Source of the DNA: Paenibacillus sp. JNUCC-31
Lineage (GTDB): Bacteria > Bacillota > Bacilli > Paenibacillales > Paenibacillaceae
Direction: 5' to 3'
Length of the DNA: 64,000 nucleotides
NCBI RefSeq assembly: GCF_014844075.1
Contig: NZ_CP062165.1
Span: 1,860,001 to 1,924,000 of the forward strand
In this document: piece after piece, positions 1 through 64,000 of the stretch
Layout: each line of letters opens with the position of its first letter
How positions within the stretch are numbered: the stretch's first letter is position 1
Translations under genes and position numbers: made by a program
Notes under the pieces: model-generated
Database searches by the model: none
The model's input: the letters and a program-made list of their open reading frames with translations, nothing else
Told to the model about the DNA's origin: nothing

Positions 1-728
1 AAGCGTCCGTATATGGCTGTCACTTTGCCAGAGTGCTGAATCACAACCGTCGTTCCATTTTCCGGATCATCCAATACCTGAAGGACACGCCCAGCATCCG
101 AGCTGACTACCTGGACAAGTCCAGTACCACCCGATTCAGGAACAATCTCAATGCCTTTCATGCTCAGTGCAAAAGGTTGAACAATCGTTCCAGAGAGCGG
201 TTTGCCCAGCAGGTGTCGAATACCCGACCCGTTCACAGGATCGGTGGTATGTCCTAGCACAGGCAGGAATGATGGCGTTCCGCCAAAATGCTTTTCGTAC
301 CAGGCTTCCGCAACTTCAAAATTCATATCCCGATGCAGCATATCGGCGATCACAGTTTTGGCAGGTGTCGTCCATGATGTGTTCAACTGGAACAATCCCC
401 AAACGGCGCCAAAAACGAACACGCTAATCACAGTTCGTCCCACGAATGACTTTATTAGATTGAAACGAGGATGGCCGTCAGGACCGTAATGACCGTTCTC
501 TTTTTTCCATAGCCACTCTGGATCTCGTTCCTGTTCTGCCAGCGAAGCTCTTGCCGTTCGCAGATTTTCTTGTATATCCATAGACGAGAATGGATTCCGT
601 TGCGTCGATTTACCAGCATTGAACACCGTACCTGATTCTCGCTGCTGCATGATCTCCTCATTAGCCCCATCCATCAGTCGTCGAATGCGTTCTTCTCTTC
701 TCTGCTTAATTCTGAGTTTCGTATTCAT
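1..728 (-). CDS. spoIVFA: Stage IV sporulation protein FA (partial, C-terminus off the left edge)
   Basis: About 242 codons are visible from an ATG at 728, preceded by a GGGAGG Shine-Dalgarno; the frame stays open to base 1. In the Bacillus model SpoIVFA is a membrane protein of the outer forespore membrane that anchors and holds inactive the SpoIVFB protease that processes pro-sigmaK. Seen here: a charged, Arg/Glu-rich N-terminus (about 1-85), one membrane segment (about 93-112, VISVFVFGAVWGLF), then an extracytoplasmic part resembling a degenerate M23/LytM domain (GSGIRHLLGKPLSG, GTTVVIQHSG). It lies directly downstream of minC-minD, as in B. subtilis, but behind a terminator, so it is probably transcribed separately. 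The identification rests on sequence character plus synteny. Confidence 0.88.
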   Translation of the reverse strand, partial: MNTKLRIKQRREERIRRLMDGANEEIMQQRESGTVFNAGKSTQRNPFSSMDIQENLRTARASLAEQERDPEWLWKKENGHYGPDGHPRFNLIKSFVGRTVISVFVFGAVWGLFQLNTSWTTPAKTVIADMLHRDMNFEVAEAWYEKHFGGTPSFLPVLGHTTDPVNGSGIRHLLGKPLSGTIVQPFALSMKGIEIVPESGGTGLVQVVSSDAGRVLQVLDDPENGTTVVIQHSGKVTAIYGR

Positions 729-760
729 GGAATATCCTCCCGCCGAGGCTTGTTTACTAC

Positions 761-790
761 ATCCTATGAGGAGCTCGTTCATAATATGAA
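761..790 (-). promoter_or_regulatory. Possible sigmaE-type promoter of spoIVFA
   Basis: On the minus strand a TCATATT-like -35 (in 781-790) is followed about 14 bases later by CATAGGAT (761-768). This resembles the sigmaE pattern (ATATT ... CATACA-T) expected for a mother-cell gene. The match is imperfect. Confidence 0.4.
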
Positions 791-892
791 CAAGCTTCGG
801 CAGGAAGCAAAAATAACCCCACAACGTGGAGTCCTTCATCAAAAAACGATCCCTTTGCTACACAGGCACATCAATTAAATATTCATAATATT

Positions 893-920
893 CAAAAAAG
901 CCGGGCGTTAGGCCACGGCT
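893..920 (-). terminator. Rho-independent terminator after minD
   Basis: On the minus strand an 8-bp stem with one bulged T (AGCCG-T-GGC / GCC-CGGCT), a 5-base loop and then six T residues. It separates the mre-min unit from spoIVFA. Confidence 0.75.
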
Positions 921-951
921 GTCATACATAAATCTGATGAGGAAAAGTGAG

Positions 952-1746
952 TTAACCCATCCCAAAAAACTTTTTGAAACGTGAGAAGGCACCCTTCTTC
1001 TGCTCCAACTGCATCAATGGAACCGTATCTCCCAAAATCCGACGGGCAATATTGCGATAGGCAATAGCCGCAAGTGAGTCTGGATTCATGACTGTCGGTT
1101 CTCCCGAGTTGGCCGCCTTGATGACAAGTTCATCATCGGGAACAATTCCAATCAGGTCAATATTAAGTACTTGTAAAATGCCATCAATATCGAGCATGTC
1201 GCCTGATTTGACCATATTGTTACGAATGCGGTTCACGACCAATTTTGGGGATTGAATGTGTGAACTCTCGAGCAATCCGATGACACGATCCGCATCACGG
1301 ACAGCCGCATTCTCAGGTGTAGTGACCACAATTGCCTGATCCGCACCTGCAACCGCATTTTTGAATCCCTGTTCAATTCCGGCTGGACAATCAATAATGA
1401 CGTATTCAAAATCTTTCTTCAATTCAAGGATAATGTCCTTCACCTGTTCTGGTGATACGGAGTTCTTGTCTCTCGTTTGCGCTGCAGGCAGCATATATAA
1501 TTCTTCGAAACGTTTATCTTTGACCAAAGCCTGATTCAGACGGCAGCGTCCGTCTGCAACGTCACACAGATCATAAATGATCCGGTTTTCGAGTCCCATT
1601 ACGACATCCAGATTACGAAGGCCGATATCGGTGTCTACCAGACAAACCTTTTTGCCGAGCAGCGCCAGCGCTGTCCCGATGTTTGCCGAGGTGGTTGTTT
1701 TACCCACGCCGCCTTTACCCGAAGTGATCACGATTGCCTCTCCCAT
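952..1746 (-). CDS. minD: Septum site-determining ATPase MinD
   Basis: 264 residues, the usual length for MinD. MinD is a membrane-cycling ParA/MinD-family ATPase that recruits MinC to the membrane to block division at the cell poles. The deviant Walker A motif GKGGVGKTT sits at residues 10-18 and the Walker-B-like IIDCPAG near residue 120. The C-terminus (GAFSRFKKFFGMG) is the amphipathic membrane-targeting helix. The start is supported by GGAGTG 8 bases upstream. It follows minC by 3 bases and is the last gene of the maf-radC-mreBCD-minCD unit. Confidence 0.97.
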   Translation of the reverse strand: MGEAIVITSGKGGVGKTTTSANIGTALALLGKKVCLVDTDIGLRNLDVVMGLENRIIYDLCDVADGRCRLNQALVKDKRFEELYMLPAAQTRDKNSVSPEQVKDIILELKKDFEYVIIDCPAGIEQGFKNAVAGADQAIVVTTPENAAVRDADRVIGLLESSHIQSPKLVVNRIRNNMVKSGDMLDIDGILQVLNIDLIGIVPDDELVIKAANSGEPTVMNPDSLAAIAYRNIARRILGDTVPLMQLEQKKGAFSRFKKFFGMG

Positions 1747-1749
1747 GAG

Positions 1750-2412
1750 CTACACTCCTTTAAACACATTAAAATCTCGGCGCAACCGAACGATATTGCT
1801 CATCTTGTCGATCTGCATCTGATTATCCTGTAAATAAGCAAATTCCATTCCGGTCTCTCGGCTCTCCCACTCGTCAGGAGGACGGCTAATAATATCCGCG
1901 ATGCGCAGCTGAGTTGGAGCAAACACCGAAGCCGCAATGATCGAGTCTTCGTCCCCACCAATTCCGGCATGAGCCATGCCTCTGAGTGAACCCAAAACAT
2001 ATATATCTCCGGTGCACGTTACCGTGCCCCCCGGATTGATATCTCCAAGAAACAAGAGATTCCCTTCATGATGAAGTACCTGACCAGAACGCACCATACC
2101 GCACATGGTCATAATCGGCGGAGGCCCTTTAACCTCTGGTTTAAGGGCCGGTGAGTCGATGGAACGAATGAGCAAATTCCCTTTTTGTTTTAGTATATCA
2201 AGAATTGCTTCTTTCTGGTCCTCCGTCACTTCCCGGCTGCCCATTTTGATATCCACATGAACAATCGGTCCGGTCAAAATATTTTGATGGCTGTGTTCCA
2301 GCTTATAGCGGAGCTCATAGAGCAATTCCTCGAATTCACATTGATCGTCCAACAGGAAAACCAGGCCGTCTCGGATGCCTTTAATCGTTACGTGATTCGA
2401 TTTTACCGTCAT
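1750..2412 (-). CDS. minC: Septum site-determining protein MinC
   Basis: 220 residues. MinC inhibits FtsZ polymerisation and acts with MinD. The N-terminal domain (about 1-100) has the weak conservation usual for MinC. The C-terminal beta-helix domain (about 105-205) is recognisable from its Gly-rich turns (VRSGQVLHHEGNLLFLGDINPGG, and GDIYVLGSLRGMAHAG, which binds MinD). The ATG at 2412 has GGGAGG at good distance. It sits between mreD (73 bases upstream) and minD (3 bases downstream), the order seen in B. subtilis. Confidence 0.96.
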   Translation of the reverse strand: MTVKSNHVTIKGIRDGLVFLLDDQCEFEELLYELRYKLEHSHQNILTGPIVHVDIKMGSREVTEDQKEAILDILKQKGNLLIRSIDSPALKPEVKGPPPIMTMCGMVRSGQVLHHEGNLLFLGDINPGGTVTCTGDIYVLGSLRGMAHAGIGGDEDSIIAASVFAPTQLRIADIISRPPDEWESRETGMEFAYLQDNQMQIDKMSNIVRLRRDFNVFKGV

Positions 2413-2485
2413 AAGCCTGTCCCTCCCATCTCATTACATTTCGTGGCCGGGTCCCCAAGTTCCTGCTTCTTGCTCCAGAAATGTA

Positions 2486-3019
2486 TTAAGAAGCTTCTTC
2501 TGCTTTGCTCTTTCTCTTGCCAATCCGTTCCAATTGTTTGCGCAGCGGGACATAGATGATCAGTGCAAACACAAAATGAATGAACAAATTGGGAATCATG
2601 TATTCAATCAGTGCCCAGTCAAATGTGACGTGGTTGAGTTGGAAGAGTTTGTACAGAAAGAATAACATGGTGTCATTGAGCAGACTTCCCAAAAGGACGA
2701 CAGAAACCATAACCGGCAGTGGTGCACGTGGTGCTTGAAAAATAAGTCCCATCATGTAGGCAGACAAACCCATGGAGAATCCGTACGGTCCAATCATTTC
2801 CCCATAAAATACGACGTCGTGCAGAAGTCCAAATAATAGGCCAAGCACCAACGCCGTGTGCCGATGATGATATACAGCGATAAACAAAATCACGATGTAG
2901 ACTAGATTGGCCGAAATACGCATTTGCCAGGCGGAAGGAATAAGTAACGGAAGAATCGTTCCTTCCGCAATGAACAACACGAACAGCAGCAGGAATAAGA
3001 CTTGCTTGCGTGTCACCAT
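2486..3019 (-). CDS. mreD: Rod shape-determining membrane protein MreD
   Basis: 177 residues, strongly hydrophobic with about five membrane segments (for example LLFVLFIAEGTILPLLIP, LVYIVILFIAVY, VMVSVVLLGSLL). MreD belongs to the elongasome with MreB, MreC, RodA and PBP2. Its start overlaps the mreC stop by one base (TAATG), indicating translational coupling. It ends in a basic cytoplasmic tail (KQLERIGKRKSKAEEAS). Confidence 0.95.
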   Translation of the reverse strand: MVTRKQVLFLLLFVLFIAEGTILPLLIPSAWQMRISANLVYIVILFIAVYHHRHTALVLGLLFGLLHDVVFYGEMIGPYGFSMGLSAYMMGLIFQAPRAPLPVMVSVVLLGSLLNDTMLFFLYKLFQLNHVTFDWALIEYMIPNLFIHFVFALIIYVPLRKQLERIGKRKSKAEEAS

Positions 3020-3891
3020 TATTCTTTTACCTCAGGCGGGATAATGACAATCAGCTCTTTCCAATCCAAAAAGCTTGCATAGGGTTTAATTGTAGCTGTT
3101 TTTGTTAGACCATACTCGCTTTTCTCAACCTTCTCCACTTCTCCGATCCGCATATACTTCGGAAAGTTATTGATAATCCCGGAAGAGATAATTTCATCAC
3201 CGTCTTTAATATTTGAATCTTCCGAAATTTTGGTCATTTTGAGCATACCGGTCTTCGGATCATAACTCTCGATCATGCCAAATACTTTCTCTTTGCCCAC
3301 CGCTGTAGCTGCAATCGCATTAGATGTCGGATCATTGGCGTCCATAGAAGTTAATAGATTAACCGTTGATGTATAAGAGCTGACATGACTGACAACCCCA
3401 ACTAAGCCTTCCTGCGAAGTAACAGCCATCCCCGGCTTGATTCCTGCATTTTCACCAATGTCAATATTGATCGTTCTACTGTTCGGGTCAGAGTTGGCAC
3501 TGATGACCTGAGCAATTCGTGAACTGTAATTATACCGATTCTTTTGTTCTTCGGTAAAATTGAGGGCTTTCTGAAGCTGTTCATTCACCTGCTCCATATC
3601 ATTGTATTTCAGCCGATCCCGGGTGTAGTGCCCCATAGCAATTCGAAGCTCTTCATTTTCTTGATATACCGTACGCATGTTCGCCAAATCTTTGAAAAAG
3701 CCCGCTACAGAAGAAGCGGGCTTGTAGAATACGTATTGTACAAATCCGACTGAATCCTTCAGGAATTTCTCCGGCCAGGATAGAGCGGTTCGCGGACCGA
3801 GCGTAAAGCCCATTAACGCGATAAATGTAACAAGGCCCACCAGCAAAACAAAAAGTCTTTTGTTACCCAGCAGTTTAAACAGTTCGACCAC
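3019..3891 (-). CDS. mreC: Rod shape-determining protein MreC
   Basis: 290 residues. One N-terminal membrane segment (about 11-31, RLFVLLVGLVTFIALMGFTLG) is followed by a coiled coil (about 70-115) and the beta-rich extracytoplasmic MreC domain (INIDIGENAGIKPGMAV, GLVGVVSHVSSYTSTV). It scaffolds the elongation peptidoglycan synthases. The start is a GTG: the in-frame codon two positions upstream is a stop, so there is no earlier option, and the AGAGG sits unusually tight against the GTG. The GTG assignment is therefore good on frame but weak on ribosome-site spacing. Coupled to mreD. Confidence 0.95.
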   Translation of the reverse strand: MVELFKLLGNKRLFVLLVGLVTFIALMGFTLGPRTALSWPEKFLKDSVGFVQYVFYKPASSVAGFFKDLANMRTVYQENEELRIAMGHYTRDRLKYNDMEQVNEQLQKALNFTEEQKNRYNYSSRIAQVISANSDPNSRTINIDIGENAGIKPGMAVTSQEGLVGVVSHVSSYTSTVNLLTSMDANDPTSNAIAATAVGKEKVFGMIESYDPKTGMLKMTKISEDSNIKDGDEIISSGIINNFPKYMRIGEVEKVEKSEYGLTKTATIKPYASFLDWKELIVIIPPEVKE

Positions 3892-4077
3892 CCTCTAACA
3901 TCCATTATTCTCTTCCGAGCCATGCCCGGCGGGGAGACTGTCAGACTTATAGTCCCTTCGAGAATATCAGCTGATTCTCCCCGGGTATGCGGGTAATAGC
4001 TCTCCCGGGATTAACCGGGTCCTCCATTGATATCATTCCGCTTGGTCGATAAGGCAGCCAAGCCGGGCAAATACCAA

Positions 4078-5112
4078 TTAACGTTTGGAACGAACTGCCG
4101 AACTGCTTCTGCTCTTGAACAAATGAATATTTTCAAGTGCTTTACCTGTTCCGAGTGCAACACAATCAAGCGGGTTCTCTGCTACGATCACAGGCATACC
4201 TGTCTCACCAGCAAGAAGCTTGTCCAGATTGCGAAGCAATGCACCGCCTCCTGTGAGTACAATACCACGGTCCATAATATCCGCTGCCAGCTCAGGAGGA
4301 CATTTCTCCAAGGTTACTTTTACAGCTTCAACAATGGCATTCACGGTATCTGCCAAAGCTTCACTGATTTCATCGGATGTAATCGTAATTGTCTTCGGCA
4401 GACCGGTCACAAGGTCACGTCCACGAATCTCCATCGTTTCCACTTGCTCAAGCGGCATAGCCGATCCGATATCCATCTTTAATTGCTCGGATGTGCGTTC
4501 ACCGATCATCAGATTATACTGACGTTTAATGTATTGAATAACGGATTCATCCATCTCGTCACCAGCAACACGAACCGAACGACTCGTTACAATCCCGCCC
4601 AGGGAAATAACCGCTACTTCAGTTGTACCGCCACCGATATCTACAACCATGCTTCCTGTTGGCTCCCATACCGGCAGATCAGCGCCAATTGCAGCCGCAA
4701 AAGGCTCCTCAATCGTGTAGGCCTCACGTGCACCTGCCTGTTTCGTTGCATCTTCAACGGCGCGCTGTTCTACCGCTGTAATCCCGGAAGGTACACATAC
4801 CATCACGTTGGGATGACGTTGGAACATGGAACGTTGCTTTTGCGCCTGACGAATAAAGTATTTGATCATCGTTGCTGTTGTATCGAAGTCAGCAATAACG
4901 CCGTCCTTCATCGGACGAATCGCACGAATGTTCCCTGGTGTACGACCGATCATTTTTTTCGCCGATTCACCTACTGCCTCAATTGTTTTCGTATCAGTCC
5001 GGATCGCAACTACGGAAGGTTCCCGTACCACAATTCCTTTTCCACGTACATAAACCAACGTATTTGCTGTCCCCAAATCAATCCCCAAATCTTTATTAAA
5101 ACCACCAAACAT
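4078..5112 (-). CDS. mreB: Actin-like rod-shape protein MreB
   Basis: 344 residues, typical MreB length. It forms membrane-associated actin-like filaments that direct lateral wall synthesis. The actin-fold phosphate-1 loop is at residues 8-22 ([15 protein letters not shown]), phosphate-2 at about 165 ([14 protein letters not shown]) and the adenosine loop near 290 ([15 protein letters not shown]). It lies 186 bases upstream of mreC. That gap holds CCCGGG-containing inverted repeats but no T-tract, so read-through into mreC is likely. Downstream of radC, the conserved order. Confidence 0.97.
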
Positions 5113-5313
5113 GACGTTAATCTCCTTTTCTGCCTCATATAGCCGCTCCCGTAAATCAAGAGCATTTCATTTTCATTCCCACCGTTATGGCGGAGCTAAT
5201 ATTCGCATTTGTTTTGTGTTGCAGTTCTTTTGAGTTGCATTTGTAAAGTGAACCTATCTTCTACGGACAACGCCGTCAATATTCATAGGAAAACATCAAC
5301 GCCAACCATTATA

Positions 5314-6003
5314 TTATACTAAGCCCTTCTCCTTCAAACTTACGTAGGTTCCATCTCCGATAATAATGTGATCCAGCACGTCTATGCCAACAATTGAACC
5401 AGCTTCAATCAGTCTCTTGGTTATTTGGATATCCTCTGGACTAGGTGTAGGATCACCGCTCGGATGGTTGTGTGCGCACACAATGGAAGCGCTGCTGCAT
5501 TTGATGGCAGCCCGGAATACTTCACGTGGATGTACAATGGAAGCGTTCAGGCTACCCATGGAGAGTGTTTCCTGGGCAATAATATGGTTTTTGCTATTCA
5601 GAAAAAGACACACAAAATGTTCCTTCTGCAAGTAACGTAACTGTTCGGTAAGGATATCGGCCGCATCCCGAGGCGTCCGAATTGAAGTTGACTGTGTTAG
5701 TCGGCTCTTGGCAATCCGGTGCCCAAGCTCAATGCCGGCTTTCAGCTGTACTGCCTTCGCCATACCTATTCCCTTCATCGCAGTCAGTTCTTCCATACTC
5801 AAATCCATCAACGAGCGGATGCCACCCGCTTCAGTCAGAATCCGCTGTGCCATATGCACTGCGGATTCCTGTCTTGTGCCCGTTCGAATTAAGATTGCCA
5901 ACAATTCAGCATGGCTTAAGGCGCCCGCCCCGTATTCCATCATGCGTTCTCTCGGGCGTTCTTCCTGGGGGATGTCGCGCATCATATATTGAGGCGACTC
6001 CAT
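5314..6003 (-). CDS. radC: RadC-family JAMM protein
   Basis: 229 residues. A helix-hairpin-helix region (about 70-92, LTAMKGIGMAKAVQLKAG) is followed by an MPN/JAMM domain with the metal site H178-x-H180-PSG and D191 in the HNHPSGDPTPSPED motif. The family is annotated as DNA-repair related, but its biochemical role is unsettled. It stands between maf and mreB as in Bacillus. GAGGG upstream of the ATG at 6003 supports the start. Confidence 0.95.
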   Translation of the reverse strand: MESPQYMMRDIPQEERPRERMMEYGAGALSHAELLAILIRTGTRQESAVHMAQRILTEAGGIRSLMDLSMEELTAMKGIGMAKAVQLKAGIELGHRIAKSRLTQSTSIRTPRDAADILTEQLRYLQKEHFVCLFLNSKNHIIAQETLSMGSLNASIVHPREVFRAAIKCSSASIVCAHNHPSGDPTPSPEDIQITKRLIEAGSIVGIDVLDHIIIGDGTYVSLKEKGLV

Positions 6004-6038
6004 ATGTTCCCTCTTTTCATAACGTCAATTGCAGAATT

Positions 6039-6650
6039 TCAAGTGTGTGGCAGTACATGCACGCCGAATCCACTCAGCATGTCACTGAGTAAGGACAGAG
6101 GCAAACCCACCACATTAAAATAACAGCCTTCAATACGGTCTATCAGTGAAGCACCAATGCCCTGAATGGCGTATGATCCTGCTTTGTCCGAAGGTTCTCC
6201 TGTCTGAACATAAGCACGAATCGTAGCCTCAGACAGCTCCTTCATCGTTACATCCGTCTGACGATACTGAACCATGGATTGCCCATTGCCAGCATCAATA
6301 CAGGCCACTCCAGTGAATACACGGTGTACACGCCCCTGCAGACGGGATAACATCCGTTCAGCGTCTGCTTCGTCAACGGGCTTGCCAAGAATATCGCCGT
6401 CCAGAACGACAATCGTGTCGCTTCCAACAATAACAGCATCCTGCTCACGGCCTTCCAGCCCACGATAAACGGCAAGTGCCTTGCGCATGGCAAGCTCCTG
6501 TACTGTTTGTTCTGGAGTCCATTCCGGTGGAGTATCTTCATCGGCATGACTTGGTATTACATCAAAAGCTAAATGAAGTGAGGCGATCAGTTCTTTACGC
6601 CGTGGCGAAGTGGAGGCCAGAATAATAGGGCGTTGCTGTATTTTATCCAA
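6039..6650 (-). CDS. maf: Maf-family nucleotide pyrophosphatase
   Basis: 203 residues. Maf proteins hydrolyse non-canonical or canonical nucleoside triphosphates (dTTP/UTP in the YhdE-like group) and influence septation. Signature near the N-terminus: ILASTSPRRKELI (about 10-22); then SHADEDTPPEWTPEQTV and VGSDTIVVLDGDILGKP with the catalytic acidic residue. The start is a TTG at 6650 with AAGGAG nine bases upstream; no in-frame ATG fits better. First gene of the maf-radC-mre unit. Confidence 0.95.
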   Translation of the reverse strand: MDKIQQRPIILASTSPRRKELIASLHLAFDVIPSHADEDTPPEWTPEQTVQELAMRKALAVYRGLEGREQDAVIVGSDTIVVLDGDILGKPVDEADAERMLSRLQGRVHRVFTGVACIDAGNGQSMVQYRQTDVTMKELSEATIRAYVQTGEPSDKAGSYAIQGIGASLIDRIEGCYFNVVGLPLSLLSDMLSGFGVHVLPHT

Positions 6651-6742
6651 AATAATCGGCTCCTTAGGCTACGGCGACATCCTGTCGGATCACGCTAGTA
6701 GATGTCTTTTTTTTAGTTTCTTCGTCATAATTCGTCATACTC

Positions 6743-6985
6743 CTATAATCTGCGATACAGCCATACAGCAGCAATGATACCGATCAGACTCAGGAGGCTC
6801 ATTTGAAATTGAAGTGAAATGTCATAACTAATAATGTCCAGATCAGCCTGAGGCGACCAGCGAATGGTCGTGGCTTTCGTTAGAAAGGCTACGGCCTTTA
6901 CAGGCTGCAGTGCCTTGGCGATCCACGCTCCGGCCAGCCAGCCGAGCAGCAGAAACAGCAATAACATGCCGAAGTTTTTTTTCAT
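6743..6985 (-). CDS. Small two-TM membrane protein (DUF4321-like)
   Basis: 80 residues starting MKKNFGMLLLFLL, with GAGGGAAG at ribosome-site distance; a longer frame upstream lacks such a site. Two membrane segments (about 5-22 and about 58-75) flank a short extracytoplasmic stretch. It resembles the DUF4321 proteins found next to maf in Bacilli; function unknown. A TATAAT-containing promoter lies directly upstream. Confidence 0.75.
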   Translation of the reverse strand: MKKNFGMLLLFLLLGWLAGAWIAKALQPVKAVAFLTKATTIRWSPQADLDIISYDISLQFQMSLLSLIGIIAAVWLYRRL

Positions 6986-7022
6986 CGGTGATCTTCCCTC
7001 GCCATTTTTTGACACCCACATT

Positions 7023-7051
7023 ATTATACGGGGTTTTGTACGTCAATACAA
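7023..7051 (-). promoter_or_regulatory. Sigma-A-like promoter for the DUF4321-like gene
   Basis: Minus strand: TTGTAT (7046-7051), 17-base spacer, TATAAT (7023-7028). Perfect -10 and weak -35. It could drive the small membrane protein and possibly the maf-radC-mre-min unit behind it. Confidence 0.5.
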
Positions 7052-7054
7052 ACA

Positions 7055-7095
7055 CAAATCCGGCAAGGGGAACTATTTCCAGTTCCTTGCCGGAT
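7055..7095 (-). terminator. Terminator-like hairpin after the SPOR-domain gene
   Basis: Minus strand: a long stem (TCCGGCAAGG..AACT / AGTT..CCTTGCCGGA) followed by a T-rich TTTGTGTTTG. The T-tract is interrupted, so efficiency is uncertain. Confidence 0.55.
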
Positions 7096-7130
7096 AGGTA
7101 TTCCAAAGCTGTGTTATGGGAAAGAGCCTG

Positions 7131-8330
7131 TTACTGTTTTATCGCTTCAAGCCATTTTTTTTGCTGTAATACATATTCCATCAGATCGGACTGTACAGAC
7201 CACATATGCACATTTGCCGGATTTTTGTTGTACTCAGCCAATGCGTTTACCGCACTGTTCATTGCTTTCTCCATCGCAGATACATAGGGTTGTACGTCGG
7301 TGCTCAGGCCTGGAGAAATACTATTCAAACCGGTCAGCCAGAGCTGGTGCTGGTTCTGCAATGCATTCATCGTTTCACTTGAGACTGCTGCAGGAGCAGC
7401 TTGACCGAGTTGCTGAATCGAGAGGGTAGACAGTTGTTCAATCAAGGCTGAACCGCTTGTGAAGAAGCGCTGAACATCCTCTGCTTTTCCGCCGAAAACT
7501 GCTGGATTCACTTCAGGGTTGACGATCTCCTTAACATACAATTCTACACCTTCGGCCTTCAGCCTTGAGCTAAGCAGCTTGGCCTCCTCACGGTCAGCCG
7601 AAATGCCTGCGTATACCCGATTGCCGTCTTCTGGATCAGACCCTGTGGCAATGCCTGCCTGCGATAATTCCACCTTGGCCTGTTCAGCACGTTCAGGGGA
7701 ACTGAACACACCATATTGCAGCGCATAGTAGCTGCCGCCTGTAGTTGTTGCCTGGATCTGCTGTTCCGAACCTGCCACTCCCTGCTGACCTGTTACAGCC
7801 GATACCGCCTGATTAGCGGGGATCTTGCTTCCAGGATCTACGGCCCCTTCCCGATTAAAAAAAGAAAGAATAACCATGCCGAAGAGGGCCCCGGTTACAA
7901 GTGCACCCGTTACTGAACCAATCATTTTCCAGCCCCTCGGGGGACGATTTCGCTTATAAGAGTAGTTTTCACTATTTGCAAGCCAATCATGACCTCCATA
8001 ATTCTCATCCGACCTGTTCTCGTCCTCATCTCCCGGATACGCAGTTAGATGATCATAACTGTATCCGGGCTCATCGAGTTTCGAATCCTTGTCCGTTCTT
8101 TGGTAAGGTTCAGGTACAGTGGAGCCTGTCAGCATCGTCTCTCCCCAGTCACCGGGAATATCCTCTGGTGTCCATGAAGGCGTTGTATTCAACTGCGTTG
8201 GTGTTGGCGTTGGACTGTGCGGAATTTCTTCACTCAAAGCTGCAAATGTGCTGGATGTGGACATCCCCTTGTTTTCAGGCTTGTCCGACTCGTTATCCCC
8301 AAAGCGAAACGTCATTCTAGCATTGCTCAC
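7131..8330 (-). CDS. SPOR-domain membrane protein
   Basis: About 399 residues. The start chosen is a GTG at 8330 because AAAGGAGAGG lies just upstream of it; an ATG at 8354 would place that site inside the gene. Layout: an acidic, low-complexity cytoplasmic N-terminus (1-140), one membrane segment (about 142-163, MIGSVTGALVTGALFGMVIL), then a SPOR domain (about 205-275, YYALQYGVFSSPERAEQAKV ... GVELYVKEI) that would bind denuded glycan strands at the septum, then a helical C-terminal region. Its place between murC and maf is typical of Paenibacillus; a role in cell division or sporulation septa is inferred only. Confidence 0.85.
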   Translation of the reverse strand: MSNARMTFRFGDNESDKPENKGMSTSSTFAALSEEIPHSPTPTPTQLNTTPSWTPEDIPGDWGETMLTGSTVPEPYQRTDKDSKLDEPGYSYDHLTAYPGDEDENRSDENYGGHDWLANSENYSYKRNRPPRGWKMIGSVTGALVTGALFGMVILSFFNREGAVDPGSKIPANQAVSAVTGQQGVAGSEQQIQATTTGGSYYALQYGVFSSPERAEQAKVELSQAGIATGSDPEDGNRVYAGISADREEAKLLSSRLKAEGVELYVKEIVNPEVNPAVFGGKAEDVQRFFTSGSALIEQLSTLSIQQLGQAAPAAVSSETMNALQNQHQLWLTGLNSISPGLSTDVQPYVSAMEKAMNSAVNALAEYNKNPANVHMWSVQSDLMEYVLQQKKWLEAIKQ

Positions 8331-8400
8331 CCCGTACCCTCTCCTTTGTCCCATTTATAACAGCTATATGCGGAGAGAATCTGAACCATTCCATTTCATG

Positions 8401-8441
8401 CAAAAAACCGCCTGCTTCGCAATGAAGTCAGACGGTTTTAC
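8401..8441 (-). terminator. Rho-independent terminator after murC
   Basis: Minus strand: AACCGTCTGACTTC paired with GAAGCAGGCGGTT around a short loop, ending in TTTTTT. Immediately downstream of the murC stop. Confidence 0.8.
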
Positions 8442-8449
8442 AATTGTAA

Positions 8450-9829
8450 TTATTTCAACCCTTTGGCAAGTGTATCGCCAACTTTCCAGATATCACCTGC
8501 ACCCATCGTGAGCACAAGATCGCCTGGCTGAAGACGGTTCTGCAAATCTGCAACAACTTCTTCCTTTGTCGGAAGATAACGTGCAGAGGCATTACTGTTT
8601 TGAACGATGAGTTCAACCAGTCTAGCCGAGTGAACACCTTCAATCTGTTTTTCACCCGCAGGGGAGTAGATATCGGTAATGAGAACCTCATCCGCTTCTG
8701 CAAAGGCACGACTGAACGCATCAAGCAGGAAGAACGTACGTGTGTAACGCTGAGGCTGGAATACCGCAATAATACGTTTCCCCGTTGCTTTGGCCGCACT
8801 GATCGTAGCCTCAATCTCCGTTGGGTGATGAGCATAGTCATCAATAATCAGCATATCACGAGCCTCACCCAGCACCTGGAATCTGCGTTTTGCCCCATGG
8901 AACTGGATAATGGCAGCGGTAATTTTCTCGAATGGAATACCTGCTTCCAGACAAGTAATGACTGTAGCCATCGCATTATAAACGTTATGTTTACCTGGAA
9001 CCGACAATTCCACTGTTCCCAAAGCAGAGCCCTGATGATTCATTGTAAAGGAAATGCGACGGTCCCCGAGCACGATATCCGTTGCTGTATAATCAGCTGC
9101 GTAATCAATGCCGTATGTGGTCACCCGGGACTTCAGCTCTGGCAAAATGGCCTGAACGTTCTCGTCGTCAGCACATACAATTGCCGTGCCCTCTGGCCGA
9201 ATTTGGCTCAGAAATTGTACATAAGCTTTTTTGAGTTCCTCAAAATCACTGTTGTAATTCTCCAGATGGTCTGCTTCAATATTCGTTACAATACCCAGCC
9301 ATGGGTGGTACTGTAAAAATGAGCCGTCGCTCTCGTCTGCCTCTGCGACAACCCAGTCGCCTTGACCGGCCTTGGCGTTGGTCCCCACGTTCATGATTTC
9401 CCCGCCAATTATGTAGGTCGGGTCTGTATCGCATTTCTCCATAACCAGTGCAATCATGGATGAAGTGGTTGTTTTGCCATGAGCCCCGGCCACAGCCACA
9501 CCCTTGCGCTCGTTCAGCAAACGCGCCAGCATCTGGGCACGATGCAGAATCGGGATGTTCAGCTGTTCAGCTGCCACCCGCTCTACATTATCTGCCGGAG
9601 CAGCCGTAGAGTAGACCACGAGGTCTGCCCCATTCACGTGCTCTGCGGTATGTCCAATATATATTTTCGCTCCCTTGGCTGCCAGCTTCTCGGTCAACTC
9701 CTGTGAAGCGACATCCGATCCGGTAACGGTGTATCCCATCTCAAGCATAACTCTCGCGATGGCACTCATGCCATATCCGCCAATCCCTATAAAATGAACG
9801 TGTTCCGATGTATTTAACAAAACTTTCAC
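8450..9829 (-). CDS. murC: UDP-N-acetylmuramate--L-alanine ligase
   Basis: About 459 residues. MurC is the first amino-acid-adding Mur ligase of peptidoglycan precursor synthesis in the cytoplasm. It has the N-terminal Rossmann motif [14 protein letters not shown], the ATP-binding loop GAHGKTTTS near residue 117, the central-domain signature [14 protein letters not shown] and the C-terminal [10 protein letters not shown]. The start is uncertain: a GTG at 9829 overlaps the folC TGA (GTGA); a TTG at 9832 and a TTG at 9820 (giving [10 protein letters not shown], closest to the usual N-terminus) are alternatives. Translationally coupled to folC. Confidence 0.96.
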
Positions 9830-11202
9830 CAACCTTTTTCAGAATCGGTTTGATGCAAAAGGGCTGCCCGCACATCTGCAATCAGGTACAGTGTGCCAGA
9901 CACCACCCCCAGATCTTCCGCTTCCGTCCGTGACTTCAATAGATCAAGTGCCTTTGCCCATTCGGGCTCGACGATGATTTCCAGCTCCTGTTTCGCAAAG
10001 GCGGGACGTACCCGTTCGACGATCTGCAGCAATTCGGCTGCATCCATTTTGCGTCGGAAGTCTGGCTCGGTCAGGATCAGCGTATCCACTAGTGGCAGTA
10101 TATGCTGCAAATACGCTTCGTGATGCTTATTCGCGAGCATACCCATCATCAAAATTAACTTGTTGTGAGGATAAACGTCGATAATGCTCTTGGCGAGCGA
10201 TTCAGCCCCTTCCGGATTATGTGCTCCGTCCAGAACAATTCGGGGTTGTTCAACCACTTTCTCGAACCGTCCTGCCCAGAAGGCATGCTCCAGTCCAAGT
10301 GCAATATCTTCATCATCCAGCATAAATGCCATGTATTGCCGAAGCAATTCCAGTACCATAAGCGCGCCCGCTGCATTATCGCATTGATGTATGCCCTGCA
10401 TGCGGATACGAATGTCCATCTCACGGAACGGTCCTGTAAAATGAAAAGATTGTCCGTTCTCATCGCTGTCCAGTCTATGATAGGAGAATTGATTTCCTGC
10501 AAGGTACACGGTTGATCGGAGACGCTCTGCCGTCTCCTGAATCACCTTCACAGCCTCTGGCTGAGTGGCACAGGTAACGACAGGTACTCCAGGCTTAATA
10601 ATACCTGCCTTTTCTCTCGCGATGGCTTCAATCGTATCTCCTAGCACATCCGTATGATCCATACCGATATTGGTAATGATGGACACCACAGGTGTGACGA
10701 TATTCGTTACGTCCATCCTTCCCCCGAGTCCTGTCTCCCATACTACAACGTCCGGGTAACACTCCTCTGCATAATACAAAAGAGCAAGTGCCGTAGACAC
10801 CTCAAACATCGTCGGTGACCCAAGGGCAGTGGACGCCATCTCCTGGACCAACGGATGAAGGCGATTCGAGAGTTTTAGCAATGTCTCTTCCGGGATGTCC
10901 TCCCCGTTGTACTGAAAACGGTTTGTGAATTTGGTGATATAGGGTGAGGTATAGGTTCCAACATCATATCCCGCCTGAAGAAGCACTGACGTCAAAAAAG
11001 CGCAAGTCGAACCTTTGCCGTTCGTTCCCGCGACATGAATAAATTTGAGACGCTGATGTGGATTGCCAAGCCTTGACATCAATCCCTCGATTCGTTCCAA
11101 TCCAGGTCGGATGCCAAAAGGAATAAGACCATTAATCCAGTTCACGGCCTCGTCATAGGTAAGTAAAGGAGCTGCTGTATCTGTCCCGTTAAGTTCCGTC
11201 AT
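9826..11202 (-). CDS. folC: Bifunctional folylpolyglutamate synthase / dihydrofolate synthase
   Basis: 458 residues from the ATG at 11202, which has an AAGGTG site; an in-frame ATG at 11265 would start inside the valS terminator. Mur-ligase-like enzyme that adds glutamate to dihydropteroate and folates. It shows the P-loop [13 protein letters not shown], the FPGS signatures [14 protein letters not shown] and [17 protein letters not shown], and the C-domain [13 protein letters not shown]. Follows valS, as in Bacillus, and overlaps murC. Confidence 0.95.
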
Positions 11203-11231
11203 ATGATTCACCTTCGGTTTGAGTTTGGTTG

Positions 11232-11270
11232 AAAAAAGCAGCCGGATGGGACAAAAGCTCTCCATCCGAC
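11232..11270 (-). terminator. Hairpin terminator after valS
   Basis: Minus strand: a 9-bp stem GTCGGATGG / CCATCCGGC with a 12-base loop, then TGC and six T. It lies between the valS stop and the folC start, so folC-murC would depend on read-through or a separate promoter. Confidence 0.65.
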
Positions 11271-11279
11271 CCGAATATA

Positions 11280-13946
11280 TTAACCTTTCAGTTCCTTGAT
11301 TCGTGCAATCACTTTATCCCGTTTATCAGAATAATCTGCTTGCTTGGCGCGCTCTTCCTCGATAACCTTGGCAGGAGCCTTGGCAACAAAGCCTTCATTC
11401 GCCAACTTTTTCTCCACACGCAGTACTTCGCCCTCAAGGTTCTGCAACTCTTTCTCCAGGCGAGCCACTTCCTGTTCAATATCAATCAAACCTGCCAGCG
11501 GCAAGTACAGTTCAGCCCCCGTAATGACAGCAGTCATTGCTTTTTCTGGCGAGTTCAGATTCAAACCGCTATCGAACTCCGACGTATTACAGAAACGTTT
11601 GATGTAATGGCTGTTACGTTCAATGATGCTGGACATTTCTTCGTTATTCGCTTTTACCATCAGTTCAATCTTCTTGCTCATCGGTACGTTCACTTCTGCA
11701 CGGATATTACGAACTGCACGAATCGTATCCATGAGCAGATTCATCTCCGCTACCGCCTCAGGGTTCTCCAATGCTGGGTCATAGACCGGCCAGGATGCCA
11801 GAGTAATGGTCTCACCCTCATGTGGAAGATGTTGCCAGATTTCTTCTGAAATGTACGGCATGAACGGATGAATCAATCGCATCGTATGATCCAGTACATA
11901 TGCTAGTACCGATTGAGTTTTCTTCTTGGCAACCGGATCTTCCCCGTAGAAGGACAGCTTCGAAAATTCAATATACCAGTCACACAGGTCATCCCAGATA
12001 AAGTTATACAGCAAGCGGCCTGTTTCACCAAATTCATATGCTTCGATTAGACGCGTAATATCACGAGAAGTTTCGTTCAGGCGGTGCAAAATCCAATAAT
12101 CCGCTGTTCCGAGGTCTCCACTAATATCACGATCTTCATAAGTGAACCCTTCCAGGTTCATGAGCGCAAAGCGTGATGCATTCCAGATTTTATTGGCAAA
12201 GTTACGAGCCTGTTCCACCCGTTCCCAACGGAAACGGAGATCCTGTCCTGGAGTGCTGCTCGTCGAAATCATATAACGCATCGCATCCGCGCCATATTTC
12301 TCAATAACATCCAGTGGATCGACACCATTACCGAGCGATTTGGACATCTTACGTCCGTCTGCATCACGAACAAGACCGTGCATCAGCACATCCTTGAACG
12401 GAATTTCTTCCGTGAACTCCAGAGCGGTAAAGATCATGCGCGCCACCCAGAAATAAATAATGTCATACCCGGTTACAAGTACACTCGTCGGATAATAACG
12501 TTTCAGATCATCCGTTTCTTCTGGCCATCCTAATGTCGAGAAAGGCCATAATCCGGAACTAAACCATGTATCCAGAACATCTTCATCCTGTCTCAGCTTG
12601 CGACCAGCGTATTCCGGCAACGTTGTTGGATCTTCAGCGGATACAATAATTTCTCCAGTTTCCTCATCATACCAGGCAGGAATACGGTGACCCCACCACA
12701 GCTGACGGGAAATACACCAGTCCCGAACATTCTCAATCCAGTTCAGATACGTTTTCTCAAAACGATCTGGAACAAAACGAACCCCTTCGCCACTCTGCTG
12801 TTTCTGAATGGCTTTCTCTGCGAGAGGCTTCATCTCAACAAACCATTGTGTGGACAAATATGGCTCAACCACAGCGCCAGTACGCTCGCTATGTCCAACC
12901 TGATGCGTATGATCCTCAATGCTGATCAGTACACCCTGTTCTTTCAGGTCTGCAACAATCTGCTTGCGACAGTCACTGCGATCCAGTCCCTGATATTTGC
13001 CTGCTTCGGCATTCATTGTCCCCGTCTCATCCATTACCGTAATTTGAGGCAGATCATGACGAAGACCCACTTCGAAGTCATTCGGATCATGTGCAGGCGT
13101 AATTTTCACGGCCCCGCTTCCGAAATCTTTATCTACATACTCATCTGCAATAACCGGAATTTCGCGACCGATAATAGGCAGGACAAGCACTTTTCCAATC
13201 ATGTCAGCGTATCGCTCATCCTTCGGATGGACGGCAACTGCCGTATCACCCAGCATCGTCTCTGGACGAGTAGTCGCTACAGTGATGTGACCACTTCCGT
13301 CTTTGAGCGGATAACGCAGGTGGTACAAGTGACCCTGTACTTCTTTATATTCAACCTCAATGTCAGACAATGCAGTCCGGTTCACCGGGTCCCAGTTAAT
13401 AATTCGTTTGCCTCGATAAATAAGGCCTTTTTCATACAATTGAACAAACACTTTGCGAACAGCCTGGGACAAACCCTCATCCAACGTGAAACGTTCACGT
13501 GAATAGTCGAGTGATAATCCCATTTTGCCCCATTGCTGACGAATGGTTGTAGCATATTGTTCTTTCCAGTCCCATACCTTCTCCAGAAACTTCTCGCGAC
13601 CCAGATCATAACGAGTCTGGCCTTCTTCACGCAGCTTCTGCTCCACCTTGGTTTGGGTGGCAATCCCTGCATGGTCAGATCCCGGCAGCCAGAGAGCGTC
13701 GTAGCCCTGCATCCGCTTGGTGCGAATCAGAATATCCTGCAGTGTGAAATCGAGCGCATGCCCGATATGAAGCATCCCGGTTACGTTTGGAGGTGGAATT
13801 ACTATCGTATAAGGCTCGGCATCTTTACGTTGACCGGCCTTGAAGTATCCACGCTCCATCCAGGTGGAGTACCATTTCTGCTCCGCAGCTTTCGGATCAT
13901 ATGTGGTCGGCATTTCTGTTGCAGCTGAATTTTTTTGTTCAGACAT
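11280..13946 (-). CDS. valS: Valyl-tRNA synthetase
   Basis: 888 residues, a full-length class Ia synthetase. The HIGH motif is at 60-63 (MLHIGHALD), the editing CP1 domain at about 200-380 ([18 protein letters not shown]), KMSKS at 533-537 ([15 protein letters not shown]), then the helical anticodon-binding domain. The C-terminal coiled coil typical of ValRS (about 820-888, Glu/Lys/Leu-rich) is present. The start is supported by GGAGG 8 bases upstream. Expression is likely controlled by the T-box leader upstream. Confidence 0.98.
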
Positions 13947-13983
13947 GTGTCATTCCTCCGTTACTTAATCATCTTCGCCAAAA

Positions 13984-14293
13984 AACAAAAAAACCTTTCA
14001 TCCATCAAAGGACGAAAGGTTAGCTTTCGCGGTACCACCTTTGTTTCACGCAGACAGAAAGAGAGACTACGCCTTCTGCATATACGTGACACTTCAAGCA
14101 GATAACGGCTGCTACCGGCCCATCCTACCTCAGGAATGAATGATCGTAACCTTAACATCCCTTGTATTCAAACAGGCAACTCCCGGACGACTTCGAACAG
14201 TTGGTTCCTGCGGAATTTTCCAGCGCTACAATCCCGCTCTCTGAAAGGTCATACTGTCTACTACTCCCGATCCACGTTGTTCTTCAAAAAACC
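13984..14293 (-). promoter_or_regulatory. T-box riboswitch leader of valS
   Basis: Minus strand, between the promoter and valS. It contains the conserved T-box element (AGGTGGTACCGCG, 14028-14040), which pairs with the uncharged tRNA acceptor end in the antiterminator. This is followed by a strong terminator (AACCTTTCGTCC / GGATGAAAGGTT plus TTTTTTT, 13984-14020). Upstream are Stem I features: an AGTAGTA run and an AGAGAGCGGG distal-loop-like element. A GAAGTC near 14188 could hold a GUC valine specifier, but that codon choice is inference. Low charged tRNA-Val should favour read-through into valS. Confidence 0.93.
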
Positions 14294-14300
14294 TAAACAC

Positions 14301-14329
14301 ATCATACCCTGCTCGTGCCCGATAGTCAA
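14301..14329 (-). promoter_or_regulatory. Sigma-A promoter of the valS T-box transcript
   Basis: Minus strand: TTGACT (14324-14329), a 17-base spacer, TATGAT (14301-14306). Near consensus and correctly placed for a T-box leader starting near 14293. Confidence 0.85.
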
Positions 14330-14382
14330 CCTGACAACAGCGGAACAGTAGCGCTGCAATGCAGGTAAAGGGCTGACAAGGC

Positions 14383-14414
14383 TAAAACCCGTCATCCTCA
14401 AGGGATCACGGGTT
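14383..14414 (-). terminator. Terminator after the spoVID-like gene
   Basis: Minus strand: AACCCGTGATCC / GGATGACGGGTT around a CTTGA loop, with a short T-tract. Ends the upstream heme/spoVID region before the valS promoter. Confidence 0.65.
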
Positions 14415-14439
14415 CGCAATGGACGCTGGAACCAATAGG

Positions 14440-15933
14440 TTAAGGGATATATAAAATCTGCCCTTCTTCCACAACCTGTTCGGATAATCGGTTATACAAC
14501 TGAAGCTCTCTGGTGCTTAACTGATATCGTTCTGCAATGGTATCGAGTGTCTCTTCACGCTGTACAATGCATAATTTCACCTTACGGAACGGCGTCTGAT
14601 CCACAATGGTGCCGAGGAACAGGTTCTTCCACTCCACATCATCAGGCGGGTATGCTTCTTCTTGGAGTACTCCCGCGAGCGCCTCTTGCTCCCGCTCCGC
14701 TTCCGCCTCACGTGTCGCTCTGCCGGAGGATAACAAGGAGGATATACCTACACCCTCTTCCTGTCTTGGTGCAGACTCTCTCTTGCTGCCAAAAGCAACC
14801 TTGAGCTCCGGCTTGTCTTCCGTCTCAGCCACAGGTTCGGGGATGAAGGCTTCGATAGCAGCAGACTCATTCGCCTCCACTGCTTCCAGAGGTCTGTCTT
14901 CCTCCGAAATCTCCGGTTCAGACGATGCGAATACATCCTGCCAGTTCTCTGGCTGTGAACCAGCCGAGGCATCAACAACGTCCTGGTTCTCTTGCCTTGG
15001 TTCAGACCGGGCAGATTCAAAGTGCCATACATTCGGTGCTGCCGCCCCATTGGAAAATTGTAGATATGAATTGGAATCGATCTGCTCCGAATTCCTTGAG
15101 TTCGTATGTAAGGTCTCGACGGAAGGCTCGGACCAGACAGACGACTCTTCAGCCAAAGGAAGCAACGGCTCAGATTCAGGATATGAAGCCAAACGGTCTG
15201 CTGTCTCCGCCATAAAAGATGAAACTGGGGAAGGCGGATTGAACAACTCATTGGATTGCGCTTCAGCCTGTTGCTCCGGTGACTGAAATTGTTCAGCTGA
15301 GGCCTGGTATAGTTGTTCCTGCTTTAACTCCTCTTCGTTTCGTAATACATCTTCGCCAGCAGAAGGAACAACAAATTCCTGAGCGCCATAGACAGGTCCC
15401 GCTGCACTCGTAAGCCCTTCCTCTTCACTCCGTTGAAGCAAATACTCTTGGGCAAACGTATTGGGATAGCTGCCTGTCTGCTCTGTTTCAGCAGAACGAG
15501 TGTCTGGCTGAGAGTCGGGTGAATGCACGACGGTAAACTCATCTGCTGACCACACCTGCGGTTCCTCTACCGGAAAGCCCTCAATGCCTCGAAGTGACAG
15601 TACGCCCGTAATGTTCAGACTTCGGTTGGATAACAGATCAACATCAAAATTTTCAATCTCAACGGAAATATCCTCAATGGATCTCACCCGGTTCAAGGGT
15701 ACCGTGATCTCTACCGGAATAAAATGTTTGAGCTCCTCCGAGATTTCGTTCTCTCCCCGATAAGCACCTGTAAGCAGTAGATGGCCACGCAAGGTAGCAT
15801 GATCATCCTGACCTATGACTTGAATGCGGGGGTATAACTCAATTTCCTCCAGTTCCTCTATCGCAGGAACTCCCTCTGACAAATGAACGCGCTCATAAAT
15901 ATCGAACCGCAAACCATAAGGTTGATTCAACAA
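14440..15933 (-). CDS. spoVID: SpoVID-like spore morphogenesis protein with LysM domain
   Basis: 497 residues starting at TTG (15933), nine bases after an AAAGGAGG site. The N-terminal part (about 1-130, RFDIYERVHLSEGVPAIEEL onward) is the beta-rich SpoVID/DUF3794-type domain. The middle (about 140-420) is a Glu/Ser/Gln-rich low-complexity region. The C-terminus (about 448-497, CIVQREETLDTIAERYQLS) is a LysM peptidoglycan-binding motif. In Bacillus SpoVID directs spore-coat encasement, and its gene sits downstream of hemL as here. The long acidic linker makes distant homology in the middle unreliable. Confidence 0.85.
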   Translation of the reverse strand: MLNQPYGLRFDIYERVHLSEGVPAIEELEEIELYPRIQVIGQDDHATLRGHLLLTGAYRGENEISEELKHFIPVEITVPLNRVRSIEDISVEIENFDVDLLSNRSLNITGVLSLRGIEGFPVEEPQVWSADEFTVVHSPDSQPDTRSAETEQTGSYPNTFAQEYLLQRSEEEGLTSAAGPVYGAQEFVVPSAGEDVLRNEEELKQEQLYQASAEQFQSPEQQAEAQSNELFNPPSPVSSFMAETADRLASYPESEPLLPLAEESSVWSEPSVETLHTNSRNSEQIDSNSYLQFSNGAAAPNVWHFESARSEPRQENQDVVDASAGSQPENWQDVFASSEPEISEEDRPLEAVEANESAAIEAFIPEPVAETEDKPELKVAFGSKRESAPRQEEGVGISSLLSSGRATREAEAEREQEALAGVLQEEAYPPDDVEWKNLFLGTIVDQTPFRKVKLCIVQREETLDTIAERYQLSTRELQLYNRLSEQVVEEGQILYIP

Positions 15934-16069
15934 AGGTGGCGTCCTCCTTTCGGCATATGTTCACCATGATCCTTCTCATGGGACTGATCCATGGTCCAAA
16001 TCCTTCGTTACCCCATCTATATGCCTTGAATGAGATGAGCATGCCACCTTTTGTGCAAACCTTACCGGT

Positions 16070-16978
16070 TTATTGGTCCTTGCCTTCACGTTGTGCCAGC
16101 TGTAGGAGATCCGAAGGCCAAGGGTCAGCCACTTCAATTCGTGCTCCAGTCAGCGGATGATCAAAACTCAGTGTCTCCCCGTGAAGTGCCTGTCGCCCAA
16201 TAGAATCCCTTCTACCTCCATACAGCTCATCTCCAACGAGGGGGTGTCCTGCATAACTTAAGTGCACCCGAATCTGGTGTGTGCGTCCTGTATCCAGTGT
16301 CAGACGAACAAGAGTAGCTTTATCCCACACCTTCACGATCTCCAAATGGGTGACGGCTTCCTGCCCCCCTTCCGAGACACGTCTGCGTTGCTTGTGATGC
16401 CTGTCCTTGCCAATCGGAGCATCAATTGTCCTGAGTTCCTGAGATATTTGACCGCCTGCAATGGCGACATACTGGCGTCCAATATCTTTGTTACGCATCG
16501 CTTCATCCAATTTGGCGAGGGCAAAAGCATTTTTGGCATATAAAACCGGTCCGGTGGTATCCTCATCCAGACGATGAACATGGCGTACACTGGCCTGAAT
16601 TCCATTCATTTCGTAATAGGAAGCCACCGCGTGATCCAGCGTAATCGCTTGGTCCATTCGACTCCCATCGGGATGAAGTTTCATTCCCGCCGGTTTGTGC
16701 ACAACCAAACAGAAATCATCCTCATACAGTACATCAATATCGGCCCACCGCGGTTCAACATCTATTGGCTGAGACGCAAAAAGGGCCAGCCGAAGCCGAT
16801 CCCCTGCAAGTTGTACCCCCTGGTTCTTCTTAAGCTGACGCAGCATTTTTTCTGGTAACTGAAGCTCAGACAAGAGCCATTGCTCTGCAGCCGTTTGCCT
16901 GTCTGAACTGCCTGTCACCACCTTGCCTGGCATCAGCTCAATCCATTCCCCACGGCGTTTCCAACTTTTAATGGTCAT
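16070..16978 (-). CDS. RluA-family 23S rRNA/tRNA pseudouridine synthase
   Basis: 302 residues. The catalytic motif is [17 protein letters not shown] (about 130-146), with the active-site Asp in HRLD. An S4-like N-terminal region (about 25-70, [20 protein letters not shown]) and the family motifs [12 protein letters not shown] and [21 protein letters not shown] are present. The start overlaps the hemL stop (ATGA), so it is translationally coupled to the heme operon. The exact target uridine cannot be told from sequence. Confidence 0.92.
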
Positions 16979-18279
16979 AATGATTGAAGAGCCTTACGGT
17001 TTGCCTCGATCGTATCGTCAATATCCTGCTCCGTATGCACGCCAGAAACAAACATGCCTTCGTATTGAGAAGGGGCAACACTGACACCTTGATCAATCAT
17101 AGCCGCAAAGTAACGACGGAATTGATCCAGATTGCTTTCTTTGGCGATATCATAATTCGTAACCGGAACCGCACTGAAAAATGGACAAACCATGGAACCA
17201 ACACGGTTAATGGTCACCGCTACCCCTGTCTCTGCTGCATTCTTCTCAAATCCAGCCTGCAAGCGAGCAGACAGCGTCTCCAGGCGATCATAAACCTCCG
17301 GTGTCAACAATTTGAGGGTCGTATAGCCTGCCGCCATAGCCAGCGGATTACCGCTCAGTGTACCTGCCTGATAGATCGGCCCAGTTGGAGCAATCTGTTC
17401 CATCAGATCACGTCTGCCGCCATAAGCGCCTACCGGAAGTCCACCACCGATAACTTTTCCCAGACAAGTCAGGTCAGGTGTTACGCCGTAACGTCCCTGA
17501 GCACAGTTCAGTCCCACACGGAAACCGGTCATCACTTCATCAAAAATGAGCAGACTTCCGTATTGAGACGTCAGACTCCGCAGCCCTTCAAGGAAACCCG
17601 GAATCGGTGGTACGACACCCATATTCCCCGCAACAGGTTCCACAATAATGGCTGCCAGTTCTTCACCATAACGTTCAAAAGCAAGCTTCACCGACTCCAG
17701 GTCATTGTATGGAACCGTAATCGTATTTATGGCTACGCCTTCAGGAACACCCGGGCTGTCAGGCAGACCCAGTGTTGCTACACCAGAACCTGCTTTGATC
17801 AGCAAGCTGTCGGCATGCCCATGGTACGATCCTTCAAACTTCAAAATTTTACTGCGTCCTGTTACACCACGTGCCAGCCGAATCGCACTCATGGTCGCTT
17901 CCGTACCGGAATTCACCATGCGTACAATATCAATTGAGGGCACACGCTCACAGACGAGCTTTGCCATCTCTGTCTCCAGCAGCGTTGGCGCGCCAAAACT
18001 TGTTCCTTTAAGGGCCGTCTCACGCAAAGCTTCAACAACTTCAGGATGCGCATGTCCCATAATAAGCGGACCCCATGATCCTACGTAGTCAATAAAAACA
18101 TTGCCATCAATATCATAGATTTTGGAGCCTTCTCCGCGCTCTGCATAGATTGGGGTAAGTCCAACCGATTTGAATGCCCGAACCGGGCTGTTTACCCCCC
18201 CGGGTATGTACTGCTTTGCTTCTTCAAATGCGCTGCGTGAGCGCTCATCATTGCGACGAGTTCCTTGTTGTGCGGTCAT
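16975..18279 (-). CDS. hemL: Glutamate-1-semialdehyde 2,1-aminomutase
   Basis: 434 residues from the ATG at 18279 (AAGGAGG six bases upstream; the frame extends further but without a site). PLP enzyme converting glutamate-1-semialdehyde to 5-aminolevulinate. The Schiff-base lysine is K275 in [14 protein letters not shown]. Also present are the phosphate-binding SGTEATM segment, the metal/[15 protein letters not shown] and the [13 protein letters not shown] loop. Last enzyme gene of the hem operon; coupled to the downstream pseudouridine synthase. A hairpin sits just upstream of its ribosome site. Confidence 0.97.
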
Positions 18280-18302
18280 GAACATCCTCCTTAGTGATGA
18301 GG

Positions 18303-18334
18303 CCTCTCCAAACATACGGGTAGAGGCCTTTTAT
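18303..18334 (-). other. Hairpin in the hemL leader
   Basis: A perfect 8-bp inverted repeat (AGGCCTCT / AGAGGCCT) with a loop of about 15 bases lies between hemB and hemL. On the minus strand it ends about 15 bases before the AAGGAGG of hemL and has no T-tract in that direction. It could be an mRNA processing or translational control element; no function can be shown. Confidence 0.4.
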
Positions 18335-18396
18335 CTATTTTTTTGAGAAGTCATAATAGATCTTGTTCATCTCATAGCTGTTATCAAAACAAGTTA

Positions 18397-19398
18397 TTAT
18401 TTCTCAGCCAGCCAGCGTGAAGCATCTTTTCCGTAGTAGGTAATAATCATATCTGCACCTGCGCGTTTCATGCTGAGCAGAATTTCCATGGCGACTTTCT
18501 TCTCATCAATCCAGCCTTGAATCGCAGCTGCTTTCACCATGGCATACTCTCCACTTACGTTATAAGCAACCAGTGGAAGATCGAATTGATCTTTAATCGT
18601 ACGCATGACATCGAGATAGGACAGTGAAGGTTTCACCATCAACATATCCGCGCCTTCCAACACATCCGTCTCCGCTTCACGCAACGCTTCACGAGCGTTC
18701 GCCGGATCCATCTGATACGACTTGCGATCTCCGAATTGAGGTGTGGAATCCGCAGCTTCGCGGAATGGACCATAGAATGCTGAAGCATATTTTACAGAAT
18801 AGGACATAATCGGAATGTGACTAAAACCATTCTCATCCAGTCCGGCGCGGATGGCTTGTACAAATCCGTCCATCATGTTGGATGGGGCAATAATATCCGC
18901 ACCCGCCTTGGCTTGCGACACGGCTGTTTTCACGAGCAGATCCAGCGATTCGTCATTGAGAACATCTCCGCATATATGACCGTCGATTTCAACCGTGTGT
19001 ACCATGCCACAATGACCGTGATCCGTGAATTCACACAGGCAGGTATCTGCAACAACGAGCAGCTCCGGATACCAGGATTTGATCAACTTCGTGGCTTCCT
19101 GAACAATGCCATTATCCGCGAATCCTGACGAACCGACAGGATCTTTGGTTTCCGGAATACCGAATAACAGCACAGCTGGAATACCGAGTTCCGCAATCTC
19201 CTTCACTTCTTCCTGTAAACGGTCCAGCGAGAAGCGGAATACGCCAGGCATGGATTTGATCTCGGATTTCACATTTTCACCATAGGTAACATAGATCGGT
19301 TGGATAAAGTCATCCACAGTCAAATGGGTCTCTCTCACCATATTGCGAATACCTGCGGATTGACGTAAACGGCGATGCCGCACTATTGGAAAACTCAT
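18397..19398 (-). CDS. hemB: Delta-aminolevulinic acid dehydratase (porphobilinogen synthase)
   Basis: 333 residues. Condenses two 5-aminolevulinates to porphobilinogen. The zinc-type site is visible as [14 protein letters not shown] (three Cys), and two active-site lysine segments are present ([10 protein letters not shown] and the region around [11 protein letters not shown]). GGAGG precedes the ATG at 19398. Between hemD and hemL in the operon. Confidence 0.97.
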
Positions 19399-19502
19399 AC
19401 GTGTGAAACCTCCTATTCATTTGGTGGGCAAAAAGCGAAGCGCGCCGGTATCGTAACGAATTCAGCACGCTTCATCTATCGATTGCGGTTCAATTTATAG
19501 AA

Positions 19503-21065
19503 TCAATGAGGAAATGCAGCTTCTGTAGCCGGCTTCCGTTTCCACTCACATAAAACAGAGATCAGGCTCTCAATGGTAGCTTCTTCAGCCATCAAAGTGA
19601 CGTTCAACCCGGCTGCCTCAGCTGTCTTCGCTGTAACGGGTCCGATACAAGCAACCTCTACATTTTTCAATAAAGGCAAAGGGTCCTGCAATCCCATTCG
19701 TTTAAGAATGTTCATGAAATTGGTGACGGTGGATGAACTCGTGAAGGTCACCGCATGAATGCCGCCCTCTTCAAGCAGTTTCAACAGTTCATCATCATCC
19801 TCACCAGCCAGAATGGTGTCATAGATAATCGCCTCGGTGACCTGCAGTCCCCGTTCCCTCAACTGTTCAGGCAACCAGGAGCGCGCGAGGTCTCCATGCG
19901 GTAACAGAACCCTCTGGCCTTCCTTCAGTTCGCTTTCGAACGCTTCAAGCATGCCTTCTGCCTGAAATGGTCCCTGGATGACCTCAGCAACAATGCCATA
20001 TTTACGGAGAGCTTCCCCGGTGGAAGGTCCCACCGCAGCAACTCTAGCTTGATGCATGGAGCGGACATCCTTGCCCTGTTCCTGCAAATGACGAAAGAAA
20101 AATTCCACCCCGTTCACACTCGTGAAAAATACCCAGTCAAATGTATTTAACGCACCAAAGGCTTGTTTGACACTTTCTTGTGCCGACTCCCCTGATGGCA
20201 TCACGGTCTCAATCACCGGGAACTCGTAAGGTTCCCCGCCCAGTTCTTCAATCCGGTTCACCAATTCACTAGCCTGACTGCGTGCCCGGGTCACCAGAAT
20301 TCGTTTGCCAAACAGCGGCAGTGCTTCCGCCCATTTCAATTGTTCCCGTTGGTTTACAACATCACCGACAACAATGACAGCTGGCGGTTGAAAGTTCGCA
20401 GCGATGACTTTTGCTTCGATATCCTCAAGTGTGCCTGTGATCGTGTCCTGCTCTGCTCTGGTTCCCCAGCGGACCAATGCAACTGGTGTTTGCGACGGAC
20501 GTCCATGACGGATTAATTGCTCACTAATATAACCAATTTTGGCGACGCCCATCATGAACACAAGTGTGCCCGTTGCATTTGTCACTTTATCCCAGTGGAT
20601 ACTGCGATCAAGCTTGTCCGGACTTTCATGCCCCGTAATAATGGAGATGGATGAAGCATAGTCGCGGTGGGTCACGGGTATTCCGGCGTAAGCAGGTACA
20701 CTTATGGCTGCGGTTACCCCAGGTACGATTTCATAAGGAACACCGTTTTTGCGGAGCAAATCAGCCTCTTCACCTACGCGTCCAAATATCGTCGGGTCTC
20801 CCCCTTTAAGCCGGACCACAACTTTTCCTTCCAGAGCAAGATCCACCAGTAACTGGTTGATCTCTTCCTGCTTCATCGTGTGTCGATCCGGCCGTTTACC
20901 TACATATATCTTCACCGCGCCGGGCTTCATTTGTTTAAGCAATCTCGGACTTGCCAGCCGATCGTACACGACAGCATCCGCTTTACCGATCGTTTCCCAA
21001 CCCTTAACCGTAATCAGTTTGGCATCCCCTGGACCAGCACCTACCAAAAAGACCTTTCCCACCAT
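19503..21065 (-). CDS. cobA/hemD: Fused uroporphyrinogen-III C-methyltransferase / uroporphyrinogen-III synthase
   Basis: 520 residues. Residues about 1-245 are a tetrapyrrole methylase (SUMT/CobA): VFLVGAGPGDAKLITVKG, VVRLKGGDPTIFGRVGEE and the PVTHRDYASS loop. Residues about 255-510 are HemD-like (KRILVTRARSQASELVNRIE, VFFTSVNGVEFFF, AVTFTSSSTVTNF, CIGPVTAKTAEAAG). One polypeptide would thus make uroporphyrinogen III and methylate it to precorrin-2 for siroheme or cobalamin. The start at 21065 follows the hemC TGA by 4 bases with AGGGGA upstream. An in-frame ATG at 21113 lies inside hemC and is less likely. Confidence 0.93.
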   Translation of the reverse strand: MVGKVFLVGAGPGDAKLITVKGWETIGKADAVVYDRLASPRLLKQMKPGAVKIYVGKRPDRHTMKQEEINQLLVDLALEGKVVVRLKGGDPTIFGRVGEEADLLRKNGVPYEIVPGVTAAISVPAYAGIPVTHRDYASSISIITGHESPDKLDRSIHWDKVTNATGTLVFMMGVAKIGYISEQLIRHGRPSQTPVALVRWGTRAEQDTITGTLEDIEAKVIAANFQPPAVIVVGDVVNQREQLKWAEALPLFGKRILVTRARSQASELVNRIEELGGEPYEFPVIETVMPSGESAQESVKQAFGALNTFDWVFFTSVNGVEFFFRHLQEQGKDVRSMHQARVAAVGPSTGEALRKYGIVAEVIQGPFQAEGMLEAFESELKEGQRVLLPHGDLARSWLPEQLRERGLQVTEAIIYDTILAGEDDDELLKLLEEGGIHAVTFTSSSTVTNFMNILKRMGLQDPLPLLKNVEVACIGPVTAKTAEAAGLNVTLMAEEATIESLISVLCEWKRKPATEAAFPH

Positions 21066-21069
21066 ATCT

Positions 21070-22026
21070 TCATCCCCTAACTTCTGCCAGTATCTGCTCT
21101 GCTCCCCGTTCAATCAATCTCCAAGCCACTTCTTCACCAAGACGAACCGGATCTTTCCCTGTCAGAGTTTCTTTAAGAATCAGCCCACCGTCCGGTGTAC
21201 CGACCATACCTGTTAATTGTAACGCGTTTTGTCCATTCGGGGAAACTGCATCTTGCTGTGGCACCCATATGGCATGAGCTCCAATCGGAACCTGGCAGCC
21301 TCCATTCAGTACGCTAAGGAAGCGTCGTTCAGCCAACACAGGTAATGCCGTTTCCGGGTCATTGTACAACTGTAACAGGTGAAGCAGCTCAGCATCATCT
21401 TCACGGCACTCAATGCCCAACGCCCCCTGACCTACTGCGGGAAGACAAGCCTCCTCTGAGAGATATTCCGTAATCCGATCCTGCCATCCCATTCGATACA
21501 AACCAGCCGCAGCCAAAATAATGGCATCCAAACCTTCTGTCTCCAGCTTCCGTAAACGGGAATCAATATTGCCGCGAAGAGATTCAAGTTGCAAATCCGG
21601 GCGGTATGCCTTTAATTGACTGGAACGGCGCAGGCTGCTTGTCCCGACTTTTGCACCTTCAGGCAGTTGATCGAGCGTAAGTCCTCCATTGGAAATCAAG
21701 GCATCCCGTGGGTCTGCACGACGCGGAACAGCTCCATTCGTCAATCCTTCAGGCAACTCTGAAGGCATATCCTTCATACTATGAACGGCCATGTCGATCG
21801 CGTGATCCATCATTGCCTGTTCGATCTCTTTGACAAACAGTCCCTTGCCTCCGACTTTGGACAGTGTTACGTCAAGAATCAAATCTCCTTTTGTAACGAT
21901 TTTATGTACTTCAAAGTCAAAAGCTAATCCTTCTCGCTCACAAATATCACGTAAGTCCTGAATGACATGACCAGTCTGAGTCAAAGCAAGTGCGCTTTGT
22001 CTGCTTCCCACTTTAATTGTCCGCAT
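21070..22026 (-). CDS. hemC: Porphobilinogen deaminase (hydroxymethylbilane synthase)
   Basis: 318 residues. Polymerises four porphobilinogens to hydroxymethylbilane. It shows the N-terminal [11 protein letters not shown] motif, [24 protein letters not shown] (Arg-rich substrate site) and [13 protein letters not shown] with the dipyrromethane-cofactor cysteine. The start lies 2 bases after the upstream gene's stop, with GAGGA in the overlap. Mid-operon between the precorrin-2 dehydrogenase and the cobA/hemD fusion. Confidence 0.97.
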
Positions 22027-22028
22027 AT

Positions 22029-22679
22029 CTACACGTCCTCCTGATTATGGGATATCCAGTCCCCAATTTGTTCTTCGGTCCAATACTGAAACTGTCCTGT
22101 ACGAATATGTTCCAGCACATCCATCTCGGTTAAACGACGGAGCAATTTTCCCCGCAGACTCGGAGAAGATACACGTGCCTTCACTTCCATCCTCATCTGA
22201 TACAAAAAATCAATATATGTCTCGTATTCCTCTCCAAATTGCTGTTCCAGCGTGGCACGAATCTCTGCTGCAGCTGCAGGGCCTGCTCCAGCAGTCGATA
22301 TCGCGATACTCAGCCTGCCTCGTCTCACCACACTTGGTGTAATAAAGGTACTGTTCTCGGCCGACATGGCGTCATTGACCAGTATACCCGCTTCTTCAGC
22401 TTCACGTACAACGGATAAGTTCACTTCACTATGATCCGTTGCTGCATATACGAGAAAGGCCCCCCGCAAATCTCCATTGCGGTAGGACCGGGCTATCCAT
22501 TGAATTCGGGAATCCTGATGCAATTGTTGTAATGTTGACGTAATTTCCGGGCTGATCACCGTGATCTGTGCCTCCGCATGGAGCAAACCTTTTATTTTAC
22601 GTTCTGCAACACGCCCGCCTCCAATTACACAGCATGACTTCCTCGATAAATCTACAAATATCGGCGTGTATCGTTCCAT
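22029..22679 (-). CDS. Precorrin-2 dehydrogenase / sirohydrochlorin ferrochelatase-like (CysG N-terminal type)
   Basis: About 216 residues beginning [14 protein letters not shown]. The Rossmann NAD site is [18 protein letters not shown] (about 16-33), followed by [12 protein letters not shown] and the [18 protein letters not shown] segment of the Met8/SirC fold. It would oxidise precorrin-2 to sirohydrochlorin, completing with the neighbouring CobA domain a siroheme branch inside the heme operon. An ATG at 22700 overlaps the hemX stop and lacks a ribosome site; the ATG at 22679 has GGGAG about 10 bases upstream. Confidence 0.88.
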
Positions 22680-22684
22680 CCCTT

Positions 22685-23521
22685 TCACACTCCCGTCCAA
22701 CGATGAAACGCTGAATATGCATTGGATAAAAAACTAATAATGACAAAGCCATAACCGATCAGCGTCCATCTTGCCATAATGACTGTAGAGAATTGTTTCC
22801 TTCTTTTGAAGACGAAGTACCCCACATAAATAGCTATGGCAAGCCCTGTTGCTATAACTTTGAGATCCAACAGCAGACTCCAGCGTGTTTCGGCCACTAT
22901 AGACAACACCGCGAGCATGACCGAAACACCAAGGAGAGGCGTACCAATCAATGTGGCCGTATCCATGTATTTACCGATTACTTCCAAACTCGGCAAACGA
23001 CGGACGGTATCATTCCACTTTTTATGCTTCAGCTTGCGGTGCAGGAACAGATATAACATGGCAAACACTGCAGCAACGGTTAACGCTGCAAATCCAAGAT
23101 TGGCCAATGTGATATGCATAATGAGCAGTCCATGCACAGTCTGCCAATTGTGTAATGAAATCTCTCCTGCCGTGAACCACAATCGGTTCAAAACGGTTAC
23201 GGAGAACCCCACAACATTTAGCAGCAAGATAACAAATTCAGAACGCTGAACACGTGTCATTACAAGAGACATCAGTACAATGCTGAATGAAAATAGAAAC
23301 AAAAAATCAAAAGTTGTATAGAATGGAAAGTGGCCTTCGATCCACATACGCAGAATGACATGCGTCACCTGCAGACCCCAAACAACAACAAGAAACCCTG
23401 TGCCTGTCCGCTTCGCCCCCACATTGCGTCGAATGCAGTCCGAGAAATAGAACAGTAGGCTCAGGGCATACATATAAATTAAAGCTTCATAGACTTGTTC
23501 AGCAAGGGTCAAGCTGCCCAC
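22685..23521 (-). CDS. hemX: HemX / CcsA-type cytochrome c assembly-like membrane protein
   Basis: 278 residues with about eight membrane segments and the CcsA-family core (LHNWQTVHGLLIMHITLANLGFAAL, WSLLLDLKVIATGLAIAIYVGYF). In Bacillus HemX lies between hemA and hemC and lowers HemA abundance. The GTG at 23521 stands tight against AAGGTGG; a TTG at 23512 has better spacing from the same site and is a real alternative. It follows hemA by 5 bases. Confidence 0.9.
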   Translation of the reverse strand: MGSLTLAEQVYEALIYMYALSLLFYFSDCIRRNVGAKRTGTGFLVVVWGLQVTHVILRMWIEGHFPFYTTFDFLFLFSFSIVLMSLVMTRVQRSEFVILLLNVVGFSVTVLNRLWFTAGEISLHNWQTVHGLLIMHITLANLGFAALTVAAVFAMLYLFLHRKLKHKKWNDTVRRLPSLEVIGKYMDTATLIGTPLLGVSVMLAVLSIVAETRWSLLLDLKVIATGLAIAIYVGYFVFKRRKQFSTVIMARWTLIGYGFVIISFLSNAYSAFHRWTGV

Positions 23522-23526
23522 CCACC

Positions 23527-24915
23527 TTATACGCCTGCCGGAGCATAAGCCGGCACGGGATCTTGCCGGGTATCGTTAAGATGAACGACGGCTGGTTTGC
23601 GCAATGCCGTAGCATCGCTCTGGTTCACTTTCTCAGCGGCCCCCTCTACTGCATTCTCCAGGGCAAAAATCTGAGTAAACATGCGCAGCGCTTCATCACC
23701 GTGCTTGGTTCCTGCCATTTCCTTGATCCGGTTAATCGGATCTGTCGTCATTTGATTCACGATACTCTTGGTCAAGCGACGAATGACTTTTCGTTGATGT
23801 TCATCCAGTTCAGGCAACTTGTTGAACAGACTATCCATCGTCTCTTCATGGATGGAAGCACCTTTCTCCTGCAAGGCACGAATCACAGGACGAACACCCA
23901 GTGTTTTGAGCCATTGATAATAGTCTTCCATCTCGAGTTCAATCATTCTCTCAATCTTGGCAGCTTCCACCTTGCGCATCTCCAGGTTGCTCTCCACGAT
24001 TCCTTCCAGATCATCAATATCATAGAGAAATACATTGGATAACTCACCAATCGCCGGATCAATATCCCGCGGAACGGCAATATCAATCAGGAACAGCGGG
24101 CGCGATTGGCGGCGCTTCATACTATCCCGGACAACGGTCGCATCCAGTATATAACGCTCAGCCCCTGTGGAACTGATCACAATATCAACTTCATTTAACC
24201 GATCCAATGCCTGCTCCATCGTACACGGAGTTCCTCGGAACTTGGCTGCCAATTCTTCGGCCCGCGCAAGTGTACGATTCGCCACGATCACTTCGGATGC
24301 TCCATTAGCATAGAGATGTTTCACTGTAAGTTCACTCATTTTGCCGGCACCCAGGATCAGCACCTTCTTGTCTGTGAACATGCCAAAAATCCGTTTGCCC
24401 AGTTCAACAGCAGCATAACTTACAGAAACCGCACTTTCCCCAATTGAGGTTTCCGAATGTGCCCGTTTACCCAATGTAACTGCTTGTTTAAACAGCATGT
24501 TAAACCATGTTCCGGTGGCCTTCTCTTCCTGAGCTTTGAAAAAAGCCTGTTTCACCTGCCCAAGAATCTGAGTCTCACCAATGACCATGGAGTCCAGTCC
24601 ACAAATGACACGGAACAAATGGCGCATGGCCTGATCATCTTCATATATATATAAGTGTTGCGTAAATTCTTCCCGCGGAACATTAAACCACTGTTCCATG
24701 AATGTCCGAATAAAATAACCACACATGTGAAGACGGTCTACCACAACATACAACTCGGTACGGTTACATGTGGCTACGATTACACCTTCCAATACACTCT
24801 TGGTCAGCTTGAGCTGCTGCAGCGCTTCAGACAAGTCCTTTTCTGCAAATGTGAATCGTTCCCTAACCTCTACAGGCGCCGTGCGATAATTCAAACCAAC
24901 GACAACGATGTGCAT
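23527..24915 (-). CDS. hemA: Glutamyl-tRNA reductase
   Basis: 462 residues. First enzyme of the C5 pathway: reduces glutamyl-tRNA(Glu) to glutamate-1-semialdehyde. The catalytic cysteine is C50 in VATCNRTELY; the NADPH site is VLILGAGKMSELTVKHLYANG (around 185-205), followed by VISSTGAERYIL and the C-terminal dimerisation helix. AGGTG precedes the ATG. First gene of hemA-X-(sirC-like)-C-D-B-L. Confidence 0.97.
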   Translation of the reverse strand: MHIVVVGLNYRTAPVEVRERFTFAEKDLSEALQQLKLTKSVLEGVIVATCNRTELYVVVDRLHMCGYFIRTFMEQWFNVPREEFTQHLYIYEDDQAMRHLFRVICGLDSMVIGETQILGQVKQAFFKAQEEKATGTWFNMLFKQAVTLGKRAHSETSIGESAVSVSYAAVELGKRIFGMFTDKKVLILGAGKMSELTVKHLYANGASEVIVANRTLARAEELAAKFRGTPCTMEQALDRLNEVDIVISSTGAERYILDATVVRDSMKRRQSRPLFLIDIAVPRDIDPAIGELSNVFLYDIDDLEGIVESNLEMRKVEAAKIERMIELEMEDYYQWLKTLGVRPVIRALQEKGASIHEETMDSLFNKLPELDEHQRKVIRRLTKSIVNQMTTDPINRIKEMAGTKHGDEALRMFTQIFALENAVEGAAEKVNQSDATALRKPAVVHLNDTRQDPVPAYAPAGV

Positions 24916-24993
24916 TGCAAGTTCACCTGCCTAATAAATTTCCAATCAAAGTGTTTTCTACATATGTCTATCCATTTATGATTGACATGGTTA

Positions 24994-25002
24994 ATTATAT
25001 CA
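24994..25002 (-). promoter_or_regulatory. Extended -10 promoter for the hem operon
   Basis: Minus strand: TGATATAAT, a TGnTATAAT extended -10, about 80 bases upstream of hemA. No good -35 hexamer is seen, which an extended -10 can tolerate. The rest of the 24,916-25,157 gap shows nothing else clear. Confidence 0.5.
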
Positions 25003-25157
25003 CATATCCATACGGTGACCGGGCCATTTTTATGAAATGTTTATGAAATCCCCATGTAGATCATCTTATGCATGGTCATTTATTGTAGTGTCTCACCAAT
25101 CTTCACCGTTATTCCTTAATCCCTCTTTAACGATGAAGATTTTCTGAAACTTGATAT

Positions 25158-25188
25158 AAAACAAATAGCCATGGAATTTCCATGACTA
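25158..25188 (-). terminator. Terminator after speD
   Basis: Minus strand: ATAGTCATGG / CCATGGCTAT stem with an AAATT loop, followed by TTGTTTTAT. Confidence 0.6.
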
Positions 25189-25256
25189 TAAAGGTTGGGA
25201 TGATTTACGTTTCCACCCCAAATATGTGAACATTGTTCATGCGTTGTTTTTCAACA

Positions 25257-25655
25257 TTAGATCCACTCGATTTGTTTCATTTCTGGTGTTTCAACTTGAA
25301 ATTCGCCCAATCCGCGTACCAGTTTCTTTGCGTACGTTTTCTCAGGTTTTAATACGGATACCAGGTAGTCAATGGCCAGTTGTGGGTCTACCGTCTCCCC
25401 GCACGTGTAGCAATCAATCGCTGCAAAACCTCTTTCAGGGTACGTGTGAATCGAGAGATGGCTCTCAGACAGCAGTACAAGCACTGTGGCTCCTTGTGGC
25501 TCAAACTGCTTGGATTGTACGGACATCACTGTCGCGCCACATGCCTCCGCTGCTTCAACCAGTTGAGCTTGCAAATACTCCGCACTGTTCAGTAGATCAA
25601 AGTCGACACCCCAGGCATCAACAGCAACGTGTCTTCCGAAAGTTGAATATTCCAT
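25257..25655 (-). CDS. speD: S-adenosylmethionine decarboxylase proenzyme
   Basis: 132 residues, the short prokaryotic (SpeH-type) form. Makes decarboxylated SAM for spermidine synthesis. The self-cleavage site is LSE-S65 in VLLSESHLSIHTYPE, where the Ser becomes the pyruvoyl group; the His of HTYPE and Cys of AIDCYTCGE complete the active site. A purine-rich AGGAAGGGGGAG lies upstream of the ATG. Appears to be a single-gene unit with its own terminator. Confidence 0.96.
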   Translation of the reverse strand: MEYSTFGRHVAVDAWGVDFDLLNSAEYLQAQLVEAAEACGATVMSVQSKQFEPQGATVLVLLSESHLSIHTYPERGFAAIDCYTCGETVDPQLAIDYLVSVLKPEKTYAKKLVRGLGEFQVETPEMKQIEWI

Positions 25656-25877
25656 CCTTCGGCTCCCCCTTCCTAGGAATAAAATGTTTGAAAAAATTTC
25701 ATCCGCTAGGACCTACGTCATTCACTTCCCGAGGTAATAATCTCTCGCAACATATAATGTCCTGAGTGAATCCTGGTTCCTATATTCTTTTCAACGAGAT
25801 TAAAAATAACATCTATTCAAATGGAATGCAACCCTTTTCCGGAAGTAAAAAAATAAAAAATTTAAACTTGCAAAGAC
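25656..25877. other. Intergenic region upstream of speD
   Basis: A-rich non-coding stretch between speD and the terminator of the next gene. A speD promoter is expected here, but no -35/-10 pair with acceptable spacing was found. Confidence 0.3.
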
Positions 25878-25936
25878 CAAAAAATCCCCTTTTGCTGGAA
25901 CCAGGCAAGTGCCATGGGTCAGAGCTTTAGGGGATG
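25878..25936 (-). terminator. Terminator with long-loop stem after the 25975 gene
   Basis: Minus strand: ATCCCCT ... AGGGGAT closing a loop of about 38 bases that contains a smaller GGC/GCC hairpin, followed by TTTTTTGG. Confidence 0.65.
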
Positions 25937-25974
25937 TTTACTTGCATATATCGGGTATGACTTTCACCCTTAGA

Positions 25975-26565
25975 TCAATAAGCCTCAAGCTCAAACATCC
26001 GTTGTCGGCGGAGAGCGATTTGCTCATCAATCTGATGGAGTTGTTCAGAAGTAGAAGCATGATTTCTTGTATCTAGGAGTGAATCAATCTCGGCGTATAT
26101 CCGATTAATCTCGCGCTCAACATCCCGAGCCTGGAACAGATGTTGCAATTCAAGCAGCGTATTTTTGTATTCGTAAATGACACGGACATTCTCCCCGGTC
26201 TGCTCCACAATTTTACGGACAGTGCCACGAGCATAAACATACGTCATAGTGAACTCTTCGTAAATTCGATGAACAACGCCGTCACCCTTAAAGGCCATAA
26301 AGAGCTTCCGGACTACGTTGGTCAGATGAGGGTTTACCAGGCGGCAAGATAACTCACAGATATAAAACCCTTCAAGGCGGTCAAAAGGGAAATGAACTTC
26401 CTCTCCACTCACATCCTCTAGCACGATCTCCTGGCAACCATTCTCCAGCACCTTGACTCGATGATGAATCCGGCCGTCTTCTGTCATGTGCAAAAACTGA
26501 TGCATCTGGGGTTCTGACAATTTAAAAGTGGCTTTAACGTACTCTGTGGCTAACCGCTGAGCCAT
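25975..26565 (-). CDS. Conserved hypothetical cytoplasmic protein
   Basis: 196 residues from the ATG at 26565, preceded by GAGGAGA; the frame extends upstream to 26697 but without a ribosome site. No signal peptide or membrane segment. A mixed alpha/beta N-terminal half (FKLSEPQMHQFLHMTEDGRIHHRVKVLE) is followed by a helical C-terminal half with a predicted coiled coil (about 140-190, LLELQHLFQARDVEREINRIY). The family is not recognised. It stands alone between engB and speD with its own terminator. Confidence 0.75.
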   Translation of the reverse strand: MAQRLATEYVKATFKLSEPQMHQFLHMTEDGRIHHRVKVLENGCQEIVLEDVSGEEVHFPFDRLEGFYICELSCRLVNPHLTNVVRKLFMAFKGDGVVHRIYEEFTMTYVYARGTVRKIVEQTGENVRVIYEYKNTLLELQHLFQARDVEREINRIYAEIDSLLDTRNHASTSEQLHQIDEQIALRRQRMFELEAY

Positions 26566-26688
26566 ACAAATCTCCTCAATTCTTTCCCGATTGTCTTGCC
26601 TTCCTGTACCTGTGGCAGTGATCTCAAAATTTTTCAGGCCGGCAAGGCCGGTATTTTGGTTACTGTTGGCACAAATGCACTTATATTC

Positions 26689-26694
26689 ATTATA
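26689..26694 (-). promoter_or_regulatory. Possible -10 element for the 25975 gene
   Basis: Minus strand TATAAT about 125 bases upstream of the chosen start. The sequence 17 bases further up (GCGAAA) is a poor -35. A CCGGC-CTT-GCCGG hairpin lies between it and the gene. Confidence 0.35.
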
Positions 26695-26834
26695 CACTGT
26701 CGTCTCACTATTTCGCTCTAAACCAAAACAGGATTTCTTACGAAATTCCAGAAAATTACGGATTAATCTTGGATCTCATTAAAGATACACCTAGGTTGCT
26801 CACTTTCCTGCATTAAAACGCCGCAATCTCTCGT

Positions 26835-27479
26835 TTATCCGTTAATTTCGTGGCTTTCGTCAGCCTGTGCTTCTTCTTCCACCGAAGCTTCACCGATCCC
26901 GGCATGGCGAGTAATGATCTCCCATAATTCTTCTTTACCCAACCCCTCTTCGGATGAAAAGGGCACAAACAGATCGCCAGGACGAAGATCCAAAGCTTCC
27001 TTGATCACTTTGATATGTTTGGCTCTGCGCGTTTTTGGAATCTTGTCCATCTTTGTCGCTACCACAACGAGAGGCAGACCGTGATGGCGGAGCCAGTCGT
27101 TCATCATCATGTCATCCTTGGATGGTTCATGTCTCATATCCACCATTTGCATGACCAACTTCAATTCTTTCCGTTCCAGCAAATATTTCTCCATCATTTT
27201 GCCCCAGGCAAAACGCTGCTGCTTCGACACTTTGGCATAACCATATCCAGGGAAATCCACAAAATAGAGATCCTGATTGATCTTGTAATAGTTCAATTGC
27301 TGTGTCTTACCAGGGGTAGAGCTCGTCCGTGCCAGATTTTTGCGATTAATCAAACGGTTAATCAAAGATGATTTCCCCACATTTGATCTTCCTGCCAAGG
27401 CAATCTCGGGCAGGCCGTCCTCGGGGTATTGTTCAGGCCGAACGGCGCTGATAATAAATTCGGATTGATTTACTTTCAT
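26835..27479 (-). CDS. engB: Ribosome biogenesis GTP-binding protein EngB/YsxC
   Basis: 214 residues. Essential GTPase in 50S subunit assembly. G1 is [15 protein letters not shown]3 [11 protein letters not shown]4 ATKMDKIPK and G5 PFSSEEGLG. The C-terminal tail (about 195-214) is acidic. Downstream of lonB-lon as in Bacillus. A terminator lies between lon and this gene, so it may also have its own promoter. Confidence 0.96.
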
Positions 27480-27562
27480 ATTGTATCTGTCCTCTCTTGA
27501 ACGCGTATGCTCTTAATTGAAAGCTGATGTTGGTATTATGCCATGGATTGTTCTATCATACC

Positions 27563-27608
27563 AAAAAAACCGTTCCAACGGACGCCAAAGCTTCCGCAGA
27601 ACGGTTTA
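27563..27608 (-). terminator. Terminator after lon
   Basis: Minus strand: AAACCGTTC ... GAACGGTTT with a loop containing a small GC stem, followed by TTTTTTT. Confidence 0.8.
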
Positions 27609-27636
27609 CTCTTCATACGATCCCTCGTTTAACGGG

Positions 27637-29976
27637 CTACAGATGTAATCCTGCCTGTTCCACAAGTGCATGTTGCAGCACCTGATCCATATGGGCCACG
27701 GGGACAAATTCCACATCTTCCTTGATGCTGTCCGGAATATCCCGCAGGTCCCGCTCGTTATCCTTGGGCAATAATATTTTTTTGTAACCGGCCCGGTGAG
27801 CTGCCAGTGATTTTTCCTTCAGTCCGCCGATTGGTAACACACGGCCACGTAGCGTTATTTCGCCTGTCATGGCAATATCTTTGGATACATGTTTGTTCGT
27901 CAGAGCAGAGATCAACGCTGTCGCCATTGTAATCCCGGCAGATGGTCCATCCTTGGGAATAGCCCCTTCCGGAACGTGAATATGGATATCGTTCTTTTCA
28001 TGGAAGTCAGACGGAATTCCCAATTGTTCAGCTTTGGATCGGGTGTAGCTGAATGCTGCTTGAGCCGATTCCTTCATGACATCGCCCAGTTTACCTGTCA
28101 AAGTCAGCTTGCCCGTTCCAGGTACCACCGTAACTTCAATCACAAGGGTATCTCCACCCACCTCAGTCCATGCAAGACCTGTAACCGTACCGATCTGATC
28201 TTCCAGTTCGGCCATGCCGTATCGGAATTTGCCAGGGCCAAGGTAGTCTTTCACTTCATCCGATGTGATATTAATTTGACCTTCTACACCAGATACGATG
28301 TTTTTGGCCGCTTTTCGGCATAATGAAGCCATCTGCTGTTCCAGATTCCGCACCCCGGACTCCCGTGTATATTCACGAATGACACGCAACAAGCTGTCAT
28401 CCCCGATATGCAGCTGATCTTCTTTCAGACCATGGTCCTGTTTCTGCTTCGGCAGCAAATAATTCTTGGCGATTTGCAGCTTCTCCAGTTCGGTATATCC
28501 CGGAATGTTGAGCATCTCCATCCGGTCCAGAAGCGGACGCGGAATGTTATGCACCGTGTTGGCGGTTGTTACAAACATAACGTTGGATAAGTCAAACGGT
28601 AACTCCACAAAGTGGTCACTGAATGTGTTGTTTTGCTCGGGATCAAGTACCTCAAGCAGCGCTGCGGAAGGATCCCCACGAAAGTCTGAGGCCATTTTGT
28701 CGATCTCGTCCAGCAGGAAAACCGGATTGAGTGAACCCGCCGTCTTCATGCCCTGAATGATACGGCCTGGCATTGCGCCCACATAGGTACGACGATGTCC
28801 ACGAATTTCCGCTTCATCCCTTACGCCGCCAAGCGATATTCTGACAAACTCGCGGCCAAGCGATCTGGCAATGGAGCGCGCCAGTGACGTTTTGCCGACC
28901 CCTGGAGGTCCAACAAGACAGAGAATCGGCCCTTTAAGCTTTTTCACCAGCTTTTGAACAGCCAGATATTCAAGCACACGCTCTTTCGGTTTTTCCAAAC
29001 CGTAATGATCTGCGTTGAGCACATCTTCTGCCTTCTGAATATCCAGGTCGTCGGCTGTCATCTGCGTCCAAGGCAGTCCCAGCAGCCAATCCACATAGTT
29101 GCGGATTACCCCGCCTTCAGCAGAACTCGATGGCATTTTCTCCAGACGATCAATTTCCTTTTCAACCTTTTCCTTTACCTTGTCCGGCAGGCCAAGAGCC
29201 TCCATCTGATTACGGAGTTCCTCAACCTCGCCTGCACGGCCCTCTTTCTCGCCCAGTTCTTTTTGAATCGCCTTCATCTGCTCGCGCAAATAATATTCCT
29301 TCTGGGTTTTCTCCATTTGTTTCTTCACTCGCTGGCTGATTTTGCGTTCAAGCTCCAGTACTTCCCTCTCATTGTTCAGGATGTCCAGCAGCTTCTCCAG
29401 CCGTTCCCGCACATCGATCGTCTCCAAAATCTCCTGTTTGTCCTTGATCTTCAGAGACAGGTGACTTGTGATAACATCGGCCAATCGACCTGGTTCTTCA
29501 ATATCAGACACGGCCGCAAGTGTCTCAGGTGTAACCTTTTTGGACAAATTAATATAATTTTCGAACTGATTCAAAACGGTACGCATTAGCGCATCCGTTT
29601 CGGGACGGCTGTTCTCCTCTTCAGGAAGCTCCTGTGCCAGCACTTCGTAATACTCTTCGTTGTCCGTATATTCAATAATTTCAGCCCGTTCCAAGCCTTC
29701 CACAAGTACACGAATCGTTCCGTTTGGAAGCTTCAGCATCTGTCTGACCTTGGCTACGGTTCCGATTCTGAAAATGTCCTCTTGTGTTGGTTCTTCAATA
29801 TTTACCTCGGCTTGGGAACATAGGAGAATCAAATGTTCTTCTACCATCGCTTTTTCTAAAGCCTTGACCGATTTCTCCCGGCCCACATCGAGATGCAGTA
29901 CCATACTCGGGTAGACGAGAAGTCCTCTTAAAGGCAGTAAAGGAAAACGACGACCTTTCGCTTTGCTCGGTCCCAT
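27637..29976 (-). CDS. lon: ATP-dependent protease La (Lon/LonA)
   Basis: 779 residues from the ATG at 29976, which has GGAGGTG eight bases upstream; an ATG at 30018 has no ribosome site. Layout: N-terminal substrate domain (about 10-200), coiled coil (about 200-250), AAA+ ATPase with Walker [10 protein letters not shown] (about 356-364) and Walker [11 protein letters not shown], then the peptidase domain with catalytic Ser in [11 protein letters not shown] and Lys further on ([13 protein letters not shown]). Cytoplasmic quality-control protease. 86 bases after lonB. Confidence 0.97.
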
Positions 29977-30062
29977 CGCTTTCGCACCTCCAATGGCTCT
30001 CAGGTTGTAGTCATTCATTATTCTATCAAATGTTCACATAAAAAACCAATGAAGGGAAGCGC

Positions 30063-31817
30063 TTAGCAGCTTCCCGAATCTGTTACCTGTCCTGGACGCG
30101 GCAAGTCAGCACGCAAATAAGAAGCGGATGCAGGTGGAAAAATTTCCGGTGAAGGTGGCGCTGCCTCTTCGGCAAGGTCCATTTGTTTCGCTTGCTCCTG
30201 ATCAGGTACCCAGTCAAATACTTCTCGGAACACGTCCTCAACCGTATCCACCGGGATAACTCGTAAGCCATCCAGATTATCAAAGATGGACTGCCAATTC
30301 TCTGCCGGAATAATGACCGTCTTTGCCCCTGCCTGGAATGCAGCCTCTACTTTGGCCAGTACACCGCCGATCGGCTTCACCCGGCCATGAATACTAATCT
30401 CACCCGTCATCGCTGTCTCATGATCAATAAGACGCCCCTGGATGGCTGATGTAATGGCAGTGGCCATGGCAATCCCGGCAGACGGACCATCAATTGGCGT
30501 TCCACCCGGGAAATTAACGTGTAAATCGTAGTCGTTAGGACGAATACCCATGGCTTTTAATACGGTTAACACATTTTCAACCGAGCCTTTAGCCATGCTT
30601 TTTCGCCGGAGTGTGCGCGAACCGCCTCCAATCTCTTCTTCATCCACAACGCCCGTAATGTTGATTCGGCCCTGATCCCGAAGAGCCGGAACAGCAGATA
30701 CTTCAATCTCCAAAATGGTACCCATATTCGGTCCATATACAGCCAAGCCATTGACAAAACCAATTTGTGGCCGCTGAGGCACCTTGCGATCTGGCCGGGG
30801 CTGAATCTGGCTGCTGCCAGCCACCCACTCCACATCGGACGCCTGCAGTGTTTCCCTTTTTTCGGTCAAGGCCAGCCCTGCAGCGAGCTGAATAATGTTC
30901 ACCGCTTCACGCCCATTGGTTGCATATCGCTTGACCACATCGACAGCCTCCGGGCATGGACTGAATCCGATTTTCTGCACGGCATCTTCCGCTATTCGCC
31001 CGATCTCTTCGGGCAACAATGGACGGAAATAGACCTCCATGCACCGCGACCGCAAAGCTGGAGGCAGTTCATGGGGCGAACGTGTCGTCGCTCCGACAAG
31101 GCGAAAATCGGCTGGCAGACCATTTTGAAAAATATCGTGGATATAAGCAGGAGTATGCGTGTCTTCCGAGTTATAGTACGCACTCTCCAAAAACACCTTG
31201 CGATCCTCCAACACTTTAAGCAGCTTATTCATCTGGATGGAATGCAATTCACCAATCTCATCAATAAAAAGCATACCTCCGTGTGCCTTCGTAACAGCAC
31301 CAGGTTTCGGTTGAGGAATGCCTGCTACCCCCATCGCTCCTGCTCCCTGATAGATTGGATCATGAACTGAACCAATCAAAGGGTCAGCAATCCCCCGTTC
31401 ATCAAAACGGGCCGTTGTGGCGTCGAGTTCCGTGAATTTGGCATCGGGCTTGAAGGGAGAGGATGGATTCTTTTTAGCTTCTTCCAAAACTACCCTTGCA
31501 GCAGCTGTTTTCCCCACTCCTGGGGGGCCATATATAATGACATGCTGTGGATTAGCACTGCATAGCGCAGCTTTAAGGGCCCGGAGTCCGTCCTTTTGCC
31601 CCACAATGTCATTAATCGTTGCTGGACGTGTCTTCTCGGCCAAGGGTTTGGTGAGTGATATGGAGCGCAACTTCCGCAGTTTCTCCAGCTCCTTGCGGGA
31701 TTCCCGCTCAACGGCACTGCGGTTTGTTTTCTGGCCACGAAGCAAATTCCAGAAATACAAACCAATCACCACACCAAAAAATAACTGAATCATCATTATG
31801 ACCATACCAAATTCCAT
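30063..31817 (-). CDS. lonB: LonB-type membrane-anchored ATP-dependent protease
   Basis: 584 residues. An N-terminal membrane segment (about 4-24, MVIMMIQLFFGVVIGLYFW) precedes an AAA+ module with Walker [16 protein letters not shown] and Walker B MLFIDEIGELH, and a Lon peptidase domain with the catalytic Ser in PIDGPSAGIAMATA. In Bacillus LonB is forespore-specific and the gene lies just upstream of lonA, as here. Missing the long LonA N-terminal domain is normal for LonB. GGAGG precedes the ATG. Confidence 0.95.
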   Translation of the reverse strand: MEFGMVIMMIQLFFGVVIGLYFWNLLRGQKTNRSAVERESRKELEKLRKLRSISLTKPLAEKTRPATINDIVGQKDGLRALKAALCSANPQHVIIYGPPGVGKTAAARVVLEEAKKNPSSPFKPDAKFTELDATTARFDERGIADPLIGSVHDPIYQGAGAMGVAGIPQPKPGAVTKAHGGMLFIDEIGELHSIQMNKLLKVLEDRKVFLESAYYNSEDTHTPAYIHDIFQNGLPADFRLVGATTRSPHELPPALRSRCMEVYFRPLLPEEIGRIAEDAVQKIGFSPCPEAVDVVKRYATNGREAVNIIQLAAGLALTEKRETLQASDVEWVAGSSQIQPRPDRKVPQRPQIGFVNGLAVYGPNMGTILEIEVSAVPALRDQGRINITGVVDEEEIGGGSRTLRRKSMAKGSVENVLTVLKAMGIRPNDYDLHVNFPGGTPIDGPSAGIAMATAITSAIQGRLIDHETAMTGEISIHGRVKPIGGVLAKVEAAFQAGAKTVIIPAENWQSIFDNLDGLRVIPVDTVEDVFREVFDWVPDQEQAKQMDLAEEAAPPSPEIFPPASASYLRADLPRPGQVTDSGSC

Positions 31818-31873
31818 GTCTCCACATCCTCCTGTTCTGTCCCTATCTCATAAGAGATCATGCTAATACTTGG

Positions 31874-31902
31874 TAGTATAGCCTTTTCACCGAGACGTAA
31901 AC
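31874..31902 (-). promoter_or_regulatory. Possible sigmaF-type promoter of lonB
   Basis: Minus strand: GTTTA (31898-31902), 14-base spacer, GGCTATACTA (31874-31883). This fits the sigmaF pattern (GywTA, then GgnrAnAnTw) except for one base and a spacer one base short. Fits the known forespore control of lonB in Bacillus. Confidence 0.45.
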
Positions 31903-31932
31903 GGGTGTACGGCAATTTGTATGTCAGAGAAT

Positions 31933-31962
31933 GCAAAACAGCCCGTCATTGCTGACGGGCTG
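31933..31962 (-). terminator. Terminator after ispG
   Basis: Perfect 10-bp stem CAGCCCGTCA / TGACGGGCTG with a GCAA loop, then TTTTGC on the minus strand. Confidence 0.85.
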
Positions 31963-31986
31963 ATGCAGGAAACATATATAAAAGAA

Positions 31987-33084
31987 TCAGTGCGAGCGGC
32001 CTGGAATAACCCCTGTCGTTTCATAGGACTCCACGATTTTGTCGATCTCTTTTTTCAATTCCTCAACCATGATTTCTTCCGGCACTTTACGGATCATTTT
32101 ACCATGTCGGAATAACAAGCCTTCTCCGCGTGCACCGGCAATTCCGATATCCGCTTCTTTTGCTTCGCCAGGACCGTTCACAGCACAACCTAGCACCGAT
32201 ACTTTGATCGGCACCTTGAGCTTGGAAATATACTCTTCCACCTCATTAGCAATGGAGAACAGATCGATATCCAAACGGCCACAGGTCGGGCATGAAATCA
32301 GCGTAGCTGCATTGGAAATCAGCCCAAAGGTTTTAAGCAGATCACGAGCAACTTTGATCTCCTCAACCGGGTCCGCACTAAGCGATATCCGCATTGTCGA
32401 CCCAATGCCCATGGATAACAAGGCACCCATACCCGCAGAACTTTTGATTGTACCCGAGAACAACGTGCCCGCCTCGGTAATTCCCAGATGCAACGGATAC
32501 TTGATGATTTGAGCGGCTTTGGTATACGCTTCAATCGCCATCGGTACATCCGAAGCTTTGAGGGATACAATGATATCATGGAAATCAAGCTCTTCCAGAA
32601 TGCCAATGTGATACAATGCACTTTCTACCATAGCATCAGCCGTAGGATACCCATACTTCTCAAGCAAATGGTTTTCAAGCGAACCGGCATTTACCCCGAT
32701 GCGAATCGGAATACCTTTCTCTTTGCAAGCCTTGACCACTTCTTCCACTTTGGATCGTTTACCGATATTGCCGGGATTAATCCGTACTTTATCGATGCCG
32801 TTCTCAATCGCAAGGAGAGCCAGTTTGTAATTAAAATGGATATCCGCTACGAGCGGAATATGAATCCGTTTTTTGATTTCCTTGATGGCTGCAGCAGCTT
32901 CTTCATTGTTCACCGTTACACGCACCACTTGGCAGCCTGCTTCTTCCAAACGCAAAATCTCTGCCACGGTTGCCTCAACGTCTGCCGTTTTCGTTGTACA
33001 CATGCTCTGGATGATGACCTCGTTGCTGCCACCAATCGTTAAGTTCCCCACTTTTACGGGACGTGTATCTTGTCTTAAAAACAT
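31987..33084 (-). CDS. ispG: 4-hydroxy-3-methylbut-2-enyl diphosphate synthase (flavodoxin/ferredoxin)
   Basis: 365 residues from the ATG at 33084 (GGGGAG upstream; an in-frame TTG at 33111 is less likely). Converts MEcPP to HMBPP in the MEP isoprenoid pathway. TIM-barrel with N-terminal motif [17 protein letters not shown]; [4Fe-4S] cysteines in [14 protein letters not shown] and [12 protein letters not shown]. Stands between clpX and lonB with its own terminator. Confidence 0.96.
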
Positions 33085-33206
33085 GAGTGATTTCTCTCCC
33101 CACAACGTCAAAGCTCCACCCTGACAGAGACATGATTCGCCTTCTGCCAGGAGTGGAGAACTGACAAGTCTATATTTCAGTGTTGAAACGGAATATTCAC
33201 CTTGAA

Positions 33207-34460
33207 TTAGGCACTTTCTTCCTGCTTGTCGTCCTTCGATTGGCTCAGTTCAGGCACGACTCTCTTCTCAACGACTTCTTCTGTAATGACACAGTTCGTA
33301 ACATCATCACGGGAAGGCACTTCGTACATAATCTCAAGCATAATGCCTTCGATAATGGCACGCAGTCCACGTGCACCCGTGTTACGTTTAATGGCTTCCT
33401 TCGCAATCGCAAGCAATGCGGCTGGTTCGAACACCAGATTCACATTATCCAGCTCCAGCAATTTTTGATATTGTTTGGTCAGCGCATTTTTTGGCTCGGA
33501 CAGAATCCGTACCAATGTATCTTCGTCCAGCGGCTCCAACGTGGAGATGACTGGCAGACGACCTACGAACTCCGGAATCAGACCGAATTTCAACAAGTCT
33601 TCCGGCAATACCATACCCAAATATTCGCCCGGTTTCAGATCTTTTTGCTCCGTAACAGTGTTAAAGCCGATCACTTTTTTACCGATCCGGCGTTTGATCA
33701 TTTGTTCCAGGCCATCGAAGGCACCGCCGCAAATGAACAGGATGTTGGTGGTATCAATCTGGATGAATTCCTGATGTGGATGCTTACGGCCACCTTGTGG
33801 TGGTACGGAAGCTACAGTTCCTTCCAGAATTTTCAAGAGTGCCTGTTGAACACCTTCACCCGATACATCACGTGTAATGGATGGGTTCTCGGATTTACGT
33901 GCTACTTTATCAATTTCATCGATATAAATAATGCCGCGTTCTGCTTTTTCCACATCATAATCAGCAGCTTGAATCAGCTTCAGCAGAATGTTCTCTACAT
34001 CCTCGCCGACATAACCTGCTTCAGTCAATGAAGTTGCATCAGCAATAGCAAAAGGAACATTAAGGATTTTGGCCATCGTTTGCGCCAGCAACGTTTTACC
34101 AGAACCCGTAGGTCCTAATAGCAAAATGTTACTTTTTTGCAATTCAACGTCCTCAATCTTGCTTTGTGTGTTGATGCGCTTATAGTGATTGTAAACCGCA
34201 ACTGACAAAGACTTTTTCGCCTGATCCTGTCCAATAACATATTGGTCAAGAATGTCACGAATTTCTTTCGGTTTTGGAATATCTTTAAGGTCCAGTTCTT
34301 CGTCATGACCGAGCTCTTCCTCAACGATTTCGGTGCAAAGTTCGATACATTCATCACAAATGTAAACGCCTGGTCCAGCGACCAGTTTACGCACCTGTTC
34401 CTGAGATTTACCGCAAAAAGAGCATTTCAATTGCCCTTTCTCATCGTTAAATTTAAACAT
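33207..34460 (-). CDS. clpX: ClpX ATPase subunit of ClpXP protease
   Basis: 417 residues. N-terminal C4 zinc-binding domain ([11 protein letters not shown] ... [10 protein letters not shown], about 14-41), AAA+ domain with Walker [16 protein letters not shown], Walker [14 protein letters not shown] and the IGF-type loop for ClpP contact (near KVIGFNTV). Unfolds substrates and feeds them to ClpP. 12 bases after clpP, ATG preceded by AAAGGGG. Confidence 0.97.
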
Positions 34461-34472
34461 GAAACCACCCCT

Positions 34473-35063
34473 TTAGGAATTGATCGGTCTGCTGAGCACC
34501 TGGTCAATAATGCCGTACGTTTTGGCTTCTTCAGCACTCATGAAGAAGTCACGGTCGGTGTCCCGCTCGATTTTCTCAAGGGGTTGACCTGTACGATCGA
34601 CGTATATTTGATTCAGTTTCTGACGTGTTTTAATAATCCATTCTGCGTGAATTTTGATATCCGCAGCCTGTCCCTGAACGCCGCCAAGCGGCTGATGAAT
34701 CATCACTTCGCTGTTCGTCAGCGCAAATCGTTTGCCAGGAGCACCGGCTGTCAGCAATAACGAGCCCATGCTTGCTGCCATACCTACGCAAATGGTCGAT
34801 ACATCCGGCTTGATATATTGCATCGTATCGTATATACCCATCCCTGCGGTGACAGAACCACCAGGTGAATTAATGTACAAGCTGATATCCTTCTCTGGAT
34901 CGTCGGCTGCCAAAAACAAAAGCTGCGCTATGACAAGATTGGCTACATCGTCATCAATCGCACTGGTTAAAAAAATAATGCGATCCTTCAGCAAACGCGA
35001 ATATATATCGTAAGACCGCTCGCCTCGATTGGTTTGTTCAACAACCATTGGCACCAGACTCAT
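34473..35063 (-). CDS. clpP: ClpP serine protease subunit
   Basis: 196 residues. The catalytic triad is visible: S98 (GMAASMGS), H123 (MIHQPLGG) and an Asp near 172 ([10 protein letters not shown]). Cytoplasmic tetradecameric peptidase working with ClpX, encoded just downstream. AAAGAGG precedes the ATG. A strong promoter lies upstream; no CtsR direct repeat was seen there. Confidence 0.97.
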
Positions 35064-35125
35064 GAGACCAACCTCTTTTCTACATGTAATTAGACATAGG
35101 CTACCTGTAAAGCAAACCCAAATTC

Positions 35126-35154
35126 ATTCTAACACGTTCCTGTGACAATGTCAT
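35126..35154 (-). promoter_or_regulatory. Sigma-A promoter of clpP-clpX
   Basis: Minus strand: ATGACA (35149-35154), 17-base spacer, TAGAAT (35126-35131). Five of six bases match in each hexamer. The remaining 35,160-35,373 stretch is AT-rich and holds nothing else recognised. Confidence 0.7.
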
Positions 35155-35373
35155 TTTTCACAAGTAGTGTCAAGACGAAGTGAGTTTATCTTTTTAGCCT
35201 GATCATATTTAACCATGTTTTCTATGTATGTGCAAATTGGAGCATTCCTATGCCGTTTCACCTTTTTTTTATTTAAAGTGGAACCATGGGATGTTAAATA
35301 TGCATAACCATATATCGCAACGACTCACACCCATATTATTACTGAATCATCTATAAAATGGATGCCATAATTT

Positions 35374-35408
35374 AAAAATAAGGCACGCAATGATTCACGT
35401 GCCTTATC
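35374..35408 (-). terminator. Terminator after tig
   Basis: Perfect stem ATAAGGCACG / CGTGCCTTAT with a 10-base loop, followed by TTTTAAATT on the minus strand. Confidence 0.85.
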
Positions 35409-35442
35409 GTTTATTCAGCTGTTCATTACGTAACAGCTTGTC

Positions 35443-36783
35443 TTATTTTTCGTCAGCTTCTGCAGCAACTTCTTCAGCTGGAGCTTCAACAGCTTCAACA
35501 ACTTTGCTGTTTTCAACGAGAACGTCAATCGTTTTACGCAGTTTCACTTCATCACGAAGGCTGTCCAGGGAACCATTACCTTCGAGAATGCCACGAATCT
35601 CCTCAGCAGGACGCTTGTAAGACTCAGCCATTTTTTCGAGCTCTTGGTTCACTTCTTCGTCAGACACTTCGATGTTTTCCGCTTTACCAACTGCTTCAAG
35701 AACCAGATTGTTGCGAACACGTTTGGAAGCATCTTCCTGCATTTGCGCTCTAAGGTCAGCTTGAGTTTGACCGGAGAAGCTCAGGAACATTTCCAGGTTC
35801 ATTCCTTGGTTGCGCAGACGGTTGTCGAAATCACGCATCATGTTTTGTACTTCGCTGTCAACCATTGCAGAAGGAATGTCCACTTCAGCATTTTCAGCCA
35901 CTTTTTCTACAACAGCATTTTCTTGAGCTGCTTTGGCTTCATCTGCTTTACGGGATTCCAATTGTGTTTTCAGATCAGCTTTGTACTCTTCAAGCGTTTC
36001 GAATTCGCTGACATCTTTTGCAAACTCGTCATCCAGCTCAGGAAGCTGTTTGCGTTTGATTTCATGTACTTTCACTTTGAATACCGCTTGTTTGCCAGCC
36101 AGTTCAGCTGCATGGTAGCTCTCTGGGAAAGTCACTTCAACGTCTTTGAAGTCGCCTGTGGACAGACCCACAACCTGCTCTTCAAATCCCGGGATGAATG
36201 TGTTGGAACCCAGTTCCAAGGAATAACGCTCAGCTTGTCCGCCTTCGAACGGTACACCATCAACGGAACCGTCAAAGTCGATTACAGCAACATCACCGTT
36301 TTGTGCAGAACCTTCGTCGATAACAACGAGTTCAGCGTGACGCTGTTGAAGACGCTCGAGCTCTTCAGTTACTTCTGCATCCGTTACTTCATGTTTGGCT
36401 ACAGCAACTTCAACGCCTTTGTAGTCACCCAGTGTAACTTCAGGTTTAACGGTTACTTTCGCTTTGAACTTGAATACTTGTCCTTTAGCGAATTGTTCGA
36501 TATCTACATCAGGACGATCAACCGGGAAAATATCCGTTTGGTCGATGGCTTCTGTATAAGCTTCAGGAAGCAAAATGTCGATGGCTTCTTGATACAAGCT
36601 TTCCACACCAAAACGAGCTTCGAAGATTGGACGTGGAACTTTACCTTTACGGAATCCAGGTACGTTTGCTTGTTTAACCACTTTATTAAAAGCTTTGTCG
36701 AGTGCTGCAGTTACACGATCTGCACCCACTTCAACCTCAAGAACCCCTAGGTTCTTCTCTATCTTTTCCCAAGTTGCTTTCAT
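35443..36783 (-). CDS. tig: Trigger factor (ribosome-associated chaperone, peptidyl-prolyl isomerase)
   Basis: 446 residues. N-terminal ribosome-binding domain with the signature [11 protein letters not shown] (about 41-51), FKBP-like PPIase domain (about 155-250, [14 protein letters not shown] ... [11 protein letters not shown]), and a helical C-terminal chaperone domain. The tail (about 425-446) is Ala/Glu/Val-rich. Upstream of clpP-clpX as in many Firmicutes. GGAGGGG precedes the ATG. Confidence 0.97.
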
Positions 36784-36918
36784 TGTATACTTTCCCCTCC
36801 AAAATTCACATGTTCACGTAGGCAATCACGTACAAAATAACCATTTTAGTATAAACAAGATTAGATTCTTTTTCAAGGGGAATCCCTTGATACGGTTTGA
36901 GGAAAACGTTTCCGACTC

Positions 36919-37899
36919 CTATTGACCGTCCAAACCGGCAGAAACAAACTGCTTCATCGATCGATATGCCTGCTCCAGACGAAAGCGCATCGCCCCTGTC
37001 ACAGCATACATTGAGCGAGTATCTTCCTCGTCATGCGAACCGCCCAGACTGTCTGCAACGGTCATATGTAGAGCAGCTGCCCATATATCTGTCATGGAAT
37101 CATTTTCTTCCAGCATGGACATGTAATCACGGGTTCCGTACACGGCCATGACATATTGAATCCACAGTTCTTGTGCAAAATAAAAGAGCGTAGGTTCATG
37201 AACCTCCGTCTGATCCGCTACCCGTTCAAGAATCTGAACAATCTGGAGCGGGAAATCCTCAGGTCTAAGAGGAACGGTATCTATCTCCACTTCAACCGGC
37301 TCATCCCCACGAGTAAATGCAATAACACCCTGAACACCACGGCGGCGCAATGTCTGCAGCACACGAAACTGAAGCAAGGGATGCAATGTCTTGTCTTTGA
37401 GCCAACCAGTCAGCGAATCATCAATCTCCGGCCGTTCGAGATAGGCAAGCTGTTCCAGCGCCAGCATCGTTTGTTCGGATAAAGGCTCTTCCATCACAGT
37501 TCGAAGCAGTTTATCAGCATAACCATCATCTTGCTCCAGTTTGGACCGGGCATGTTGACGTGCCATGTCCTCTTCACTGATTTCCTCTTCCTCGCGCTCT
37601 TCATGGACCACTGGTGGATCTTCCCCGTAATGAGGGAAAGCCGCTTGAAGCCATTCGAGCAACGCTCGCCATTCGTCGTAATGCCGTTCTTCCTGCCCTT
37701 GGCATTGCAGTAAAAAGCGAAGCAGGTCCATCGCTTCACCGTATCGTTCGTTTTCTAGCATAACCGTCAATTGAATCTGGTAATAGTCCAGCGTCTTAGG
37801 AAACAGCACGATATTGTTGCTGTGCTCGGTTTCCGGGGTCGTGGATTCCTTAATGGGAGCACCTCCTCTGTATCCAGAATCTCCAGTCGCAATAACCAT
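36919..37899 (-). CDS. Conserved hypothetical, TPR-like helical protein
   Basis: Up to 326 residues, soluble and acidic, mostly helical. Segments such as LDYYQIQLTVMLENERYGEAMDLLRFLLQ (split here for reading) suggest TPR-like helix pairs near residues 40-70; an Glu-rich linker (EEREEEEISEEDMARQ) follows. No catalytic motif. Start is doubtful: the ATG at 37899 has no ribosome site, while GAGGAGGTG is placed seven bases before an in-frame ATT at 37854 (see finding). Located upstream of tig. Family not named with certainty. Confidence 0.8.
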   Translation of the reverse strand: MVIATGDSGYRGGAPIKESTTPETEHSNNIVLFPKTLDYYQIQLTVMLENERYGEAMDLLRFLLQCQGQEERHYDEWRALLEWLQAAFPHYGEDPPVVHEEREEEEISEEDMARQHARSKLEQDDGYADKLLRTVMEEPLSEQTMLALEQLAYLERPEIDDSLTGWLKDKTLHPLLQFRVLQTLRRRGVQGVIAFTRGDEPVEVEIDTVPLRPEDFPLQIVQILERVADQTEVHEPTLFYFAQELWIQYVMAVYGTRDYMSMLEENDSMTDIWAAALHMTVADSLGGSHDEEDTRSMYAVTGAMRFRLEQAYRSMKQFVSAGLDGQ

Positions 37900-38034
37900 A
37901 AATAGATGTATATTAAACGAAAATCGATCTATTTTTTTGAGTTCTTCTGATATTCTAACATAACCTTAATTATAATGAAAAAAACGTTACTGCCGCCAAA
38001 TATAATATACGAAAAATAATTTAAAATAAAACGG

Positions 38035-38063
38035 TTGATATTCATGATTATTTATGATAAAAT
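38035..38063 (+). promoter_or_regulatory. Sigma-A promoter of the left tRNA-Arg
   Basis: TTGATA (38035-38040), 17-base spacer, TAAAAT (38058-38063), 24 bases before the tRNA 5' end. Confidence 0.7.
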
Positions 38064-38086
38064 AATTTTTGCTTGAAAAATTTCGT

Positions 38087-38147
<61 letters not shown>

Positions 38148-38160
<13 letters not shown>

Positions 38161-38460
38161 TATTAAGAAAAGCTTCCTTCGGGAAGCTTTTTTTGCGTTC
38201 TGGGGATAAGAACCCCAATGGTTCGTCGGAGCATCCGCTTCGTTAGCGCTACTTCGCAGTCTCGACGGCAAGGAGAGTATCCCTTCTGGGACGTATTAAA
38301 AAAAGCTTCCTTCGGGAAGCTTTTTTTGCGTTCTGGGGATGAGAACCCCAATGGTTCGTCGGAGCATCCGCTTCGTTAGCGCTACTTCGCAGTCTCGACG
38401 GCAAGGAGAGTATCCCTTCTGGGACGTATTAAAAAAAGCTTCCTTCGGGAAGCTTTTTTT
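38148..38460 (+). repeat. Tandem tRNA-tail/terminator repeat, left island edge
   Basis: The tail of the tRNA (CCCTTCTGGGACG) occurs at 38148, 38281 and 38413, periods of 133 and 132 bases. Each copy is followed by the same hairpin (AAAGCTTCC-TTC-GGGAAGCTTTTTTT) at about 38168, 38298 and 38431. Between them is an almost identical spacer of about 85 bases. Only the first tail belongs to a full tRNA. Confidence 0.9.
38168..38194 (+). terminator. tRNA-Arg terminator (first of three copies)
   Basis: AAAGCTTCC / GGGAAGCTT hairpin followed by seven T; two further copies at 38298-38327 and 38431-38460. Confidence 0.85.
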
Positions 38461-38583
38461 GCGTTCTGGGGATAATCTGCTCCGTTCGTTGTCTGTTGTT
38501 GACATGAGATGTTATGCTTAATTAGTGTATATGTTATATATCAAAGTATACATATTAGACAAATAACCCATAGGAGATTTGCC

Positions 38584-39816
38584 ATGCCCTCATCTTTGCA
38601 TCAAAACTCACCTGACCGTGCTGCAGTCGATAATTCATCGTCAGTATCCATGAAACTTGGACTCTTGCTGGCAGGCATTATCGTTATCGCAGCGACCATG
38701 CGTTCACCCATTACGGCAACAGGCCCTATCGTGGAACTGATCCGTGCAGATACAGGAATAAGTCATACGATGGCAGGGTTGCTTACCTCTCTTCCTTTGC
38801 TTGCCTTTGCGGCAATTTCTCCGTTTGCCCCACAACTGGCACGAAGATTCGGATTAGAAACGGCTTTGTTAACGGCCATAATTCTTGTAACCATAGGCGT
38901 AACCCTCCGGTTCATGCCCTCTGTTCCCATTCTCTTCGCAGGAACAGCGATTCTCGGATGTGGCATTGCCCTAAGCAACGTATTGCTGCCCAGTCTGATC
39001 AAGCGGGATTTCCCATTGCGAGTTGGACTAGTTACCGGCCTCTACTCCGTATCCATGAATATCTGGGGTGCCATCGCCTCAGGAATTAGTGTCCCCGCGG
39101 CAGGCTTGACCTCCATGGGATGGCACGCATCACTGGGTATGTGGGCCGTACTGTCCATTCTGGCACTGATTCTCTGGCTGCCTCACGTCCGTACAGGACG
39201 TCGTGGTGAAGTTTACGTGGCTTCGAGAACGGAAGCGAAGCCGGTTCGTCTGCGCTCTTCTTCCTTAGCCTGGTCTGTCACACTGTTCATGGGATTACAA
39301 TCTTTAATTTTTTACACCACGATTACCTGGCTGCCCGAGATTTTATCTGATCAGGGTTTCAGTTCCTCTTCGGCGGGTTGGATGCTATCCCTGATGCAAA
39401 TGGTTAGTGTTCCGGTAACGTTCATCGTTCCCATTCTGGCAGGACGCATGAAAGATCAACGTGGGTTGACTGCAATCACATCCTCATGTTTGATTCTGGG
39501 ATATGCATTCCTTTTAAGCGGTATCCCCTCCCTCATAACCGTCGGTGTTGCTTTGGCCGGCGTGGGAGCCGGGGCTTCATTCGGACTTGTAACCATGTTT
39601 TTTGTACTGCGTACAGCCGATGCCAGACAAGCTGCAAGCCTATCGGGAATGGCTCAGTCATTCGGATATATGTTGGCGGCAGTCGGACCTTTGCTGTTCG
39701 GTGTGCTTCATGACTGGACCAAAGGATGGACCCTGCCGTTATTGGTACAGGTTATCGTTGCGATTGTTTTACTGATCGCAGGGATCAAGGCCAGCAAGAA
39801 TAGAGTAATCGGTTAG
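38584..39816 (+). CDS. MFS transporter of the CynX/NimT type
   Basis: 410 codons from the ATG at 38584, preceded by TAGGAG; a longer frame from 38509 lacks a site. Twelve hydrophobic segments. The signature near the start, IVIAATMRSPITATGPI, and the RADTGISHTMAGLLTSLP stretch are characteristic of the cyanate/2-nitroimidazole (CynX, NimT, YycB) branch of the major facilitator superfamily. Substrate is not predictable. First gene of the tRNA-flanked island, single, ending in a bidirectional terminator shared with the protease. Confidence 0.9.
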   Translation: MPSSLHQNSPDRAAVDNSSSVSMKLGLLLAGIIVIAATMRSPITATGPIVELIRADTGISHTMAGLLTSLPLLAFAAISPFAPQLARRFGLETALLTAIILVTIGVTLRFMPSVPILFAGTAILGCGIALSNVLLPSLIKRDFPLRVGLVTGLYSVSMNIWGAIASGISVPAAGLTSMGWHASLGMWAVLSILALILWLPHVRTGRRGEVYVASRTEAKPVRLRSSSLAWSVTLFMGLQSLIFYTTITWLPEILSDQGFSSSSAGWMLSLMQMVSVPVTFIVPILAGRMKDQRGLTAITSSCLILGYAFLLSGIPSLITVGVALAGVGAGASFGLVTMFFVLRTADARQAASLSGMAQSFGYMLAAVGPLLFGVLHDWTKGWTLPLLVQVIVAIVLLIAGIKASKNRVIG

Positions 39817-39859
39817 ATTTAAAAAAATGGATATCCATTCCATGTATGCAGCAAAATAT

Positions 39860-39907
39860 AAAACCAAACGGCCTCCATCCCGCGAAATCGAGATGGAGGC
39901 CGTTTAT
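39860..39907. terminator. Bidirectional terminator between MFS gene and protease
   Basis: AAACGGCCTCCAT / ATGGAGGCCGTTT stem; T-rich flank on the minus side (TTTGGTTTTATATTTTGC), shorter on the plus side. Serves two convergent genes. Confidence 0.8.
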
Positions 39908-39946
39908 GCGAAGAACCATTCCTTCAATAAATGAATGCCGCAGGAT

Positions 39947-42900
39947 TCACTTCACCTTAACCGTGATGGTGTCTGTGCTGGTAACTCCAGAAGCGTTGAT
40001 TAATTCTGCCCGATACTTGTACGTTCCGGATGTGCGTCCCGACAGCTTACTCACAGCGCTTTGCGCAAAAGGCGTAGCTGCACTGAGTACCTGGGTGTCG
40101 ATCAACTGATCATTTTCATAGAGGCGATACTCCGTGGCATTGGTTCCCCACCACAAATTCATAAGAACCTTATAATTGCCGTCACCATCCCAGTTATCGT
40201 GAGAGAGAACAGCTTTACCCGGCGATGCGTTGGTCACCCGAACCGTCAACGTCTGACTCCGCGTTGTCCCCTTGTCGTTGGTTAACTCGGCTACGTACGT
40301 ATATGTGCCGTTGGCTTTGCCCGTGATCTTCGTCTGAGCAAATTGCGCCCAAGGGGCATTGTAGGTCAACTTCTGTGTATCGATCAAAACTCCATCCTCA
40401 TAAAGCTTATAGCTTGTAGCGTTCTCGCCCCACCACATGTTCATAGTGACGGTATACGAGCCCTCAAGCAAGCCGTTAACTTGTCCGTTATTGTGAGACA
40501 ATGCAGGCGTTCCAGGCGCTCGGACAGCCGGGGTTTCCGGTTCGGTCTCTTTGGATTCCAAATGTAATGCCGTGCTGGCCTTACCCGAAAGTCCCTGCTG
40601 GTCTGTTACCGTAAATTCAACGATGTATTCCCCTGCTTCAATTCCTTCCAGAGGAAGACTGAAGCTACCATCTTGTTTTACTTCAAAAACACCGTCCTTA
40701 TAAATTGAACCATTCTCTTTTTTCACGACATACGTTGCTTCCAAGGCAGCAGACGGGTCAAACTCGATGTTCCAGCCCTCTCGGAGAGCAGGAGCGGCAC
40801 GGAAGTACAAGTCGTCCACGTTACCGTTAATGACAGCAGTTTCATCCTGTTTGAACTCCAGCTTTTCTGGAGCAGTTACAGCCGGAGCTGTCTTTTTCAC
40901 CAGGAATGGGGAGGTGTCTTCCTTGTAGGTTTTGCCGTCCACACCGATCGTCGTGATATCAACCGTGTACAAACCATCCGGAATTTCAGTCACTTCGTCT
41001 GTTGTGTAATCCGCATATTCGCCATCCCATGCCAGATTATATCTTGTATTGGCAGCGAAGTTATAGTTGCTACCAAAAATGTAACCGATGTATCCGTCTT
41101 GATAGTGTCCCCCTTCGGGGTTAAGACCATCAAAAATCTCAATCAGAGCGAAATTCATTGGATTATAAAATTCCATGGCAACATTGAGTGTATCCAGCGT
41201 GCCATCAGACTTCAATGGATAATGGAACGGATTCTTCTCTGTACCTTTTACAGTCTCAATGTATTTAACTCCTGCCAGCGTAATATTGAAATGCGCAACA
41301 TATGGAACCGTAAATGTATTCGTTCCATTGGACAATTGAAGATATCCTTGTGCTTCTGTTACTGCAGTCACACCTTTTGGAACAGTGATGGTCACCTGCA
41401 ACTCTTCCTCACCATTCAATGTGAAGGAGCTTTTGTCCACCGCTACAGAAACGCCAGGAACCGTGCGTGTTGGGTTTACATTTACGGTGTAGTCCCCACC
41501 ACTGCCATTCAGCGACTCCACTTTAATCGTTTTGGTGACGGTTTTTTCGTCCGTACTGAGGAAATTACCGAAATTGACACTTCCTGTCACATTAGGCTTC
41601 TCAACAACCACGCCATTCTCTGTGTATTTCGTTACATCCAATACTTTAACAAATGCAGCAGGATCAATCGTTTTCACCGCCTGAATACGTCCTGCGCCTT
41701 GATCAAACACATCATATTTCGTCGTGTCGAGCACTTTACCATTGTTCATTAGTGCAACCTTAATATCAAAAGGTGTCCAGTCGCTGTGCTTCTCCATCAG
41801 CAAGGCAACCAGTCCGGCAACATGTGGTGTCGCCATACTTGTCCCTGATTTGCGATCATAAGCTTGTGAATAATCTGCTCCAGGCTCGTCCTTGCCATAG
41901 GCAGGAATTGTAGACAGAATGCTGGCACCAGGTGCGACCACATCCGGTTTAATATCAAGGGTCACCTTGGCTGGTCCACGGGAACTGGTCGTACTCATTT
42001 CATCTCCCGGCGTTTGACCACGCTCAAAGTCACTAAAGCTCACTTTAACCGGTTGTCCTGCATCCAGTTCAGCCTTGATGACTTCCCCATCCTCCTTCGA
42101 CATGCTCAAAGTAGGAATTAACTCAAAATTATCCCCCAAACTCACACCGATCGGTCCCGGGATATTGTTATATACAATAATGGCAACTGCACCAGCGGCT
42201 TTGGCATTGGCTACTTTCTCCACAAATGCCAGTTCACCACGCTGAACCAAAGCCACTTTACCTGTAAAATCCTTGCCTTCAAAATCCGTTGGTTTGCCGA
42301 GTCCGGCAAAAACAAGTTCATATGAATCCGTTAAAACCGATTCCGGGTCTGCCGAAAGGCTCCAGCCCATGATATCAAGGCGATAGACAGACTCTGTCAC
42401 AGCCAGCGGGTTTTGCTCTGTTTCAGTTGGAGCAGCCGCTGGCTTTTCTTCTACAGTGGCAAATTCTGGAGAAGTTTCGACAGGTGCAGAAGGTGAGGCT
42501 GGTTGAGTATGCTCTTCTGAAACGTCACCCTCTGTATCTCGAGCTACAACATCGGCAGACGCTTCAGTTGTTATTTCAACTTCTTTTGATCCTGAAAATG
42601 CAGCTTCGTTGGCTGATGTAGCTTCCTCTTTTGTGGCATGCTCTTCAAGAGCAGTTACAGATGGATCTTTATCATCTATTATCGATGCTGGCTCACCCTG
42701 ATCCAACACTTTAGGACTATCCGTTCCCGGTGCTGACCCCAGTTCAGGTGATTGTTCAGCCTCAGGTACCGGCTGCTCTTCAGGACGTGTACCTTTACCT
42801 TCCTCACCAATCCAGAAATGCGTATTAGCCGTAATGATCTGGCTAGGCCCTGTCGAGTTGCCTACAGTGATTGCCATAGCCGATGCTCCCGGGGAACCCA

Positions 42901-43993
42901 ATGTATAACGATTCGGGCCATCATTACCGCTTGCCACAACTGCAGTCACGCCAGACAGCATGGCATTGTTAAGTGCAACGGAAGTGATATAACTTGGATC
43001 ATTTGCGGAGTTACCCAACGAGAGATTGATTACGTCCATGCCATCGGCAACGGAACGGTCAATTCCACCCAGCACCCATGAAGTTTGCCCACTTCCATAA
43101 GGTCCAAGCACACGATATGCATAAATATCGGCTTCAGGTGCAATCCCAACAATGCCATAATCTCCAGCTTCACGAGCAGCAATGGTACCGGCTACGTGAG
43201 TACCGTGAGAAGTGTAATAAGCACTTCCTTTTTCATTAAATTCAGGTTCACCCGAACCTTTCCACTCTTCACGTGTTGTTTCATAAGGATCATTGTCATT
43301 TCCAACGAAATCCCACCCACCCTTATAAGCCTCTTGCAGATTAGGATGTTCGTAGTCGATCCCTGTATCAATAACGCCTACTTTAATGCCTTGTCCTTTA
43401 TACCCCAGATCCCATACTTCCGGTGCACCAATAAAAGGCGCTGTATCTTTCATATATGGATCCACTTCATCTGTTTCCGGAGATAACGTAATTTCAATGT
43501 CAGGATATACGCTAACGACACCCGGTATACGAAGCAATTGTCCCAATTGGTTTCCTTTGAGCTCAATAGCTACACCATTCAGGGCATATGCGTAATTTTC
43601 CAATACTTCATGTTTGATTTTCTTCTGAGTGAGGCTATGTACAAATGACTGTTGTTGTTGCTCTATTTGAGTCACAGCATTTGTTTCCATAGAGGAGGTA
43701 AAAGATTTTCCTTCGAGGGTAGATTCGCCTTGTGCAACAGCAACCGGCTTATTGGAGAGTTCAACGATAACTCTGGTTTCCTCTCCGCCAAGACCTTCCA
43801 GACTCTTGTCCAGAAAAGGATCTGCGGCAAGCTTGTCTTTCCGCTGATCAAGAATTTCTCTCCATTGCGTGGCCTCAGACTTGCTTAGAACATCCTCAAG
43901 CTGAACATCTGCAGGAGCAGCTCCAGCCGCTGGCATAATCATGGAGAAGATCATAAGAACACTTAACAATATGGATATCAAACGTTTATTCAA
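39947..43993 (-). CDS. Large secreted subtilisin-like serine protease (S8) with PA insert and C-terminal repeats
   Basis: 1,348 residues. Signal peptide 1-25 (LSVLMIFSMIMPAAGA), I9-type propeptide (about 70-170), S8 catalytic domain with D209 (GVIDTGIDYEHP), H263 (SHGTHVAGT) and S719 (KSGTSMATPHVAG). The catalytic domain is split by a long insertion: an acidic Pro/Glu/Thr-rich segment (about 400-530) and a PA domain (about 535-655, LVQRGELAFVEKVANAKAAG). After S719 come Fn3-like domains and, at about 1140-1348, two homologous repeats of about 100 residues (MNMWWGENATSYKLYEDG and MNLWWGTNATEYRLYEND) like those appended to secreted chitinases. A cell-surface or exported degradative protease of the minor extracellular (Vpr-like) group is inferred. 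Confidence 0.93.
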   Translation of the reverse strand: MNKRLISILLSVLMIFSMIMPAAGAAPADVQLEDVLSKSEATQWREILDQRKDKLAADPFLDKSLEGLGGEETRVIVELSNKPVAVAQGESTLEGKSFTSSMETNAVTQIEQQQQSFVHSLTQKKIKHEVLENYAYALNGVAIELKGNQLGQLLRIPGVVSVYPDIEITLSPETDEVDPYMKDTAPFIGAPEVWDLGYKGQGIKVGVIDTGIDYEHPNLQEAYKGGWDFVGNDNDPYETTREEWKGSGEPEFNEKGSAYYTSHGTHVAGTIAAREAGDYGIVGIAPEADIYAYRVLGPYGSGQTSWVLGGIDRSVADGMDVINLSLGNSANDPSYITSVALNNAMLSGVTAVVASGNDGPNRYTLGSPGASAMAITVGNSTGPSQIITANTHFWIGEEGKGTRPEEQPVPEAEQSPELGSAPGTDSPKVLDQGEPASIIDDKDPSVTALEEHATKEEATSANEAAFSGSKEVEITTEASADVVARDTEGDVSEEHTQPASPSAPVETSPEFATVEEKPAAAPTETEQNPLAVTESVYRLDIMGWSLSADPESVLTDSYELVFAGLGKPTDFEGKDFTGKVALVQRGELAFVEKVANAKAAGAVAIIVYNNIPGPIGVSLGDNFELIPTLSMSKEDGEVIKAELDAGQPVKVSFSDFERGQTPGDEMSTTSSRGPAKVTLDIKPDVVAPGASILSTIPAYGKDEPGADYSQAYDRKSGTSMATPHVAGLVALLMEKHSDWTPFDIKVALMNNGKVLDTTKYDVFDQGAGRIQAVKTIDPAAFVKVLDVTKYTENGVVVEKPNVTGSVNFGNFLSTDEKTVTKTIKVESLNGSGGDYTVNVNPTRTVPGVSVAVDKSSFTLNGEEELQVTITVPKGVTAVTEAQGYLQLSNGTNTFTVPYVAHFNITLAGVKYIETVKGTEKNPFHYPLKSDGTLDTLNVAMEFYNPMNFALIEIFDGLNPEGGHYQDGYIGYIFGSNYNFAANTRYNLAWDGEYADYTTDEVTEIPDGLYTVDITTIGVDGKTYKEDTSPFLVKKTAPAVTAPEKLEFKQDETAVINGNVDDLYFRAAPALREGWNIEFDPSAALEATYVVKKENGSIYKDGVFEVKQDGSFSLPLEGIEAGEYIVEFTVTDQQGLSGKASTALHLESKETEPETPAVRAPGTPALSHNNGQVNGLLEGSYTVTMNMWWGENATSYKLYEDGVLIDTQKLTYNAPWAQFAQTKITGKANGTYTYVAELTNDKGTTRSQTLTVRVTNASPGKAVLSHDNWDGDGNYKVLMNLWWGTNATEYRLYENDQLIDTQVLSAATPFAQSAVSKLSGRTSGTYKYRAELINASGVTSTDTITVKVK

Positions 43994-44251
43994 AGCTATT
44001 CCCCTCCTTCTACAATATAAAAGTACCTCACCAATCGGGCCCTGCTATGACAAGCGCTGCAACACTTGTAACCACTTCACCTTCCTATCTGCAAAACGAT
44101 TGACCCTCGGTAAATTATTCTACTAAAATAGTACACTTCCCTTCTAAATAATTACAATTATGATATAAAAATTACTTATATGGTTCTTTGGTAAGAGAAA
44201 AATGTGGAATTGTATTTATTTGTCGTTAAATTATTTCAATTTTTATTTAAG
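43994..44251. other. Intergenic region upstream of the protease
   Basis: AT-rich. Ribosome site GGAGGGGAA lies before the protease ATG. A weak minus-strand promoter (TTGTAA, 18 bases, TACTAT, around 44,125-44,155) is possible; nothing else stands out. Confidence 0.3.
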
Positions 44252-44305
44252 GCATAGGCAAAAAGGCAGGGAGCCTCTTATCGAGAGGAGATTCCCAGCC
44301 TATGC
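44252..44305 (-). repeat. Nested inverted repeat downstream of the methyltransferase
   Basis: Outer perfect 8-bp arms GCATAGGC / GCCTATGC enclose GGGA/TCCC and CCTCT/AGAGG stems; one strand carries an asymmetric AAAAAGGCA bulge. It may end the methyltransferase transcript, but the following T-tract is poor. Confidence 0.55.
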
Positions 44306-44359
44306 ATGAATCAATGTTTTTTTAAAATAGAGCGTATTTGTTCATTTAACAAAGGCATT

Positions 44360-45166
44360 TCATGTGATTATTTCAATTTTCGGCTTTACTGCTTCAATGC
44401 GCAGCCGCTTATAATCAGCATAAATCGCATCTTCATCCCAGAGTTTTGGCAGAACGATTTTGCTGGTTTCATGACAAATTTCCTGAATCTTCTCCTGATC
44501 CAATCCCTGAAAATAGTCCCCTCCAAAATGGGCTAACCAGCCCTCAATTCCCTTTTCACCATCGACTAGTCTGGTAGGGCGGTCATAGTGATAGGCCTGT
44601 CGTACCAAAAACCCGCCTTGCTCCAGAACCTGGCTATATTGGCCGATTGTTGGGAAGTACCAAGGATTGCGTTCTGAAGCCCGAATCCCAGTGTGACGTT
44701 CGAATACCTCTTCTAATGCATCAAGAACAATCTGCACATTGCCTTTGCCACCAAACTCCGCTACAAAACGTCCTCCGGGCTTCAATGACTTCCATATACT
44801 GTCGACAACCAGTCGCGGACTTCGCATCCAGTGCAGGGCTGCATTGGAAAAGACAGCATCATACAGCTTGCTTGTCTCAAACTGATGTCCGTCTCCCTCC
44901 ATGAATGTGATATGGGGAAATTTCTCCCTCGCCCGACGTATCATGTCCGGGGATGAATCCATGCCGACGACCTCAGCCTGTGACATAGAAATTTCGTACG
45001 TTAAATCCCCCGTCCCACATCCCAGATCCAGGATGTATTCGCCTTTCCCCGGTTGAAGCCACGAGATTAAGTTTCTACCGTAACCAGATACAAAAGCCAG
45101 TTTGTTGTCATACTCATCCGCTTGCCATTGGTTTATCGACTGCATGAATACCACCATCGCTTTCAT
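44360..45166 (-). CDS. Class I SAM-dependent methyltransferase (trans-aconitate-methyltransferase-like)
   Basis: 268 residues from the ATG at 45166 (GAGG upstream); an ATG at 45145 is also possible. SAM site motif I is ILDLGCGTGDLTYEI (about 45-59), motif II VVGMDSSPDMIRRAR, then AVFSNAALHWM and LKPGGRFVAEFGG. The W-x-M/P context of NAALHWMRSP is typical of the trans-aconitate methyltransferase and related group. Substrate unknown. Inside the tRNA-flanked island, single gene. Confidence 0.85.
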   Translation of the reverse strand: MKAMVVFMQSINQWQADEYDNKLAFVSGYGRNLISWLQPGKGEYILDLGCGTGDLTYEISMSQAEVVGMDSSPDMIRRAREKFPHITFMEGDGHQFETSKLYDAVFSNAALHWMRSPRLVVDSIWKSLKPGGRFVAEFGGKGNVQIVLDALEEVFERHTGIRASERNPWYFPTIGQYSQVLEQGGFLVRQAYHYDRPTRLVDGEKGIEGWLAHFGGDYFQGLDQEKIQEICHETSKIVLPKLWDEDAIYADYKRLRIEAVKPKIEIIT

Positions 45167-45181
45167 GATTGATATCCTCAT

Positions 45182-45690
45182 TGTGGCACATTATGGTTTA
45201 TTATTTAAATATATAAACTCTATCTATTTAATAGGTTTCACCTATAAATACACATCTATTTTCCATGAAAAATAATTATTCACTTCATTAAAACAGGCCT
45301 CCACCCAGTGGAGACCTTGTGATTTATCTTTTTCTATTGTCCAGGTGCATAAAATGTCCCTACCCATTCGACAATATCATTTTGATTCAACGATCCACTT
45401 CAATAATGCTGCGCGGTGGATAAGATCCGAAACCCACAGTTCTTTTTGGATTTGATTCCCGATGGGACGCTAGTCTGGGATGGTTAACCCATCTCACAGC
45501 CAAAAATGATATCATCGATCAATTTATGAAAAATACCCGTCAGTCTGTAGAAACCGTAAACGGGGGAATGATCGCGGGTGATGAAAACCCTGAACTAAGG
45601 CAAATTCTTGATCCCATAAAGCTGTAAAATCTGAATATGATCATGTTCAATTTGCCACAGCAGAAGGTAAGCTCTTGAATTTACCACTTG
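45182..45690. other. Gene-poor, apparently decayed stretch
   Basis: About 500 bases without an intact gene. It contains an AGGTCTCCAC / GTGGAGGCCT hairpin near 45,290-45,315 with a T-tract on the minus side and no gene upstream of it, and a start-less open frame (separate entry). Looks like remnants of lost genes. Confidence 0.4.
45424..45627 (+). pseudogene. Possible gene fragment without start codon
   Basis: An open frame of 67 codons directly after an in-frame TAA, ending at TAA 45625-45627, with protein-like composition (PTVLFGFDSRWDASLGWL, DQFMKNTRQSVETVNGG). No ATG near the 5' end, no ribosome site and no recognisable family. It may be the 3' end of a decayed gene; chance is not excluded. 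Confidence 0.25.
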
Positions 45691-45860
45691 TACGAAAAAA
45701 AGCTTCCCGAAGGAAGCTTCTTGTTTTACGGCCCAGGAGGGATACTCTCCTTACAGTCGAGACTGCGAAGTGTTCCTACCGAAGCTCATGCTCCGACGAA
45801 CCATTGGGGTTCTCATCCCTTGTACGAAAAAAAGCTTCCCAAAGGAAGCTTCTTGTTTTA

Positions 45861-45874
<14 letters not shown>
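45691..45874 (-). repeat. Tandem tRNA-tail/terminator repeat, right island edge
   Basis: On the minus strand the same arrangement as at the left edge: tRNA tail (CCCTCCTGGGACG, degenerate copy CCCTCCTGGGCCG near 45,729-45,741) followed by the AAGCTTCC / GGAAGCTT terminator, twice, with a 132-base period (TACG-anchored at 45691 and 45823). The ~85-base spacer resembles that of the left edge (AACCCCAATGGTTCGTCGG shared). Confidence 0.88.
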
Positions 45875-45934
<60 letters not shown>

Positions 45935-45967
45935 AAATATGTATAATAAAAATTCGGCGCGATTTCT

Positions 45968-45995
45968 ATTATACTCTGATTTCTATAATTTTCAA
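45968..45995 (-). promoter_or_regulatory. Sigma-A promoter of the right tRNA-Arg
   Basis: Minus strand: TTGAAA (45990-45995), 16-base spacer, TATAAT (45968-45973), 34 bases before the tRNA 5' end. Confidence 0.65.
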
Positions 45996-46214
45996 GAGTT
46001 TTATTAAAAATTAATAATTGCACCTTTTCACACGGCTGGATCGTATTATTCTCATACCTAACCTATGTAAGAATATGAATGCTGTTATGAGGCCATATTG
46101 ATGAGAATAAGATAACTGCATAAAGAAAAAGGGATGACCTATTCATTGTCTGATGTACTGGGTAATCTTTTGGATACATACACTTTAAGGACTCAAATGA
46201 AGGAGAGAACCGTG

Positions 46215-46508
46215 ATGAGACAACTTTTATCCGCATTATCCTATTTCAGCATTTTCTTTGCTCCGTTCCTGTTCCCCATCATTATTTGGATTGTTGCGAA
46301 GGACAACTACATTGAAGGACATGCCAAACGGGCATTATTCTCGCATATCTTCCCGTTTCTTGCTGCAATCCCGTTACTTTATTTCTTCGTTACCGCCCAT
46401 AGTCTGGGCTCCGCGATCGGATTTGTAATCCTGTTCTTTGTCATTTATGCATTAAGTTTTGTCTATAATATTGTCAAAGGGATTCAAGTGCTGCGTGAAT
46501 ATGCCTGA
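46215..46508 (+). CDS. Small membrane protein (DUF4870/Tic20-like)
   Basis: 97 residues starting MRQLLSALSYFSIFFAPFLF, with AAGGAGAG upstream; a longer frame from 46134 lacks a site. Three membrane segments; the IIWIVAKDNYIEGHAKRAL loop matches the DUF4870 pattern. Function unknown. Ends in a strong bidirectional terminator. Confidence 0.8.
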   Translation: MRQLLSALSYFSIFFAPFLFPIIIWIVAKDNYIEGHAKRALFSHIFPFLAAIPLLYFFVTAHSLGSAIGFVILFFVIYALSFVYNIVKGIQVLREYA

Positions 46509-46550
46509 CCAGAAGTAGAAATATAGGTATTACAATCAAGTTATACTTTA

Positions 46551-46594
46551 AATGCAGAAACCCGCCTTTCAAAAGAAGGGCGGGTTTCTGCATT
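46551..46594. terminator. Bidirectional terminator
   Basis: AATGCAGAAACCCGCC / GGGCGGGTTTCTGCATT, a stem of about 16 bp between convergent genes. Confidence 0.85.
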
Positions 46595-46643
46595 CCGGTT
46601 ACTTGTTTCCTTTGAGCATCTGAGCAGTTGCTTGGACGTCTCT

Positions 46644-47000
46644 TTACGCTTGACCTACCAGATAGCGCTGAAGAGTTGGGCCAAGTAATCCAAAAGCAAA
46701 GAGTTCGCTTTGAAAGCGTGCCTTATCATCCCCAGCTGTAATGCCTTCACTGTTCTCAAACGCCGTGTTCGTGGCATCTTCAAACGCTGTGTGCATATTG
46801 TTATTGTACCAGTCCAGAACAGCATCCGAATGATTGCGTACAATTCGAACGACTTCGAGTGAGTTCCCTGGCTGCGTTGCCGCAACATAAACAAGTAAAG
46901 ACGGATCCCCTGTGTTTCCAGGCTGCACCTCAACTTCTGCACAAGACAATCCATCCACTTCCGTTAATCTGCGTATTTTAGCATCCTGAATGGCATACAT
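46644..47000 (-). CDS. Small hypothetical protein
   Basis: 118 residues, soluble. AAGGAGCG precedes the ATG at good distance, and base composition and codon use look coding. Opening YAIQDAKIRRLTEVDGLSCA, then a beta-rich half and a helical C-terminus (FQSELFAFGLLGPTLQRYL). Not recognised. It follows the next small gene by 24 bases and is likely co-transcribed with it, divergent from asparagine synthase. Confidence 0.75.
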   Translation of the reverse strand: MYAIQDAKIRRLTEVDGLSCAEVEVQPGNTGDPSLLVYVAATQPGNSLEVVRIVRNHSDAVLDWYNNNMHTAFEDATNTAFENSEGITAGDDKARFQSELFAFGLLGPTLQRYLVGQA

Positions 47001-47024
47001 TTGTTATCGCGCTCCTTTTCCATT

Positions 47025-47324
47025 TCATGTACTTTGTTCGATCTGGTATCGGGTCTCTGGTGTTCCCAAGCGATAAATCTCTCGATAGACCTGCTGTAAT
47101 ACAGCTTCATATGCTCGGTTTACAGACTCCTCAGGCGTATCCGGCCATGGGAATACCATTCCTGGAAAGGCCTCTTCCTCTTTTTCCTGCATAAGGTTAA
47201 GCAATCCCAGTAATTGTTCCGCCTCCTGAGGCGTCGCCTCAATAACCCACTCATACGACGTTGCATGCGGATCAGGAATAACGGAGCGCCCCATGACAGA
47301 TACATAATAGGTCATACTTTCCAT
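47025..47324 (-). CDS. Small hypothetical protein
   Basis: 99-101 residues; ATG at 47324 with GGAGAG nine bases upstream (an in-frame TTG at 47330 is possible). Acidic, with a helical region rich in Glu/Gln (EATPQEAEQLLGLLNLMQEK) and a FPWPDTPEESVNRAYEAVL motif. No signal peptide or membrane segment. Not recognised. Probably forms a two-gene unit with the 46644 gene. Confidence 0.72.
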   Translation of the reverse strand: MESMTYYVSVMGRSVIPDPHATSYEWVIEATPQEAEQLLGLLNLMQEKEEEAFPGMVFPWPDTPEESVNRAYEAVLQQVYREIYRLGTPETRYQIEQST

Positions 47325-47420
47325 TTGCAAGTTCTCTCCTTCACTGGCATGTTGAGGCCGTTGTCCCTAGAACTAGTTTCCGAAGAGGACAGACATTTTA
47401 TGCCTGCTTTCGGCATATAT

Positions 47421-47449
47421 TTGTTACGACTTCTGACGAAAAAGATAAC
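47421..47449 (+). promoter_or_regulatory. Possible promoter of asparagine synthase
   Basis: TTGTTA (47421-47426), 17-base spacer, GATAAC (47444-47449); four of six bases in each hexamer. Confidence 0.35.
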
Positions 47450-47519
47450 ATTTGCTGGCTGTTAGCGACTGAAGCGGCCATACGGATGAATGACTCGACT
47501 AAGAAAGGATGAACAAACC

Positions 47520-49364
47520 ATGTGCGGTATAACCGGCTTCATACAGTGGAATCGGGATTTGACCCAGGAATCAGAGCTGCTGGTCCGGATGACGGACAGC
47601 TTGTCGAACCGGGGGCCCGACGCTTCAGGTACATGGATCTCCAATCCTTGTGCGTTCGGACACCGGCGTCTCAGCGTAATGGACCCGGAGAACGGGGCAC
47701 AGCCCATGCATGCGTTACAAGGAGACATCTCCTATACCGTCGTGTATAACGGAGAACTATACAATGCACCCGAGTTGAAAAAGGAATTGCTCCAGCGGGG
47801 ACATCATTTCCGCACGCAATGTGATACGGAAGTGCTGCTCGCCTCTTATATTGAGTGGGGACCGGCCTGTGTTGATCGGTTTAACGGAATTTTTGCTTTT
47901 GCGATATGGGATGGCGGCCGCGAACAGGTTTTTATGGCACGCGATCGCTTGGGCGTCAAACCCCTGTTCTACAGTAATGCAAAGGATGCTCTCGTATTTG
48001 GCTCAGAACCCAAAGCACTGCTCATTCACCCGGATGTCGAAGCTGCTGTTGGTCCTGAGGGATTGGCGGAGGTATTTATTGTGGGGCCTGCCCGGACACC
48101 TGGACACGGCGTCTATTCCTCCCTGAGCGAGCTTAAACCAGCCCATGCGCTTATATACAACCGAAACGGGATTAAAACCTATGCTTACTGGAAGCTGGAA
48201 AGTCAGAAACACGAACATAATCTGGAAGAAACAACTGCCGAAGTACGCAGACTGTTGCAGGATACATTAGAACGACAGCTTGCTTCGGACGTTCCGGTTT
48301 GCTCCCTTTTGTCGGGGGGGCTGGATTCCAGTGCTTTATCTGCTCTTGCCGTAGATTATTACAACCGTACCGGTCAGGGCCAAGTCAGTACGTATTCGGT
48401 CGACTATGTAGATAATGCGAAGCATTTTCAGGCGCACTCCTTCCAACCTGGGGCAGATGGTCCCTGGATTCAGCGTATGGTGGATGAACTGAAAACAGAT
48501 CATCACTGGATTGAGATTGAAAATGGAGAGTTGGTCCATGCACTGACCCAGGCGATGCTCGTGCGGGATTTGCCGGGTATGGCGGATGTAGATTCCTCTC
48601 TCTATCTCTTCTGTAAAGAAATCAAAAAAGGAGCTACAGTTGCCATTTCAGGTGAAGCAGCGGATGAAGTATTTGGCGGTTATCCCTGGTTCCATCGGGA
48701 AGAGATGCTGAACTCCGGCACATTCCCATGGTCTGTAGCTCCTGACATGCGAGCAGGATTGTTATCCCCGGACATTCGGGAATGGATCAGACCGCTGGAT
48801 TATCTCGCAGATCGCTATTCGGATGCTGTGGCTGAAGTACCTTCGCTCGATGGGGAAACAGGCAAGGCAGCCCAGATGCGAGTCATGTCCTATCTGAACA
48901 TCACCCGGTTCATGCCTACACTCCTTGATCGTAAAGATCGGATGAGTATGGGAGCGGGGCTTGAGGTTCGGGTGCCTTATTGTGATCATCGCTTGATTCA
49001 GTATGTGTTTAACGTTCCGTGGGAAATGAAAATGACAGGCGGACGGGAAAAAGGAATTCTGCGTAAAGCGCTGGAAGGTGTACTGCCTGACGATGTATTG
49101 TACCGCAAAAAGAGCCCGTATCCGAAAACACATAACCCGCAGTATCTCGCTGCCGTTAAACAACAGGTACTGGATATTCTGGATGACGCAAGCTCACCAA
49201 TCTTGCCATTAATCGATAAAGCCCAAATTCGGAAATTGGCCTCTTCACCGGACGCTTCTTCCAACCTGCCCTGGTTTGGACAGTTAATGTCAGGGCCACA
49301 ACTGTTTGCTTACCTGACACAGATCAACTCATGGTTGCGTACGTATAAAGTGGCGATTCGTTAA
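47520..49364 (+). CDS. asnB: Glutamine-hydrolysing asparagine synthase (AsnB/AsnO type)
   Basis: 614 residues. The start is fixed at 47520 because class II glutamine amidotransferases need Cys right after the initiator Met (MCGITGF), the N-terminal nucleophile; AAAGGA lies upstream. The glutaminase domain (1-210) has RGPDASG, NGELYN and RDRLGVKPLFY; the synthetase domain has the PP-loop SLLSGGLDSSALSAL (near 265) and AISGEAADEVFGGYPW. In length and layout it is like the sporulation-linked AsnO of Bacillus. It converges on the STM4011-like radical SAM gene with a shared terminator, so a link to that cassette is only by proximity. Confidence 0.92.
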   Translation: MCGITGFIQWNRDLTQESELLVRMTDSLSNRGPDASGTWISNPCAFGHRRLSVMDPENGAQPMHALQGDISYTVVYNGELYNAPELKKELLQRGHHFRTQCDTEVLLASYIEWGPACVDRFNGIFAFAIWDGGREQVFMARDRLGVKPLFYSNAKDALVFGSEPKALLIHPDVEAAVGPEGLAEVFIVGPARTPGHGVYSSLSELKPAHALIYNRNGIKTYAYWKLESQKHEHNLEETTAEVRRLLQDTLERQLASDVPVCSLLSGGLDSSALSALAVDYYNRTGQGQVSTYSVDYVDNAKHFQAHSFQPGADGPWIQRMVDELKTDHHWIEIENGELVHALTQAMLVRDLPGMADVDSSLYLFCKEIKKGATVAISGEAADEVFGGYPWFHREEMLNSGTFPWSVAPDMRAGLLSPDIREWIRPLDYLADRYSDAVAEVPSLDGETGKAAQMRVMSYLNITRFMPTLLDRKDRMSMGAGLEVRVPYCDHRLIQYVFNVPWEMKMTGGREKGILRKALEGVLPDDVLYRKKSPYPKTHNPQYLAAVKQQVLDILDDASSPILPLIDKAQIRKLASSPDASSNLPWFGQLMSGPQLFAYLTQINSWLRTYKVAIR

Positions 49365-49386
49365 AATAGGGCGGCTTTTCAATCCT

Positions 49387-49437
49387 AAAAGGGGTGCCTG
49401 ATGACAGTATTACAGCTGTCCATCAGGCACCCCTTTT
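49387..49437. terminator. Bidirectional terminator between asnB and the radical SAM cassette
   Basis: AAAAGGGGTGCCTGATG / CATCAGGCACCCCTTTT stem with an inner ACAG/CTGT; both sides end in T-runs. Confidence 0.88.
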
Positions 49438-49493
49438 GTAATATTTGACTACATGATAACTGCAGATAATTTTAAAATGGATAAGAGACTGTA

Positions 49494-50354
49494 TCAGTTG
49501 ATCAGAACCGGATTACGTTCAAGCAATCCACTGCCAAAAATATCTCTGAACGGCGAATCCTCCATATGAATATAACCGATGTAACAGCCACACTTCTTCA
49601 TGCCGCATGGCCGATCAGCGGCTAAAGCTTCCAAACCATCGCGATACAGATGACCAATGATCCGGCGATCCTTGTAGCACCTTTTTACATGCCCTGACCC
49701 TTGTACATAAAAAACCTCCGAACCAGCGGAGCATCGCTTGCCCATACTTTCGTAATCCTGCAAATTCCCTTCAAACAACGGATCAATTGACCGTAAAAAG
49801 TCAACCTCTTCCACGGTATAATACTTTGGCCGATCTTTAAATGCATTGACCCACATATACACGTCATCGGGTAAAGCCTGTCTCATCGATTCAATTGCCG
49901 GGAATGCACTGCGCAATCCAACCGTCCCCACACTAAAAGCAAGTCCCATCTCACGTAAAGTCAGACATTGTTTGACAAAGGAAGACTCCTTTGTCTCACG
50001 AGGGTGATATGTCGCCCAGAATGCCGCTTTATCAGGGTTCAATTCGCGGGCCCAGTCCAGTTTGACGGACAAGTTCGTTTGGACTGCAATTTTGCCCACA
50101 TGTGGCATATGAGATAGTTCAATCATCGCGTCCCGATACCAGCGTCGTACCAGGGCTTCTCCATAGGGATTAAAGAAAATTGAAAATTGATGTCCAGCAC
50201 GCTCCTGCTCCCTCACCCAGTTCACAAATTGACGCAGTTGTTGTTCATCCACTTTCAGCGTTTCCTTGGAGTCTACCGTTTTGCTAAAAGGGCAGTAGGG
50301 ACAGTCGTAATTACACGACGACAGCTTGCCCCGATAATACAAGGTTGCTCTCAT
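49494..50354 (-). CDS. STM4011-family radical SAM protein
   Basis: 286 residues. The radical SAM CxxxCxxC is at C14, C18, C21 (CNYDCPYC), at the very N-terminus. The C-terminal part has more cysteines in two clusters (KRCSAGSEVF and KRCY, then CGMKKCGCY), which could hold an auxiliary iron-sulfur cluster as in SPASM-type peptide modifiers. Its start overlaps the stop of the STM4012-like gene by 4 bases. Last gene of the cassette. The family is conserved in scattered bacteria; no reaction is known. Confidence 0.88.
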   Translation of the reverse strand: MRATLYYRGKLSSCNYDCPYCPFSKTVDSKETLKVDEQQLRQFVNWVREQERAGHQFSIFFNPYGEALVRRWYRDAMIELSHMPHVGKIAVQTNLSVKLDWARELNPDKAAFWATYHPRETKESSFVKQCLTLREMGLAFSVGTVGLRSAFPAIESMRQALPDDVYMWVNAFKDRPKYYTVEEVDFLRSIDPLFEGNLQDYESMGKRCSAGSEVFYVQGSGHVKRCYKDRRIIGHLYRDGLEALAADRPCGMKKCGCYIGYIHMEDSPFRDIFGSGLLERNPVLIN

Positions 50355-51748
50355 GAGACTACATACCCTTCCATTTGTTCACGAATCTCAGCGGAGATGA
50401 GCCAATCTCCAATGGCATCCGAGTAGCCCAATCCCTCTTCTGTCAGACGCAGCACCTGGTTACCCTTATCGTCCTGCTCAAGCTCAGCCATGCTCTCCAA
50501 CATCAATCCACTCAACCATCCGTAGTCTGACATGACTTCTGTTCCGAATCGCTGAGCATAATCCGACAGCTTCAAGCCTTCGCGATGCAGCAGGGCTTTC
50601 AGAATAAAGCGGCGCTTCTGCTCCTCCAGGCTCAGTACAATACCGTAATCGGCTACATCATAGCGCTCGGTTGCGACATAATCGGCGATGATGCTTTGTG
50701 TAGCCTTATAACTAACGCCATACTTGGAAGCATAGTGTACTTCACTGGTATAAGAGCGTGCACCGCATCCCAGACCAACCATGCCTTCCTCCTGACAACT
50801 GTAGGGAAGAAGCTCTTTGCTTCCAATTGACGATCCTTCTTTGGCAAATCTGCGCATGGAATACTGGACATAGCCCCGGCTTTTTAAAGTCTCACGCGCA
50901 GCCTTATACAACTCCATCCGAATATCCGGTCCCTGACGCTGAATGTCATCCGGTTTCACAATGGTATTCTCGCGGGTGTACAGTGGATAAATAAAAATCT
51001 CACCCGGCTCATAGGAGAGAACGCGTTCCAGCGAATACAGCCATGATTCCACCGTTTGTCCCGGCAGACCATAGATCAGATCCAGATTCAACAAAGGGAA
51101 TCCAAACCGTGTAAGTTTCTCAAGTGCGCGTTCCACTTCCTGCGGCTTCTGTGGACGGTAAATGGCTGAGGCTTCCGCTTCGATAAAGCTTTGGATGCCC
51201 ATGCTTACCCGGTCCACGCTTCGTTCCTTCATGATTGCCAATTTGGCTTCTGTTACGGTGTCCGGTGACGTTTCTACCGAGATCGAAGCTTGCGTCGGAT
51301 CAAGCCCCATCACATTTTGCGCAATATCGAACAAACGGTTCAACTGAGTTTCATTCAATAACGTGGGTGTGCCACCACCGATGGCAAATCTCGAATAGGG
51401 TCTGCGTGATGTGATGGGTGCCCACTGTTTGGCTTGCCGTTCCAGCGCATCCACATAACGCACATGGGTATCATCACGTCGATCCGGTAAGGTGAACAGG
51501 TTGCAAAATCCGCAACGAGCTGCGCAAAACGGAATGTGCATATATAAAAAATATGTATCGGTGTTCTCACGCTCCCACAACGGACCGAGCGGTAATGGTG
51601 GATTCAATTCCCGATATGCGGTCTTATGGGGATACGAATATAAATAAGAGCGATAGGGGAAAGCAAGCACTTCTCTGAGACCTGCAGCTGTATTGGGTCC
51701 GGACTGTGCGGAATGGCCTGCTGTCGTATGTTGAGATTGATGGTCCAT
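50351..51748 (-). CDS. STM4012-family radical SAM protein (HemN/HemW-like)
   Basis: 465 residues from the ATG at 51748 (GGGAGG upstream; earlier ATGs at 51796 and 51784 lack one). Radical SAM cluster C75, C79, C82 (FCAARCGFCNLFT), GGGTPTLLN SAM motif, VSMGIQSFIEAE, then a HemN_C-like winged helix near the end (LVLRLTEEGLGYSDAIG type). It resembles anaerobic coproporphyrinogen oxidase and HemW, but a heme role is not implied by this neighbourhood. Between the hydrolase and the STM4011-like gene. Confidence 0.88.
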   Translation of the reverse strand: MDHQSQHTTAGHSAQSGPNTAAGLREVLAFPYRSYLYSYPHKTAYRELNPPLPLGPLWERENTDTYFLYMHIPFCAARCGFCNLFTLPDRRDDTHVRYVDALERQAKQWAPITSRRPYSRFAIGGGTPTLLNETQLNRLFDIAQNVMGLDPTQASISVETSPDTVTEAKLAIMKERSVDRVSMGIQSFIEAEASAIYRPQKPQEVERALEKLTRFGFPLLNLDLIYGLPGQTVESWLYSLERVLSYEPGEIFIYPLYTRENTIVKPDDIQRQGPDIRMELYKAARETLKSRGYVQYSMRRFAKEGSSIGSKELLPYSCQEEGMVGLGCGARSYTSEVHYASKYGVSYKATQSIIADYVATERYDVADYGIVLSLEEQKRRFILKALLHREGLKLSDYAQRFGTEVMSDYGWLSGLMLESMAELEQDDKGNQVLRLTEEGLGYSDAIGDWLISAEIREQMEGYVVS

Positions 51749-51801
51749 CGGTTTCCTCCCTGTATCCGGTTTGTAGTCGTTCATGATACGAACCATTTGT
51801 T

Positions 51802-52587
51802 CTATAAAATAAATTCACGATAAGGCACATTCCAGACCACATCATGTGCCAGCCTGTGCCCCTGATAACCGTCCTCGCCATACGCCGTGCCATGATCGGA
51901 AAAAGCAAGACAAAACGTAGGCCGTAACCGCTGCCTCATGGCATCAAACAATGGCCCGAGGGCTTGATCCACATATCGAAGCGCTGCACGTTGTGTTTCT
52001 ACCGAGTCCTCTCTTGCCCCCTCCACGAAATAGCGATTGGGCCCATGGATGGCAGACACGTTCAGGAATAAAAACAGCTTCTCATCCGGTGCACTTTGCT
52101 CCAGCAGCTTCAAGGCATGCTGAACCTGATGCTCGGTCGATTTGGGGTTGGTTACCCCAAAGTTCATTCGCCAGTAGCTCTGTTGAAAATAACCCGGCAG
52201 CACTTTGGCGAGCGGATTTTTCTTGGTGAAGAAAATAACCCCGCCAATACAAATCGTCCGGTATCCTTCAGCCGCAAACCCGGATACGATATCCGGTGTG
52301 TCGAACAGCCAGGTATGCGGATGCGTCTTTAAGCCGGTATTTCGGGAATGAAAAAGTCGTACATGGGAGGCTTTGTCAGTGTTCGCGGGTGTAGGCATGA
52401 AGCCACCAAAAAAAGCATGATGTGCCGCATATGTAAAACTTCCAGGGGTATGACGCTGCTCCCAGGAACCTGAACCGCACAGGTTGGGGCAATTCGGCTC
52501 TTCCAGCTTCGCAACGTCATACCTTAACGTGTCCAGCGTAATCATCAACAGATCATGGGAGCCAACGATGTTGTTCATATCAGGCAT
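51802..52587 (-). CDS. STM4013/SEN3800-family sulfatase-fold hydrolase
   Basis: 261 residues starting MPDMNNIVGSHDLLMITLDT; AAAGGAG lies upstream, and the start overlaps the stop of the ATP-grasp gene by 8 bases. Alkaline-phosphatase/sulfatase superfamily metal residues: Asp in ITLDTLRYD and the AFSDHGTAYGEDG motif. The usual formylglycine C/S-x-P-S-R motif of sulfatases is absent (SFTYAAHHAFFGGFMPTPA occupies the place), so phosphatase, phosphodiesterase or transferase activity is more likely than sulfatase. No signal peptide: cytoplasmic. Confidence 0.87.
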   Translation of the reverse strand: MPDMNNIVGSHDLLMITLDTLRYDVAKLEEPNCPNLCGSGSWEQRHTPGSFTYAAHHAFFGGFMPTPANTDKASHVRLFHSRNTGLKTHPHTWLFDTPDIVSGFAAEGYRTICIGGVIFFTKKNPLAKVLPGYFQQSYWRMNFGVTNPKSTEHQVQHALKLLEQSAPDEKLFLFLNVSAIHGPNRYFVEGAREDSVETQRAALRYVDQALGPLFDAMRQRLRPTFCLAFSDHGTAYGEDGYQGHRLAHDVVWNVPYREFIL

Positions 52588-53941
52588 GGTTGGAAGGCTC
52601 CTTTCGCAAAAGTTCCATTTCCCATTCATAGGTTCCCAGTCCATTATGCTGTACTCTGTACAACAAATCTCCGAACGGATTCACATCCAGAACATAGGCA
52701 AGGGGTTCAGTACCTACAGTGAGCATCACATCAATACCGGCTGACCACGAGTTGGGGAAGGCAGCCATCGCTGCTTTCGCTGCCGTCTGAACCCCATCCA
52801 TCTGCTGTTCGTTCAGTCCCGCTTCTACAGGCAGCATGCGCTCATTGCGCAAGTGCAGATTGGTGATCGGGGTTTGACTAAGCCGAACGATGGCATGACC
52901 TGTTTGTCTTCCTGCCACAAGCTGGCGAATATCATACACGCTTGAACCAAGGGACGCTTTTGCCATCCAACGTTCAATCTGTGCACCCTCAGCACACAGC
53001 CAATCCATGAGAGTTGATATCTCTGGAGTTCGTGTATACCTGCGCATACGGCCTTCGTTATAGAAAATGGTCTGTCCCTGAACCTGTTCCATTCCCACTG
53101 TGGTTATAGCAATTTCGGCACCCGTTCGGGGATTGACTTGATAGGCAACAACGCCTGAAGCCCCGGAGCCACACGCGAGCTTCACGAAAACGCGATTCAT
53201 ACCGGCAGTCTCCATTGCGGTACGCAGGTCCGCATACGTTCTGATTGGCCCCGAAGATTGGAGCGTTGGGGGGACCAGCACGCCATGTGAGGATAGATGC
53301 TGCTGACATTTCCTTTTATCAAACATGATCGCAATGTCAGCAGGATCATTCATGAACCGGGCATTGGGCCAATACTTCCGGGCTTCATGGCCAATTCGTT
53401 TCAAACATGCTTTCCAGCCAAGAAACCATTGTTTAGGCGCGTAAATCCGCCCCCACTCCTGTTCAAGAGTCAGTGTCTCTTCTGCAGGAATCATTCTCGC
53501 ATAAGCGCCATCCATCAACGGAGGTGTATTAGCTCCGAGAAAGAGCAACTCACGCTCTACCTCCCATTCCTCGCCTGGAGCATCTATTCGGATAAGAGGA
53601 TCGCTGCTCACTCCGTGAACCAAATCCTGATTCGCATATGGCATTGATGCTGATGAGGATAGCCACGACACTCCTTGCATCTGCGTAGCAACTTCACCTT
53701 CCATACATTGCTGTACGGCATCCGCCATCGTTCCGCCCCTTCTCCAGGCTTTCAACAAGCTGTCATAAGGCAATACAAAGGCCGGTTGTAAGCCAAGATG
53801 CCGCCTTGCCTCCTGCAATCCAAGGGTACGCCGATTATTTGGGTTCCCAATTAACAATAACGGCTTCGGCGTCATGTCATAGTCCGTACCCACAGCTAGA
53901 CGCTGCAAATTTTCTTCCGTTTCCATCGTGCCTGACATCAT
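52580..53941 (-). CDS. STM4014-family ATP-grasp-like protein
   Basis: 453 residues. The C-terminal two-thirds looks like an ATP-grasp ligase: FVKLACGSGASGVVAY (nucleotide loop, near 245), and near the end AGIDVMLTVGTEP and YVLDVNPFGDLL, the metal-binding Asp/Asn pair. It starts MMSGTMETEENL directly after the stop of the upstream gene (TAAATG), so translation is coupled; no strong ribosome site. The family would form an amide or ester bond using ATP; its substrate is unknown. Confidence 0.85.
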   Translation of the reverse strand: MMSGTMETEENLQRLAVGTDYDMTPKPLLLIGNPNNRRTLGLQEARRHLGLQPAFVLPYDSLLKAWRRGGTMADAVQQCMEGEVATQMQGVSWLSSSASMPYANQDLVHGVSSDPLIRIDAPGEEWEVERELLFLGANTPPLMDGAYARMIPAEETLTLEQEWGRIYAPKQWFLGWKACLKRIGHEARKYWPNARFMNDPADIAIMFDKRKCQQHLSSHGVLVPPTLQSSGPIRTYADLRTAMETAGMNRVFVKLACGSGASGVVAYQVNPRTGAEIAITTVGMEQVQGQTIFYNEGRMRRYTRTPEISTLMDWLCAEGAQIERWMAKASLGSSVYDIRQLVAGRQTGHAIVRLSQTPITNLHLRNERMLPVEAGLNEQQMDGVQTAAKAAMAAFPNSWSAGIDVMLTVGTEPLAYVLDVNPFGDLLYRVQHNGLGTYEWEMELLRKEPSNHA

Positions 53942-54784
53942 TTATTCCGTTAAGGACGGATAACGCCAGTCATCTTCATCACTCTGTTGTTGCTCGCTGA
54001 CATCAACAGACATGCCTGAACGTTTCCAGCGAATGAGCATTTCGTCCGTCATATAGTGGTAACTAAGGTTGAGATGTTTAAGTTTCTTAATCTTGTCACT
54101 GGCAAGCAGCGCTTCAGCTCCTTCATCAGACAGGGTACCCTCTGACAGATCCAGGACTTCAAGTTGATCCAGAATCGGCGCCTCAGCTGCAGCTTTTGCA
54201 ATCTCATCCTGAATTTCACTGTCTTTCAGACCCAAGTACACCAACTTTGGAAATAAGCCCTTTTCCAGAAGCGGAAGTACATCTTGCAGTGAACCATCGA
54301 AACCGTAATCCTCCACACCCAGATACAATTCAAGCTTACGCAATTCAGGCAACTCGGCCCGGGCCATTGAAGCTAACACTTCTCGGGGCAAACCGCCACA
54401 GATAATAACGAATTCTTCCAGTTTGCCATGCTGGATCGGTCCCAGACTCAGTCCACTGCTGCCCTTTACCCAAAATGACTTTAATTCAGGAAAAGCAATC
54501 AATAGCGGGGTGAGATCCGTCTGAATAATCCATGATACTTCACATTCCTCGGAGCCCATATCTCCGATGAACAGTTTCCTCAAAGACGGAAAGCTTGGTG
54601 CCAGTTCAATGAGCGTACCCATAAATTCATCCGGCGAATTTTCATAAGCCTGTCCCCAGTCTCCAATAATCAGGCTCTCCAGCGAACCGGCCTCCGGTTT
54701 GGCAGCCAGTTCCCTGATCAACTTTTCCATACGAATACCGTCCTCATAATCATCATAAGACACCGTAAGCTTCACTTCTTGCAT
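53942..54784 (-). CDS. STM4015-family leucine-rich-repeat protein
   Basis: 280 residues, no signal peptide. Leucine-rich repeats of about 25-30 residues fill most of the protein (FPSLRKLFIGD, FPELKSFWVKG, LPELRKLELYLG, FPKLVYLGLKD, LDQLEVLDLSEG, IKKLKHLNLSYH). The tail (about 262-280) is acidic and polar. GGAGGGG precedes the ATG. First gene of the STM4015-to-STM4011 cassette; a protein-binding or substrate-recognition role for the LRR is inferred. Confidence 0.88.
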   Translation of the reverse strand: MQEVKLTVSYDDYEDGIRMEKLIRELAAKPEAGSLESLIIGDWGQAYENSPDEFMGTLIELAPSFPSLRKLFIGDMGSEECEVSWIIQTDLTPLLIAFPELKSFWVKGSSGLSLGPIQHGKLEEFVIICGGLPREVLASMARAELPELRKLELYLGVEDYGFDGSLQDVLPLLEKGLFPKLVYLGLKDSEIQDEIAKAAAEAPILDQLEVLDLSEGTLSDEGAEALLASDKIKKLKHLNLSYHYMTDEMLIRWKRSGMSVDVSEQQQSDEDDWRYPSLTE

Positions 54785-54929
54785 AAAGTAAATCCCCTCC
54801 GTTTGAGTTCATTGATGATTCGTTAACTTGAATGTTAACCCATTCTGTACGAGCCTTGCAACTTCTTCCAACCCTAGTCCTAACGCTCTGCTCAAACGTG
54901 AAATCTTCGTATTTTCTTTATAGGTATAA

Positions 54930-54941
54930 GAACATACGTTC
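54930..54941. promoter_or_regulatory. LexA-type SOS box upstream of the cassette
   Basis: The palindrome GAACATACGTTC fits the Gram-positive LexA/DinR core GAAC-RNRY-GTTC on either strand. It lies about 145 bases upstream of the STM4015-like start, in the only non-coding gap (54,785-55,021) that could hold the cassette's promoter. No convincing -35/-10 pair is seen across it (a TATAAA is a few bases downstream on the minus strand). Confidence 0.5.
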
Positions 54942-55021
54942 TGATATATTGTCTGGAAAAAGCGGGATTTATTTTGGGTCCCACGTACCGGCTTTATAAA
55001 GATCGACTCACTCCTATAAAA

Positions 55022-55086
55022 ATAAAAAAACGTTAATGGTCGGTGAAACATTCCACAGGAATGAGTCTTACCTTCCACTAACGCTT
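55022..55086 (-). terminator. Terminator after gerM-rph-rdgB
   Basis: Minus strand: long imperfect stem (GCGTTAGTGG ... CCATTAACG) with an inner CATTCC-TGT-GGAATG hairpin, followed by TTTTTTT. Confidence 0.75.
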
Positions 55087-55152
55087 TGATATTGAATCAT
55101 GGCCATAATTCACCTTATACATTCATATTCCTATGATCCGATTCGTTGAATC

Positions 55153-55776
55153 TCAGCCTTCCAGACTGGATATGAGCGCTCTCAGCGCATGACCCCGGTG
55201 ACTGATCGCCTGCTTTTGTTCCAACGTCAACTCAGCCATCGTCATCTCATATTCAGGTACATAGAAGAGTGGATCATATCCAAAACCGCCTCCGCCAGAT
55301 GCTTCAGCTGTGATCCAGCCTTCAGCGGTGCCTTCTGCTTCAAACTTGTCCCCAGTTACCGGATCATACAGCACCAGAGCACAGACGAAGCGGGCCGGAC
55401 TAAGCAATGGTTGCTCTGTGTCCTCACCAGATTTGAGCGATTCCAGCGTCTCAAGCAACTTGGCATTGTTCTTTGTGTCAGTTGCTCCTTCGCCTGCATA
55501 TCTCGCAGAATACACTCCCGGCTCACCGTCCAGCAGATCGACACACAAGCCCGAATCATCAGCCAGGACAGGTAGGCCAAGTGCATCACCCACCGCTTTT
55601 GCTTTCTTCCAGGCGTTCTCCGCAAAGGTCACCCCATCCTCAACGACATCCGGCAGTTCGGGATAGTCAAACATGCTCTTGACCTCTTTGCCAAGTGGTG
55701 CGAAGGCATGGGCGAATTCACGAACTTTCCCCGCATTGCGGGTTGCGACAATGATGATTGGACTATCCAGACGCAT
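55153..55776 (-). CDS. rdgB: RdgB/HAM1-family non-canonical purine NTP pyrophosphatase
   Basis: 207 residues. Removes ITP, dITP and XTP from nucleotide pools. Motifs: VATRNAGKVREF (N-terminus), ADDSGLCVDLLDGEPGVYSAR, GFGYDPLFYVP and SHRGHALR at the C-terminus. Starts one base after the rph stop. The rph-rdgB order is conserved in Bacillales. Confidence 0.96.
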   Translation of the reverse strand: MRLDSPIIIVATRNAGKVREFAHAFAPLGKEVKSMFDYPELPDVVEDGVTFAENAWKKAKAVGDALGLPVLADDSGLCVDLLDGEPGVYSARYAGEGATDTKNNAKLLETLESLKSGEDTEQPLLSPARFVCALVLYDPVTGDKFEAEGTAEGWITAEASGGGGFGYDPLFYVPEYEMTMAELTLEQKQAISHRGHALRALISSLEG

Positions 55777-55777
55777 C

Positions 55778-56536
55778 TTACGCTTCCCCTAGTCCACGGG
55801 CACCGATCTTGAGCGCAATCGGTCCGAGAACTTCTTTTTGCCGCTCGATCATCTCCAAAATCCCCTGTTCACCCAGCTCCAGCATCGCGTTCAGTTCACG
55901 GCGGTCAAACGGTGCTTCTTCACCTGTTCCCTGAAGCTCTACATATTTACCGCCGCCTGTCATCACCAGGTTCATATCCACCTTGGCTTTGGAATCTTCA
56001 TCATAGTTCAGGTCCAGCACAGGCTGTTCTCCAACCACACCTACACTTACCGCTGCAATGAAATCCGTAATCGGGAATACTTGCAATTTGTGCTGTTGGG
56101 CAATTTTGTTCACAGCGAGCGCCAGAGCTACAAACGAACCGGTAATGGACGTTGTACGTGTGCCCCCGTCTGCTTGTATGACATCACAGTCCAGTGTAAT
56201 GGTGCGCTCGCCAAGAGCCTGCAGATTAACCACGGAGCGCAATGCCCGGCCAATCAGACGCTGAATTTCCATCGTGCGTCCAGTCAATTTGCCGCGATTC
56301 GCTTCACGCTGGTTCCGGGTATGTGTGGCACGTGGCAGCATGGAGTATTCAGCCGTTACCCAGCCTTTCCCCTGTCCTTTCATAAAGGGAGGTACCCGCT
56401 CCTCCACCGTAGCTGTACAGATCACTTTGGTATCTCCGACTTCAATCAGTACAGAACCTTCGGCGTATTTATTCGTGTTAATTGTTAAATTCATCGGGCG
56501 CAGCTGGTCGCTGGTTCGTCCGTTAGATCTCATCAT
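55778..56536 (-). CDS. rph: Ribonuclease PH
   Basis: 252 residues. Phosphorolytic 3'-5' exoribonuclease that trims tRNA precursors. Motifs: [60 protein letters not shown] and [20 protein letters not shown] six bases before the ATG. In the tight gerM-rph-rdgB unit. Confidence 0.97.
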
Positions 56537-56608
56537 TTCTGCCTCCTACGACTTAAGCATCCTGTAATGTCGAACTTGTTCACACTTTTACGAATCCCTT
56601 CTATTTTA

Positions 56609-56685
56609 CCAAAGAGTTCACTTAAAAGCATCCTGTCCCCCAAAGAGTTCTGTTAAAAGCATTCTATCGACCAAAGAGTTCTGCC
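56609..56685. repeat. 31-bp tandem repeat, 2.5 copies
   Basis: CCAAAGAGTTC-anchored units start at 56609, 56640 and 56671; the first two are 31 bases, similar along their length (…TTAAAAGCAT…CTATC/CTGTC…), the third is half a unit. Lies between gerM and rph. Confidence 0.85.
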
Positions 56686-56713
56686 AACTGTACGTTAGAC
56701 GGCTCTCTGAGGC

Positions 56714-57769
56714 TTAAATTGGAATTTCATTGATATATTCAGGCTTCGACACCGGAGCGCTATAATCCCGGTTATCATCACTCATGACTGTCTTTTGCCC
56801 ATTCCACTCGATCTGCACTTTTGCATCCTTGCCAGTGGTATTCTCAGCCGTGGTCAACACGACAGATTGCAGCAGTTCGCTTGGTACGACATCCCCTTCG
56901 GTAAACATGTCGTCTTTGAGCGCAACGGTTACCGTTCCATTCTCAGACGTTTTGACCGATTGCAGCTGCGTGCCGCCTGTCATGACCTCTTCCAGCTCAC
57001 CGCCTTTGGCTGGCCCTTTGATCAATTCGTTCAACGCCGCCTGAACCCGGTCTCCACCTGGTGTGACAAGACGGGTAACCGGGACATAATATTGGATGCC
57101 TGCTGGTGAAGCAGCTGAAAAATATACCGTGACCGGACTGCTGTTGGTTGTGAACGTATCACCCAAATCGAGATTGATGCCCACCGCCCGATTTAACGGT
57201 TCAGGCAGCGGCGTGCTGTTTACTGGCATTTGCGTCAACTTTTTGCCGTCCACCCAGATTTGTACGTTCTGCACATCCGGTGTGCCGGTGAGCGTCCAGG
57301 TTACAGCCTCCAGCATTTTGCGCTCGTCCTTGGCATCGTATTTGGCAAAGTTGCCGGAGAACTCCACGACTGCCAGCTTGTCATCCGAATGAATTGTTAC
57401 GTTCTGCACGACGGTCCCCTGCGGGAGAACCCCCTGAAATCCTTCAGGCAACATTCCTGCATATGGGCCACCCGTCACGAGTGTATCCAGGGCTGTTTTG
57501 GGACTGCTGACGTCCGTGCCGGAAGGAAGCGTCATCGATACCGGAGCCAGCAAACCTTGATGATCCTGCAGATACACGGTTGTAAGCGGCAGCTTGGCGA
57601 GTGATCCGTTGCCCTCGGCCGCCTGAATCATGGCTGCTTCCTGGATCGGCGGCGGTGGATCGACTGCCTCGGATGACTGTGCCCCAAACATGCCACATCC
57701 CGACAACACCACAGGAATGCTCAGCAGCGCAACTGCCGATGCCGAACGCCAATATTGGATCTTACTCAT
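56714..57769 (-). CDS. gerM: GerM-like germination/sporulation lipoprotein
   Basis: 351 residues from the ATG at 57769 (GAGGGGG upstream). Signal peptide with lipobox LSGC (about 20-27, SIPVVLSGCGMFG), so a lipid-anchored protein on the outer face of the membrane. Two GerMN domains (about 95-190 and 225-330; TALDTLVTGGPYAGMLPEG and VQAALNELIKGPAKGGELEE). In Bacillus gerM is sigmaE-controlled and adjoins rph, as here; a CGTATACAT stretch upstream could be a sigmaE -10, unproven. Confidence 0.93.
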   Translation of the reverse strand: MSKIQYWRSASAVALLSIPVVLSGCGMFGAQSSEAVDPPPPIQEAAMIQAAEGNGSLAKLPLTTVYLQDHQGLLAPVSMTLPSGTDVSSPKTALDTLVTGGPYAGMLPEGFQGVLPQGTVVQNVTIHSDDKLAVVEFSGNFAKYDAKDERKMLEAVTWTLTGTPDVQNVQIWVDGKKLTQMPVNSTPLPEPLNRAVGINLDLGDTFTTNSSPVTVYFSAASPAGIQYYVPVTRLVTPGGDRVQAALNELIKGPAKGGELEEVMTGGTQLQSVKTSENGTVTVALKDDMFTEGDVVPSELLQSVVLTTAENTTGKDAKVQIEWNGQKTVMSDDNRDYSAPVSKPEYINEIPI

Positions 57770-57981
57770 GATCACGTTCCCCCTCATCATTTTTACAGTT
57801 TGTACTACCATGTATACGAGCCTTTGCCCAAAAAATAACTACTTTTTATACAAGCCATCATGCATAAAACGAAAAATCGGCTCTCACCCCCAGGCAAAGA
57901 ATAGCAAAGAAACCCAAAACGGGTAAGAACGTATTAGGATACAAGAGTAGGGACATTGCTAACTTAGAGGAGGAATCGCCC

Positions 57982-58548
57982 ATGAAACATCCTGAGCACG
58001 AGAAAATCCCTTACAGTCTGAATAGCCGCAAGGTGGCAGAGGCCACGAGGGAATGGCTGCACAAGCGGGGCGTTACAATCCCTGAGATCGCAGAGCTGGT
58101 CATGTTATTGCAGAAAAAGTACTACCCGGACCTTACGATGGAAGAATGTATCGACAATGTAGAGAAGGTTCTCCGTAAGCGCGAGGTGCAAAACGCTGTT
58201 CTGACCGGCATTCAGCTCGATCTGATGGCAGAACAGGGTCAGCTCATCCCCCCTTTGCAGGAGATGATTGAGAACGATGAAGGACTATATGGCGTGGATG
58301 AAATTCTGGCATTCTCCATCGTCAATGTATACGGAAGCATCGGATTTACGAATTACGGCTATGTAGACAAGCTAAAGCCCGGGGTACTTGAACGACTAAA
58401 CGACAAGAGCCTCGGCCCTGTGCATACGTTCCTGGATGATATCGTAGGGGCTATTGCCTCGGCGGCCAGCAGCCGGATTGCGCATCGCAAACAATCGGAG
58501 CTTGAAGAAGCTTTGGGAGAGAAACCCGTCAGCGATGATATCGTATAA
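57982..58548 (+). CDS. Phosphatidylglycerophosphatase A-like (YutG type) protein
   Basis: 188 residues. A PgpA-fold alpha-helical protein without obvious membrane helices, characteristic of the short YutG group in Bacilli: EIAELVMLLQKKYYPD, EECIDNVEKVLRKREVQNAVLTG, and the FLDDIVGAIASAASSR C-terminal helix. Whether it dephosphorylates PGP is uncertain. GAGGAGG precedes the ATG. Divergent from gerM; single gene. Confidence 0.8.
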   Translation: MKHPEHEKIPYSLNSRKVAEATREWLHKRGVTIPEIAELVMLLQKKYYPDLTMEECIDNVEKVLRKREVQNAVLTGIQLDLMAEQGQLIPPLQEMIENDEGLYGVDEILAFSIVNVYGSIGFTNYGYVDKLKPGVLERLNDKSLGPVHTFLDDIVGAIASAASSRIAHRKQSELEEALGEKPVSDDIV

Positions 58549-58623
58549 TTTGCACGGGTGATTAGGAAGTTGGATAATGAACGAACAAAGTAAATTCAAC
58601 ATTTCAATCCATTCTGATCATGA

Positions 58624-58653
58624 CAAAAAGCGGCCACCAGGCCGCTTCTTTTG
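58624..58653. terminator. Bidirectional terminator
   Basis: AAGCGGCC / GGCCGCTT stem with a 4-base loop; T-runs on both strands (CTTTTG, TTTTTG). Confidence 0.85.
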
Positions 58654-58679
58654 TGTATATTCCCTTGTTTTATCCTACG

Positions 58680-59333
58680 CTATTTCGAATGCTCTTGTCT
58701 CCCCGCCCCCGTCAAACGATATACTTCTGACCATTTCTGTTCCGCTGCCAGCTTAGGATGTACATGACTGGGCCCAATTGTAATTTCCGGGCCTTTGCGT
58801 TCTCGCAACAACCCCCGAAGCACGGTAATACCAAGTACGCTCAATCCGGTGAATACGTACATCAGACGCATCAACACATTGCCTGAATCGGAGCCGGTAA
58901 CCATACCATGGAATAACAGACCAATGAATACGGGATAAGACAACATATGGAACGTAAACCACCATTTGCGGCCAAGCTTGTTACGCAAGTCACTGGATAG
59001 CAGCACGATCACCAAGCCATACACGGATAACGTGCCCAGACCACTGCCTATCGGATGTACTGAAGCGGTAAACGGAATGAGCATTTCACTCCAGGTGAAC
59101 GGACTATAATGGTCTATATATAAGGTTAACGCATGCACGATTCCAAGTCCGAAGGCGAGCCAGGTCGTTCGGGTATGCCATTTAAACATGGCCGCTTTGG
59201 GTTTGCCTTTAGCCATTGGCATCCCTTGAGCGATCCCCAGAAACACACCGGCAAAAAGCAGCAAATAAGCGGCTATCCCACTAATTCGAATGATATTCCA
59301 CGTTGGCAGGTAATCTACAATCCATTGTGCCAT
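58680..59333 (-). CDS. Ferric-reductase-like heme b membrane protein
   Basis: 217 residues, about six membrane segments. Histidine pairs expected to ligate heme sit in two helices (FKWHTRTTWLAFGLGIVHAL and WFTFHMLSYPVFIGLLFHGM), the pattern of the ferric reductase-like transmembrane domain. No FAD/NADPH domain follows. GGGGGGGAG precedes the ATG. It follows apbE by 34 bases and probably works with it in electron transfer at the membrane. Confidence 0.85.
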   Translation of the reverse strand: MAQWIVDYLPTWNIIRISGIAAYLLLFAGVFLGIAQGMPMAKGKPKAAMFKWHTRTTWLAFGLGIVHALTLYIDHYSPFTWSEMLIPFTASVHPIGSGLGTLSVYGLVIVLLSSDLRNKLGRKWWFTFHMLSYPVFIGLLFHGMVTGSDSGNVLMRLMYVFTGLSVLGITVLRGLLRERKGPEITIGPSHVHPKLAAEQKWSEVYRLTGAGRQEHSK

Positions 59334-59367
59334 AACCGGCTCCCCCCCTATCTGATAGACTTGTCAT

Positions 59368-60411
59368 TTATATAAGACTGAAGCGGTGATCCGGGTCGAA
59401 ACCAGGCCAGCGTTCAGCGAGCGTATCCATATTTCCTCTAAAATAAGTGCTCCCATCCCGAGTCATCCACAGGACATCATGCCGATCATAATGTCGGTTT
59501 AACCAGCCTACTGCCTCGGCACTTCCCCAAATGCAGACAGTCTTGGCAATAATCTCACATTGCGATGCATGCTGGCCCAGAACAGTACACTGAAGTACAT
59601 CCGTATTCGCCGGCTTCATCGTCCGGGGATCAATTAAGTGATGCGAAAGGCTTCCATCTGTATTCTGCCATTGTCTTCGTATCACTCCTGAGGTGGCCAC
59701 TGCACCTTTCCTCAACTGAATATTCCCTGGCAGATTTCGCTTCTCCTGATAAGGATCGGTGACTTGAACGGACCACATCGGATGAGTCGTTGCTCCCCAT
59801 GCCTGAATATCTCCACCCGCATTAATCAAGCCCGCCTGAATGTGAAGTGTACGTTGCAACCAATCTGAGATACGTTCAACAGCCCAGCCCTTAACAATGC
59901 CCCCAAGGTCCAGCTCAGTCCCCGGGTCCTTATGAACCATTCGGCTGCCTTCCCGTTGAATCCAGCGTGGACGGCTATAGTCATATTCATCTTTTTGCAT
60001 ACCTGTTATATCAGCGTGTCGGGTGTTCAATCGGCGTGAAGTTCCTGATTGCTGAAGCTGTGTTTGTTGTACTTGCTCGAAGCTAACATCGTAACCGGAA
60101 GCACGAAGAGCCTGCGAAATACCAGGTTGAAAAATCCCCTCCGTCTGCCCCATATAACCGTATGCCAAACTTAATACTTCATCCATTGCTGCGGAGATCG
60201 GCATCCATCCTGTACAGCGATTCAGACGATTCAATTCACTGTCTGCCACAAAACGGCTGAAGCGCTGTTCCTGCGTTTCGAACCAATTTTTCACCAGCGC
60301 TGCCGCATGCTCAGCCTCTTCCCGTCCGGCTGCCAGTTGAACTTCCACGTCCGTGTTCATCGCCCGGAAGCGGAACTTGAGCAGTTGGCAGGCTTGCTCC
60401 GTGCGGCTCAT
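59368..60411 (-). CDS. apbE: FAD:protein FMN transferase (ApbE family)
   Basis: 347 residues. Attaches FMN from FAD to a Thr/Ser of target flavoproteins. Motifs: FRAMNTDVEVQLA, DLGGIVKGWAVERISD, AGLINAGGDIQAWG, SLSHHLIDPRTMKPANT and TVCIWGSAEAVGWL. No signal peptide or lipobox is visible, so it is likely cytoplasmic or non-classically placed. Start overlaps the upstream stop (ATGA). Between a small exported protein and the heme b protein. Confidence 0.9.
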   Translation of the reverse strand: MSRTEQACQLLKFRFRAMNTDVEVQLAAGREEAEHAAALVKNWFETQEQRFSRFVADSELNRLNRCTGWMPISAAMDEVLSLAYGYMGQTEGIFQPGISQALRASGYDVSFEQVQQTQLQQSGTSRRLNTRHADITGMQKDEYDYSRPRWIQREGSRMVHKDPGTELDLGGIVKGWAVERISDWLQRTLHIQAGLINAGGDIQAWGATTHPMWSVQVTDPYQEKRNLPGNIQLRKGAVATSGVIRRQWQNTDGSLSHHLIDPRTMKPANTDVLQCTVLGQHASQCEIIAKTVCIWGSAEAVGWLNRHYDRHDVLWMTRDGSTYFRGNMDTLAERWPGFDPDHRFSLI

Positions 60412-60803
60412 GATGCACCTGTGCGTGACTGGTAATTGCCACGACTATATCCGGAATCTGTATCCTGATTGCTGCTCTGACTTGAATTCCAGCCGCCTGA
60501 CAACCTGTCTTGATCCGGAACGATGGCGTTAGTTCCATCAGTCGCCCCTTCATCTTGGTCGTAGCCTTCATTGGACGGTCCATTCAAACCGTTATCCGTG
60601 CTGTTCATCCATTCATCCATTACATCGTCTTGGGTGTCTACCTGAGTTGAAGCTGTACTGCTTGTATCAGTACCATTAGCCACCGCATAAGCGGCATCAA
60701 AGGCATCAGAAGTTCTTACATATTGAAAGAGTGCAGCCACGGTCAATGTTGCTGCCGCTGAGGCTTGCCATTTTCTCCATTGATTTCTTTTTTTCCTACT
60801 CAT
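60408..60803 (-). CDS. Small membrane-anchored or exported Ser/Asp/Asn-rich protein
   Basis: 131 residues. A basic N-terminus (MSRKKRNQWRKW) and a short hydrophobic stretch (about 13-29, ASAAATLTVAALFQYV) look like a signal anchor; the rest is a disordered Ser/Asp/Asn/Gly region. The C-terminus is YQSRTGAS. AGGGAAGAG precedes the ATG; it overlaps apbE by 4 bases. No known family; see finding on a possible FMN acceptor. Confidence 0.75.
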   Translation of the reverse strand: MSRKKRNQWRKWQASAAATLTVAALFQYVRTSDAFDAAYAVANGTDTSSTASTQVDTQDDVMDEWMNSTDNGLNGPSNEGYDQDEGATDGTNAIVPDQDRLSGGWNSSQSSNQDTDSGYSRGNYQSRTGAS

Positions 60804-60974
60804 CGCTCTTCCCTACTTTCTCTGGCGAAGTTCATGCATTTATCATAGAAGTGCTGGCTTAAAAGAAGATGAATGAACGGTTAAGAGAGGCTAAAGCTTT
60901 ATCTCATTTAAGTGGTCTACACGCAAAAAAAAGACCCTGAACAGGAAGTTCTCCTGGCTCAACGTCTTGGAATC

Positions 60975-61967
60975 TTAATCGATACTATCTCTAAAAAAGA
61001 AAACTCCGTTCGGCTGCTGATCCTGTACAATAAGCTTCCGCCGGATCAATTCCTGCAGATGCGCCAACGTCTCGCTCATCGCAAAGCGAAGCTGATGCGT
61101 TCCCAACCGATCGCCGAACATGAATACACAGATATCATATCCGCTTGCAGGTGCCTCCTGGATTCGCTCGTTCATCTTCTGAAGGCGCTCTTCATGATGA
61201 GCGAGCAGATGGACCGTTCGATCGGAAAAGTGGGCAAACGGATTCCGGTGCCCTGGATAAGCCAGCGCTACATCCAGAGCTCCCAAACGATGCAAACCTT
61301 CCAGGTAAGACCATAAAGGCTGGTCGTCACTTCCTGGCTGCAAGCTGATATTTGGTGAAATTTGCGGTAATACGGCATCTCCACACAAAATCTCCCTGGA
61401 GGCCGGAGCATAAAAGGACAGATGCCCTGGAGAATGTCCACCGGTCTCCACCGCAATCCATTGTTTCCCGCCCATCTCCAGCCACTCGCCATCTTCAATC
61501 GGCGTCACATGGGGAAGTGGCGTAATCTGTGAATCAAATCCCTCCAAATGTTCGCGGATCTGCTCCGTCTTGTCTTCCGGCATCCCATGACGACCATAAT
61601 ATTCAGGCAGCATGGTATTGATGGTCGCTTCAGGACCCCACATATAATCTGCCTCCTGGCGGGAGCGTGTGGACATTCGAACAGGTACACCCGTTTGCTG
61701 CTGCATCCAGCCGGACAACCCCAGATGATCGGGATGATGGTGGGTCAGCACAACTTGCTTAATATCCTGAAAAGTTAACCCTAAACCCGCAAGTGTTTCG
61801 TGCCACTCCTGTTCTGTTTCAGGACTGCGTGGTCCCGGGTCAACAATAGTTATTGTTCCATCCGGCTCGTTAAGCACATAACTGTTCACCCAGCGCAGGG
61901 GAAAAGACATGGTAACTTTGATCCGCTGTATGCCTACTGGCATGGAAATGGCTTCCGTACGCTTCAT
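60975..61967 (-). CDS. Metallo-beta-lactamase-fold hydrolase
   Basis: 330 residues. The zinc motif is H76-H77-H78-P-D80-H81 (TLTHHHPDH type), then GHSPGH and CGDAVLP with the bridging Asp, and YPGHRNPF. Resembles the glyoxalase II-like/BLACT group. A C-terminal winged-helix-like tail (about 265-320) is present. GGAGGA precedes the ATG. It lies 18 bases after the methyltransferase and is probably co-transcribed with it. Substrate unknown. Confidence 0.85.
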   Translation of the reverse strand: MKRTEAISMPVGIQRIKVTMSFPLRWVNSYVLNEPDGTITIVDPGPRSPETEQEWHETLAGLGLTFQDIKQVVLTHHHPDHLGLSGWMQQQTGVPVRMSTRSRQEADYMWGPEATINTMLPEYYGRHGMPEDKTEQIREHLEGFDSQITPLPHVTPIEDGEWLEMGGKQWIAVETGGHSPGHLSFYAPASREILCGDAVLPQISPNISLQPGSDDQPLWSYLEGLHRLGALDVALAYPGHRNPFAHFSDRTVHLLAHHEERLQKMNERIQEAPASGYDICVFMFGDRLGTHQLRFAMSETLAHLQELIRRKLIVQDQQPNGVFFFRDSID

Positions 61968-61985
61968 TAATATTCTCCTCCAACT

Positions 61986-62729
61986 CTACTGCACAGGCCG
62001 ATGACCGACAAAAATCATCCTTGGGGATGTCTGCTCATCGTACTTTTCTTCATCATAACCCCCGTGTACCTGATCCACCACCAGCCCTGCCTCGTGAAGC
62101 AGATCACTTAGTTGTTCACGGGAGTACAGCTTGACGCGCTCCTGATAGATCCGCGGTTTTTGACCCGAAGCGGTATCGGTAATGTGAATTTCTTTTTGTA
62201 CAAACCCGTCCTCGATCTTGCGAAACTCCTCAATATTCTGTCCTTCGCTTTCACGTGTTGAATGCTGCACCAGATGGCGAGTCACATAAGCCGTGTTTAT
62301 AAAATCAATAATGTAGCTGCCCCCCGGCTTCAGGATGCGATGTATAGCGCGCAATACTCTTAGTTGCTCCCCATCCTCTTGGAAATAACCAAACGAAGTA
62401 AACAGATTGACGACGGCGTCAAATCCGCCTTTCAGCGGAAGCTCGCGCATATCGGCGTGATACCATTTTACACGATGTTCGGTGTCCATGCTGCGTGCTT
62501 CACGCAGAAGCACATCAGACAGGTCGATACCTGTCACCCGGAAACCAGCGTCAGCTAGTGCCAGAGAATGTCGGCCCATACCACAGCACAGATCCAGTAC
62601 CTGGGACTTTGGCTCAAGCTTTAACCAGTTGATCATTTTATGCACTTCGTGATATGCACCTTGCACATCCCGATGTTTGTACACAAGAAGGTAGTCTTCT
62701 CCAAAACTTTTTTCGTACCATTCCGTCAT
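61986..62729 (-). CDS. Class I SAM-dependent methyltransferase
   Basis: 247 residues from the ATG at 62729 (GGAGGG nine bases upstream). Motif I is VLDLCCGMGRHSLALADAG (about 41-59), motif II VTGIDLSDVLLREAR, and AVVNLFTSFGYFQED with the acidic/Asn post-I region. The CCGMGRHS form is typical of small-molecule methyltransferases of the SmtA-like type. First gene of a two-gene unit with the MBL-fold hydrolase. Confidence 0.85.
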   Translation of the reverse strand: MTEWYEKSFGEDYLLVYKHRDVQGAYHEVHKMINWLKLEPKSQVLDLCCGMGRHSLALADAGFRVTGIDLSDVLLREARSMDTEHRVKWYHADMRELPLKGGFDAVVNLFTSFGYFQEDGEQLRVLRAIHRILKPGGSYIIDFINTAYVTRHLVQHSTRESEGQNIEEFRKIEDGFVQKEIHITDTASGQKPRIYQERVKLYSREQLSDLLHEAGLVVDQVHGGYDEEKYDEQTSPRMIFVGHRPVQ

Positions 62730-63041
62730 TACATATCGCCCTCCGCATGGTCTCTGGCCCAACGATCGGTAATACGCTGTTATACCAGCCGGATCTTTTC
62801 TCCATAGCTTTTAGTCATTGTATCGTCTTTATCCTTCAAACTCAAAAATTCCCACGAATCGTCCGCATTGAACGGCAGGAAATCACACGTTATAATGTTA
62901 AACATCGTCAGGCCCCCGCGAATCGGTTAACTATACATAGAAGAGTGATTTATAAACAATATGACATGACTGTTCATTTTGTGAACGACACGAAAAGAAA
63001 TGAAAAGACGCTGCCGACAGGAGAAACAGGAGGTATGATTC
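62730..63041. other. Divergent intergenic region
   Basis: 312 bases between the methyltransferase (minus) and the DUF72 gene (plus). A possible plus-strand promoter is TTAACT (62927-62932), 18 bases, TATAAA (62951-62956). No other feature is recognised. Confidence 0.35.
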
Positions 63042-63917
63042 ATGATTCGGATTGGACTTACGGGCTGGGGAGATCACGAAGATTTGTACCCCAATCGTAC
63101 CAAAGCGAAAGACAAGCTCCATCTGTACGGACAATATTATACAACTGTGGAGGTGGACAGCTCCTTCTACGCCGTTCAGCCTCGGGACCGGATGGCCCGC
63201 TGGGCAGCCGAAACGCCGGAATCCTTTGCTTTTATCGTCAAAGCCTATCAGGGGATGACAGGGCATTTACGGGGAAAGCCCTATTTTACAAGCACCTCGG
63301 AGATGTATAAAGCTTTTCGGGAATCCCTGGAGCCTGTCATGGAAGCAGGCAAGATGCAAGCGGCCCTGTTCCAGTATCCCCCGTGGTTTGAATGCAATCG
63401 GGACAACGTCAATGAACTGCGTGAAGTAAAGCTGAGAATGGAAGGCATTCCTTGTGCCCTCGAATTTCGTCATCGCAGTTGGTATGAAGCGGGTATGCGA
63501 GAACGGACGCTGGCATTTCTGAAGGAGCAAGGCTGGATCCACAGCGTCTGTGATGAGCCTCAGGCTGGCCCAGGATCTATTCCCATTGTACCTGAGGCTA
63601 CCAATACCGAAATGACACTGGTGCGCATGCATGGGCGCAACGAATCAGGCTGGCACCAGAATGGTGCGCCCAATTGGCGCGAGACCCGTTATCTGTATCG
63701 CTATAACCAGGAAGAGTTGGTGGAATGGAAGGGTTATTTGGAGCAATTGCAGGAGCAGAGCAAGGATGTCTATGTGATTTTCAACAATAACTCGGGCGGC
63801 GACGCCGCTGCCAATGCACAGATGATGATGGAGCTGCTGGAGCAGCCAGTGAAGCCCTTCCCTGATCGTACGGAGCCGGAGGAGGAAGAGGGACCGGAGC
63901 AATTGGAACTGTTTTAA
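63042..63917 (+). CDS. DUF72-family protein (YecE/YunF type)
   Basis: 291 residues. TIM-barrel-like DUF72 protein, function unknown. Recognised by the opening IRIGLTGWGDHEDLYP, TVEVDSSFYAVQPRDRMARW, ALFQYPPWFECN and CALEFRHRSWYE segments, and the YVIFNNNSGGDAAANAQMM motif before a Pro/Glu-rich tail. AGGAGG precedes the ATG. Single gene. Confidence 0.92.
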   Translation: MIRIGLTGWGDHEDLYPNRTKAKDKLHLYGQYYTTVEVDSSFYAVQPRDRMARWAAETPESFAFIVKAYQGMTGHLRGKPYFTSTSEMYKAFRESLEPVMEAGKMQAALFQYPPWFECNRDNVNELREVKLRMEGIPCALEFRHRSWYEAGMRERTLAFLKEQGWIHSVCDEPQAGPGSIPIVPEATNTEMTLVRMHGRNESGWHQNGAPNWRETRYLYRYNQEELVEWKGYLEQLQEQSKDVYVIFNNNSGGDAAANAQMMMELLEQPVKPFPDRTEPEEEEGPEQLELF

Positions 63918-64000
63918 CTTTCATCTCAATATTCAAATTATACGTACAACCAAATGGTGAAATCATCATACGGCTATTAGGTGGTTTATATTTGTTATTG

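Follow-up and report, generated by a model that had tools for sequence, protein, structure and literature searches.

The STM4015-STM4011 cassette of Paenibacillus sp. JNUCC-31: a possible carrier-protein modification system

What do the five protein families that NCBIfam calls STM4011 to STM4015, after loci of Salmonella Typhimurium, make together? They have so far been names without functions in a widespread cassette. No functional paper on them was found in the literature searched, and the papers that name members hold, in the portions available to us, one table entry each, in line with an earlier note on this DNA that knew of no reaction for them. The question was addressed in Paenibacillus sp. 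JNUCC-31 (NZ_CP062165.1, 1,860,001-1,924,000); the window is this whole stretch of 64,000 nt, and positions are given within it. The five-gene minus-strand unit that had been proposed at 49494..54784 is borne out by five open reading frames that match the five families, all above the curated cut-offs (5/5) and in the same order:

53942..54784, minus strand: STM4015-family LRR protein, proposed carrier or target (280 aa, computed pI 4.4; NCBIfam 351.6 bits, cut-off 275)
53945..53974, minus strand: codons of the conserved C-terminal tail of STM4015, DDWRYPSLTE (last Glu, proposed attachment point)
52580..53941, minus strand: STM4014-family ATP-grasp ligase, LysX/ArgX/RimK type (NCBIfam 399.4 bits, cut-off 175)
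51802..52587, minus strand: STM4013-family hydrolase, alkaline phosphatase/sulfatase superfamily (NF038075 399.1 bits, cut-off 250; Pfam Sulfatase 45.6 bits)
50351..51796, minus strand: STM4012-family HemN-like radical SAM enzyme (NF006067 585.2 bits, cut-off 380)
49494..50354, minus strand: STM4011-family radical SAM enzyme, five-Cys C-terminal region (NF038073 398.8 bits, cut-off 200)
49391..49433, unstranded: hairpin flanked by an A-run and a T-run, putative bidirectional terminator (folding, z -8.6)
54930..54941, unstranded: LexA/SOS-box-like palindrome GAACATACGTTC (minus strand GAACGTATGTTC), about 150 nt upstream of STM4015

Organization and distribution of the cassette

The TAA of STM4015 directly abuts the ATG of STM4014, STM4014 and STM4013 overlap by 8 bases (ATGCCTGA), STM4013 and STM4012 are separated by a 5-nt gap, and STM4012 and STM4011 overlap by 4 bases (ATGA); of the three start/stop overlaps described before, the 8-base and 4-base cases stand, and the third (TAAATG) is a case of adjoining rather than overlapping codons. 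A longer start of STM4013 is possible at 52644, the family match beginning at residue 23 of the longer frame. The hairpin 3' of the cassette has a folding energy of -36.4 kcal/mol, compared with a mean of -12.8 for shuffled sequences, and is preceded by A and followed by T. It suits the suggested bidirectional terminator, placed between the cassette and a convergent gene at 47490-49364 (asparagine-synthase-like, as judged by eye). A simple terminator scan did not have this hairpin among its listed terminators. A search for RNA elements within the operon and close to it gave a single match, on the same hairpin (E 0.22, under its gathering score), which was rejected.

STM4011 relatives are encoded in at least 461 stretches (scan with one genome per species), the best 80 of which were read for the whole cassette. 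All five genes occur together in 51/51 Paenibacillaceae and in 24/29 other STM4011-anchored loci, and among 118 Paenibacillaceae genomes STM4011 and STM4014 are present in the same 40, STM4015 in those 40 plus one more. This co-occurrence in other genomes, on which the earlier note had made its proposal depend, supports the view that the five genes are one functional unit. The window keeps the conserved gene order, and among nine full loci with a non-canonical order seven retain 4015-4014 and 4013-4012-4011 as units. The cassette is patchy across at least nine phyla and has therefore probably spread by horizontal transfer, as judged from its presence rather than from trees.

Neighbouring genes (ORFs of at least 45 aa) were clustered in 48 loci (12 on plasmids, 29 in genomes of other phyla, the window and six from Paenibacillaceae). 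The co-occurring short substrate ORF that had been suggested did not emerge: no conserved substrate or precursor gene of at least 45 aa lies inside these 48 cassettes, where the only recurrent extra gene is a HAD gene. MFS and ABC transporters, a sodium:solute symporter, histidine kinases, an alpha/beta hydrolase, a GntR regulator and a CysC-like kinase recur beside the cassette in 3 to 6 loci each (cluster names were obtained by looking up one member per cluster, and the Ti-plasmid member of the CysC-like cluster, L025, was removed before profile building). Clusters other than the CysC-like kinase belong to common families, and their distance from the cassette varies. A HAD phosphatase or an APS-kinase-like kinase accompanies the cassette in many other lineages.

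The STM4015 tail and the STM4014 ligase

STM4015 is laid out as a globular domain, an acidic linker (net charge of -3 or below in 97/108) and a tail, with a median pI of 4.37 against 5.5-8.0 for the cassette enzymes. Glu is the final residue in 56/60 copies (reduced at 70% identity; 3.84 bits, uncorrected), with R at -7 in 48/60 and Y/F at -6 in 54/60, whereas the final residues of the enzymes carry 0.8-0.9 bits (STM4014, STM4013, STM4011) or 1.2 bits (STM4012) in this ungapped comparison, whose enzyme controls still include frames cut by locus ends. A loosened tail motif, defined after the tails had been seen, ends 93 of the 26,450 frames in the collected loci, and all of these (93/93) are STM4015. 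Where the other cassette genes are missing from a locus, 9 of 13 STM4015-like frames (12 genes, one split) end in the Glu tail. STM4015 copies occur both in tandem and dispersed, and the tail R and Y are substituted in Salmonella and some Bacteroidota. The tail is aligned in the 2RA8 crystal structure and is predicted to be ordered without any partner; its docking into STM4014 in a read-through fusion model is unsupported, because its predicted order is identical with and without the ligase (plasmid rows were excluded from both AlphaFold alignments, and tail-less STM4015 copies also from alignment A7).

The best solved folds for the STM4014 model, besides 2RA8, are ArgX with LysW, RimK, and LysX/ArgX with LysW-gamma-AAA (Z values within 1 being treated as tied), and the graspetide ligases MdnC and PsnB match as well; the fold lists (VIA-align, Foldseek) are dominated by the ATP-grasp half and are thus hardly informative on the remaining folds of the fusion. 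In the profile alignment DxR...R.S...TN of STM4014 lines up with LysX and RimK, and D328, R330, R344, T351, N352, N412, K200 and K245 are invariant in 44/44 (numbered by row 1 of the alignment, starting at 53914). The DxR, Arg and Asn are catalytic in LysX/ArgX/RimK ligases, together with a Mg-binding Asn. Both the nearest ATP-grasp fold group and these residues allow STM4014 to be placed with the LysX/ArgX/RimK type, which refines its earlier description as an enzyme of ATP-dependent bond formation, and ligation to a protein C-terminus is predicted. Enzymes of this type act on the C-terminal Glu or the C-terminus of a protein (PMC10433800, PMC10092738).

In the best reading the cassette follows the same logic as LysW/LysX without belonging to that system. 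The likeness lies in a RimK-type ATP-grasp ligase and in an acidic carrier that joins a globular domain to a conserved C-terminal tail whose last residue is Glu (PMC10433800, PMC9303977), and amino-group carrier proteins share the layout and charge of STM4015 (PMC9303977). However, the carrier here would be a ~280-aa LRR protein, which has the last Glu but neither the small Zn-binding Cys domain nor the EDWGE motif of LysW-like carriers; STM4014 lacks the LysW-specific GSWGR motif of LysX/ArgX (its loop is GSGASGV in the window, the consensus being GSSASGV), and the enzymes that follow downstream are two of the radical SAM type and a probable phosphohydrolase. Those of the lysine pathway are a kinase, a reductase, an aminotransferase and a peptidase. 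RimK adds Glu residues to ribosomal protein S6 (RpsF), whereas the cassette includes radical SAM enzymes and has an LRR protein of its own. Graspetide ligases, which share the ATP-grasp fold and a ribosomal substrate, act on a short precursor peptide, the kind of conserved gene that the 48 loci did not yield. Pearlins (TglA/TmoA) are similar in that a carrier of ribosomal origin has a compound assembled at its C-terminus, and one of the pathways includes a radical SAM enzyme (PMC9303977), but differ in their aminoacyl-tRNA-dependent ligase, carrier peptide and protease.

The hydrolase and the two radical SAM enzymes

In STM4013, D19, T52, D231, H232 and H244 are invariant in 45/45, Thr52 standing at the presumed nucleophile position. 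Formylglycine sulfatases have the Cys/Ser of C/S-x-P-x-R there. The invariant Thr makes phosphate chemistry more likely than sulfate chemistry, so that the phosphate half of the earlier phosphate/sulfate suggestion is preferred, and for the same reason a formylglycine sulfatase and maturase pair (STM4013 with STM4011) was rejected.

STM4012 matches HemN (1olt, 4e-32) and the methyltransferase NocN (1.2e-18) in the PDB, and stays under the curated cut-offs for HemW (162.7 of 205.4) and HemN (142.1 of 324.95). The protein in which extra Cys clusters had been noticed is STM4011: besides the radical-SAM Cys 14, 18 and 21, five more (208, 226, 250, 255, 257) are invariant in 52/52 aligned sequences. 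Their spacing (C-X17-C ... C-X4-C-X1-C) does not match the seven-Cys C-terminal motif of SPASM radical SAM enzymes. The C-terminal region is weakly similar to that of SkfB (profile, E 8.4e-4), which, going by its PDB name, is a RiPP enzyme.

A proposed mechanism and its competitors

The modification pathway envisaged by the earlier note remains a supported reading, with the role of STM4015 changed: rather than simply recognising a substrate from elsewhere, it is more likely to be the carrier or target itself. We propose, with a probability of roughly 0.4, that STM4015 is a folded, acidic protein serving as carrier (or as permanent target), with its LRR body as docking surface; that STM4014 with ATP would activate the terminal Glu of the tail as acceptor and join an amine to it, most likely an amino acid or a compound resembling one; and that the STM4013-STM4012-STM4011 trio would then act on the tail or its load, HemN-like STM4012 and Cys-rich STM4011 by radical chemistry, while STM4013 (with the HAD phosphatase or APS-kinase-like kinase of other lineages) would take off or transfer phosphate groups. 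This reading is supported by the conserved C-terminal Glu, by the resemblance of the ligase to enzymes acting on such C-termini, by the layout and charge shared with amino-group carrier proteins, and by the STM4015-STM4014 pair kept in 7/9 rearranged loci; the predicted order of the tail without the ligase speaks against it, as does the absence of any known release enzyme or product. Tail and ligase type narrow an open-ended pathway to one question, whether STM4014 adds mass to the STM4015 C-terminus. If it does, the cassette would represent a new way of using a carrier, with radical chemistry of a new kind carried out on a protein; failing that, the tail must be explained in some other way. 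A tentative extension, less likely than not, is that the cassette forms a new class of carrier-protein biosynthesis: once a RimK/LysX-type ligase has loaded the last Glu of the LRR protein, the radical SAM pair and the phosphohydrolase would assemble a new group there, cofactor-like or signalling in nature, and in one lineage the system would be tied to the SOS response.

The tail, predicted to be ordered and aligned in 2RA8, would also fit a structural cap or complex-assembly element, with STM4015 as scaffold or recognition subunit and STM4014 and the radical SAM pair modifying a separate small molecule, nucleotide or lipid that carries phosphate at some stage, and the kinase and phosphatase partners do point to a phosphorylated intermediate. 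Yet a cap need not end exactly at one residue, and both the last Glu (56/60) and the persistent pairing with a LysX/RimK-type ligase (7/9) make this explanation unlikely. We regard as still less probable a RiPP-like route in which the tail Trp, Arg and Tyr are crosslinked or methylated by the radical SAM pair, the LRR domain is a folded leader and STM4014 closes a tail amide or ester as graspetide ligases do. The conserved W/Y-R-Y of the tail, the matches to MdnC, PsnB and SkfB and the multiple STM4015 copies, which look like precursor copies, would agree with it, but R and Y are replaced in the taxa named above, no protease cluster recurs in at least 3 of the 48 neighbourhoods, the transporter clusters (MFS 6, ABC 4, SSF 3 loci) are found 0.1-7 kb away from the cassette rather than within it, and no conserved short precursor gene (at least 45 aa) was found in the same loci.

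A third idea concerns the role rather than the chemistry. The LexA-box-like site is present upstream of the operon in 15/15 members of the window's clade and in 6/21 Paenibacillaceae lineages, against 31/1,058 background windows, and under the proposed carrier mechanism DNA damage would probably switch on the operon of this clade via LexA. Two perfect GAACN4GTTC sites lie upstream of lexA, and a site with a single mismatch is located close to the start of recA. That the cassette serves the response to DNA damage or stress, with the modification as signal or repair step, is very improbable: the site is absent in 15/21 lineages, was not found with this pattern upstream of STM4015 at non-Paenibacillaceae loci, and may be a chance occurrence in one positive lineage (L052), where just 26 nt separate it from the domain. 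The LexA reading itself is weakened because none of the eight other exact GAACRTAYGTTC sites in the genome stands beside recognisable SOS genes (by eye). PADLOC returned a single weak, partial match (STM4012 against PDC-M51A, 39.7 bits over 111 residues), and a defence system was set aside.

The STM4015 matches in a phage collection are five records named for Salmonella or E. coli and are probably host DNA. A scan of viral contigs gave at least 27 STM4011 relatives; among those listed, a single match is of nearly full length (36% identity), and its contig (L145), of putative viral status, carries the complete five-gene set in the Bacteroides form, in which the STM4011 frame is long.

The five-gene cassette and its distribution

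The five minus-strand genes described in the earlier note were recovered as open reading frames from the window, which lies in a 7.55-Mb host genome assembled as one contig with its best protein hits in Paenibacillus, and each scored above the curated cut-off of its own NCBIfam family (5/5):

53942-54784, minus strand, STM4015, LRR protein
52580-53941, minus strand, STM4014, ATP-grasp protein
51802-52587, minus strand, STM4013, sulfatase-fold hydrolase
50351-51796, minus strand, STM4012, radical SAM enzyme
49494-50354, minus strand, STM4011, radical SAM enzyme

The genes are tightly packed: the TAA of STM4015 abuts the ATG of STM4014, STM4014 and STM4013 overlap by 8 bases, 5 nt separate STM4013 from STM4012, and STM4012 and STM4011 overlap by 4 bases; of three start/stop overlaps claimed previously, the 8-base and 4-base ones stand, whereas the TAA/ATG junction is abutting. 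At the terminator noted for the end of the unit, a strong hairpin flanked by an A run and a T run closes the cassette.

The proposal that these genes form one unit was borne out by comparison of neighbourhoods, in which the families co-occur across other genomes, and the five genes are one system. An STM4011-anchored scan with one genome per species yielded at least 461 relatives (E <= 1e-3) among at least 591 stretches. Among the best 80 of these, all five genes were present in canonical order (STM4015-STM4014-STM4013-STM4012-STM4011) in 51/51 Paenibacillaceae loci, and 24 of the 29 non-Paenibacillaceae loci carried a complete cassette (16 of these canonical). At four incomplete loci (L089, L096, L100, L105) one cassette gene abuts the contig end, and at L097 the cassette is incomplete within 20.8 kb. 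Nine complete cassettes depart from the canonical order. Because seven of them (L088, L091, L093, L098, L103, L108, with a weak STM4015 match of 65 bits, and L119) keep both an STM4015-STM4014 and an STM4013-STM4012-STM4011 block, the LRR and ATP-grasp proteins form one module, and the hydrolase forms another with both radical SAM enzymes. The blocks are not kept in two Calothrix loci (L104, L109), where the LRR copies have degenerate tails.

The distribution of the cassette is patchy. Among 118 Paenibacillaceae genomes in a single draw, which contained the window's own and was searched with STM4011, STM4014 and STM4015, STM4011 was present in 40 genomes, STM4014 in the identical 40, and STM4015 in those and one more (G098, match spanning 2-238 of 290 positions). 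STM4015 was found in 6/246 Actinomycetota, 2/198 Bacteroidota, 3/150 genomes of Undibacterium's order and 3/117 Cyanobacteria, each draw including a centre genome picked for carrying the cassette. Judged by record titles, complete cassettes occur, besides Bacillota, in Acidobacteria (Blastocatellia), Proteobacteria, Bacteroidota, Planctomycetes, Cyanobacteria, Verrucomicrobia, Lentisphaerae and Actinobacteria; an Armatimonadetes cassette is cut by the contig end. Plasmid records extend it to Deinococcus, Methylobacterium and Salmonella: 12 of the 26 records with an STM4013 match were examined, and 8 of the 12 hold the whole cassette, three (L024, L025, L028) an STM4013-like gene only, and in one (L031, a Bacteroides plasmid) STM4012 is almost entirely, and STM4013 for the greater part, deleted.

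The cassette, composed of catalogued families, is real, widespread and undescribed. As the earlier note held, no description was found in the accessible parts of the open-licence literature; among the matches listed for combined keywords, none has the system as its subject by title or abstract, and the STM locus names appear in two papers, in the portions available as a single table entry in each. Open-licence literature yielded nothing on the STM4011-STM4015 family names or DUF6745 and no mention of 2RA8 (a PDB crystal structure) or Q64V53.

The STM4015 tail and the enzymes

STM4015 ends in approximately W/Y-R-Y-V/P-A/S-V/L-G/S/T-E, preceded by an acidic linker of varying length. When 115 copies were reduced to 60 at 70% identity, Glu was the final residue in 56; the four exceptions are L132, which is the upstream part of a split gene, two off-cassette copies (L126 and, in Calothrix, L124) and a Calothrix cassette copy (L104). 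Glu 280 is invariant in an STM4015 alignment (A7) of 47 chosen rows that excludes tail-less copies. A loosened motif, drafted after the tails were seen, ends 93 of 26,450 reading frames (six-frame, >=40 codons, collected loci), and all 93 are STM4015. The C-termini of STM4014, STM4013 and STM4011 show no conservation; STM4012 has conserved positions near its C-terminus, yet its last residue reaches 1.2 bits. Nine loci that lack the other cassette genes, from six genomes with a full or partial cassette elsewhere, hold thirteen STM4015-like frames (12 genes, as one is split); nine frames have a Glu-ending tail, three have lost the tail and one is the split gene's upstream half. In two Calothrix genomes (L104, L109, L124, L131) there are three and seven matches to STM4015, of which some have no tail or a degenerate one.

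The most probable role of the cassette is to modify a carrier or target protein, in a way that resembles LysW/LysX and RimK/S6, though it is a member of neither. A specific form, in which STM4014 would load the C-terminal Glu of STM4015 in the manner of LysX, ArgX or RimK and the trio STM4013-STM4012-STM4011 would then modify the tail or its load, is given a probability of 0.42 because several observations count against it. Structure prediction gives an ordered tail even without the ligase, with pLDDT 82 (linker 92) for STM4015 alone and 81 (linker 88; pTM 0.62) in an STM4015-STM4014 read-through fusion, and in such models it presumably packs on the LRR; the alignment with 2RA8 reaches model residue 280. 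The fusion model gave no evidence of the tail docking into STM4014, a test hard on the hypothesis as the tail end was itself tied to a linker in the fusion. STM4014 is without the GSWGR motif, and the clustered neighbourhoods contained no recurrent peptidase.

STM4013 has invariant Asp/His suited to a metal site and an invariant Thr, which rules out a formylglycine sulfatase; its profile matches are sulfatases and nucleotide pyrophosphatases. STM4012 is similar to HemN (4e-32) and to the methyltransferase NocN, and falls below both the HemN and HemW cut-offs. The extra cysteines previously seen in one radical SAM protein belong to STM4011, which has five that are invariant and is weakly similar to the C-terminal part of SkfB. 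Lone divergent STM4013 genes on actinobacterial plasmids (L024:8738-10901, L028:8001-8783) are 41-42% identical to the window's, and at L024 the neighbours encode an 81-aa protein, a Nudix hydrolase and a transglutaminase-like 'lasso peptide B2' protein. On Agrobacterium Ti plasmids a distant sulfatase-like gene (L025:6118-6864) is 26-27% identical to STM4013, and the other cassette genes were not found in 12.8 kb.

Genes beside the cassette

Additional genes recur beside the cassette in other genomes, among them:

L060:10888-11493 and 24 further places, adenylyl-sulfate-kinase-like (CysC-like) gene, in Paenibacillaceae often a sixth gene following STM4011
L022:11088-12397, L023:4498-5823 and L026:3171-4635, two-gene module near the cassette, ~100-aa GEVTGHxH...QREYxP protein and DUF6745 protein
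L088, L089, L091, L098, L107, L110, L112, L114-L116 and L129, the same module

The kinase adjoins STM4011 in 20/51 Paenibacillaceae and 4/12 short survey loci and STM4014 in one Bacteroidota locus; all 25 matches to its profile, built from 3 of them, are no more than about 0.5 kb from the cassette, and the copies of L060 (226.7 bits) and L119 (196.0) exceed the adenylyl-sulfate kinase cut-off of 138.7 bits. A HAD phosphatase adjoins or lies within the cassette in 10/10 matches to a profile built from 8 of them. A second HAD type occurs after STM4011 in Salmonella (L021), at a distance of 1.4 kb in D. taeanensis (L030) and, fused to STM4011, at L031:4283-5890; the STM4011 frame at L145:5608-7158, where all five genes are present, resembles the latter in length and ending. 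These kinase and phosphatase partners point to a phosphorylated intermediate. Neither profile has a match in the window.

The DUF6745 module was found in 5/12 plasmid, 7/29 non-Paenibacillaceae genome, 4/20 STM4015-anchored and 0/51 Paenibacillaceae loci, and some of its DUF6745 proteins have, by eye, an LRR-like N-terminus.

The region upstream of STM4015

The intergenic region upstream of STM4015 in the window contains GAACGTATGTTC on the minus strand. The genome has 9 sites of GAACRTAYGTTC, this one included, vs 2 for the reversed control, and no SOS gene was recognised by eye beside the other eight. In the same genome two exact GAACN4GTTC sites precede lexA, and recA has a single near match. 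In 25/52 Paenibacillaceae loci GAACN4GTTC occurs in the 300 nt preceding STM4015, against a background of 31/1,058 ORF starts that includes the cassette itself. At 80% identity these reduce to 6 positive of 21 lineages; two of the six belong to one genus, and in one of the six (L052) the box is only 26 nt before the domain. In this clade the cassette is likely under LexA control, which is not a general trait. In the aligned clade members L033-L046, another conserved block, TTGGAAGAAGTTGCAAG...GGGTTAACATTCAA, is found in the stretch from the LexA-like box to STM4015 (about 54825-54872 in the window).
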